Source: Chthoniobacterales bacterium (GTDB lineage Bacteria; Verrucomicrobiota; Verrucomicrobiia; Chthoniobacterales; Terrimicrobiaceae). Taken from it: a stretch of 38,503 nucleotides of DNA. Positions 1 to 38,503 of this stretch are shown in pieces. The notes under the pieces were generated by a model that was given only the letters and a program-made list of their open reading frames with translations, searched no databases and had not been told where the DNA came from. The position numbers were made by a program, and so were the translations under genes. The first letter of the stretch is position 1. Each line of letters starts with the position of its first letter. Where the stretch lies: assembly GCA_014879575.1 (NCBI GenBank), contig JACSRU010000084.1, positions 1 through 38,503 on the forward strand. Direction: 5' to 3'.

Positions 1-31
1 ACAACCCGAAGGGTGGCCGCAGGCCAGCAAA

Positions 32-323
32 GGTCATCCCTCCAGAAGTGGCGCTTCGCGCTATGGGTGTGGGTGACAAGTCGCCCCTCCGGAATCACAG
101 CGCGCCCCTGGAGGGACCAGCTCCGTCTGGTCCGCGGGCGGTTGGCATGGATGGCGCGGCCCGAGGCGGACGACACGGAGGTCATCCCTCCAGAAGTGGC
201 GCTCCGCGCTATGGGTGTGGATGACAAATCGCCGCACCCGAAATCACGGCGCGCCCCTGGAGGGACCAGCTCCGTCTGGTCCGCAGGCGGTTGGCGTGGA
301 TGGCGCGGCCCGGGGCGGACGAC
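32..323. repeat. Two-copy tandem repeat, 148-bp period
   Basis: Two near-identical units of about 144 bp (32-175 and 180-323) lie 148 bp apart and differ at a few bases. Each is strongly structured. An 8-bp outer stem pairs CCCTCCAG (38-45) with CTGGAGGG (108-115). It is followed by a perfect 7-bp hairpin, GGACCAG-CTCCGT-CTGGTCC (114-133), repeated at 262-281. A small GCGC-TTC-GCGC-like stem lies just inside the outer arm. An open frame crosses the array, but it looks like no protein family and is treated as chance. Conserved dyads plus tandem duplication suggest an interspersed structured repeat family, perhaps transcribed. Its function is unknown, and its genome copy number cannot be judged from one window. 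Confidence 0.85.
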
Positions 324-464
324 GATGAAGCTGGATTGGATCAGTCGCCGGTTACGAATGGGAGAGCGTCCGAGTTGTTGTCGAACCATTCGGAAGGTCC
401 GTGAGGAACTGCCCCCCGCGAAGTCTGGGAGGAATAGCCCCCATTTCTTTCATATGAAAAGAAG
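324..464. other. Intergenic; imperfect palindrome after tRNA-Leu
   Basis: No gene is seen here. The only structure is an AT-rich imperfect palindrome centred on CATATG (451-456), with arms TTTCTTT (444-450) and AAAAGAA (457-463). It lies directly downstream of the minus-strand tRNA-Leu, so it may be a processing or termination stem. There is no following U-tract on the minus strand, so a terminator is not well supported. Confidence 0.3.
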
Positions 465-545
465 TGCTCGGGGGGGGACTTGAACCCCCACGCCTTGCGG
501 CATACGCCCCTCAAACGTACGTGTCTGCCATTTCACCACCCGAGC
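465..545 (-). tRNA. tRNA-Leu(GAG)
   Basis: The reverse complement folds as a class II tRNA. The acceptor GCTCGGG (545-539) pairs with CCCGAGC (472-466), and the discriminator is A at 465. The anticodon arm is TACGT-TTGAGGG-GCGTA, with anticodon GAG (512-510), reading CUC/CUU leucine codons. The T arm is GGGGG-TTCAAGT-CCCCC. The variable arm is long, as expected for Leu. The 3' CCA is not encoded. Confidence 0.94.
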
Positions 546-663
546 GGAGTGAGAACGCAGAAAATTATCGTCTCGGAAAATTTTGGCAAGATGGAAATTT
601 TGGCTTGCGCAATCAAAGGGGATGTCCCAGTTTGGACGGTTCCAACTGAAACGGAATTTTTAT

Positions 664-981
664 ATGGCATACGCAGTGATTCAAACAGGCGGTAAACAAT
701 ACCGCGTCGCCGAGGGGGATGAAATTGAGGTCGAAAAACTTGATGTTGAGACCGGTGCAAAAACCGAACTTTCGGAAGTGTTGCTCGTTGCCAATGGCGC
801 GTCGGTAACGGTCGGCACCCCGCATGTTTCCGGGGCGACAGTAACCGCCGAGGTCGTGGATCAGTTCAAGGACGACAAGGTGATCGCCTACAAATTCAAG
901 CGTCGCAAGGGCTACCACCGGACGGTGGGCCATCGCCGCCAGCTTACCAAACTCAAAATCGAATCCATCTCCACCAAGTAA
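664..981 (+). CDS. rplU: 50S ribosomal protein L21
   Basis: This 105-residue protein matches bL21 along its whole length. It opens with MAYAVIQTGGKQYRV, the family signature, and carries the basic FKRRKGYHRTVGHRR segment near the C-terminus that contacts 23S rRNA. The frame is open further upstream, but the ATG at 664 gives the canonical N-terminus and normal length. No strong Shine-Dalgarno precedes it. Six bases separate it from rpmA, the usual rplU-rpmA pairing, and the pair ends at a hairpin terminator after 1239. No obgE follows, although it often does in other bacteria. Confidence 0.97.
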   Translation: MAYAVIQTGGKQYRVAEGDEIEVEKLDVETGAKTELSEVLLVANGASVTVGTPHVSGATVTAEVVDQFKDDKVIAYKFKRRKGYHRTVGHRRQLTKLKIESISTK

Positions 982-987
982 CTCGTC

Positions 988-1239
988 ATGGCCCATAAAA
1001 AAGGACAAGGAAGTGTCAAAAACGGACGCGACAGCCAAAGCAAACGGCTGGGCGTAAAAAAATTCGGCGGCGAAGCCGTTGTGGCCGGGAATATTATCAT
1101 CCGCCAGCGTGGGACAAAATTCCAGCCGGGGCGGAACGTCGGCCTCGGTCGGGATTACACGATCTGGGCGCTCCAGGATGGGCATGTGAAATTCGATCGC
1201 TCGGGCCGCCGTGTCAACGTCGAGCCTGTTGCCAACTGA
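988..1239 (+). CDS. rpmA: 50S ribosomal protein L27
   Basis: An 83-residue bL27. The N-terminus [20 protein letters not shown] is the conserved glycine- and lysine-rich tail that reaches the peptidyl-transferase centre. It is followed by the [10 protein letters not shown] and [10 protein letters not shown] motifs and a GRDYTIWAL segment (normally GxDhTLFAL). There is no N-terminal extension needing proteolytic removal, unlike Firmicutes L27. It is co-transcribed with rplU (6-bp gap) and followed by a probable intrinsic terminator. Confidence 0.97.
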
Positions 1240-1245
1240 TTTTTT

Positions 1246-1278
1246 GCTGGCACACGGTTGTGTGCGGCAGAATTTTTG
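1246..1278 (+). terminator. Intrinsic terminator of rplU-rpmA
   Basis: A perfect 6-bp stem GCACAC (1250-1255) and GTGTGC (1260-1265) closes a GGTT tetraloop. It can be extended by CTG/CAG across a small bulge, and a run of five T follows at 1273-1277. It lies 10 bp after the rpmA stop. Confidence 0.6.
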
Positions 1279-1318
1279 ATGGCCTTTTGCAGCGGGTGAA
1301 CTCCAGACTGTCATTCCC

Positions 1319-2914
1319 ATGAAAACGCCCTCTGAATCCACAAAAAGAAATGCTGCCCTGATCCCGCAGCCGGTGAAGGCAACCTGGCTGGAAGGCAGGT
1401 GGCGGCTGGAGCCGGACACGGTCATTCAATGGGAGGGGGAGGCCGCCCGGCAGCCCGCAGAGCTTTTAGCGACCCAACTGCGGAATCCGACAGGTTTTGT
1501 GTTGCCTGTGCAACAGGCCGGATCCGCAGCGGGCACTTCGTCGGTGACCCTCACACGATCCGCCGACGGTCCCTCGGAATCCGAAGGCTATCAGCTCCGT
1601 GTCGGCGAATCCGGGGTTCGCATTGTCGCTCAAACGGCAGCCGGCTTGTTTCATGGAACCCAGACCCTGCGTCAACTCCTCCCGCCGGAGATTTTTTCGC
1701 CCTCCAAAATTTCTGCGGATTGGGAAGTGCCCGCTGTGGATATCCATGATTTCCCGAAATACGGATGGCGGGGAATGCATTTTGATGTGAGTCGTCACTT
1801 TCGTCCGGTGAGGGATGTCCTGCGATTTATTGACACAATCGCCTCGCTGAAATTCAACCGTTTCCATTGGCATCTCACCGATGACCAGGGCTGGCGTATC
1901 GAAATTAAAAAATATCCGAAGCTCACGGAAGTCGGAGCCTGGCGTAAGGAGACCCTCATCGGCCATGCCCTCAGACCGGCCGCCGAATTCACTTTTGACG
2001 GCATCCCGCATGGCGGATTTTACACGCAGGAGGAGATTCGCGAGGTGGTGCGGTATGCCGCCGACCGGCACATTACGGTCGTGCCGGAAATTGACATGCC
2101 GGGACACATGCAGGCGGCGATTGCCGCTTATCCGCATTTGGGCACCAACGACAAGCCGGTGGAGGTCTTGACGTATTGGGGGATGAGCGAGGCGGTTCTA
2201 AATCCCGAGGATTCAACCATTGACTTCCTCCGGGATGTTCTGTCCGAAGTCCTCGAATTGTTTCCGAGCCAGTGGATCCACATCGGTGGCGACGAGGTGG
2301 TTAAAACCGAATGGCTTCAAAGCGAGCGTTGCCAGCAATTGCTGAAGGAACGCGGGTTGGAACACATGGGCGAAATGCAAAATTGGATGCTGACCCGGAT
2401 TCAGGAATTTCTGCAGGAACGCGGGCGGGATCTGGTCGGATGGGATGAAATTCTCGAGGCCGATTTTGACAGGCGGGCCGTCGTCATGGCCTGGCGCAGT
2501 GAAGACCGTGGCACGATCGGCGCACGCGCCGGACACCCCGTGGTCATGGCTTCCCGCAATTTGTATTTTGACTACTACCAAATCGAGCCGTCGGAGAACG
2601 AGCCGCTGGCCATCGGCGGATGTGCGCCTTTGGATAAAGTGTATTCTTACAATCCGGTTCCCCCGGAACTCACGGCGGAGGAGGCGAAGCGAATCCTCGG
2701 AGCGCAGGGCCAGCTGTGGACGGAATACATGCCGACCGCCGAACACCTGGAATACATGGCCTTTCCGCGAGCCTGCGCCCTTGCCGAAATGGTTTGGACC
2801 CCGGATTCCCGGAAGGATTACCAGGAATTTCTCAGTCGCCTAAAAACCCAATTGATCCGGCTGGAGAACGCCGGGGTGAATTATCGGCGTTTGGACGCTG
2901 CGAACGCGGAGTAG
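1319..2914 (+). CDS. Beta-N-acetylhexosaminidase, GH20
   Basis: This 531-residue glycoside hydrolase of family 20 removes terminal beta-linked GlcNAc or GalNAc from chitin fragments, muropeptides or glycans. An N-terminal GH20b-type domain (about 15-145) precedes the (beta/alpha)8 catalytic barrel. Barrel landmarks are RGMHFDVSRHF near 150, FHWHLTDDQGWRIEI near 180, and HIGGDEV at 321-327. D325 and E326 are the catalytic pair (substrate-assisted mechanism: Asp stabilises the oxazolinium, Glu is the general acid). A WTEYM tryptophan motif lies near 465. No signal peptide is visible at the chosen ATG, so it may be cytoplasmic. It stands alone between the rpmA terminator and the hicB remnant locus. 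Family is certain; substrate is not. Confidence 0.93.
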   Translation: MKTPSESTKRNAALIPQPVKATWLEGRWRLEPDTVIQWEGEAARQPAELLATQLRNPTGFVLPVQQAGSAAGTSSVTLTRSADGPSESEGYQLRVGESGVRIVAQTAAGLFHGTQTLRQLLPPEIFSPSKISADWEVPAVDIHDFPKYGWRGMHFDVSRHFRPVRDVLRFIDTIASLKFNRFHWHLTDDQGWRIEIKKYPKLTEVGAWRKETLIGHALRPAAEFTFDGIPHGGFYTQEEIREVVRYAADRHITVVPEIDMPGHMQAAIAAYPHLGTNDKPVEVLTYWGMSEAVLNPEDSTIDFLRDVLSEVLELFPSQWIHIGGDEVVKTEWLQSERCQQLLKERGLEHMGEMQNWMLTRIQEFLQERGRDLVGWDEILEADFDRRAVVMAWRSEDRGTIGARAGHPVVMASRNLYFDYYQIEPSENEPLAIGGCAPLDKVYSYNPVPPELTAEEAKRILGAQGQLWTEYMPTAEHLEYMAFPRACALAEMVWTPDSRKDYQEFLSRLKTQLIRLENAGVNYRRLDAANAE

Positions 2915-3013
2915 CCACAGGAGGGCAACCCCTCTCAGGCGAAGGTTTCGTCCGTCCCCACGGCTTCTCCTTCCGGCTTGCGACAAGGAGCCATCTCTGC
3001 GACATTTCCAGAC

Positions 3014-3232
3014 ATGAAGGAAATCATTTTCACTGTGACTGCGGAGGAATCCGGCAGGTTCTCGGCATCCTGGGATGATCCGTGCGGCGGCGGGATTTCC
3101 ACACAGGGGGATGATTTGGCGCATTTGCAGGCAATGGTCCGGGATGCCGTGCTTTGCCATTTTGACGAGGGGGAGATTCCGGTGCGGGTGCGGCTTCACT
3201 TCACGGAAGACCCGGCACTTGCCTTTGCGTGA
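3014..3232 (+). CDS. hicB: HicB-family antitoxin-like protein
   Basis: A 72-residue protein with the compact HicB fold: an opening strand (MKEIIFTVTAEESGRFSASW), then the loop with GGGISTQGDDLAHLQAMVRD, then a helix and final strand. HicB proteins neutralise the HicA mRNA interferase and often repress their own operon. No C-terminal DNA-binding domain is visible, so this is the short form. The ATG at 3014 was chosen over the upstream in-frame start at 2978 because the domain begins there. Its TGA overlaps the GTG of the hicA remnant (GTGA, 3229-3232), the typical translational coupling. Because hicA looks broken, this antitoxin is probably an orphan. Confidence 0.72.
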   Translation: MKEIIFTVTAEESGRFSASWDDPCGGGISTQGDDLAHLQAMVRDAVLCHFDEGEIPVRVRLHFTEDPALAFA

Positions 3233-3383
3233 AACTTCCCCGCGACCTTTCCGGCCCGGAGATCGTCCGAGCCTTGCGGCGGCTGGCACTGCATAATCTC
3301 CAAGAGACGAAGGGCGGCTCCGGACGGTTTCCGTTCCCCTGACCCCCATTTTCTCACAGTGACCGGTGGGACATTGAGGATTT
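3229..3383 (+). pseudogene. hicA: hicA toxin remnant, frameshifted
   Basis: Starting at the GTG that overlaps the hicB stop, the reading frame gives VKLPRDLSGPEIVRALRRL, an excellent match to the HicA N-terminus. It continues to QETKGGSGRF, resembling the RQxGSHxRF stretch that normally carries the catalytic His, and then stops at TGA (3340-3342) after only 37 residues. HicA proteins are about 60-80 residues long. Another frame just downstream reads SPDPHFLTVTGGTLRI, resembling the missing HicA C-terminal half, until about 3383, where a hairpin begins. The GSH histidine is absent (GSG). I read this as a toxin inactivated by frameshift and truncation. The downstream half is the weaker part of the case. 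Confidence 0.5.
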
Positions 3384-3458
3384 ACGCGAAGAGGGGACGA
3401 CTCAACTTCCGAGTCTCGCGTAATGGGTTTTCATACGTTTGGCGCAATCGCAAACGTA
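3382..3458. repeat. Two adjacent perfect inverted repeats
   Basis: The first is TTACGCGA (3382-3389) against TCGCGTAA (3416-3423), an 8-bp perfect arm pair that encloses a second stem GACTC/GAGTC. The second, 10 bp on, is TACGTTTG (3434-3441) against CAAACGTA (3451-3458), 8 bp perfect with a 9-nt loop. HicA-like sequence ends exactly where the first arm starts. The pair lies about 150 bp from the 3' end of tRNA-Cys, a common integration target. It may be recombinase arm sites, the end of a small mobile element or transcription-stop structures. No T-tract follows. Confidence 0.6.
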
Positions 3459-3479
3459 AATGACCCCGACTCCGAAACG

Positions 3480-3560
3480 TTAGCGAGCAGTGGGAGAGTT
3501 CGCCCGAATTGTCGCCGAGTGCTCCGCGAGTGCTGGTTTTGGTGTCCATTTGGTGTCCAT
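3480..3560 (-). other. Possible integrase C-terminal remnant with 11-bp tandem repeat
   Basis: On the minus strand an ATG at 3560 opens a 26-residue frame starting MDTKWTPKPALAE and ending at TAA. From memory, DTKWTPK-type tails occur at the C-terminus of some tyrosine recombinases; this could not be checked. The same DNA is a perfect direct duplication of TTGGTGTCCAT (3539-3549 and 3550-3560). Its position beside a tRNA 3' end suits integration debris. An unrelated intergenic repeat is equally possible. Confidence 0.2.
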
Positions 3561-3611
3561 TTTCGGTCCAGCCAAACTGCAAACCTTTGCCGCACTTGCG
3601 GTTGGGAAATG

Positions 3612-3683
3612 AGGCGAGGGTCGGAATCGAACCGACGAATACAGCTTTTGCAGAGCCGTGCCTTACCACTTGGCTACCCCGCC
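3612..3683 (-). tRNA. tRNA-Cys(GCA)
   Basis: The reverse complement gives acceptor GGCGGGG (3683-3677) pairing with CCTCGCC (3619-3613, one G-U pair) and discriminator U at 3612, a cysteine identity element. The anticodon arm is CGGCT-CTGCAAA-AGCTG, so the anticodon is GCA. The T arm has the GGTTCGATTCC consensus. It is 72 nt long and no CCA is encoded. Open frames crossing it are artefacts. Confidence 0.95.
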
Positions 3684-3703
3684 GTTTTTTCGGAAGAGAC
3701 GTA

Positions 3704-4459
3704 TCAATACACAGTCAGCGGAGGAATAACAACTGAAACTTGTCCGCTTCTGGTGGTTCCTTCCGATTGGTCCAGGGTTTCGACAATGTTGTTTTTGAAG
3801 GTGATGGTGAGAGTGCCGACGGGAACCTTGACGTAGATCGTGCTGGGGGCGAGGCCCTGATTGTTCTGGATGAGGGTTCCCTGGGGGGAGTTCGTCGAGT
3901 TTTGAAACGAAATGATCGTCTGGTTGTTTACGGGGACGAGGGTGGTTTGAGGGACAAGTTCGTATTTGATGTATTCCCAGGTTTGTTGGGAGCCGGTGGG
4001 ATCGGCGCGGTTGGTGCGTTTTTGTGGTCGGCCCAGGCTGCGCTGCACCTCGTCGGGGGTCATGCCGATCGCCACTTCATTTCTGGAGATCAGGCCTTCG
4101 ACTTCCTGGCGGCGTTGCTCGCTTTTTTGGAGATTTTCCACGAAATGTTCCGGGAGGGGTTCCACGAATTCCGGGCTGAGCCATGCGGCGATCCCGCCCT
4201 GTTGGGCATTGCCGCGAATCCGGAGGAGACCGTTGGCGCTCAAGCCCTCGATTTGGACGATCTGGGGGAAGCGGAGGGTTCCAGCGAATCGTGCTTGAGC
4301 CGTATCAAAGTGGGCCGGGGCGGGAGCTGTGAGCTTCAGTTTGAGAGGTTTGAGGCCAAAGTCGGAAAGGTAGATTGCACCGGGTTCCCGGATGAGCGGC
4401 GCGGCATTTCCGAGCGAGGCAAAAGCCAGAATCAGAAGAATCGGAATGAGGGGGATCAT
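3704..4459 (-). CDS. Secreted protein with SmpA/OmlA-like motif, function unknown
   Basis: A 251-residue protein with a clear Sec signal peptide (MIPLIPILLILAFASLGNA, cleavage near 19-20). About 20-95 is predicted beta-rich and includes FPQIVQIEGLSANGLLRIRG, which could be an SH3-like fold. A short charged helix (ENLQKSEQRRQEVEGLI) precedes RNEVAIGMTPDEVQRSLGRP near 125-145. That stretch resembles the 'I-x-x-G-M-T-x-x-E-V' turn of BamE/SmpA-type envelope proteins, where it mediates contacts in outer-membrane assembly. The C-terminal 90 residues are Asn/Gln/Thr-rich with no family I recognise. There is no lipobox Cys, so it is probably periplasmic. It is monocistronic and divergent from the lipoprotein gene. 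Role unassigned. Confidence 0.75.
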   Translation of the reverse strand: MIPLIPILLILAFASLGNAAPLIREPGAIYLSDFGLKPLKLKLTAPAPAHFDTAQARFAGTLRFPQIVQIEGLSANGLLRIRGNAQQGGIAAWLSPEFVEPLPEHFVENLQKSEQRRQEVEGLISRNEVAIGMTPDEVQRSLGRPQKRTNRADPTGSQQTWEYIKYELVPQTTLVPVNNQTIISFQNSTNSPQGTLIQNNQGLAPSTIYVKVPVGTLTITFKNNIVETLDQSEGTTRSGQVSVVIPPLTVY

Positions 4460-4465
4460 GCGGAG

Positions 4466-4494
4466 ACTATCGCAGAGGCTCCGGGATTTGACAA
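4466..4494 (-). promoter_or_regulatory. Sigma70-type promoter of the SmpA-like gene
   Basis: On the minus strand TTGTCA (4494-4489) is separated by 17 bp from GATAGT (4471-4466). These match the consensus at 5/6 and 4/6. The ATG begins at 4459, about seven bases after the -10, so transcription would start at or next to the A of ATG, giving a leaderless mRNA. Confidence 0.5.
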
Positions 4495-4675
4495 ATCCGA
4501 AGACAGCGATTCGCCTTGAACGTGAGGGTTCCCCACATTCTAATCCCAGGATGATATCCGCGTTTTCGGATTTCGTTGTTCAAGGGCACCCTCGGCGGGG
4601 CCGGTGGACGTGCGTCAGAAATTTTCCAAGCAGAATCCCATTGCCATTGACGGACTTTTTTCGAAAGGCTGAGGC

Positions 4676-5350
4676 ATGATGACGCATCGCACCTTCCTGT
4701 TTGCCGTCCTGTTGGCCGGTCTTGCCGCATGCAACAAGCCGGAGCGCAAGCCGGCTCCCGCGCCGACACCCAATCCCACTCCGGAGGCCGGATATGCGGG
4801 CACAGCATCTCCGGCGTCACCCGTCAGCCAGGCACCGGCGACCGCCCTCCCGGAGCAGGTCACTGCGCCGGAAACGATCAACCTGGATGTCGAGGACGCC
4901 GACAACCGGGCCATGCGGGCGGAGGTTTTGAAGCGGATTGATATCATGCCGAATCTCGGCGAGGCCGAGAAGGACCGGCTCTATGTGCAGGTCGAGCGCG
5001 CGCGCGCCATGGGACAGGTCATCACGATTCCCTTTGCCTCCGGGGAAAAATCCGTGTCCCCGGCCTCGGCGGCTTCGCTGGTCAAGGCGGTGGAGTTGCC
5101 GAAAATCAAAAAGTATTTGGATGATCCCACGGTGGTTTTCGTGGTCTTGGGATTTGCGGATAAAAAAGGGGACCCAAAAACCAATCAGACGATTTCGCTT
5201 CAGCGCGCGGAGGGGGTCGTAAAGATTTTGAAGGATAAGGCCGGGGTGATGAATCTGGTGCATGCGGTTGGAATGGGGGGATCCGAGTTGTTTGATGCCA
5301 CGGTCCTCGGGAAAAACCGGGTTGTGGAGGTTTGGGCTGTGTTGCCTTGA
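4676..5350 (+). CDS. OmpA-like lipoprotein
   Basis: A 224-residue lipoprotein. The signal sequence ends in the lipobox LAAC, with Cys19 the lipidated residue. A Pro/Ala-rich linker (about 22-65) follows, then a short helical stretch, and a C-terminal domain (about 110-224) resembling the OmpA/MotB peptidoglycan-binding fold. That domain includes ITIPFASGEKSVSPASAASL (compare the usual 'I-x-F-x-x-x-S-x-x-L' opening) and LQRAEGVVKILKDKAGV with a final NRVVEVWAV strand. It probably tethers the outer membrane to peptidoglycan. Its stop overlaps the start of the FHA-ABC transporter (TGATG, 5348-5352), so the two are translationally coupled and may act together at the envelope. Confidence 0.8.
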   Translation: MMTHRTFLFAVLLAGLAACNKPERKPAPAPTPNPTPEAGYAGTASPASPVSQAPATALPEQVTAPETINLDVEDADNRAMRAEVLKRIDIMPNLGEAEKDRLYVQVERARAMGQVITIPFASGEKSVSPASAASLVKAVELPKIKKYLDDPTVVFVVLGFADKKGDPKTNQTISLQRAEGVVKILKDKAGVMNLVHAVGMGGSELFDATVLGKNRVVEVWAVLP

Positions 5351-7248
5351 TGCCGAATCCTCCGCTGGTTGTCGGGCTTGAGCCGGTTTCCCTGAGAGCG
5401 GGGCTGGTGATCGGGCGGAGCGAAGCGTGTCATCTGCGTCTGCCGGACGCCGCAGTCTCGCGCACCCATGCCACAATCACCGGGGGGCCCGGAAGCTGGT
5501 TTGTCGAGGACAAGGGAAGCCGCTCAGGGTCATACCTCAACGGCCGCTTGTTTGAAAGGGAGGAACTTTATCTTGGCGACATTCTGCAGATCGGACCATT
5601 TGCCCTGCGGTTTGACGGCAGGCGGCTGGTGGAATCCTCCCGTGCGACGGGAGCCGTCCTCGAGGCCTGGCAACTGAGCAAGTCCGTCGGAGGCACAAAG
5701 ATCCTGGATCAGGTGACTCTGAGGGTCGAGCCCTGCCAGTTTATCGGAGTGATCGGGCCAAGCGGGGCGGGAAAGTCCACCTTGCTCGATGCCCTGTGCG
5801 CCCTGCGCCCCGCTCAGGAGGGGAAGGTTTTGATGGATGGAGTGGACCTCTATCGGCACTATGAATCCCTGCGGGAATTTCTCGGCTATGTTCCGCAGGA
5901 CGACATTGTTCCGCTGGAACTCCCTGTCCGGGAGGCTCTCTACTACAGTGCCCGGCTGCGCTTGCCGGCAGAGGCCACGTCCGGGGAAATCCGCAAGCTG
6001 GTGGCGAGAATCCTTGCCCAGTTGGGATTGGCCGACCGGGCACAGACGCGCGTCGGCCGTCTCTCCGGGGGACAACGCAAGCGCGTGAGTGTGGGCGCCG
6101 AGTTGCTCGGGCGACCGAGGTTGTTGTTTCTTGATGAGCCGACATCCGGCCTGGATCCCTTCGCGGAGTTCAAGTTGATGGAGTCCCTCCGTCTGCTTGC
6201 CGCGGGCGGCTGCACGATTCTCTGCACGACCCATGTGATGGAAAATGCGCACCTGATGGATCGGCTCGCCGTGCTCTCGGCAGGGCGGCTGGTGTTTTTC
6301 GGAGAACCCGGGCAGGCACGGCAGGTTTTCGGGGTTGAACGTCTCACCCAGATCTACGACCGCCTCGGACAGCGGTCCGGGGTTGTCTCAACAAACGAGC
6401 CTCCGCCCTTGGTCCGCGAACCGGAAAAGCGCGCGAAGTCCAGGCGTCCGGCGGCCCTGCCGGTCCTCCTGCGCCGCCAATGGGCGATCCTTCGATCGGA
6501 CGGGAAAAATCTGCTGTTGGTTCTCGGGCAGCCGGTATTGATCGGCCTCATGGTCACGTGGGTGACACGGGATCCCGCGCTCATCCTGTTTTTCGCGATG
6601 ATTTCGACCCTTTGGTTCGGGTGCGGGAATGCCGCGCAGGAAATCGTGAAGGAACTTGCGATGTTCCGGCGGGAGAGACTCATCGGGCTGGGAAGGAATT
6701 CCTACCTGCTGGCCAAATTTTTCACGCTTGGCCGCATCACCATCGTCCAGAGTCTCCTACTCTATGGCGTCATGCAGGGTGTTTCGGGAGGGATCGGGGG
6801 CTCGGTCGGATGGCAAATCGGGGCACTGCTCGCGACATCGTTTGCTTCCGTCGGTCTGGGGCTCGCAATCTCCGCGCTCTCCCGGACGATCCTCCAGGCG
6901 GTGATGCTTGTTCCCCTGGTGTTGATCCCGCAAATTCTTTTTTCGGGTTTCACGCCTCCTGCCGGCGACATGAAGACCGGCCCCTACGTGGTTTCGCGGC
7001 TGATGCCCAGTGCGGCGACGCAGGCGGTGATGGATGTCAGCCTGTTCTGGGATCGAAAAATCACCGGCAGCCTGCGGGTGGACTATCCCACGGCATTTTC
7101 CAATTTGAACCGGGATCGCGGATTGCGAACCGGACAGATTTTTCAGAATAAAACGCCCGCTTTGCAGGGACTGGCCGTCCTCATCGCCTGGGCGTTTCTG
7201 GCCTACGCCGTCGCATGGGCCGGGCTTCGCGGAAAAGAGCGGGGATAA
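5350..7248 (+). CDS. FHA domain-ABC transporter (ABCG-type ATPase-permease)
   Basis: A 632-residue single-chain half-transporter. An N-terminal FHA domain (about 15-95; GRSEACHLRLPD, SRTHATI, SxSGSYLNG) recognises phosphothreonine. The ABC ATPase follows, with Walker A GPSGAGKST (136-144), signature LSGGQRKRVSVG (238-249) and Walker B LLFLDEPTSGLD (258-269). The C-terminal ABC2-type membrane domain (about 375-632) has five or six hydrophobic segments. The order ATPase then permease is that of ABCG exporters, which work as dimers. The ATG at 5350, overlapping the lipoprotein stop by one base, is preferred over the frame's earlier start. The FHA domain implies control by a Ser/Thr kinase, but none is seen nearby. 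Substrate unknown. Confidence 0.9.
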   Translation: MPNPPLVVGLEPVSLRAGLVIGRSEACHLRLPDAAVSRTHATITGGPGSWFVEDKGSRSGSYLNGRLFEREELYLGDILQIGPFALRFDGRRLVESSRATGAVLEAWQLSKSVGGTKILDQVTLRVEPCQFIGVIGPSGAGKSTLLDALCALRPAQEGKVLMDGVDLYRHYESLREFLGYVPQDDIVPLELPVREALYYSARLRLPAEATSGEIRKLVARILAQLGLADRAQTRVGRLSGGQRKRVSVGAELLGRPRLLFLDEPTSGLDPFAEFKLMESLRLLAAGGCTILCTTHVMENAHLMDRLAVLSAGRLVFFGEPGQARQVFGVERLTQIYDRLGQRSGVVSTNEPPPLVREPEKRAKSRRPAALPVLLRRQWAILRSDGKNLLLVLGQPVLIGLMVTWVTRDPALILFFAMISTLWFGCGNAAQEIVKELAMFRRERLIGLGRNSYLLAKFFTLGRITIVQSLLLYGVMQGVSGGIGGSVGWQIGALLATSFASVGLGLAISALSRTILQAVMLVPLVLIPQILFSGFTPPAGDMKTGPYVVSRLMPSAATQAVMDVSLFWDRKITGSLRVDYPTAFSNLNRDRGLRTGQIFQNKTPALQGLAVLIAWAFLAYAVAWAGLRGKERG

Positions 7249-7263
7249 GGCGGCGGGGGGGGC

Positions 7264-8370
7264 TCAGGGAAGGATCACCTGCCCGCTCGATGACGTTTCA
7301 TAGCCCGGAATACCCGCCAGCATGCGGAGGAATTTTCCGGACTGGAGGAGATTGCAGAGCGCGCGCACGAGGGGCTTGTCAAGTTGGTCGCGGCGGATCA
7401 CCAGATCAAAGGTGGTTTGTTCGAGCGGCACGAAACCGAGGGCAAACAGGCGGGCCATCGCCGCGCATCCGAGTCCGACATCCGCAAAGCCGGAAGCAAT
7501 CCACCGCGCGCATCCCGCGTGATTGGTGGTCACCGATTGATAGCCCCGGATTTTTCGTGTCGGGACGCCCTCCTCTCTGGCCATGCGGTCAAGAGCCGTC
7601 CGGCAGCCGGATCCGCGCTCACGATTTGCAAGACGGAGACGGCTCCCGGAAAGTGACCCGATTCCATGAAAGGATTTCCCTGCGGAGGGGCCAAGCATCC
7701 AGCCCTGTTCCCAACGACTGAAGCGCAGCATGGTGCAGGATTTTTCCAGACCGGATTTTTTGATGGCCGCCAGATTGGCTTCATCGGATTTTCCGTCGAA
7801 GTGAATTCCCGCCACCTGCGTCTCCCCCTCGATCAATCGTCGGAGGGCTTCGCCGTTTCCGCAAGGGATCCATAGGCAGCGTCCGCGCTGGCGGGACAGT
7901 TGGGTGACCTCCTCCGCGAATATCCCCAGTGCCGGGTCGCAGCCAGCCAGGAAGAGATTTTCCTCAAGGGATTCCCGGGGGAGGCAGGTGTCGAGTCTCA
8001 GGCCTCCGCCCTCCCGAACCAGAACCCCATCGCTGCTGTGAAAGCCTGCACCCATACGGTCGGGGGCGTCACTGGAATGCGCGACCCATCGCCCCTCCAA
8101 ATGGATGACATGGACCCGTGCCCCTGCGCCCGGACCTCCTGCGGCCACTCGGATGGCGTCAGAGGCTTCTTCGGAAAAAAGCGCGTGGACTTCCCCGCCG
8201 AGGGCGTTGGCGATGCGGAGAGCGGTGTCGATACGCGGCAGGGTGATGCCGGACTCAATTTGAAACACGGCTTGTCGGCTGATCCGTGCGGCGCGGGCCA
8301 GATCAGATTGTGTCCAACCCCGTTGTTTCCGTGCGCTGGCGACTTTGGCACCGGGGGAAGGGGACGCCAT
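7264..8370 (-). CDS. XRE-type regulator with PBP-like ligand domain
   Basis: A 368-residue one-component regulator. Residues about 5-60 form a Cro/C1-type helix-turn-helix (ASARKQRGWTQSDLARAARI, then SRQAVFQIESGITLPRIDTA). A linker (60-130) precedes a C-terminal domain (about 150-368) resembling the PBP-like ligand domain found in molybdate- or anion-sensing regulators (LFLAGCDPALGIFAEEV, RLANRERGSGCRTALDRM, GFADVGLGCAAMARLFALGF). It probably binds a small ligand and controls adjacent genes. It is divergent from the sphingolipid-type pair. The ATG at 8370 places the HTH at the usual distance from the start. An in-frame ATG at 8469 with GGGAAAT just upstream would add 33 basic residues and cannot be excluded. 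Confidence 0.82.
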   Translation of the reverse strand: MASPSPGAKVASARKQRGWTQSDLARAARISRQAVFQIESGITLPRIDTALRIANALGGEVHALFSEEASDAIRVAAGGPGAGARVHVIHLEGRWVAHSSDAPDRMGAGFHSSDGVLVREGGGLRLDTCLPRESLEENLFLAGCDPALGIFAEEVTQLSRQRGRCLWIPCGNGEALRRLIEGETQVAGIHFDGKSDEANLAAIKKSGLEKSCTMLRFSRWEQGWMLGPSAGKSFHGIGSLSGSRLRLANRERGSGCRTALDRMAREEGVPTRKIRGYQSVTTNHAGCARWIASGFADVGLGCAAMARLFALGFVPLEQTTFDLVIRRDQLDKPLVRALCNLLQSGKFLRMLAGIPGYETSSSGQVILP

Positions 8371-8578
8371 TTTATCGTCCGACACCTGTCTCAAGCGGCT
8401 GGCCACCACGCGCTTTTTCCGAACAATCACGACGCGATCTCTTCCAGAACGACTGGAAAGGCGCAACATTATTTCCCAGGCTGCACTCCGGAATTCCGGA
8501 TTTTCGGGTGGGCTAAAAAAGGAATTTACATCGAGGCGGCACCTGCAAAACTGAGCCGTTTCAACGAACCAGCCTGCT
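8371..8578. other. Divergent intergenic region, XRE regulator / spt
   Basis: About 200 bp between two divergent starts, partly coding if the longer regulator start is used. A perfect dyad TTCCAG-AACGA-CTGGAA (8442-8458) is the only clear symmetric site and is a candidate operator. No confident -35/-10 pair was found for either gene. Confidence 0.3.
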
Positions 8579-9910
8579 GTGGCAAGAGATTTATACCAAA
8601 AATGCCGGGAATACCGGGATAGCGCGGATGCGAGAGCCCAGGGATTTTATCCCTACTTTCGGTGCATCGAAGAACCCCACGGAAACTACGTGGTGTGTGA
8701 CGGTCAGCCGAAGATCATGATCGGTTCGAACAATTATCTGGGGCTGGCCCAGGATCCGCGGGTGATCGAGGCGGCCTGCGAGGCGACCAGACGGTATGGG
8801 GCGGGCTGCACGGGATCCCGGTTGTTGAACGGCACGATCAAGTTGCATGTGGAGCTTGAAGAGGCACTGGCTGCGTTCCTGGAGAGGGAGTCGGTGGTTC
8901 TCTTTTCCACGGGTTTTTTTGCCAATCAGGGAGCCTTGGCGTCATTGACGGAGGACGGCGACGCGATTTTGTGCGATCGGGAAAACCACGCGAGCATCAT
9001 TGACGGTTGCCAGTTTGCCCCTGCGAAATTGATTCCCTACCGTCACAACTCGCCCACTTCCTTGCGCAACCGTTTGAAACGGTTGCCGGCGGACGCGGGC
9101 CGCTTGGTGGTGATGGACGGCGTTTTCAGCATGTCGGGAGACATTGCGGATCTGCCGCCACTTGTGGCGGCCGCCAAGGAACATGGGGCCCTGCTTTACG
9201 TGGACGAGGCGCATTCGCTCGGGGTGCTTGGACCGCAGGGACGGGGCACAGTGCATCACTTCGGCTTAAATGCCGAGGTTGATGTGGTCATGGGAACGTT
9301 TTCGAAGTCACTGGGATCGATGGGCGGATTCATTGCCGGCGACGCGCAGATGATCGAATATCTCAAGCATCGCGCCCGGTGCTTTATTTTCACGGCAGCC
9401 CTCGCGCCGGCCGTCGCCGGAGCGGTGCTCAAAGCACTGGAGATTATGCAGGCCGAGTCCGAGCGCATCGAGCATCTCTGGCGGAACACGCGCAAGATGC
9501 ACGAAGGGTTCAAGAGAATTGGCTTCAAGATAGGAACAACCCAGACCCCGATTGTGCCGATTCTGATCGGCAGCGAGGCAAAGGCGTTTCTCTTCACCCA
9601 GCGGCTTTATGAGGAGGGAATCTTTGCGACGCCCGCCATCTATCCCGCCGTCCGCTACGGGGAGGCGATCGTCCGCACCAGCTTCATGGCCACGCATACG
9701 GACTCCGATCTCGATCGCGTGCTCGAGATTTTTGAGAAACTCGCACGCGAACTTGGAACCTTCGATGACCCCGCCTACGTCAATCCCTCGCGCAGAAAAA
9801 ACGTGTTCGATTTTCGCCTGCCGGACGGCGCGGGAGTGGAAGAGGTTCGAGAGGGTGGCGGAGAGTCTTCACAAAACGGATCCGGCGTTCATTCCTCCGT
9901 TTCCCGGTAG
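8579..9910 (+). CDS. spt: Probable serine palmitoyltransferase (alpha-oxoamine synthase)
   Basis: A 443-residue PLP enzyme of the alpha-oxoamine synthase family. Landmarks: GSNNYLGL (49-56), YGAGCTGSRLLNGT (73-86), NHASIIDG with H137 that stacks on PLP, VDEAHSLGVLG (D209, H212), and MGTFSKSLGSMGGFIAGD with Schiff-base Lys243. TFSKS and GFYPYFR near the N-terminus are closer to bacterial serine palmitoyltransferases than to BioF or Kbl, which usually have TLGKA-type motifs. It would condense L-serine with an acyl thioester to 3-ketosphinganine. The GTG start is the first possible start after a stop. The family normally ends near 395 (EKLARELG); the last 46 residues overlap the next gene and look unlike an ordered domain. 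Exact substrate is inferred. Confidence 0.82.
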   Translation: MARDLYQKCREYRDSADARAQGFYPYFRCIEEPHGNYVVCDGQPKIMIGSNNYLGLAQDPRVIEAACEATRRYGAGCTGSRLLNGTIKLHVELEEALAAFLERESVVLFSTGFFANQGALASLTEDGDAILCDRENHASIIDGCQFAPAKLIPYRHNSPTSLRNRLKRLPADAGRLVVMDGVFSMSGDIADLPPLVAAAKEHGALLYVDEAHSLGVLGPQGRGTVHHFGLNAEVDVVMGTFSKSLGSMGGFIAGDAQMIEYLKHRARCFIFTAALAPAVAGAVLKALEIMQAESERIEHLWRNTRKMHEGFKRIGFKIGTTQTPIVPILIGSEAKAFLFTQRLYEEGIFATPAIYPAVRYGEAIVRTSFMATHTDSDLDRVLEIFEKLARELGTFDDPAYVNPSRRKNVFDFRLPDGAGVEEVREGGGESSQNGSGVHSSVSR

Positions 9911-10925
9911 CGTCGCCAAGTATCTTTCTCCAAAGTCGGCATTCCATCTTCGGCACGGAACGATTGTCCCCTTTGTCGCCCTGCGGGAAGGACGTCCCGT
10001 CGGACGCATCGCAGCGATCATCAACCAGACGCACAACGAACGGTATGCCGACCGGACGGGCTTTTTCGGATTTTTTGAGTGTGAGAACGATCCGGCGACT
10101 GCAGACGCCCTGTTTCGCAAGGCGGAGGAAGTCCTGCGAGAAGCGGGAATGGATTGTGTGCGGGGGCCCTATAATCCGAGCATCAATGACGACTGCGGCG
10201 TGCTTGTTGAGCGCTTTGATCTTCCGCCGGTGATCGGATTGACCTGGAATCCGGCCTACTATCCGTCCCTGCTGGAGGGGACGGGATTTGCCAGTGTCCG
10301 GACCCTGTTCGGGATGAATCTTCCGATGTATCGTCTGCCGCAACCTGCGCGACTGGCGCGCATCGTGGAACGGATCGCCTCGCGTTCGAAGCTCCGGATC
10401 CGGACGATGGATATTTCCCGGCTGCCCGAGGAACTAAAAATCGTGCGGGAGGTTTACAACGCGACCCTCGAGAGGAATTGGGGATTTATCCCGATTTCAA
10501 TGGAGGATTTGCTGGGAGCAGCCGATGACATCCGCGCGATTGCCGATCCCAGGTTGCTTCTGATTGCGGAGATGGACGGAAAGGATGCCGGGGTCGCCAT
10601 CACCCTGCCAAACTTCAACGAGATCCTTGCCAAGGTCAAAGCAACCCCCCACTGGCTGCGGCTTCCGCACATTTTTTTTCTGATGAAAACGCAGAAGATC
10701 CGGAATGTACGACAGACCGTGCTGGGGGTTGTGCCCGGTTGCCGGGACCGCGGACTTCATGCCTGGCTGATCCACGAGCAATTCGTCCGCGCCCAGGAAC
10801 GCTATGCCAACGCCACGCTGGGATGGCTTGAGGATACCAATGTCGAAATCATCAAAAATTGCGAGATTGTCGGGGGAGAACCCGAGAGGAGCTGGAGGAT
10901 CTATGAAAAGCCGCTCGGGAAATAG
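9765..10925 (+). CDS. GNAT-like acyltransferase, bacterial ceramide synthase-like
   Basis: A 386-residue protein of the family carrying GRIAAIINQTHNERY (near 85), TGFFGFFECENDPATADALF, MDCVRGPYNPSINDDCGVLV and PPVIGLTWNPAYY. These are large GNAT-fold proteins often annotated only as hypothetical N-acetyltransferases. The Caulobacter ceramide synthase bCerS is, as I recall, a GNAT-like protein found with spt genes. Following an SPT-type enzyme, N-acylation of a sphingoid base is the best inference. The ATG at 9765 lies 146 bp inside the spt frame in a different phase. Recognisable family sequence begins near REWKRFERVAESLHKTDP at about 9850. The true N-terminus is uncertain, and a frameshifted fusion with spt is possible. 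Confidence 0.75.
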   Translation: MTPPTSIPRAEKTCSIFACRTAREWKRFERVAESLHKTDPAFIPPFPGSVAKYLSPKSAFHLRHGTIVPFVALREGRPVGRIAAIINQTHNERYADRTGFFGFFECENDPATADALFRKAEEVLREAGMDCVRGPYNPSINDDCGVLVERFDLPPVIGLTWNPAYYPSLLEGTGFASVRTLFGMNLPMYRLPQPARLARIVERIASRSKLRIRTMDISRLPEELKIVREVYNATLERNWGFIPISMEDLLGAADDIRAIADPRLLLIAEMDGKDAGVAITLPNFNEILAKVKATPHWLRLPHIFFLMKTQKIRNVRQTVLGVVPGCRDRGLHAWLIHEQFVRAQERYANATLGWLEDTNVEIIKNCEIVGGEPERSWRIYEKPLGK

Positions 10926-10951
10926 CGTGAGGAGGCGGTTTCTACGCACAC

Positions 10952-10979
10952 TTGATCTTCGGGTAATCCCGCCTAAATT
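10952..10979 (+). promoter_or_regulatory. Candidate promoter of the Rrf2 gene
   Basis: TTGATC (10952-10957), a 16-bp spacer and TAAATT (10974-10979) lie just before the ATG at 10988. If used, the leader would be very short or absent. The match is moderate and the gene could also be read from upstream. Confidence 0.3.
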
Positions 10980-10987
10980 CGTCGTTA

Positions 10988-11443
10988 ATGCAGCTTTCGA
11001 TGCGGACAGATTACGCCCTCCGGGCCATTTTTACCCTGGTGGAACATCATGGGGGAAAGCCGATACCGATCAGCGAGCTGGCACGCAGGAATGACGTGCC
11101 GAAAAGGTTCCTCGAGCACATCATGCTCGACCTGAAAGCTCGGGGTTGGGTGGAGAGTCTTCCTGGAAAACGCGGGGGCTACCTCCTCAAAAAGCATCCT
11201 TCAAAAATTACGATGGGGGAGATCGTCCGCGCCTTCGACGGGTATCTTGCGCCGATTGCCTGCGTCTCTGTGACAGATTACAAGCGATGCACCCAGGAGC
11301 CGGTGTGTCGCTTTCGACGGGTGATGCTGCGGGCCAGGAACGTGGTGGCAGAGTTGATGGACAAGATGACCCTGGCGGATGTGATTCGCGGGGCGCCGGT
11401 TTCTGACGCCGAGGTGACGGGGTTGCATGGCGACGGGATTTGA
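10988..11443 (+). CDS. Rrf2 family transcriptional regulator
   Basis: A 151-residue Rrf2/IscR-type regulator. The winged helix begins MQLSMRTDYALRAIFTLVEH, followed by PISELARRNDVPKRFLEHIML and GWVESLPGKRGGYLLKKHPSKITMGEIVRAFDG. Three cysteines cluster in IACVSVTDYKRCTQEPVCRFRR (about 92-110), the position where IscR, NsrR and RirA bind an Fe-S cluster, so iron, redox or NO sensing is likely. The ATG at 10988 gives the usual family N-terminus. It lies 62 bp after the GNAT gene and before the M23 peptidase. Its target is not evident. Confidence 0.9.
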   Translation: MQLSMRTDYALRAIFTLVEHHGGKPIPISELARRNDVPKRFLEHIMLDLKARGWVESLPGKRGGYLLKKHPSKITMGEIVRAFDGYLAPIACVSVTDYKRCTQEPVCRFRRVMLRARNVVAELMDKMTLADVIRGAPVSDAEVTGLHGDGI

Positions 11444-11504
11444 GAATTCCGGGGAGCCTGCAAATGTTGCGCATTTTCTTCCGGCGACATAGTCTGGCGG
11501 CTTC

Positions 11505-12245
11505 ATGCGCAGACGGTATTTTTGGATCGCATTTTTTTGTTTGTTGGCCGGGCTGGTTGCGGCTCCCCAGGCGGACGAGGTGCGCACGCGGGTGGCGGAC
11601 GGCTTTGATCAACCGGTTGGAAGGCCGGATGCGGAGGGGTATTATACCTCGCGGGGATTTCTGTCCTACCATCCCGGTGAGGATTGGAATGGGCTGAAAG
11701 GCGGCAACAGCGATCTTGGGGCACCGGTGTATTCGATTGGGCATGGATATGTCACCTTTGCGAGGGACGCCCGCATGGGGTGGGGGAATGTCGTGTTAAT
11801 CCGTCATGTTTTCATGGAAAAAGGGACTCTTCAGACGGTGGATTCGATGTATGCGCATTTGGATAAAATTCTCGTTCGGGAAGGCCAGCAGATTACGAGG
11901 GGCCAGCAAGTCGGGACGATCGGAACCAATCGCGGCATGTATATTGCCCATCTCCATTTTGAGATTCGCAAAAATCTGAACATCGGACTCAACCGCTCGG
12001 CGTTCAAACGGGATTTGGTCAATTATTACAAGCCCGGCCAGTTTATTGCCGCGCGGAGAAAACTTCCCGGAAGCGGACGCAGCGCGATGATCCCGCTCAA
12101 TACCTACAATCTTGGGAGAATCTTTGAGTCACCAGTCAACGCATCGTCTCCGGAGACCAAGGCGGCACAGGAAAAGTCCCCCTTCAAAAAATCCGTTCCG
12201 GCTCGCGGCAGCGGATATCGGGTCAACCGGTTTGAGGATCCGTAA
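11505..12245 (+). CDS. Secreted M23-type metallopeptidase
   Basis: A 246-residue LytM/lysostaphin-type endopeptidase. An N-terminal signal peptide (MRRRYFWIAFFCLLAGLVAA, cleavage near 20-24) precedes the M23 domain (about 50-160). The zinc ligands H56 and D60 (YHPGED) and H151 (HLHFEIRK, with H149 catalytic) are present, as is H118 in MYAHLDKI, so the enzyme should be active. It would cleave peptidoglycan cross-links in the periplasm. After the domain comes a basic low-complexity tail of about 80 residues. It is followed by a GC-rich hairpin. No partner regulator of the EnvC/NlpD type is obvious. Confidence 0.9.
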   Translation: MRRRYFWIAFFCLLAGLVAAPQADEVRTRVADGFDQPVGRPDAEGYYTSRGFLSYHPGEDWNGLKGGNSDLGAPVYSIGHGYVTFARDARMGWGNVVLIRHVFMEKGTLQTVDSMYAHLDKILVREGQQITRGQQVGTIGTNRGMYIAHLHFEIRKNLNIGLNRSAFKRDLVNYYKPGQFIAARRKLPGSGRSAMIPLNTYNLGRIFESPVNASSPETKAAQEKSPFKKSVPARGSGYRVNRFEDP

Positions 12246-12257
12246 AACGAGCGGAAT

Positions 12258-12283
12258 CCCCGGCGCACCGGGGGGAATTTTCA
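12258..12283 (+). terminator. Hairpin terminator between convergent genes
   Basis: CCCCGG (12258-12263) pairs with CCGGGG (12268-12273) around a CGCA loop, followed by GGAATTTT on the plus strand. It lies between the M23 peptidase and the end of the minus-strand bcs/HIT unit and could serve both, though the plus orientation has the better T-tract. Confidence 0.42.
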
Positions 12284-12338
12284 GAGCGGGAAAAATTTCC
12301 ACTTCCGTCGGCCAGTAGGCGTCCGCGTGCTGAAAAAT

Positions 12339-12866
12339 TCATGAAAGCTCCCTGTGGAGGGCGGTCAGGCGTTCGTAGAGTGGCTGAAGGGCCTCGGGAA
12401 TGATGCGCGTGTTGCCAATCACAGCGATGAAATTGGAATCGCCCACCCAACGGGGTACGATATGGATGTGAAGGTGATCAATCACTCCGGCCCCAGACGC
12501 CTTCCCGAGGTTCCAGCCGATGTTGAAACCCTGGGCCTTGACCGCGACGGACAGCAATTTTTGCGCCCGGATCGTCAACTGCCAAAGTTCCAGAACCTCT
12601 GAGTCCGTCAGTTCCTCCATCACGTGAATTTTCCTGTAGGGGACGGCCATCAGATGCCCGGCGGAGTATGGGTATTTGTTCATGACGAGGAAGGCGGACT
12701 TCCTTCGGGCGATGACCAGATGGGCGGCATCGTCGTTTGTTTGGGCGGCTTCCGTAAAGAAGTCGCTGTCGCTTTGGTGTTCCGCCTGAAAATACTCGAC
12801 CCGCCAGGGAGCCCAGAGCGACTCGAGTTGTTGTTTGGGAAATTCTTCGTTCATGGCAGCGAGCAT
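12339..12866 (-). CDS. HIT family nucleotide hydrolase/phosphorylase
   Basis: A 175-residue histidine-triad protein. ESLWAPWRVEYF near the N-terminus is typical of the Ap4A phosphorylase-like branch. The triad is HLHIHIVPRW near the C-terminus, and NKYPYSAGHLMAVPYRKI lies in the middle. These enzymes act on dinucleoside polyphosphates or nucleoside phosphoramidates in the cytoplasm. The ATG at 12866 was chosen because AAAGGA lies about eight bases upstream. ATG 12854 is an alternative, and the much longer open frame upstream runs antiparallel to nothing recognisable and overlaps bcsC. It is the last gene of the cellulose operon direction, 64 bp after bcsC. A functional link to cellulose is not established. 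Confidence 0.9.
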   Translation of the reverse strand: MLAAMNEEFPKQQLESLWAPWRVEYFQAEHQSDSDFFTEAAQTNDDAAHLVIARRKSAFLVMNKYPYSAGHLMAVPYRKIHVMEELTDSEVLELWQLTIRAQKLLSVAVKAQGFNIGWNLGKASGAGVIDHLHIHIVPRWVGDSNFIAVIGNTRIIPEALQPLYERLTALHRELS

Positions 12867-12930
12867 GAGCGATTTCCTTTCCCCTTGCGACTTCAAAACA
12901 TGCCGCGTCCAGGGGGAGTGGAAGAAGGGA

Positions 12931-15228
12931 CTACGGTCTATCCAAGCCGAGATCCGTGCGGAGCAGCCCGTAGCGTGGCTCGAAGAAATAGCGCACAAAG
13001 AGTCCGACAGATCCCTCGTTGTAGTCGGCGGTGACCGCGTATCCAAGCTGTCCGCCAACCAGCCAGTGGGGCGAGATCAGATAGGCTCCTTGAGCCGCAA
13101 TCAAGCCAATGGCTGTGGACGAGCTTTCCGAATCGTAATTCCGTCCGTCCGGATCCAGCGGGAAATACGGACTGGCGGCCTGGTTGTTTCCCTGAACGCC
13201 GATGCCGATCGTCCCGGCAGCGATCCATTTTTTGCCTTCCTCCGTAAGAAACTGGGTCTGGAGAAGTGCCTGGGCGAGATATTCCGGACTGAAGTAGCCG
13301 CCGTGACCATAGGTGAAGTGATTTTGGTTGTTGTCGTAGGTTTCGTAGGAAGCCGCCACGCCAACGGTGATATATTCGAAGTTTTTGACGTTAAATTCGT
13401 AAGCGAGGGCCGCCGTCGCCGAAAGGTGGGTGTTGGTTTTGACATTCGTTCCGGCCAGGTAGCCGTAGCTGCCGTTCAGGAAGATTGTCCAATGCGGAGC
13501 CACCGAGCGGAAGATGGAGAGTTGGCCACCCGATTCCGTGACGCCCCCCCATTCCTCCCCGGTGTAGGGATCCCTATTTCCGACATAAGAGAGGATGCTG
13601 TCCTTGACCGCCTTCGAGTAGAGTTCGCCCTGCACGTAGCCCTTCTCGTCGCGGTAGATCAACCCAAAATTTCCAATCGGCTTGGGATTGAGGGGTCCAC
13701 CGGAAGGGGTAATCCCGAATGTGGTATACCAGGAGATCCAGTCCTGATACTCAAAGCGCACCGAAAAATCCCAGAGGTTGTTGAGCGAGGTGGTGGGCGA
13801 ATAGGAATACTTTTGCGCCGGGGCGCTTGTCGTTGTGACACCGTTGACCGTGGTCGTGACCGGCTTGGGGTATTTTCCAACGACCGAGTAGTCCGCCAGA
13901 CTGCCCGAATTGAGGGTGATGCGTGAGATCTGGGCGGTCAACATCATCTTGTTTGCGGGATAGATGCGACCGGAAAGAATCGGAACAACGCCGGTGTTGA
14001 GTCGGCCCTCGCCGTCGGTGCCCGTCTTGGAAGAGTAGAGGAAACCGAGAGCCAGGCTTGGGCTCGTGTAGTTTTCAAGCACGCGATAAATTTTCGCGCC
14101 ACCGGCACCGGCGGCCGCCACATAGAGGCCCGCCTTGAAATACCGCCGGGCTTCCGACGTGCCGTACATTTTTTTCATTGGCCCCTTGACGGTCGAGCCG
14201 ATGGTCTCGGCCTTTTCGTAGTTTCCGGACTTGGCCAGGGAGGCATAGAGTCCCTGGGCGGTATTTTCGCTGGGGGACGAACGGTAGAGTTTTTCAAAGA
14301 GTTCCGAGGCCTTCGGATAATCCTTCGTGTAGTAGTAATCCCACGCGAGGACGGTTTGTTCGTTTCGGCTGAGAGGCCGGGCCTGAGCCGCCGTGAGCAT
14401 GAGATCCCGGCTGCGCGCATAATTTTTTGTTTCGTAGGCTTCCACAGCCCGACGGGAGGAAATGTCGCCCTTCAGGACGCGCATCTTCGGGTAGCTGTCC
14501 CCGCGAAAGTTCACGATGGCTTCCGCGCTGCTCAGGTCGCCCTCGCGGAATTTTGAAAACGCGAGTCCGTAGCCGGCTTCTCCCAGGCTGGGATTCCATT
14601 CGAGTGCCTGGTTGAACCACATGCCGGCCGAGGAAAACTCTCCGCGGTTGAAGTAGGCCCATCCGGCTTTCGTGGCCAGGTTGGCATCCTGTCTTTCCGT
14701 TGCCTGGGTGACCCAGCTGCTGATCTGCGCCTGGCTGACCGCCGTCTGCTGGGGTTCCGAGGTGACGACTCGTGCAGAGCGCGATGGCGACGGAGAGACC
14801 GGCTGGGAAGGCATCCGCGAGGCGGGCTGTGGACTGACTTGCGTTGCCGGGAGTGAAGTGGGTTGCGACGAGGATGTCGGCTGGGAATAAACCCGGGTGG
14901 CCGGATGAAAGGGAACAGGCGTCGGCTGCGCCAGAAGTGTGGCGTCCGATGGGATCACATCCGTCGTTGTCGGCGTGGCTTGAATGGCTGGAGCCGGGAT
15001 GTCCGGAGGCAGGAAAACCGGTGATCTGGGTGTGGGGGCAGCACCACGGCGCTGCATTCCGGGGACCACCGGCGTGAAGAGGGAGGGAGTCGGTGTCGGC
15101 GCCGCTTCCACGTCGGTGGGGAGACCGATGGAATCCGGCTGCTCACTCGCTGCAGGGATCTGTCCCAGCAAGGGGTTCAGCATGCACGATACGGCAAGCA
15201 GAATTGCGGAGCCGCCCTTGAAATTCAC
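12931..15228 (-). CDS. bcsC: Cellulose export protein BcsC-like (TPR plus outer-membrane barrel)
   Basis: A 765-residue protein. A signal peptide (cleavage near 22) is followed by a long Pro/Ser/Thr-rich linker (about 25-170). TPR-like helices run from about 175 to 370 (AGWAYFNRGEFSSAGMWFNQ, then ALEWNPSLGEAGYGLAFSKF), and a C-terminal beta-barrel (about 400-765) matches the BcsC C-terminal domain (GHGGYFSPEYLAQALL, YEFNVKNFEYITVGVAASYE, final VGLFVRYFFEPRYG). BcsC spans periplasm and outer membrane and exports the glucan. It is shorter than the roughly 1100-1300 residues of proteobacterial BcsC because it has fewer TPRs. The GTG start overlaps the bcsZ stop (GTGA) and follows a strong GGAGG seven bases upstream. 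Confidence 0.88.
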   Translation of the reverse strand: MNFKGGSAILLAVSCMLNPLLGQIPAASEQPDSIGLPTDVEAAPTPTPSLFTPVVPGMQRRGAAPTPRSPVFLPPDIPAPAIQATPTTTDVIPSDATLLAQPTPVPFHPATRVYSQPTSSSQPTSLPATQVSPQPASRMPSQPVSPSPSRSARVVTSEPQQTAVSQAQISSWVTQATERQDANLATKAGWAYFNRGEFSSAGMWFNQALEWNPSLGEAGYGLAFSKFREGDLSSAEAIVNFRGDSYPKMRVLKGDISSRRAVEAYETKNYARSRDLMLTAAQARPLSRNEQTVLAWDYYYTKDYPKASELFEKLYRSSPSENTAQGLYASLAKSGNYEKAETIGSTVKGPMKKMYGTSEARRYFKAGLYVAAAGAGGAKIYRVLENYTSPSLALGFLYSSKTGTDGEGRLNTGVVPILSGRIYPANKMMLTAQISRITLNSGSLADYSVVGKYPKPVTTTVNGVTTTSAPAQKYSYSPTTSLNNLWDFSVRFEYQDWISWYTTFGITPSGGPLNPKPIGNFGLIYRDEKGYVQGELYSKAVKDSILSYVGNRDPYTGEEWGGVTESGGQLSIFRSVAPHWTIFLNGSYGYLAGTNVKTNTHLSATAALAYEFNVKNFEYITVGVAASYETYDNNQNHFTYGHGGYFSPEYLAQALLQTQFLTEEGKKWIAAGTIGIGVQGNNQAASPYFPLDPDGRNYDSESSSTAIGLIAAQGAYLISPHWLVGGQLGYAVTADYNEGSVGLFVRYFFEPRYGLLRTDLGLDRP

Positions 15229-16304
15229 CGTTTTCCTCCCAGGGATTCCCGGATGGCGAGCTTTGTCAGCATTTTGAGACTCGCAGAGTAGTAAGGTTCG
15301 TCTGGCATCACGGGAGAAATATCCCGCACAGTTAACCGGGTTCCAGAATCACAGGCGAGAACAAAACGTGCGATGGATTGGATTCCTGAAAGAGCCGGAT
15401 CTTTTCCAAAAGAATTGGTTTGCAAATTGACCGTCGCCGGGATTTTCCCCGGATCTGGAAATTGTTTCCAAAAGGTGGCATAAGGCTTCAAAAGCGGGGA
15501 TTTCGGGTTATTCCAGGCAACCTGGAGGGGGATGCGAACCGCGTTGTAACCAAAATCCGGTGGGAATTGGGTTTTCAAACTGAAAGTCTCGCCCGCGAGC
15601 AACCAGTCCGGGTTGAGCGACCACTCCCCGAAGCGGGCTTCTCCGACAAATTTGAGTCCGTTTTTTGAAAGATCCTCCCATCCGCTCCCCGGGAAGTTTT
15701 TTTCAAATGCCCGGAATGCGGGGAAAATATAGTAGGAAAGATTCAGGATAGCCCCCTCTTCCGGGAGGAATCCGACGGATCCCGGCATGAGAACGATTCC
15801 CTTTGGCGTCTCCCGCAGATTGATTCGCCGAAGATCGGCAAGGATTTCTGCGGCGGCCTGCTGGTAGGCGTATTTGCCCCAACGCTCCGCAGCTCTGGTG
15901 AGCGCCCAGGCGATGAGGATTTCCGCATCGCTGGCGTTGTTTTCGTCGGTGACGCGGCCTTCGCTGCCCTCGCTGGGTTTCCAGAGCCAGGAGAAGAGTT
16001 TATCCTCCTTGCGGGTTTGGAGGTTTTGTTTTGTCCACTTCCAGATTCTCTCGAAGGTGGCCCTGTCTCCATAGGCTTCGGCCAGCAGCATGCCGTAGCC
16101 CTGTCCCTCACTGTGGGTGACATGGTCGTTTCCGTTGTCAATCACGCGACCTTCGCGTGAGACAAATTGTTTTTTGTAGAGTGTCCAGTCGCGCCGGGGG
16201 AGCCGCCAGGGATCGGAGAGCACAAAAAACCAATAAAAGAGGCCAAGGAGGACCGCAGCACCCAGAACGAGTGGTGCGATCCAATTTGGCCGACAGTCGC
16301 CCAT
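15225..16304 (-). CDS. bcsZ: GH8 endo-beta-1,4-glucanase BcsZ-like
   Basis: A 359-residue family 8 glycosidase of cellulose operons. An N-terminal membrane segment (about 10-30) acts as anchor or uncleaved signal. HSEGQGYGM (64-72) carries the predicted general acid E66, and NNASDAEILIAWAL carries D126, the conserved substrate-site acid. In GYNAVRIPLQ, Asn254 sits where I expect the catalytic Asp of the Y-D-A-x-R motif. BcsZ trims misfolded glucan in the periplasm and is needed for good cellulose yield. It follows bcsB by three bases and overlaps bcsC by four. Family assignment is firm; hydrolytic activity is open because of Asn254. Confidence 0.9.
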   Translation of the reverse strand: MGDCRPNWIAPLVLGAAVLLGLFYWFFVLSDPWRLPRRDWTLYKKQFVSREGRVIDNGNDHVTHSEGQGYGMLLAEAYGDRATFERIWKWTKQNLQTRKEDKLFSWLWKPSEGSEGRVTDENNASDAEILIAWALTRAAERWGKYAYQQAAAEILADLRRINLRETPKGIVLMPGSVGFLPEEGAILNLSYYIFPAFRAFEKNFPGSGWEDLSKNGLKFVGEARFGEWSLNPDWLLAGETFSLKTQFPPDFGYNAVRIPLQVAWNNPKSPLLKPYATFWKQFPDPGKIPATVNLQTNSFGKDPALSGIQSIARFVLACDSGTRLTVRDISPVMPDEPYYSASLKMLTKLAIRESLGGKR

Positions 16305-16307
16305 GAA

Positions 16308-18635
16308 CTACTCGGGATGCTCGCGTTTGCGCAGGGCCGCACGGACTCCCAAAGCCAGCAAGGCGATCAGAACAAGGACGATCAGAGCAAAGAACCAAGG
16401 CTGTTGGTCGAAGCGGCTGGAAACCCGGGTGACGAGATTTGTGGCTTTGAAGATAAAGTCGTTTCCAACTTTGGCGACGGCCAGGGAGTTTGGACGGGTG
16501 CTCCAAACGGCGAGGTCCCCGGCAAGGGAATCCCAGAACTCCCGCTCCTGCAGCACATTGATGCCGGCCAGCAAGTTGTCCGCATCCCAGGCCGTCACCA
16601 ACGTCACCGGATACCCGGTATGGAATGGGGATTCAAACTGAACGGCAACGATGTCGTCGATCAGATCGGCGGTCATGTTCAGATTCGCCGTGGAAGGAGG
16701 TTCCGGCTCGCTCCGTTCCCCGGATTGCCCCCGTACCTTGAGGAGGAATTCCTCGATTGGGGAAGAGGCGTATTTTTCCGGTTTTGGGCTGGTGCTTACG
16801 ACATAGCGCATTTTCCCGACCTGAAGCGGAGAGACCGGGGCCTTGGCAAGGACCTCCGGTGGGATTTCGTCCCGTGGGCCGACGATCAGGAGGCTTTTTC
16901 TGCTGCGCGGAAGTTTGGAGGAAATTTCCGTATTCGAGAGCAAAGCGCCCGAGATCTGCGCCATCTTTCCCATGAGGGTCCACGCGGCACAGGCCGTTTC
17001 GGGAGCGCGACCTCCCACAAAGACCGCCGTTTCAATTCCGTCCGGCGGAGCCGAATACGGAAACGCCGTCTGGGAGAAGAGTCCGAGATTCGGGAGGCGT
17101 GCTTTTCGCATGGCCTTGGGAAAGACGAAATCCGAATCTTCGAAGAGGGTAAACTGGAGGTTTTCATCCTGGAGCACCTCGCATTGATTGGTAACCAGCG
17201 GAATCATCTTTGGAGTCAACGAAACCTCGTTGAGTCCCGGTTGGAAGGCCTGCATCGGGAGGTAGAGCCGATGGTCGGAATGGAGGGAGCCTTCCACATC
17301 CTTCAAGCGAATGGCCGTTTGGAACTGGTTGTTGACAAAGACATTGAAGACAGAGTCTTTGCGAAAACCCGCACCGTAAACGAAATGCAGGCGCAATTCG
17401 ACGTTGCTCTTGTCATCGGCCGAGATATCGCCCGGCATATAGAGTTTGAGCATGTAGGTGCCGGTATTCCATCCCTTGATGGTGGTCGTCTGGAATCCCA
17501 GTTGGCGGAAGCTATAGACACCCGGCAGACGCATCGGGGCATTTCGCACATACGCATTCTCGGGCATCGTCATTTGGTCAACGATCGCGTATTTGGAGTC
17601 CGGCAATGGGAAGTTCACCATTCCAAGAGCCAGGGCCGTCTGTTTGACCTCCTGAGGGCTGCGTCCGCTGACGATGATCATGCAGTGAGTCGGGTCGCCG
17701 GGAAGGGATTTGATGGCCAAAAAGCTTCCGTTGATTGTTCCCACCTCGGTGGCAGTTAGGAAGGGGGCCAACTCGTTCATGCTGCCAACGACGATATTGT
17801 CCATGCCCGGTCGGAGGGCGGTCGCTGTGGTCACACGGAAGGGCTGGTTGTTGACCGCCAGAGCGATCCCCTGGGTGACAATGGCGCCGAGGGAAAGGTG
17901 TTCATCCGTCATGGCGCCCGAGGCAGGCATGCAGATGTTAAACTGGTAGGGGATCCAGAGCTTCTCATCAATCCACCATCTAAGGAACGAGAGGCGTTCC
18001 GTGACCGGCTTCCACTCACCGGTTGTGGTCAGATACGACTCGTCGGGGTTGATTTCCGTATAAAGTTCCGGTGCCGCAGGATCTTCGCACTTGTAGGTGT
18101 AGTGTTGCGCGACGATGAACTGCATGCGATTGAAGCCGGTTTTCACAAGGTTCAGCGGGATCTGGATATCCACGTCACTGAACGGCTTGGTGCGATCGAG
18201 GTAGAATTGGGCAACAATGATGTCGTTCATGACCACCCGAAGCACCGAGCGTTCGGTGAGCAGGGCGATGGAATTGGTGAACTTGAGGCGGAGGCCGTAG
18301 GACTTCGCCTGAAAGCGGGCGCTCTGCGGCACAAAGACGGTATAAATACTGCTCGCATTGCGCAGCATCATCGGAGAATCCAAGGGGATCAGCCTCCGCA
18401 ACGGCAGACGGAAGGATTGGACCTGGCTCTTGAAGGCGGGTTCCGGAGCCGTCGCAGTCGCTGGCGAGAACGGCGAAGGTGGCGCCATGGGCACAGTGGG
18501 CTCGGCGGCGGGGATTACCGGCACCCGGGCCTGCTGCGCGGATGCTGCCGGAACCAGTGCGGCCAGGAACAGGGTCATAATCGCCAGCCCGCGACAGGGG
18601 CTCGGCTTGCGTTTGGGTTGGGGTGTCATGGTCAT
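16308..18635 (-). CDS. bcsB: Cellulose synthase regulatory subunit BcsB
   Basis: A 775-residue periplasmic partner of BcsA. A signal peptide (GLAIMTLFLAALVPAASA) is followed by the two carbohydrate-binding and flavodoxin-like repeats of the family. Examples are FRLPLRRLIPLDSPMMLRNA, RVVMNDIIVAQFYLDRT, NRMQFIVAQHYTYKCEDP and WIPYQFNICMP in the first half, and HFVYGAGFRKDSVFNVFVNN in the second. The C-terminus has one transmembrane helix (WFFALIVLVLIALLALGV) that packs against BcsA. The ATG at 18635 lies seven bases after the bcsA stop; the earlier in-frame start would overlap bcsA. It guides the glucan across the periplasm. Length and architecture are normal for the family. Confidence 0.93.
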   Translation of the reverse strand: MTMTPQPKRKPSPCRGLAIMTLFLAALVPAASAQQARVPVIPAAEPTVPMAPPSPFSPATATAPEPAFKSQVQSFRLPLRRLIPLDSPMMLRNASSIYTVFVPQSARFQAKSYGLRLKFTNSIALLTERSVLRVVMNDIIVAQFYLDRTKPFSDVDIQIPLNLVKTGFNRMQFIVAQHYTYKCEDPAAPELYTEINPDESYLTTTGEWKPVTERLSFLRWWIDEKLWIPYQFNICMPASGAMTDEHLSLGAIVTQGIALAVNNQPFRVTTATALRPGMDNIVVGSMNELAPFLTATEVGTINGSFLAIKSLPGDPTHCMIIVSGRSPQEVKQTALALGMVNFPLPDSKYAIVDQMTMPENAYVRNAPMRLPGVYSFRQLGFQTTTIKGWNTGTYMLKLYMPGDISADDKSNVELRLHFVYGAGFRKDSVFNVFVNNQFQTAIRLKDVEGSLHSDHRLYLPMQAFQPGLNEVSLTPKMIPLVTNQCEVLQDENLQFTLFEDSDFVFPKAMRKARLPNLGLFSQTAFPYSAPPDGIETAVFVGGRAPETACAAWTLMGKMAQISGALLSNTEISSKLPRSRKSLLIVGPRDEIPPEVLAKAPVSPLQVGKMRYVVSTSPKPEKYASSPIEEFLLKVRGQSGERSEPEPPSTANLNMTADLIDDIVAVQFESPFHTGYPVTLVTAWDADNLLAGINVLQEREFWDSLAGDLAVWSTRPNSLAVAKVGNDFIFKATNLVTRVSSRFDQQPWFFALIVLVLIALLALGVRAALRKREHPE

Positions 18636-18642
18636 AATGAGT

Positions 18643-20874
18643 TCAAGCGGATTGTTGCGATGTTTCAAAGGATTTTTCGGCGCGTTTGGAGTTAGCGACA
18701 AGCATGACGTGTCCGAAGTGCTGGATGGAGAACCGCACGCCGAGGGCGAGGAGGAAGAGTCCGCTGCGGATCACACCGATCCGGCGCTCGCGGGAGTTCT
18801 GGAAATCTGTCCAACGCTGGCTGTTGCCATTGACCAGGAGCACTTTGAGCTTCATTTCCTCGAGCGAGGCATGCTCGAACTGGCCTCCGACAAAGAGCGC
18901 GCCCGGTTCCCGCCGGGCATTCCGGATCGCGATGTGAAAAGTCGCCTCCTGAAATTGCGGATCGTCAGGGATTGTCATCTCCAGGGAGGAGCCCTCCACA
19001 AACAGGGATTCGAAAGCGGGATCCAGCACGAGTCCGCAGCCCTGAATCGAGAGATCGCGGATTTCTGCGGTATAAAACTTCTTTCCCAATTTGACGCGGG
19101 CACTCTTGGTGATCGGCATGCGGGGAGTCGCCCGCCGCTGACGCCTCTCGAAAAGGGTTCCCATCGCGGCCAGCAAGATAAACACATTGAAACCGGCCCA
19201 CATCATCGTGATGCCAGTCGGGAAGCTCTCTGCCGGCGTGACAATCAGCCGGGTCACACCAAAGATCAGGGCCACGATGTTAAAAATCAGGAAAAAATAG
19301 AAGGGACGGGCGAGCGGACTGATGTAGTCATCGCCCAGAGTTTCCCCTTTTGCCGTCACTTTGAAGGTGGGAGCCCTGGGATTGAGGAAGACCTTAAAGA
19401 TGGCCGGCAGCGTATAGACGGACTGAATGAGTTCGTAGAGCTCGGAAACAAACGTCCACCGCACCTTGCCAAACAGGAAGTCCGACACGATGACGACGGC
19501 AAGAAGATGGGGCACGGCAAATGCGGCAAAATCCACGAAGTTTGAATCATAGATTTTCAGTCCAAAAATCAGGAAGCAAAGCGGAGCCAGCATGAAGGCA
19601 ACCCTCGCGTAGGAAAAAAACCAAAAGAAGCAGCTGCTGAAGTAGCAGAGGCGCTGGGGGAGTGTCAGCCCGGGGATCAGGAGCGGATTTTTCAGCAAAA
19701 AGATCTGGACCATTCCCTGGGCCCAGCGGATGCGCTGTCCGATAAAGCTGGTGAGAGTCTCCGGAGAGAGTCCCGAGATCATCGGCGTTCCGATGTAGGC
19801 GCTGTTGTAGCCTTTCGCATGCAGGGTGAGCGCGGTTTCCGCATCTTCGGTGATGGTGTCGCCGGCAAGGCCCCCGGTTTCTGCGAGGCATGTTCGCCGC
19901 AATACCGCCGCCGATCCGCAGAAAAAGGCGGAATTCCAATAGTCCAACCCCCGCTGGATGACCTTGTAGAACATCTCGTTTTCCCCCGGCATGGTGGAGA
20001 ACGTCTGGAGATTTTTTTCGATGGGATCCGGATTGACAAAAAAGTGCGGAGTCTGAACAAGGAAGAGCTTCGGATCGTGGCGAAACCAGCCCACCGTCTT
20101 TTGCAGGAAATCGCTCGTGGGGGCATGGTCGGCATCAAAGATCGCCACCAGATCCCCATTGCTGAAGTGGAGGCCGTTGTTGATGTTTCCGGCTTTGGAA
20201 CCCAGATTTTTTGCGCGGGTGATGTATTGGGCGCCCCATTTGAGGCACAGGGATTGGAGTTCCAGCCTCCGGTGTTTGGCGGCCGCTGCGAACTCGGGAT
20301 CCTCGGATTGGCATCGCTGGTCGGTTCCGCCGTCGTCGAGCAGATAGACCTTGAGCTTGTCCTTCGGGTAGTTTATGTCGAGAGCCGAGAGGAGCGTGAC
20401 CTCCAAAAGCTCCGGATCTTCGTTATAGGTTGGGATCAGGACATCCACAGACGGCAGAAGCTCCCCGTCTTCCGGCAGGGGAAGCGGCTTTCTGTCCAGC
20501 GGGTCCACGTTGACAAAGATGCTCAGAAGATAGACAATAAACCCGTAGGCCTCCGCAAAATAGAGCAGCATCGCGAAAAGGAAGCTGACCGGATCGTGGT
20601 AGGTCAGGGTTGTGAAGGTGCGCCAGTAGAAATAGTCAATCGAAAGAAATGCCGCCAAAATCAGGAAGATCACCCGGACGGTTTCCTGTTCATTAAACTG
20701 GCGAAGGATCAGGAAGACCGCCAACGCGACGACGCCGACCGAGATCTGGGTTTTTGTCGTGATGCTGGAAGCGATGGCCAACATCGCGAAGAGAAAAATC
20801 ACGGCCACCGCAGGGGGCAGCCAATGGCGGAGCCTTTTCTCGTCCGGTAAATGAAGTTGCTGCAGGAAATTCAT
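18643..20874 (-). CDS. bcsA: Cellulose synthase catalytic subunit BcsA with PilZ domain
   Basis: A 743-residue inner-membrane processive GT2. Transmembrane segments flank the catalytic domain, with DD (180-181), DAD (247-249), TED (342-344) and QRIRW (380-384), all the hallmark residues for UDP-glucose polymerisation. FKVTAKG (504-510) matches the FxVTxK gating loop. The C-terminal PilZ domain has RATPR (581-585, RxxxR) and DLSIQG (607-612, DxSxxG), so c-di-GMP should relieve autoinhibition. Only beta-1,4-glucan synthesis is known for this motif set, though modified or mixed glucans cannot be excluded. It follows the tail-anchored protein by 61 bp and precedes bcsB. Confidence 0.96.
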   Translation of the reverse strand: MNFLQQLHLPDEKRLRHWLPPAVAVIFLFAMLAIASSITTKTQISVGVVALAVFLILRQFNEQETVRVIFLILAAFLSIDYFYWRTFTTLTYHDPVSFLFAMLLYFAEAYGFIVYLLSIFVNVDPLDRKPLPLPEDGELLPSVDVLIPTYNEDPELLEVTLLSALDINYPKDKLKVYLLDDGGTDQRCQSEDPEFAAAAKHRRLELQSLCLKWGAQYITRAKNLGSKAGNINNGLHFSNGDLVAIFDADHAPTSDFLQKTVGWFRHDPKLFLVQTPHFFVNPDPIEKNLQTFSTMPGENEMFYKVIQRGLDYWNSAFFCGSAAVLRRTCLAETGGLAGDTITEDAETALTLHAKGYNSAYIGTPMISGLSPETLTSFIGQRIRWAQGMVQIFLLKNPLLIPGLTLPQRLCYFSSCFFWFFSYARVAFMLAPLCFLIFGLKIYDSNFVDFAAFAVPHLLAVVIVSDFLFGKVRWTFVSELYELIQSVYTLPAIFKVFLNPRAPTFKVTAKGETLGDDYISPLARPFYFFLIFNIVALIFGVTRLIVTPAESFPTGITMMWAGFNVFILLAAMGTLFERRQRRATPRMPITKSARVKLGKKFYTAEIRDLSIQGCGLVLDPAFESLFVEGSSLEMTIPDDPQFQEATFHIAIRNARREPGALFVGGQFEHASLEEMKLKVLLVNGNSQRWTDFQNSRERRIGVIRSGLFLLALGVRFSIQHFGHVMLVANSKRAEKSFETSQQSA

Positions 20875-20935
20875 GCCGCGAATCGGGGAATCGCCCTTTC
20901 CTCAGAGCTTGCCGGGATACCTTGGAAGTTCTTCT

Positions 20936-21646
20936 TCAATGGCCGAGAATAACGGCAAGGACGTATCCAATAATGCCGGCGACCAGTATCAACATCATCA
21001 CCGCGCCGTGGGTAATCGGTTTGATTTCTGCGCTGGCCTTTTCCAGTTTGACGATCAATGCCTCGGATTCCTTCTTCACCACATCGAGCTTCTTGGTGCA
21101 ATAGTCGATGTTCTCGTGGTAGCCCTCGATTTTTTTCAGGGATTCCTCGACGTCGGTGACTTCGAGTTTCTTTTGCAGTTCCTGGAACTGCAGGGTGATC
21201 CGGTCGAGGGAGGGGAGAAGCGAGATGCGGATGGCATTGGAGAGGACCTCTGCGTTGATCGGGGGGGAGCCGGCGGCCGGGCTCTCCTCGAGCCTGGCCA
21301 GCACCTTGTCGATTTCCGGCTGGATCGAGCGGAAGACCGAGTTCGCAAGTGCCTCGGAATCCATTGGAGCGGCCTGCACGGGGCTTTTGGGGAGTTCCTG
21401 AACCTGCAGGAGCAGGCGGTCCATCGAAGGTTGAATGGTGGCCCGGACGGCGTCGGAAACCACCTCGGGGCTGATGAGCGGCTGGGCGGGCTTTCCATCA
21501 GCGGCAGGAGCCTGCTGCACGACCACGGGCTGGCGGTAGTAAACATCCAGAAGATCGATCAAGGCCAGTGCCGGATCATTATCCTGGATGTTATGACGAC
21601 GTTGCCACTCGAGGACTCTGGTGCGGATTTCAGGATTATCGTTCAT
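20936..21646 (-). CDS. Tail-anchored coiled-coil protein of the bcs operon, function unknown
   Basis: A 236-residue protein without signal peptide. About 1-35 is a charged helix (EIRTRVLEWQRRHNIQDNDP). The middle holds three similar amphipathic segments (VVSDAVRATIQPSMDRLLLQ, ALANSVFRSIQPEIDKVLAR and VLSNAIRISLLPSLDRITLQ), an internal triplication spaced by about 50 residues. A coiled coil follows (FQELQKKLEVTDVEESLKKI, and further to about 200), and the last 20 residues form a single transmembrane helix (MMLILVAGIIGYVLAVIL). The bulk is therefore cytoplasmic. Its start overlaps the ATPase stop (ATGA). Co-expression with two MinD-like ATPases suggests it is their membrane receptor or scaffold for BcsA. 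No family recognised. Confidence 0.75.
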   Translation of the reverse strand: MNDNPEIRTRVLEWQRRHNIQDNDPALALIDLLDVYYRQPVVVQQAPAADGKPAQPLISPEVVSDAVRATIQPSMDRLLLQVQELPKSPVQAAPMDSEALANSVFRSIQPEIDKVLARLEESPAAGSPPINAEVLSNAIRISLLPSLDRITLQFQELQKKLEVTDVEESLKKIEGYHENIDYCTKKLDVVKKESEALIVKLEKASAEIKPITHGAVMMLILVAGIIGYVLAVILGH

Positions 21647-22383
21647 GGAAGCAGGATGGATTGGATGTCAAAAAGTTGGCGGTTTAATTCGCGGCTATAT
21701 TCCACAAGACGCTGCCGGTCGAGCAGGTTCAGCGTGTTCGAGGCAAGTGCCTGGGGAATGGTCCAGGAGTTGAGTTGCAAAATGGTTGTCAAATGCTCGG
21801 AAAGTTTTTGCAGGTCGATTTCCCGGGCGCCGATCCGGAGCAAGTCCTCCCTCGCGCGGCTGTTTTGGTAGATTCGCAGCGACTGGCTTTGTTTGTAGTT
21901 TTTGACCACGAGCCACTCGGCCTGACTGCCGACCCGCCGCGCCACCTCCCCAGCCTGAAAAACCGTGTCCTTGTCCTCCTCGAGGATGAGCACGAGCGTC
22001 ACCGAGAGCCCAAGGCTTGCCTTGACCTTCAACAGGTCGGTTTCCTCCATCCAGTCCAGGAAAACCCGCTGCTGGGCTCCCACGCCGTCCACCAACACGA
22101 CATCCGTGGAGTCCAGGGCCTCGACGATGAGATCCAGATTTTCGCTGTGTCCGATGTTAAGGAACTGGGCCTCCGGATAAAATCGGGTGAGGGTGCTGTT
22201 GTTGAAGTCCGGGTCGAAGGCGATGAACGATCTGTGAACTTCACGAAGCCATTCGATGAGGCGCACGCAAAAAAACGATTTGCCGACCCCGCCCTTGTCA
22301 ATGGCCGTCAGAATCAATCTTTTGCTCTGGACTCCCTGATGCGGCGGGGCAATGGCGGTCGGATGCGTGGTGAAGGATGTCAT
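21643..22383 (-). CDS. MinD/ParA-like ATPase of the bcs operon (copy 1)
   Basis: A 246-residue deviant-Walker P-loop ATPase. KGGVGKS near residue 30 carries the signature lysine of the MinD/ParA class. FDPDFNNSTLTRF takes the place of switch I and VVLVDGVGAQQ is the Walker B/switch II. A distinctive EEDKDTVFQAGE motif sits near 140 and is shared with the neighbouring paralogue. In proteobacteria a MinD-like protein, BcsQ, is linked to cellulose synthase localisation. This one has a clean KGGVGKS and appears only distantly related to E. coli BcsQ. It overlaps both neighbours by four bases, so all three are translated together. Likely role: positioning or regulated assembly of the synthase. Confidence 0.82.
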   Translation of the reverse strand: MTSFTTHPTAIAPPHQGVQSKRLILTAIDKGGVGKSFFCVRLIEWLREVHRSFIAFDPDFNNSTLTRFYPEAQFLNIGHSENLDLIVEALDSTDVVLVDGVGAQQRVFLDWMEETDLLKVKASLGLSVTLVLILEEDKDTVFQAGEVARRVGSQAEWLVVKNYKQSQSLRIYQNSRAREDLLRIGAREIDLQKLSEHLTTILQLNSWTIPQALASNTLNLLDRQRLVEYSRELNRQLFDIQSILLP

Positions 22384-23303
22384 ACTTCCTCGGGGGCAAT
22401 CCGCGGGCGCACCGAGCCCTTTTCGTCTCCGCTGAGGCTTCCGGCTCCGGCGTGCGGATTGAGTCGCGGCAGGAGGACAGATTCCATGGCGGCAAACTGT
22501 TCAAACAGGCGCTCCTGGTAGGAGCGGAGGCGATGGCGTTCCAGAAGCGAAAGCGATTTGTCCAGGAGGAGGCCGGAGAGAGACTTGCTGGTCCGCTGCA
22601 TAATGCTGAGGAGGTTCCACGGCAGGCGGGCGACCGTGATTTCCCCCGCGCCGAGTCGCAGCAATTCCTGGCGGGTTTTGCTGTTGTCGTAAATTTCCGT
22701 TGCGGGACTGGTTTTCAGGCTGCGGACGATCAACCAGTCCACGCTTGCGCCAAGTCTGCGACAGAGTTCGCCGGCTTGGAAAACCGTGTCCTTGTCCTCC
22801 TCGACGAAGCAGACAAACGTGACGCCCACCTCGCCAAGAGACGGGCTCCCTGTCGCTCCATTATTGCCCACCCAATCCACCAGCTCGGGAATCGAGGCCG
22901 CCGAGCCATCCACCAGGATCAAATCCGCGTCTTCCATCCCTTGGAGGATTTCCTGAAAGCCCTCTCCATTTGTCAGCGAGAGGAAGCGGGTTTCCGGCTG
23001 AAAGCGCGTGAGTGTCGCACTCGACCAATCGGTGTCAAATGCCATCGCACGAAGATTTTTCTCTGCCAGCCAGTCGGCGAGGTTGATGAGGAAAAACGAT
23101 TTGCCAACCCCCCCTTTTGGTGTGGCTGCAATGATGAGCCGACGACTGACCGGGTGCTTGCTGAAGGCGGCTCTCGCCGAGGAGGAGGGAAGAATGGGAG
23201 GATAATCCCCCTGCTGGCTCCGGGCGGATTCTCTGGAGGCGAAGCGTCCGAAGGGTGCCTGGCCGGATCCACGGGGTGCGTGTGTGCGCAGGGGATCGCT
23301 CAT
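22380..23303 (-). CDS. MinD/ParA-like ATPase of the bcs operon (copy 2)
   Basis: A 307-residue paralogue of the next gene, with a Ser/Pro/Arg-rich N-terminal extension of about 55 residues and a C-terminal extension of about 30. KGGVGKSFF lies near 65, FDTDWSSATLTRF in the switch I position, LILVDGSAAS as Walker B, and EEDKDTVFQAGE as in its twin. The two share this whole scaffold but differ in the tails, so they may form a heterodimer. It is the first gene of the operon. The ATG at 23303, with GGA about eight bases upstream, was chosen; ATG 23327 in frame is also possible. Its stop overlaps the start of copy 1 (ATGA). Confidence 0.82.
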   Translation of the reverse strand: MSDPLRTHAPRGSGQAPFGRFASRESARSQQGDYPPILPSSSARAAFSKHPVSRRLIIAATPKGGVGKSFFLINLADWLAEKNLRAMAFDTDWSSATLTRFQPETRFLSLTNGEGFQEILQGMEDADLILVDGSAASIPELVDWVGNNGATGSPSLGEVGVTFVCFVEEDKDTVFQAGELCRRLGASVDWLIVRSLKTSPATEIYDNSKTRQELLRLGAGEITVARLPWNLLSIMQRTSKSLSGLLLDKSLSLLERHRLRSYQERLFEQFAAMESVLLPRLNPHAGAGSLSGDEKGSVRPRIAPEEV

Positions 23304-23532
23304 GGAAAATCCAGTTTCAAAGTTCATCGTTATTCTATGGTCTCGGGAATCAGATTGTTTGCAAACCGGAGTTTACCAAAAAGACGTCGTCATTCCAACA
23401 AAACACCTTCCGGTCCCTGGAGCCAACCATCTCCGGAAGCCAGAAGCTTGGGAAAATCGAGCGAAAACTAACAAGAAGCCGCGACCGGTTGCAAGCGAGA
23501 AACTTAAAAATTCTTAAGGGAGGGCATTTTTT
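23304..23532. other. Intergenic leader of the bcs operon
   Basis: About 230 bp between the rplQ terminator and the first bcs gene, and no gene is seen. It holds a perfect 10-bp palindrome GTTTGCAAAC (23357-23366) about 55 bp before the first start. That could be an operator or part of a promoter on the minus strand. TTGCAA occurs at two places as a possible -35 but neither has a convincing -10. No riboswitch fold recognised. Confidence 0.3.
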
Positions 23533-23573
23533 CCACAAAAACAAAACGGGCGGGAATTTGTGGTTCCCGCCCG
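23533..23573 (-). terminator. Intrinsic terminator of rpoA-rplQ
   Basis: On the minus strand CGGGCGGGAA and TTCCCGCCCG form a perfect 10-bp stem (23573-23547) with a 7-nt loop, followed immediately by TTTTGTTTTTGT. This is a textbook Rho-independent terminator about 100 bp after rplQ, and it isolates rpoA-rplQ from the bcs operon. Confidence 0.88.
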
Positions 23574-23641
23574 GTTCCGTCAGGGGATTCCTCGGGAGAA
23601 ATCGTCCGGATGTCCGACAGTCGGAGTTGTCGGTGATTTGT

Positions 23642-23668
23642 CAGCCGCCTCTTTGAAGGAGGCGGCTG
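23642..23668. repeat. Perfect 10-bp hairpin just after rplQ
   Basis: CAGCCGCCTC (23642-23651) and GAGGCGGCTG (23659-23668) enclose a 7-nt loop, six bases from the rplQ stop. No U-tract follows on the minus strand, so it is more likely an mRNA-stabilising stem than the terminator, which lies further on. Confidence 0.6.
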
Positions 23669-23674
23669 GAAGGG

Positions 23675-24145
23675 TCAACTGTCTTGCTTTTCGGAGTCCG
23701 CGGATTTTTCCGTTTTGGCGACCGTGGATTTCCTCGGCTGTTTTTTTGCGGGTTTCTTCGGCTCGGGCTCTGCCGCAGTTTCGACGGCCACCTGATCCAC
23801 CCACTCAATATAGGCCATGGGAGCCGCGTCGCTGGCGCGCGGTCCGAGCTTGATGATGCGGGTGTATCCGCCCTGACGGCTTGCGGCGCGCGGGGCGATT
23901 TCCGCAAAGAGCTTTTGGACGGCAGCCTTTTGGCCGAGTTCGCCGGCGGCGAGGCGTCGGGCATGCAGGTCGCCCCGCTTGCCGAGGGTGACCATTTTTT
24001 CAGCCAGCGGGCGGACCGCCTTCGCCTTGGCGAGAGTGGTCTTGATGCGTTGATGTTCGATAAGGCTGCACACTTGATTCGCGAGGAGCGAGTTGCGGTG
24101 GGCGCTGGTGCGGCCGAGTTTGACGGTTTTTTTGCGATGGCGCAT
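23675..24145 (-). CDS. rplQ: 50S ribosomal protein L17
   Basis: A 156-residue bL17. It opens [20 protein letters not shown], the family signature, and continues through [20 protein letters not shown] and [21 protein letters not shown] Lys/Pro/Ala-rich C-terminal extension of about 35 residues is beyond the usual 115-130 residue core, as occurs in several phyla. It follows rpoA by nine bases, the conserved gene order, and ends at a hairpin and a strong terminator. Confidence 0.97.
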
Positions 24146-24154
24146 GTGAGATCC

Positions 24155-25165
24155 TTATTTGGCTGCGGGTTCCGGTGGCAGTTCCACCATGCCGGGTTCA
24201 AACTTCATCCCGAGTCCCAGCCCGAGTTCCTGGAGTTTGTCCTTGATTTCGTTGAGCGATTTTTTGCCGAAGTTGCGGTATTTGAGCATCTCCGACTCGG
24301 TCTTCATGCCGAGCTGTCCGACGGTGGTGATGTTTGCGTTGTTGAGGCAGTTTGCCGCACGAACCGAGAGTTCGATTTCGTTCACGCTCATGTTCAGGAG
24401 TTTTTTCATGCGCGCATTTTCCTGGCTGACTTCCTGCGGGGTCTCGTCGAACTCGACCTGATCGTCATTGAATCCGACAAAGACATCGAGGTGGTGGCGA
24501 AGGATGGCGGAGGATTGCAGCAGCGCGTCATCGGGGGTGATGCGTCCGTCGGTCCAGATCTCAAGGATCACCTTGTCGTAGTCGGTGCGCTGTCCGACGC
24601 GGGTCGCCTCGACGGCGTATTTCACACGGGTTACTGGCGAGAAGATCGAGTCAATGGCGATCACCCCGATCGGTTGCTCGGCATGCTTGTTCTCGTCGCC
24701 GGTGGCGAAGCCGCGACCGACCTTGATCTCGAACTCCGCTTCAAATTTCGTCTTCTTGTCCAGCGTGCAGATGTGCTGGTCCGGGTTGAGAACCTCACAT
24801 TGTGCGGTGGATTCGATGTCCGCAGCGGTGACTGCGCCTTCCTTGTTGACGGAAAGCTTGAGGTTCCGGACCTCGTGGTCGTGGGCTTTGAACTTGATTT
24901 TTTTGAGGTTGAGAATGATTTCCACCACGTCCTCCACGACATGCGGAAGGCTGGTGAACTCGTGGGCCGCCCCCTCGATTTTTACCGAGGTGATCGCCGC
25001 CCCCTCCAGCGAGCTGAGGAGCACGCGGCGCAGGGAGTTTCCCAAGGTGTGGCCGTAACCCGCTTCGAAGGGCTCGGCGACAAATTTTGCGTAGTTATCG
25101 GTTGCGGTGGACTCGTCCTTGACGAGTGTTTTCGGCATTTCAAACCGACCAAGACGAACTGGCAT
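24155..25165 (-). CDS. rpoA: RNA polymerase alpha subunit
   Basis: A 336-residue alpha subunit. The N-terminal assembly domain (about 20-235) includes FVAEPFEAGYGHTLGNSLRR and VLLSSLEGAAITSVKIEGAA. A flexible linker is followed by the C-terminal domain (about 260-320) with the UP-element and activator-binding helix-hairpin-helix folds (NEIELSVRAANCLNNANITT, MLKYRNFGKKSLNEIKDKL). The ATG at 25165 gives the family N-terminus; the frame is open for 57 codons upstream without homology. rpsM, rpsK and rpsD do not precede it. It has its own promoter about 110 bp upstream. Confidence 0.97.
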   Translation of the reverse strand: MPVRLGRFEMPKTLVKDESTATDNYAKFVAEPFEAGYGHTLGNSLRRVLLSSLEGAAITSVKIEGAAHEFTSLPHVVEDVVEIILNLKKIKFKAHDHEVRNLKLSVNKEGAVTAADIESTAQCEVLNPDQHICTLDKKTKFEAEFEIKVGRGFATGDENKHAEQPIGVIAIDSIFSPVTRVKYAVEATRVGQRTDYDKVILEIWTDGRITPDDALLQSSAILRHHLDVFVGFNDDQVEFDETPQEVSQENARMKKLLNMSVNEIELSVRAANCLNNANITTVGQLGMKTESEMLKYRNFGKKSLNEIKDKLQELGLGLGMKFEPGMVELPPEPAAK

Positions 25166-25469
25166 TGTGATTTTTCTTTCGTTTTCTGCCGGGTTTCCCC
25201 GCTCGCGTTCGGCAGTCCGTCGAAGACGGCTGCCAGCAGGACCAACGGCAAAAGGGATTTTTGCGCGAAGCGGGAGAATCTCCCTTTCCCCGGAATTGTC
25301 AAGAAGTTGTTGGAAAGATTTTATGACCCCCCGCAATCCCTACCATCAATCCATCCCTTCGCCACCGACCAGCCCGACATTTTTTTCAGCAGGGCAGGGC
25401 GCGCGGTCTCGCGTCCTCCACAAGTTGGAACGGATGGACAAACATTTTTGGGTGTGATTGCTTGGCGGG
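25166..25469. other. Divergent intergenic region, rpoA / MBL hydrolase
   Basis: About 300 bp between divergent starts. It contains the rpoA promoter (25275-25302) and a near-perfect 13-bp palindrome GGGAGA-A-TCTCCC (25272-25284) over its -10. The part nearer the MBL gene shows no clear promoter, RNA or repeat. Confidence 0.4.
25275..25302 (-). promoter_or_regulatory. Sigma70 promoter of rpoA-rplQ
   Basis: A consensus TTGACA (25302-25297) is followed after 16 bp by GATTCT (25280-25275) on the minus strand. The leader to the ATG at 25165 would be about 100 nt. The -10 is weak and overlapped by a palindrome, leaving room for regulation. Confidence 0.5.
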
Positions 25470-26150
25470 ATGAAACTCACTTATTTCGGGCACTCGTGTT
25501 TTCTTGTGGAGGGTGGGGGGCAGAAGGTGTTGTTTGATCCGTTCATCCGGCCGAATCCCCTGGCCGGGAGCGTCAAGGTTTCGCAAATCGAGGCGGATTG
25601 GGTTCTGCTTTCCCACGGGCATGTGGATCATGTGGCGGATGTGGTGGAACTCGCGAACCAGACCGGTGCTCCGGTGATTGCGAACTGGGAGATTTGCGAA
25701 TGGCTGGGGCGCCAGGGATTGAAAAACCTTGTGGCGATGAACCACGGCGGGACGAAACGTCTGGGCTTTGGCAGCGTGAAGATGACAAATGCCATTCATT
25801 CGAGCACCCTGCCGGACGGCTCGGCGGGGGGGAATCCCGGCGGGTATGTTGTCGGGATGCCGGAGGGGGCATTTTATTACTCCGGAGACACGGCGCTGAC
25901 GATGGATATGAAGTTGATCCCCGAGGAATTTTCCATTCGGTTTGCGGTTCTGCCGATTGGCGACAATTTCACGATGGGGGCCGGCGACGCAGTCCGGGCG
26001 GCCCGGTTTGTGGACACGAATATTGTGGTGGGAGTCCACTACGGGACGTTTCCTCCGATCGAGATAGACCCGGGGGAGGCGCTCGGGATTTTTGAAAAGG
26101 CGGGGCTCACGCTTTTGTTGCCGGCGATCGGGGAAACCATCGAACTGTAG
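25470..26150 (+). CDS. Metal-dependent hydrolase, UPF0173 (MBL fold)
   Basis: A 226-residue metallo-beta-lactamase-fold protein of the UPF0173 type. MKLTYFGHSCFLVE opens the fold and LLSHGHVDHVADV carries the HxHxDH zinc motif. Further metal ligands are likely H110 in TNAIHSS, D141 in YYSGDTALT and H189 in VGVHYGTFP. GDNFTMGAGDAVRAA is typical of this group. Substrate is unknown for the family; the fold hydrolyses esters, phosphodiesters or lactones in the cytoplasm. The ATG at 25470 matches the conserved N-terminus; a TTG four codons earlier is in frame. It stands alone, convergent with tolC. Confidence 0.9.
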   Translation: MKLTYFGHSCFLVEGGGQKVLFDPFIRPNPLAGSVKVSQIEADWVLLSHGHVDHVADVVELANQTGAPVIANWEICEWLGRQGLKNLVAMNHGGTKRLGFGSVKMTNAIHSSTLPDGSAGGNPGGYVVGMPEGAFYYSGDTALTMDMKLIPEEFSIRFAVLPIGDNFTMGAGDAVRAARFVDTNIVVGVHYGTFPPIEIDPGEALGIFEKAGLTLLLPAIGETIEL

Positions 26151-26244
26151 CTGGGAGCTTACCGCTTGCCGCATCCGCTGTCGGGGACGTTGCGGACGGG
26201 ACATCCGAGGGGGTATTCGGCTCCCTTGTTGCAGGCGGTGTTGC

Positions 26245-27849
26245 TTACTCGATGCTGATACCGTTCTTTGCGAGAGTGAGTCCGGTGGCCCGCGCATAGG
26301 CAGCGATCGCGCGGATGTGATCCGCCCGTGCACGGATTTGATTGATCTCGGCTGTGGCGAGATCGCGCTGGAATTGGAGGACTTCGAAAGTGGTGGAGGT
26401 GCCGCTGGCGAGGCGGGCCTGTGCCGCTTCGAGGGTCTTTTCCGCAAAATCGCGCGCCATCGTGGTCGCCTCGATCCGCTTGCGGGTGGTGTCGATTTGT
26501 CCGGCGGCGTTATCCGCCTCGATGAGAATCGCCTGTTCCAGGCGCTTGAGATCCACGAGCCCCTTGGCCACTTCGAGTTTTGACGTTTCCAGCTGTCCGC
26601 GGGCTTCGCGATTTGGGATGGGCAGGCTCCCCACGATGCCCGTGCTCCACGTGTAGTTGTAATTCGCCTGTCCGGAAGCCCGCTGGATGCTGTCCGCAAG
26701 CGAGGTGTCGATGCCATTGACGCCGAAGCTCGCGACAAGATCAAGGCGCGGAAGGGTTTGGTTGCGGGAGAAGACGACATTGATCTGACGTTTTTGCAGG
26801 TCGAGGAGAGCCTGCCGGTAGTCGGGACGCATTTGGAATGCGAGAGGGAAATCCTTTTCGGGATCCGCCTTGACGTCGAGCAAATCCGGGAGCGACGCAA
26901 TTTTCAGGCGGGTTTTGAGAACCTGAAAAACCTCGTCCGTGACGAGTTGTTTGAGAAAGTTTTCGTTGTCGAGCATGTTGCGGTTGGCGACGAGAACCCG
27001 TTCCTCCCGGGCGGCGAGGTCCGAGCGGGCCTGCATGACATCAAGCGGGGACATGACGCCGATCTCCGCGCGTTTCAGGTTGTCGGAGAGGAGCTGGGCG
27101 GCGAGGGAGCGCGAGCGTTCCTCGACACCGAGATTTTCCCGCGTGAAAAAAAGTTCGCAGTAGGTGTTTACGGTGTCCGTGACCACTTCGATGATGCGCT
27201 CGCGGAGTGTCCATTCCGAGATGGCCCGATCCGCCCGGGAGAGGCGGAGCTGCGCGAGGTTCACATCGGTCCCGAAATTTTTCAGCAGGGGTTGCGTGAA
27301 GTTGAGTCCGAAAAACGAATTGTAGCGATCATTCGTGAGCCGGTTGTCGGTGTTTCTGGTTGTTGAGGCACCGATGTCGTAGGTGAGCCCCCAAGGGGTG
27401 AGTCCGGCAATGCTGGAGTCCAATTCGAACCCGCTTGTGCGCGCAAAGAGGAGGGGCGTGTCTCCCCCGGGAACCGCCGTCGGTGTGTCGAGTTCGCTGT
27501 TCAGCGTGCGCAGTTCCTGGTTGTTTTCGTCGTAGGTCGTCGAGACTTCCGCCACGGGATCAAACTTTCCCGAAGCGGAGAGTTGCTTGGCCTTTGCGAT
27601 CTGCGGGGTGTAGCGTTCCGCACGGATTTGGAAATTTTTTCGCAGGGCCATCTGGATCGCCTCCCTGAGGTCGATGGTGAGGGCTCCATCCGTTGAAGCC
27701 AATGCGGACGGGAGGAGGACGCCGGCAAGGAGCCAGGTGCCCGCTCTCCGACTCCACCGCAGAACCCGACCTTCGGCCCGGGAAGGGCGAGGAGTGCCGG
27801 GCGCGATGTCGCTTGCTGGCAGAGGCTCCTTTTTCAGCATGATCTTCAT
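26245..27849 (-). CDS. TolC-family outer-membrane channel
   Basis: A 534-residue outer-membrane efflux protein. An N-terminal signal (about 28-52, preceded by a basic stretch) is followed by two repeats of helix-barrel-helix. LTIDLREAIQMALRKNFQIR (near 57) and RAEIGVMSPLDVMQARSDLA belong to the first, and AQARLASGTSTTFEVLQFQR with DLATAEINQIRARADHIRA near 490 belong to the second; these are the conserved TolC helical segments. It would trimerise as the exit duct for an efflux or type I secretion system. No RND pump, membrane fusion protein or ABC partner lies in the window except the distant FHA-ABC gene. It follows the PBP gene by 40 bp on the same strand. Confidence 0.9.
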   Translation of the reverse strand: MKIMLKKEPLPASDIAPGTPRPSRAEGRVLRWSRRAGTWLLAGVLLPSALASTDGALTIDLREAIQMALRKNFQIRAERYTPQIAKAKQLSASGKFDPVAEVSTTYDENNQELRTLNSELDTPTAVPGGDTPLLFARTSGFELDSSIAGLTPWGLTYDIGASTTRNTDNRLTNDRYNSFFGLNFTQPLLKNFGTDVNLAQLRLSRADRAISEWTLRERIIEVVTDTVNTYCELFFTRENLGVEERSRSLAAQLLSDNLKRAEIGVMSPLDVMQARSDLAAREERVLVANRNMLDNENFLKQLVTDEVFQVLKTRLKIASLPDLLDVKADPEKDFPLAFQMRPDYRQALLDLQKRQINVVFSRNQTLPRLDLVASFGVNGIDTSLADSIQRASGQANYNYTWSTGIVGSLPIPNREARGQLETSKLEVAKGLVDLKRLEQAILIEADNAAGQIDTTRKRIEATTMARDFAEKTLEAAQARLASGTSTTFEVLQFQRDLATAEINQIRARADHIRAIAAYARATGLTLAKNGISIE

Positions 27850-27889
27850 TCTGTCGGAAAGGCGAATCTTTCGGGTGCGGTTTGAAACT

Positions 27890-30346
27890 TTAGAAATCCA
27901 TCAGGGCGGGGGGTGGGAGTTGGATGACCGGCTTGTCCAGCGGGGAATCCAGCGGAGCCAGACTCTCGGCTTTGCGGATTTCCGGTTCTGCTGGTGGGGT
28001 GGGTGCCGCTGCCTCCGGCGCAGGGGGCGTCGGGACGGACGCAGCAGCATCCGGCGAGGCGGTGGGCTCCTCCTTCTTTTCCGGTGTCACAGCGATCGCC
28101 TTGGCGACTGGAATGGACGCATCGTCGAGAGCCTCCATGCCTGGGCGAACCGATTGATAGACATCGTTGAAGCCAAGAAGGGTGGGAGCGACAACCGCCA
28201 CCGGACGGATCGTCGCGAGGTCCACCGCCGCCGCCGCGCGGGGCCACTCGGCTTCCTCGTATTGCTTCGCGTAATTTCTCATTCCGCCTCCGTGGATGTC
28301 GCAACGGATTTTAGGAATTTCGGATTCGGTGCCAAACTCCTTGTAGGAAAGGGGGAGGGAGCTGGTAATCGCTCCCGTCGCGTCCGTTGATTCCAGCGTG
28401 CATCGCGGAGTCGCCAGTAGTCCGGATGTCCGGCAGATTTCCACCTCCTTGAGCCCCGAAGGCCTTTGGAAAGGCTGGGGAGGGAAGTCGGCGACCGAGG
28501 CATTCATGATTTTCGTCCAGATCGGCAGGGCGAGATCCTTTCCGAAGGCGCCGCGGTAGATCTTCGTCGGCTTGTCAAATCCCACCCAGACCCCGCAGGT
28601 CACGGCCGAGGTGTAACCGAAGAAATAGGTGTCCGTGAAATTGTAGGCCGTGCCGGACTTGCCTGCGACCGGGAAGTTTCCGAGTCCGAACTCCCTGGCC
28701 GCCGCCGCGCCGACGCCCAGGCGCATAATATCCTCCAGCCCCGCATGCACCTGAAACGCCGCCTCGGGGGAGATGGCTTTTTGCATCCCGCGGGGGGCCT
28801 CGTAAATCACCGTGCCATCGGTGTCGAGAATCCGTTTGATGAGGTGGATTTCCTTCGGATGGCGTCCCCCGTTGGGAAATACCGAGAAGGCCAGAGTTAC
28901 CTCATCCAGGGTCATCTCGCTGCTCCCGAGGAAGCTGTTCGAATAATCGCGCAGAGGCGTTGTGATGCCCGCTGCCGCCACCGTTTTTTTGAGAGCCTCA
29001 AGACCGGTTTTCATGCCGAGACGGACCGTGGCCGCATTCTTGCCTTTAACGAGAGCCTCCCGGGTGGTCATGGGGCCTTCGTATTCATTATCCGCCTTCT
29101 CGACCCCCCACTCCCCGAGCAGACCGGTCTCCCCGCCCACCATGACGAACCGATTGTCCAGACAGGCGTCCTGGACAATCTCTCCGGGGAAAATCCCGTT
29201 CTCGTAAGCACTCGCAAAGACAAACGGTGTGAAGGCGGTTCCCATGGGACGTGATCCCTGGACGGCGCGGTTGTATTCGCTGTGCTTGAAATCGCGTCCG
29301 CCGACCATCGCGAGAACGCCCCCCGTCGCATTATCGAGAGCCAGAGCGGCCCCTTGGAGATACTTGGGTTCCGGCATTTTCGAGGCCATGTTTCCCCGGT
29401 TGATGGCCTCCTCAATGGTTTTTGTGGCATCCCGGTATTGGGAAAATGTCGGATGCGTGTAGGACGGGGCGGATTCCACCTGGGACAAAACATCCCTTGT
29501 GGCGCGTTCCGCCGCCCGCTGCATTTCCGAATCCAGAGTCGTCTCGATCCGGTAGCCTCCGTTCATCGCGCGGTCGAAGCCGAGAGCCTTGATGGCCTGC
29601 TGGCGGATGAGATCGACCGGGTAGGAAACCTTGAAGGGATTTGTGCGTTTGACGGCATAGAGTTTCATTTCCAGTTGTTCCTTCAACTGATTCCGAGTGA
29701 TGAAGCCCATCTCCCGCATGCGCCGGAGAACGAAATTCCTGACCTCGGTTGCGCCTTCAATGTTGTTCCAGGGCGAGAGGACCTGGGGGCTTTTGAGCAG
29801 CCCGGCCAGCATCGCGCATTGCCCAATGTCGAGGTCGCTTGCCGGTCGTCCGAAATATCCGCGGGCCGCAGCCTCGACCCCATAGAATCCGCTGCCGAAA
29901 TACACCCGGTTCAAATAGAGTTCCATGATCCGGTCCTTCGGGAAATTTTTTTCGATCCGCCAGGCCAGGAACATCTCCACAAATTTTCGTTCGTAAGTTC
30001 GTTCGCGGAGATCAAACGAGTTCCGCGCGAGTTGCTGGGTCACGGTGCTTGCGCCCTGCGAGATTTTCCCCCTCCGGTAGTTGGCGATGGCGGCCCGCAA
30101 AATCCCGAAGTAGTCCACTCCGTCGTGTTCGTAAAATTTGTTGTCCTCCGCAGCGATCACTGCCTTGGTGAGCATCGGAGAGATCCGGTCGTAGGGGACT
30201 GGCTGGCGGTTTTGAATGAAGATTTTGCCAAATTCCTGTCCTTTGCGGTCGTAGAGGACCGAGGCCGCCTCCATGCTGCCGACTTTTTCAAGGTCGAATT
30301 CTTCGGCCCGCTTCTCGAAGCGGAAGGAAAAAATTCCGAACGCCAC
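27890..30346 (-). CDS. Class A PBP-like peptidoglycan glycosyltransferase with degenerate transpeptidase site
   Basis: An 818-residue protein as counted from GTG 30346. The GT51 domain is complete: AVIAAEDNKFYEHDG with catalytic E67, KISQGASTVTQQLARN (94-109), KFVEMFLAWRIEKNF and YLNRVYFG. The transpeptidase-like domain (about 330-600) keeps its order but not its chemistry. The SxxK box reads T370-A-F-T373 (context GTAFTPF, normally GSxFKPF), SxN reads G435-K-N437, and only KSGT (563-566) is retained. Penicillin-sensitive cross-linking is therefore doubtful; polymerisation of lipid II should be intact. A Pro/Ala-rich tail ends the protein. The membrane anchor lies upstream of this start (see next entry). 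It is transcribed towards tolC. Confidence 0.88.
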   Translation of the reverse strand: MAFGIFSFRFEKRAEEFDLEKVGSMEAASVLYDRKGQEFGKIFIQNRQPVPYDRISPMLTKAVIAAEDNKFYEHDGVDYFGILRAAIANYRRGKISQGASTVTQQLARNSFDLRERTYERKFVEMFLAWRIEKNFPKDRIMELYLNRVYFGSGFYGVEAAARGYFGRPASDLDIGQCAMLAGLLKSPQVLSPWNNIEGATEVRNFVLRRMREMGFITRNQLKEQLEMKLYAVKRTNPFKVSYPVDLIRQQAIKALGFDRAMNGGYRIETTLDSEMQRAAERATRDVLSQVESAPSYTHPTFSQYRDATKTIEEAINRGNMASKMPEPKYLQGAALALDNATGGVLAMVGGRDFKHSEYNRAVQGSRPMGTAFTPFVFASAYENGIFPGEIVQDACLDNRFVMVGGETGLLGEWGVEKADNEYEGPMTTREALVKGKNAATVRLGMKTGLEALKKTVAAAGITTPLRDYSNSFLGSSEMTLDEVTLAFSVFPNGGRHPKEIHLIKRILDTDGTVIYEAPRGMQKAISPEAAFQVHAGLEDIMRLGVGAAAAREFGLGNFPVAGKSGTAYNFTDTYFFGYTSAVTCGVWVGFDKPTKIYRGAFGKDLALPIWTKIMNASVADFPPQPFQRPSGLKEVEICRTSGLLATPRCTLESTDATGAITSSLPLSYKEFGTESEIPKIRCDIHGGGMRNYAKQYEEAEWPRAAAAVDLATIRPVAVVAPTLLGFNDVYQSVRPGMEALDDASIPVAKAIAVTPEKKEEPTASPDAAASVPTPPAPEAAAPTPPAEPEIRKAESLAPLDSPLDKPVIQLPPPALMDF

Positions 30347-30483
30347 CCAGGCGGCAAAGCCTCCGAAAAAGAGCAGGCCAAGCGGAATCCAGAGCCGTTT
30401 GCGCTGATACAGCGGCTTGCTCGGACGACGCTTCCTTTTTTCCCAACTGTAATATCTTTTGCTGATGGGGGGTTATTTTCCAT
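30347..30483 (-). other. In-frame N-terminal extension of the PBP gene lacking a standard start
   Basis: Reading the PBP frame upstream of GTG 30346 gives WIPLGLLFFGGFAAWV, an obvious transmembrane anchor, preceded by the basic stretch SKRYYSWEKRKRRPSKPLYQ. This is exactly what class A PBPs need. The frame runs back to a stop without any ATG, GTG or TTG; only AUC (30466), CUG or AUU could start it. An ATG at 30483 (MENNPP) lies one frame off, separated by a run of six C. One more C would join it perfectly. The true start is therefore AUC, or ATG 30483 with slippage or a sequence error. Confidence 0.65.
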
Positions 30484-30599
30484 GCCTGAGCGTTCCGTGC
30501 AATTGGGAAAACAGAAGATTTGCACTTTGACGGTGCTTTGCGTTATCCAAAAACCGGATAAAGAGTCCGACCTTCGTGCCATTCCGCCCCTGACCAGAC
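30484..30599. promoter_or_regulatory. Divergent region PBP / EAL with a small dyad
   Basis: About 115 bp between divergent genes. TTATCC (30543-30548) and GGATAA (30556-30561) form a perfect 6-bp inverted repeat with a 7-nt spacer, a candidate operator serving both directions. TTGCAC and TTGACG on the plus strand are possible -35 boxes, but no matching -10 stands out. Confidence 0.3.
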
Positions 30600-32210
30600 A
30601 TGCCAATGCCCGCCCTTCAAAATCGCACCTTTCGCATATTGATGATGGGTGTCGCCATGCTGGGAGCATTGGCGGCCATTGGGGGGTCCGCCTCTCTGTC
30701 CTTCCGGCAGGCCCGCCTGGCGGCCATTGAGTCCATGCAGGAAAAAACCGGGATCTGGGCGCAAGCCATCAGCCGCCTGGTGGACGGCGCTCGCGCGAAA
30801 CTTCAACTTCTGGACCAAGCCACCCAGGGCGAGATCAACCAACAGACAGCGAATCTTCTCAGGCGGCTCGTCGTGGAGAGCACGATTTTCCGCGAAGCCT
30901 GGATGGTAAAGGATGGTCGGATGGTCTGTTCGGATGTCGGAGTGCTTGCGGAGCCTGTTCCGATGGCTTCGGATCTTTGCCAACTCGGCTCGGTTGCGGA
31001 AGTCCGGTTGCTGCCCCGGCCGAGTCAGGGGGACCAATCGGACGCGATTTTGATCAACTACAATACCGGAAAAGGCTACTTCTTCGGACTGTCGATTCCG
31101 ACACAGACCATCGGGGAGCTGATGCGCTATGGCGACAGCAACGCGGCCCACGCGACGTTTTTCATGAGGCAGGATGGCGTTGTGCTGGATCGCTCGCTCA
31201 ATTCCGTTCCCAATGTCACTCCTCCCACAAAGGTTCCGCCTGCCGGGCTTTCGGAAACCCAGGATGCGCTGATCTACTCGCGGGTTGTCCCGGGATATAA
31301 TTATGCGGTGGTCGCCATTTTTCCCAAGAAGGCTCTCTGGTCGCTTTGGGCGCAGAGCGTGCCCTTCTACGGGGGACTGGCCTTGGTGCTGGCCCTCTGT
31401 TTTTTCCTGGCGGCCTGGGTCGCCAACGCCCAGACCCTCTCGCTGGAGTCCGAATTGCGTGAAGCGGCCCGCCTCAAACAGGTGATTGCGCACTACCAAC
31501 CGATCCTGAACCTCCAGACTGGGAAATGCGTCGGGCTGGAAGTCCTCATGCGCTGGCAACATCCCACGCGGGGACTCGTGCCCCCGCTTGCGTTCATCCC
31601 CGAGGCCGAGCGAACCGGCATCATCACGGAATTGACCGAATGCATGATGGTTGGTGCCCTCGAAGAACTCGAGCCGGTGTTCAGGGATCATCCCCACTTG
31701 CATGCGGCGATCAACATCCCGGTTCAGACACTCACCAACCCGTCCTTTCCCGCGCATGTTGACCGGCTCATCCGGGGAAGGTTTCGCTACAAAAATATTT
31801 CCTTCGAGTTGACGGAAAGCACCTCATTGACGGATGCCGCGCTGGGGCAGTTGCGGGTGATGAAGGATCTGGGAATCCGCCTGGCTGTGGATGACTTCGG
31901 AACCGGGTATTCGAATCTTCGCTACCTCTCGTTGTTTCCCTTCGATTTTCTCAAGGTGGACAAGGCCTTTGTTGACGGCATCACCAACGAAACGAAGAGT
32001 TCGGGGCTTGTGGACCAGATTGTTTCCATCGGGCGGGCTTGCGGAATGGAACTCATAGCAGAAGGCATCGAGCACCCGTCGCAGGTGGAGTATCTGAAAA
32101 ACCTGGGTGTCGAGTTTGGGCAGGGCTATTATTTTGCCCCTCCGGCACCGATTCATGAGCTGATCGAATGGCTCGCCCGGAACGCCGAAGGCGACAAGTG
32201 CCTGTTATAG
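30600..32210 (+). CDS. Membrane CSS-EAL c-di-GMP phosphodiesterase
   Basis: A 536-residue inner-membrane protein. One transmembrane helix near 12-32, a periplasmic domain (about 35-245) and a second helix (256-275) precede the EAL domain (about 285-525). The periplasmic part has C110-S-D and C127, resembling the CSS-motif sensor whose disulfide state controls PDE activity. The EAL motif reads E314-V-L. The other metal and catalytic residues are present: N372, E403, D431-D432 (DDFGTGYSN), K452 and E488. It should hydrolyse c-di-GMP to pGpG in response to periplasmic redox. There is no GGDEF domain. It may lower the signal that activates BcsA. It is divergent from the PBP gene and followed by a hairpin. 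Confidence 0.92.
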   Translation: MPMPALQNRTFRILMMGVAMLGALAAIGGSASLSFRQARLAAIESMQEKTGIWAQAISRLVDGARAKLQLLDQATQGEINQQTANLLRRLVVESTIFREAWMVKDGRMVCSDVGVLAEPVPMASDLCQLGSVAEVRLLPRPSQGDQSDAILINYNTGKGYFFGLSIPTQTIGELMRYGDSNAAHATFFMRQDGVVLDRSLNSVPNVTPPTKVPPAGLSETQDALIYSRVVPGYNYAVVAIFPKKALWSLWAQSVPFYGGLALVLALCFFLAAWVANAQTLSLESELREAARLKQVIAHYQPILNLQTGKCVGLEVLMRWQHPTRGLVPPLAFIPEAERTGIITELTECMMVGALEELEPVFRDHPHLHAAINIPVQTLTNPSFPAHVDRLIRGRFRYKNISFELTESTSLTDAALGQLRVMKDLGIRLAVDDFGTGYSNLRYLSLFPFDFLKVDKAFVDGITNETKSSGLVDQIVSIGRACGMELIAEGIEHPSQVEYLKNLGVEFGQGYYFAPPAPIHELIEWLARNAEGDKCLL

Positions 32211-32212
32211 CA

Positions 32213-32231
32213 ACCGCCATGGAGTGGCGGT
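32213..32231 (+). terminator. Hairpin directly after the EAL gene
   Basis: ACCGCCA (32213-32219) and TGGCGGT (32225-32231) form a perfect 7-bp stem with a 5-nt loop, three bases after the stop. No U-tract follows, so termination is plausible but unproven. The remaining bases to 32408 hold no gene that I can see. Confidence 0.4.
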
Positions 32232-32408
32232 CATTGCCGTGCAGAAAACTCCACTGGAAACAAGGAATGTCCGTCGGCCAAAATCGCTCTAAACCTGACT
32301 GGTGCCAGGAAAAAAGGTGGAAATCCGGCCTATATGTTGTGGTGTTCGAGGGCGGAAATGCCGGGCTATTTGACCCTCCAGAAAAATCACTCCTTTTCCG
32401 GACAGGCC

Positions 32409-33089
32409 CTATTTCCGCAGAAATCCGTTCCCGCCCTGGTAGTGAAAACTGTCCACGGGCAGGGCCTCCACGTGGCCGTCGCAGAAGAGCACGTTGTCCC
32501 TGTTTTGATGCCGGAGAGCTTTGAAATCCCGATACATGTAATGCGCATTGCGCAGGGCGATGTCCCCGTTTATTTCGACATCCGCGACGAGCAGTGTCGC
32601 GGAGGGGTTTTCAATACTGGCCAGACGCTTGCCCTCGGACGGGATGACGTTGGGGTTGAACGTGTTCATCCCGTAGGAAGTCTTCTGCCGGTCCGTCGGG
32701 CCGGCAAGGTTCCAGTCCTTTTTTCCGGGACAGCGAAAAACACCATCGAAACACCGCTTGTTCTTTTCCGCAGTTGTGGTGGCGGGTCCGTCGTCCAAAT
32801 ACGAACCGACTTGGAACATGAACGTTCGATCCGGCCAAAGCTTGGTGTTGTCTTTGGCGGGCGGCAGGGTGCCGTCATGGTCGGCCGCAAAGGCAAACAA
32901 GCCTTTGCCGATTTCCCTGAGATGGGACGCGCACTTCGCCGTCCGGCTGGACTCGACGGTGCGCGTCAGGACCGGGAAAACGAGCGCGGCGAGCAGGGCG
33001 ATGATGCCGACCGACATGAGGACTTCGATCAAAGTAAACCCGGCGGGATGGCGATGCCGGCAGGGGCTGGAAGGAATATTTGGTGTCAT
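32409..33089 (-). CDS. Type II secretion-like pseudopilin
   Basis: A 226-residue prepilin-like protein. After a 16-residue basic leader comes GFTLIEVLMSVGIIALLAAL, the type III signal cleaved by prepilin peptidase before F, with the conserved Glu at mature position 5. The soluble part has paired cysteines and ends in LFCDGHVEAL, the DGH motif common in the large pseudopilin families of Planctomycetes and Verrucomicrobia. Its ATG overlaps the glycosidase stop (ATGA, 33086-33089), so it is the last gene of the carbohydrate operon. It probably forms part of a secretion pseudopilus or a surface filament; no secretion machinery is present nearby. Confidence 0.88.
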   Translation of the reverse strand: MTPNIPSSPCRHRHPAGFTLIEVLMSVGIIALLAALVFPVLTRTVESSRTAKCASHLREIGKGLFAFAADHDGTLPPAKDNTKLWPDRTFMFQVGSYLDDGPATTTAEKNKRCFDGVFRCPGKKDWNLAGPTDRQKTSYGMNTFNPNVIPSEGKRLASIENPSATLLVADVEINGDIALRNAHYMYRDFKALRHQNRDNVLFCDGHVEALPVDSFHYQGGNGFLRK

Positions 33090-35620
33090 GGCGCGGGAGG
33101 GTTCATGATGACGAAGGGGGCGGAATCGGTGGATTTGTTTGCGACAATGCCCGGCACGATCTGCAGGGCATGGGCGCGCACCACTCCGTCGTTGTCGTTG
33201 ACGGCGATATTGAGCCGGAATCCTTCACGCAGCATCTGATCGGTAAGACCCAGTTCGCGGCGTGACAGCCGGGCGGTATAGATGCGTTCCTCCCCCTGTC
33301 TCTCGACGTCGAGAAGAATGCGGCATTCTTTCATGCCTGGTGGCCGGGCCCAGTTGGCGGTGAGCGGTTTCCCTGCGTTGTCTTCGGCGAAGCCGAGCTC
33401 CCAGGTGCCGTCCTGTCCCGGCAGGGCGAGCATACATTGCACGCTGTCACCTTTCCACATGGCCACCGCAGATTCGTTCTGGAAGTGTTTGTTGTCCGTC
33501 ACGCGGATCCTCAGTCGGAGCTCATCCCGGTCAACCGCGAACCAGATTTTTGCACTGAGATCCCGGGCGCCTTTCCAACGATGCGGTATCATGTGGGGGT
33601 CCGCCTCGATGAAGGAAAGGAGCTGTTCCTGGCGATCGAGAACGATGTCCGGTGGACGCCCCTCCGTATCGGGAGGAACCACGATGGTGCCGTAATGCAC
33701 AGGGATCAGAACGCGTCCCTCATACGGCAGCCCCTGGAAGTCGTAGCTAATCCGCAATTTGCCGTCCCGCCCGAAGCGGTAATTTTCATCATCCGGCAGC
33801 TTCACGGTGATGGCCGATGTCACGGAACCTTCCGGAGGCGCGGTCAACTCCGGTGCTGCCGGTCGAACGATCGTCATCACACTGGGAATCTCCCACGCCG
33901 TCCGTATGGGGACCGGTGTTCTCGAAGGATTGTAAAACACGCATTCGACCGTGACCTCGGAACCCGGAGCTCCGAAGAATGCGCGGGACGGCCCGGCCAG
34001 TCGGCTGACGAGTTCGATGGTCGTGGCACCCCGAGCCAGGAGGTATTGCGGCGTTTTTGACGAATTCACCACCACGAGATCCCCGTGGACAGCCAGCGGT
34101 TCGGCGTTGCCGTCGATGTCGATGAGGCTGACTTCGGTCGCACCGGGCAGGCGGAGGAGAACCTGCTCATTCTGGCTGGCGCGGTCTTCGTTCCAGAAAA
34201 TCAGCAACTTGTCGTCGGTGCTGTCGAAAAGGAAGAACCAGCGATTTTTTCCGGCGTCGAGTTGCATCCGATACGATCGTGGCGGCATGTAGCGGGCGAG
34301 GGTATTGAAAGCCATATAGGCGGGTTTGGGTTCCATGTCCCGGGTGAGCAGGCCGAAGTGATGCTCCGGATTGCCGGGATCGACGCCATCGTTGCGCAAG
34401 TCATACCAAAAATACCCGACGCCTCCGCGGGCTCGGGCGAAGGTGGCCTTTTTGACCAGCGTCTCGGCCTGGGCTTTTTCTGTCCCGTGGAGGGAGTGCT
34501 CTGCCACCTCGTTGAAGAGAATCGGCGGAGGCGGAGTGCCAAGGGCGGAGCGCAAATCGGCATAGGGGCCGTCCACCACCTGCGCGAACCGCTCAAAGGA
34601 CCCATGTTCATGGATGGCGTGAAAGTCCATCTGCGCGCCCAGTTCCTTCACAACGCGCTCCTGAAGGTCGGGATTCTTTTTTCGCGAGGGGTGATCGTAG
34701 AGGGTGGCGAATCCGCCGTTCATGACCTGGTTTTCCGGATCGACGGCTTTGAGTTCCTCGCGGGCGGTCTTGAACAGCTCGAGGTATTCCCCGGTTGTTC
34801 CCTTCCAGAATCCTTCCAAATCCGGCTCATTCCAGACCTCCCACAGACGGATGCGTCCCTTGAAGCGTTCCGCATAGGCGCGAACAAACATTCTCCATGC
34901 GGCCAGATCGGGCATGGCCCGGTTCCAGTCGAGCCAGTTGGCGCTGAGCTGACTGGCCTTCGGCGCCGCCCACCTTGTGGTGTAGGCAAGGAGAACTTGG
35001 AGCCGCATCTTTTGGTTTTCCGTTGCATCAACAATTTCGTCGATCACGTCCCATTTCCATTCGGCGGCCGAGTCCGGCTGGATGCGCTCCCAGCCCACGC
35101 CATTCCGCATGATCTTGCAGCCGATAAACCCGGCCGCCGCGATTTCCTTCTGCCGCTCGCGGGATGACACCCGCTGGGAATGGGCGCAGATGCCCAGAAG
35201 GAACTCGGGCGTGGTGTCATTCGGTCCCGCGGGATCAAGATACCCGAAGTGGATTTTCCGCTTCACACCGCGGCCTGGCAAACCTTCCCCCTGGGCGGCA
35301 TACTCGACAACCCATGCGCCCATCGGGCGTCCGTCCAACGGCCAGGCCAGCTTTTTCTCCCCTCCCGGTGGCAAGGCGACACGTTCCCGGATCGTTTCTT
35401 CCCCGCCGGACGGAGCGGTGAACTTGGCGGAAAACTCCACTTCGATGGCGGTGTCGCCTGTGTTTGTGAGGACAAACCCAAAGTCCTTCGCCGCGGCGGG
35501 CGTGACCACGGGCCAATCCTTTTCCCAGGGAATGTCCACCCGCAGCGAGGCCGTCAGATCCGGGCAGGCACCAAGCCAGATCGCCAGGCAGACGAACGGG
35601 ATGAAAGTCCTTCGTTTCAC
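33086..35620 (-). CDS. Large secreted glycosidase (clan GH-A, GH39-like) with C-terminal CBM9-like domain
   Basis: An 844-residue secreted protein. Its signal peptide ends near 24. A beta-sandwich domain (about 25-125) precedes a (beta/alpha)8 domain (about 135-450). LWEVWNEPDLEGFW holds the NE acid/base pair (E265), and PPILFNEVAEHS offers E371 as nucleophile; together these mark clan GH-A, closest in feel to GH39/GH5-type enzymes. Beta-sandwich domains follow (about 450-640), and residues about 650-844 resemble a family 9 carbohydrate-binding-like domain (SAKIWFAVDRDELRLRIRVT, WKGDSVQCMLAL, FRLNIAVNDNDG). The GTG start lies 17 bp after the upstream gene with AGGGA about ten bases before it. 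The substrate is unknown; uronic or xylo-configured glycans are guesses. Confidence 0.85.
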   Translation of the reverse strand: MKRRTFIPFVCLAIWLGACPDLTASLRVDIPWEKDWPVVTPAAAKDFGFVLTNTGDTAIEVEFSAKFTAPSGGEETIRERVALPPGGEKKLAWPLDGRPMGAWVVEYAAQGEGLPGRGVKRKIHFGYLDPAGPNDTTPEFLLGICAHSQRVSSRERQKEIAAAGFIGCKIMRNGVGWERIQPDSAAEWKWDVIDEIVDATENQKMRLQVLLAYTTRWAAPKASQLSANWLDWNRAMPDLAAWRMFVRAYAERFKGRIRLWEVWNEPDLEGFWKGTTGEYLELFKTAREELKAVDPENQVMNGGFATLYDHPSRKKNPDLQERVVKELGAQMDFHAIHEHGSFERFAQVVDGPYADLRSALGTPPPPILFNEVAEHSLHGTEKAQAETLVKKATFARARGGVGYFWYDLRNDGVDPGNPEHHFGLLTRDMEPKPAYMAFNTLARYMPPRSYRMQLDAGKNRWFFLFDSTDDKLLIFWNEDRASQNEQVLLRLPGATEVSLIDIDGNAEPLAVHGDLVVVNSSKTPQYLLARGATTIELVSRLAGPSRAFFGAPGSEVTVECVFYNPSRTPVPIRTAWEIPSVMTIVRPAAPELTAPPEGSVTSAITVKLPDDENYRFGRDGKLRISYDFQGLPYEGRVLIPVHYGTIVVPPDTEGRPPDIVLDRQEQLLSFIEADPHMIPHRWKGARDLSAKIWFAVDRDELRLRIRVTDNKHFQNESAVAMWKGDSVQCMLALPGQDGTWELGFAEDNAGKPLTANWARPPGMKECRILLDVERQGEERIYTARLSRRELGLTDQMLREGFRLNIAVNDNDGVVRAHALQIVPGIVANKSTDSAPFVIMNPPAP

Positions 35621-35637
35621 GACAAAGGGATCCCTGA

Positions 35638-36258
35638 CTAGTCGGAAATCTTTTTCGCGGAGATATCGTCGATGAAAAGGGCTCCTCCGTCGGAATTCCA
35701 GTTTTTATTGCCGATGCCAAAGCCGAGAAACCGAACGGGAAAATCCATCACACCATCCACACGCAGCCCCCACGATGCGGAATGCGCGGCCAGGGGGGCG
35801 TCCGTATTGACAATCCATCTTATCTCCGTCCAGCCGGGCTCGCCCGGAGCCGTGATTGGCGCGGTATATTGAAAGGTTTCCTGACCCCCATCCACCAGGC
35901 GGAGACCCAGCGATTTCAACTCGTGCGGGCATTGTTCGAGATTGATCTTCGCGGTGATCTCATAGACGCCGGAGCTCCGAATCAAGGCTTCCCCCGGTTT
36001 TGAAAGACGGCCCGCCACATGGGAGCCCGAAACGTCCTTCCAGGAAAGCCTCAAAACGAGGTTGCCGGAATCGGCGGGGTCGGCGACGACCTCGCAATGG
36101 GAATCCGCGTGGGAGTTGATATCGACGGCGACTTCCGGAGAGGATTCAAAGTCGATCACCGTTTCGGCCGAGACCGTCGCCGCAGCGAACAATCCGGCTC
36201 CCGCCAGAACGGCGGAAAAGGCGGTTGTCGAAAAAAAGGGGGCGATTCGAAGTTTCAC
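35638..36258 (-). CDS. Secreted carbohydrate-binding-like beta-sandwich protein
   Basis: A 206-residue exported protein. The signal peptide APFFSTTAFSAVLAGAGLFA (cleavage near 30) leads into one predicted jelly-roll domain. It begins ETVIDFESSPEVAVDI and ends GGALFIDDISAKKI, the typical start (D-F-E) and end (F-I-D-D-I) of CBM4/CBM11-like or galactose-binding-like domains. WKDVSGSHVAGRLSKPGEAL and GWTEIRWIVNT fit the inner strands. The GTG at 36258 was chosen because it overlaps the preceding stop (GTGA) and directly precedes the signal peptide; the longer in-frame ATG at 36330 lies inside the PEP-CTERM gene. It probably holds or presents glycan for the following glycosidase. No catalytic residues seen. 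Confidence 0.75.
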   Translation of the reverse strand: MKLRIAPFFSTTAFSAVLAGAGLFAAATVSAETVIDFESSPEVAVDINSHADSHCEVVADPADSGNLVLRLSWKDVSGSHVAGRLSKPGEALIRSSGVYEITAKINLEQCPHELKSLGLRLVDGGQETFQYTAPITAPGEPGWTEIRWIVNTDAPLAAHSASWGLRVDGVMDFPVRFLGFGIGNKNWNSDGGALFIDDISAKKISD

Positions 36259-37034
36259 AGGAAACGAGTGGCAACACGGCGACGGGAGACCGCCAGCAGC
36301 GCAAGGCTTCCAAGGAACACTGCTGCGCAAGTGGAAGGTTCGGGAACGGCCGTGAATGCAATGGAAGCACCCGCGGGGTTGGGAGTATTAACTCCGGTGA
36401 ACGCTGTCGTGGGGGAGAAGCCTCCATCTGCGGCCATATCGTAGCGGCGAATGATGGCGTCGAAGCCGGAGGCATCGCCATCGTAGGAAATCAAGCCGGC
36501 GGGCGCGCCATAGACATTTCCGTTTGCTCCGTCGCCATTGATCGCAAACCCCGAGAAAACCACGTCTCCATTCACAAGATTGGGCAAGGTCGTGTTGATC
36601 TGGAGATCACTCGGCAGGTCGAAACTGGTTCCCGCCGCCGTTTTGATGGCGCCGGTGTTGATGCCGCTCGCCACCCCCCAGTAGCCGATTTCCAAGCTGG
36701 CCGATCCCAGGCCGGCATTCAGAATCAGCGCGCCGTTGTCAGCAGGATTGATCAGATAAGCCAAGGCTACACGCCCATTCGTGGGGGTGACCACCGTCAT
36801 CGCCGTGCCGCCATAGGTCGCGCTGTTCAGGGCGTTTGCATCGGACGCAAAAAAGACAAACACAGCCGAATCCGTGTTGACGATGTCTCCGAACGTGTGG
36901 ATGGTGAAGGTGCTTGAGGGCGGATTTCCACTGTAGGTGCCGGTATCTGAAATCATGACGGCAGCCGGCAGGGATGTGGCAAGGAACGCCAGACAAGGGA
37001 GGATTAGAATTCGAGCGAGGGATGTGAATTTCAT
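36255..37034 (-). CDS. PEP-CTERM sorting-domain protein
   Basis: A 259-residue exported protein. A signal peptide (LARILILPCLAFLATSLPAA) is followed by a beta-rich, Gly/Asn/Thr-rich domain of about 200 residues. The C-terminal sorting signal is VPEPSTCAAVFLGSLALLAV followed by SRRR: the PEP box, a hydrophobic helix and basic residues recognised by exosortase-type enzymes. Such proteins reach the cell surface or exopolysaccharide matrix. The ATG at 37034 removes an upstream segment without signal character. It is the first gene after the regulator and has a candidate operator in front. It overlaps the next gene by four bases. No exosortase in the window. Confidence 0.9.
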   Translation of the reverse strand: MKFTSLARILILPCLAFLATSLPAAVMISDTGTYSGNPPSSTFTIHTFGDIVNTDSAVFVFFASDANALNSATYGGTAMTVVTPTNGRVALAYLINPADNGALILNAGLGSASLEIGYWGVASGINTGAIKTAAGTSFDLPSDLQINTTLPNLVNGDVVFSGFAINGDGANGNVYGAPAGLISYDGDASGFDAIIRRYDMAADGGFSPTTAFTGVNTPNPAGASIAFTAVPEPSTCAAVFLGSLALLAVSRRRVATRFL

Positions 37035-37093
37035 AGCAGGTGAACCGTACCGCCAGTCCATGGGAAAGGAAATACAATTTTATCGAACAAGCA

Positions 37094-37107
37094 ACAAAGT
37101 GTTATGA
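37094..37107. promoter_or_regulatory. Operator site A before the PEP-CTERM operon
   Basis: ACAAAGTGTTATGA at 37094-37107 is identical over 14 bases to the inverted copy at 38212-38225. It contains a near-palindromic core, GTGTTATGATAC. It overlaps the stop codon of the GntR/LacI gene and lies about 60 bp before the PEP-CTERM ATG. It is placed to control that operon separately from the regulator gene. Confidence 0.7.
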
Positions 37108-38199
37108 TACTCTGGCATGGACTTTTGGCGCGGATCCTGTGGATTCCCGGACATCCAGCCGGCAAGGAATCTTGGTGGCAAGTACGAGACCGGGGTCGCG
37201 GTCGAAGCGTTGTTGAAGGACCTGCGCCGCGGTTTCGCCCCACGCCTCGAGCGGAACGCCGACTTCGGTGACCGAGGGAATGAGGAGGGCGTTGGCTCCC
37301 TCGAATCCACAACACGAGGCGAGGCTGCAGTCGTGCGGCACGCGGATGCCCGCCTCGTGGAAGGCCCGGAGCACGCCGGCGGCACCTGCGGCGCTGGCCA
37401 CAACGGCCGCCGTGAACGGCAGGCGTTTTTCGTTGTTGGCCAGGAACGCCCACAAACCGCGCCAGGCACCCAACTGACTGTCCTCGCCTTCCCGCACCCC
37501 GCACTCGACGACGCAAGGCGGTTCGAAATCGAGGGTTTCCGCCAGTTCCAAAAACATGGTTCTCCGCTGGGCCACTTCGTAATATTCGGGCTCGTTGACG
37601 ATCAGTCCCAGGCGGCGGTGTCCGAGTTCCCGCAGGTGCTTGAGAAGCATCATGATGCCGTGAAGGTCGTTTCCGGTCACATAATCCAGATCGAGCGATC
37701 CGGACTCCCTGCCATAGGCGAGAACCGGCACTTTTTGCTGGAGCAGCAAGTTAAAGAAACTGCGCCGGGGGTCCACCAGGCTTGCGCTCACAATATGGGC
37801 AGCCGCTCCGGGATCAGGGGTATCAATCGGGTCATCATAGGTGGGATCGTGACGCTTCACGATCATCTTCCATCCGGCCTTGGCAACGGCCTTCCCGAGA
37901 CTCAATTCCTTGCGATCGAGTTGCACCGAAGGGTATTGCGGCCGATGAAACTCGATGCAGCGCACCGCCTTTTGAGAGCTCACATACACCCCGCTGCCGT
38001 GACGGATATCGACAAGCCCTTCGGCCTGCAACTGCTTGAGGGCAAAATTGACGGATTGCAGGCTCATGCCGTACCGCTTGACCAGACTGCGCAGCGACGG
38101 CAATCGGGCGCCGATTGGCATGCGTTGAATGCGATGTCGCAGCGATTCGCACAAACCTTCGTACTTGCGTGGGCGTTTTGATTCGGAGATTGGGAGCAT
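37102..38199 (-). CDS. GntR/LacI hybrid transcriptional regulator
   Basis: A 365-residue sugar-type regulator. An N-terminal GntR winged helix (about 12-75; GARLPSLRSLVKRYGMSLQS, LKQLQAEGLVDIRHGSGVYV) is joined to a LacI/GalR-type periplasmic-binding-like sensor (about 90-350; VSASLVDPRRSFFNLLLQQK, LREELGH-like LRELGHRRLGLI, DCSLASCCGF, EVGVPLEAWGETAAQVL). This is the AraR arrangement: DNA released when a sugar binds. Carbohydrate genes follow on the same strand and a 14-bp site is present before both the regulator and those genes, so autoregulation and control of the operon are likely. The inducer is unknown. The start ATG 38199 has no clear ribosome site. Confidence 0.88.
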   Translation of the reverse strand: MLPISESKRPRKYEGLCESLRHRIQRMPIGARLPSLRSLVKRYGMSLQSVNFALKQLQAEGLVDIRHGSGVYVSSQKAVRCIEFHRPQYPSVQLDRKELSLGKAVAKAGWKMIVKRHDPTYDDPIDTPDPGAAAHIVSASLVDPRRSFFNLLLQQKVPVLAYGRESGSLDLDYVTGNDLHGIMMLLKHLRELGHRRLGLIVNEPEYYEVAQRRTMFLELAETLDFEPPCVVECGVREGEDSQLGAWRGLWAFLANNEKRLPFTAAVVASAAGAAGVLRAFHEAGIRVPHDCSLASCCGFEGANALLIPSVTEVGVPLEAWGETAAQVLQQRFDRDPGLVLATKIPCRLDVRESTGSAPKVHARVS

Positions 38200-38211
38200 G
38201 ATTGGCCTGTG

Positions 38212-38225
38212 TCATAACACTTTGT
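38212..38225. promoter_or_regulatory. Operator site B in the regulator promoter
   Basis: TCATAACACTTTGT at 38212-38225 is the exact reverse complement of site A. Here the core is GTGTCATAACAC (38210-38221 on the plus strand), with arms GTGT and ACAC fully symmetric. It sits about 13 bp before the regulator ATG and over its probable -10. Confidence 0.7.
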
Positions 38226-38253
38226 ATAGAGTAAAGTCAAAATGTCTTTACTC
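38216..38253 (-). promoter_or_regulatory. Promoter of the GntR/LacI gene with overlapping 8-bp dyad
   Basis: On the minus strand TTGACT (38240-38235) matches the -35 consensus at 5/6. TGTTAT follows after 15 bp as a possible -10 inside operator site B. Around the -35 lies a perfect inverted repeat, GAGTAAAG (38229-38236) and CTTTACTC (38246-38253), 9-nt spacer, which may be a second regulator site or serve the divergent gene. Confidence 0.45.
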
Positions 38254-38285
38254 ATCGGTTTTGTCGGCTCAACGATGATGACATC

Positions 38286-38447
38286 ATGCGTTCCCCCATT
38301 GTGTGGAAATCCCTGGCGTTCCCTCTCGCATTCTTTATGGCTGGTCTGTCAGTCGGCGCCGGGTCCGCGTCCTTGCCCGAGGAGGGGGGGCCGGCGGAAA
38401 GCATGGTCCGTCATCCTCAGGTTGGGGTCTGCACGGAATGGCACTAA
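38286..38447 (+). CDS. Short secreted ORF, possibly truncated gene
   Basis: A 53-residue frame divergent from the regulator. It starts MRSPIVWKSLAFPLAFFMAG and continues through a small-residue cleavage region (SVGAGSAS), a convincing signal peptide. Only about 24 mature residues follow (ending VGVCTEWH) before TAA. Its start is embedded in a 13-bp palindrome, ATGATG-A-CATCAT (38275-38287), and no Shine-Dalgarno is visible. Sharing the regulator's promoter region suggests a secreted carbohydrate-related gene. The stop so soon after the signal peptide suggests a truncated or frameshifted larger gene continuing past the window edge. A genuine small secreted peptide is the alternative. Confidence 0.45.
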   Translation: MRSPIVWKSLAFPLAFFMAGLSVGAGSASLPEEGGPAESMVRHPQVGVCTEWH

Positions 38448-38503
38448 CTTAAGGGCTCTTTAGGACGATTTTCAACACCCACTTTTCGATGGGGCAGAGG
38501 GCC

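Follow-up and report, generated by a model that had tools for sequence, protein, structure and literature searches.

A class A penicillin-binding protein with a conserved, apparently inactive transpeptidase domain in Chthoniobacterales and Verrucomicrobiales

The window, by which we mean the whole stretch of 38,503 nucleotides analysed from a Chthoniobacterales bacterium, carries on its minus strand a gene for a protein of the class A penicillin-binding protein (PBP) type at 27890–30466. The gene comprises 858 codons plus a stop, as judged by the open frame and by N-terminal homology. On that strand it encodes an N-terminal transmembrane helix (30323–30394; the hydrophobic stretch LWIPLGLLFFGGFAAWVAFGIFSF, read from the sequence), a GT51 glycosyltransferase (GT) domain (29717–30232, PF00912) and a transpeptidase-fold domain (28604–29353, PF00905). 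These are followed by a C-terminal cysteine motif, CRTSGLLATPRC (28400–28435), then CDIHG and a proline-rich tail, as read from the translation; the Cys columns of the motif are conserved in the alignment of orthologues. The neighbours, judged by eye from their translations, look like RpoA (24155–25336, minus), a metallo-beta-lactamase-fold hydrolase (25458–26150, plus), a TolC-like outer membrane protein (26245–27849, minus) and an EAL-domain protein (30600–32210, plus), and these are not conserved beside the orthologues. Nine 20-kb contexts of orthologues contained no neighbour gene shared with the window; apart from the gene itself, the matches found there were isolated weak ones and frames antisense to it. 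No copies were found in the viral contigs searched.

The start codon is probably the ATC at 30464–30466 rather than the listed GTG at 30346, which falls within the transmembrane helix. There is an in-frame TAA at 30475, and ATG, GTG and TTG are absent ahead of the helix. The ATC aligns with the ATG of relatives and precedes a conserved N-terminal peptide that ends in YSWE. Most Terrimicrobiaceae-like loci have ATC, ATA or ATT before this peptide, and other loci have ATG there; a stop codon frequently lies just upstream. A GGAAA-like sequence lies upstream of the ATC. These alignments are most simply read as a near-cognate start that has been conserved, as for infC, and control of initiation there by IF3 is possible.

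Both domains are recognized by Pfam above the cut-offs (Transgly, E 8e-63, residues 39–210; Transpeptidase, E 8e-19, residues 332–581; numbering here is that of the 818-residue translation from GTG 30346). The GT51 motifs EDxxFxxH, GxSTxTQQ, RKxxE and YLN are all present and are invariant in the orthologues. The transpeptidase fold of a class A PBP is likewise supported by Pfam, by profile alignment and by structure prediction, but its active-site boxes are altered. In place of SxxK the protein has TAFT (residues 370–373, 29228–29239), whose first Thr aligns without gaps to the catalytic Ser column of the Pseudomonas and Acinetobacter PBP1a proteins. The SxN position reads GKN (residues 435–437, 29036–29044), and the KTG box is kept as KSGT (residues 563–566, 28649–28660). 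A preliminary description of this DNA had reported the replaced Ser and Lys, the GKN box, the remaining KSGT triad and the intact GT51 motifs, and these observations all hold; its position for the first box, 29224–29275, agrees within a few bases with that of GTAFTPF (29222–29242). The protein scores below the curated cut-off for the PBP1A family (TIGR02074, 488.6 against 508.75) and below that for monofunctional glycosyltransferases (MGT; TIGR02070, 161.4 against 182.65), a class defined as GT51 without the transpeptidase domain that is present here. An AlphaFold2 model (mean pLDDT 85.6, pTM 0.72) finds its best structural matches among class A PBPs, including E. coli PBP1b and, with Z 45.5 and an rmsd of 1.8 Å over 377 residues, P. 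aeruginosa PBP1a. As modelled, the transpeptidase fold is complete and only the chemistry is missing.

Among 58 related genomes, counting that of the window itself, 53 have the orthologue, whole or partial. Of the five genomes without one, two are 0.9 Mb in size and yielded no GT51 protein. In all, the orthologues found span Chthoniobacterales and Verrucomicrobiales. Every orthologue covering the site has the Thr, from 84% identity downwards. Most of the same genomes also encode another class A PBP, at about 40% identity, and those whose boxes were read have normal SxxK, SRN and KTGT. The window's genome (about 3.6 Mb in 178 contigs) encodes three GT51, eight YkuD and two SEDS proteins. Three loci in Verrucomicrobiales-like genomes hold further diverged paralogues, in which WGGT and FSGS replace KTGT and one of which has SxxE. 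No GT51 protein was found in 14 other genomes examined; genomes of this kind span many other families of the class, and some of them hold six or seven YkuD genes.

In a FastTree phylogeny of 121 sequences, from which near-duplicates had been removed, all 90 Thr sequences fall in one clade (support 0.891), apart from the SxxK paralogues of the same genomes. Normal SxxK, which the preliminary description had named, together with signs of a sequence error, as evidence against its reading if found in near relatives, is thus confined to a separate clade. By parsimony, the Ser-to-Thr replacement requires one change on the tree and none afterwards within the clade, and all four ACN codons are used for this Thr. 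The table of codons and residues was selected on Thr, yet no orthologue lacking it appears in the tree or the alignments. The old Lys position has changed about 23 times from a root state of Leu, above the median of 16. It is now mostly Thr, Leu, Val, Ala, Gln, Phe, His, Ile or Ser, with a Lys kept or regained beside the Thr, as a TxxK pair, in 12 of 161 sequences. The Ser of SxN has changed eight times and its Asn ten, compared with two changes for the Lys of KTG and none for its Gly. The Lys of KTG is present in 159 of 159 orthologues and lost only in two of the further diverged paralogues. Of the TxxT/GxN pattern, whose conservation the preliminary description left to be checked, the leading Thr is invariant, while the second Thr varies and the first residue of the SxN box is Gly in 86 sequences, Ser in 72 and Ala in two.

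The Thr clade also has a motif of its own between the SxxK and SxN boxes, GGxxGxLGEWG (GGETGLLGEWG in the window, residues 404–414, 29105–29137, minus strand). It hardly varies within the clade and is missing from the SxxK paralogues, and the spacing from Ser/Thr to SxN is about six residues longer in the Thr clade. In the AlphaFold model the motif falls where confidence is low. Median dN/dS values, which are rough because dS is 1–1.5 and near saturation, are 0.065 for the GT domain and 0.070 for the transpeptidase domain in the Thr clade; the corresponding values for the SxxK clade are 0.115 and 0.133. Since the altered domain evolves about as slowly as the GT domain beside it, it is maintained under a constraint comparable to that of working domains. 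The loss of catalytic residues could by itself have signified a decaying gene or a sequencing error. That explanation is refuted: the presence of the Thr in all orthologues from 84% identity down excludes chance or error, and conservation across two orders, dN/dS of about 0.07 and the intact frame exclude a pseudogene. Judged from the tree and these rates, this is an old, single loss that has been kept since, a maintained type of protein rather than a broken gene.

The Thr group almost certainly includes Akkermansia, a gut bacterium. In one of its genomes, an M60 peptidase shows full identity over 486 residues with PDB entry 7sci, an Akkermansia muciniphila protein, and the genome itself is therefore probably A. 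muciniphila. Of its three GT51 proteins, one has SxxK, another is the orthologue of the window protein and has TxxL, and the third, of 602 residues (L265, G167:C1:1490356-1490880), has a second, different degenerate transpeptidase domain, in which the first box reads GDLFTPI, SxN is absent and GNTG stands for KTG. From their sequences, two of the three GT51 proteins of Akkermansia appear to have dead transpeptidase domains, which would bear on its wall chemistry and its response to beta-lactams. A published survey counts Akkermansia among the bacteria that keep a class A PBP, and its available text says nothing about the active sites (PMC8406291).

We consider it probable from these sequences that the protein is anchored in the membrane and polymerizes lipid II, and that its transpeptidase domain is conserved as a pseudo-enzyme which retains part of the substrate pocket; other enzymes would cross-link its product. 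The preliminary description had proposed a monofunctional lipid II polymerase retaining a pseudo-transpeptidase, and that remains the reading that best fits the conserved Thr, the kept KTG box and the purifying selection. The ancestor would have been a bifunctional class A PBP that lost transpeptidase catalysis once, in the ancestor common to Chthoniobacterales and Verrucomicrobiales, with the GT51 half still polymerizing lipid II and the transpeptidase domain kept since then as a pseudo-enzyme. The intact GT51 motifs, together with the precedent of the S510A mutant of E. coli PBP1b discussed below, make it likely that the GT domain is active. Because the nucleophile and the general base are both lost, formation of an acyl-enzyme is very unlikely. 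The residual pocket may bind the stem peptide, or it may hold the domain in shape for control of the polymerase or docking of a partner; a kept hydroxyl and KTG box with drifting proton-shuttle positions would be expected if binding or shape, and not catalysis, were selected. Cross-linking would fall to the SxxK class A PBP, to class B PBPs or to L,D-transpeptidases. If so, this is a natural, ancient and widespread uncoupling of the two activities of class A PBPs, and it raises the question of what the transpeptidase fold gives to a polymerase that does not cross-link.

Other readings of the retained domain fit less well. It might still be an active transpeptidase using the Thr as nucleophile with another base, such as the Lys of KTG, as would suit the invariant Thr, the nearly invariant Lys and the TxxK pairs of a few lineages. 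Thr is a poor nucleophile in SxxK-type enzymes, however, and most lineages have replaced the general-base position and often the Ser and Asn of SxN as well, so that we regard this as very improbable. Wall-synthesis pseudo-enzymes often serve as regulators, and the whole protein might similarly be a scaffold whose GT domain is also inactive; the invariance of every GT51 catalytic motif across the orthologues makes this hardly credible. It is also unlikely, though less so, that the pseudo-active site is a ligand sensor, binding stem peptide or beta-lactam noncovalently and switching the polymerase on or off. Retention of the Thr hydroxyl and the KTG Lys while the proton-shuttle residues drift, and addition of the invariant GGxxGxLGEWG stretch, would suit such a sensor. 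However, the binding site is not uniformly kept, since in Akkermansia-like genomes the Asn of SxN is Ile or Val, and there shape or docking is favoured over precise ligand recognition.

A more specific form of the polymerase reading, to which we give only a small chance, is a beta-lactam-insensitive glycan polymerase whose pseudo-transpeptidase holds the stem peptide uncut and passes the strand on to YkuD enzymes. In the phylum sample, the 43 genomes with the pseudo-transpeptidase protein have from 5 to at least 13 YkuD matches, and the others mostly have 0–4. Two families break the pattern: f16, with 6–8 YkuD matches and no GT51 protein in five of six genomes checked, and f19, with five YkuD matches and a normal SxxK protein. 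The association is therefore suggestive but confounded by ancestry, and may reflect nothing else. If this reading were true, it would mean a branch of wall synthesis independent of DD-transpeptidation.

Among known systems, the PBP1a-type class A PBPs (P. aeruginosa 4oon, A. baumannii 3udf; TIGR02074) share the domain order, the GT51 motifs, the transpeptidase fold and the KTG box. The window protein differs from them in its replaced SxxK and SxN boxes and its extra GGxxGxLGEWG, and in the alignment it has no counterpart of the Pseudomonas PBP1a stretch of about 90 residues between the GT and transpeptidase domains. MGT proteins are alike in that GT51 activity is expected without transpeptidation, but they lack the transpeptidase domain that is kept here as a full fold. 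The S510A mutant of E. coli PBP1b polymerizes lipid II without cross-linking, and an L,D-transpeptidase can act as its cross-linker (PMC5089857); it offers an analogy for an active GT domain joined to a dead transpeptidase domain, although it is an engineered laboratory mutant and not a natural protein. Class A PBPs without SxxK are already known from Streptomyces, where the available text of one study counts 13 of 100, mostly keeping SxN and KTG and with both domains preserved, and regards them as capable of acting as PBPs (PMC6273383). These are a precedent for the kind, in another phylum, and that text describes no single Ser-to-Thr change, selection or added motif. In the open-access literature that we searched, no class A PBP with a pseudo-transpeptidase was described from Verrucomicrobia or Akkermansia. 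As far as that literature shows, what is new is an orthologue group of single origin that spans orders, in which the Thr is fixed, a new motif is present and the constraint has been measured.
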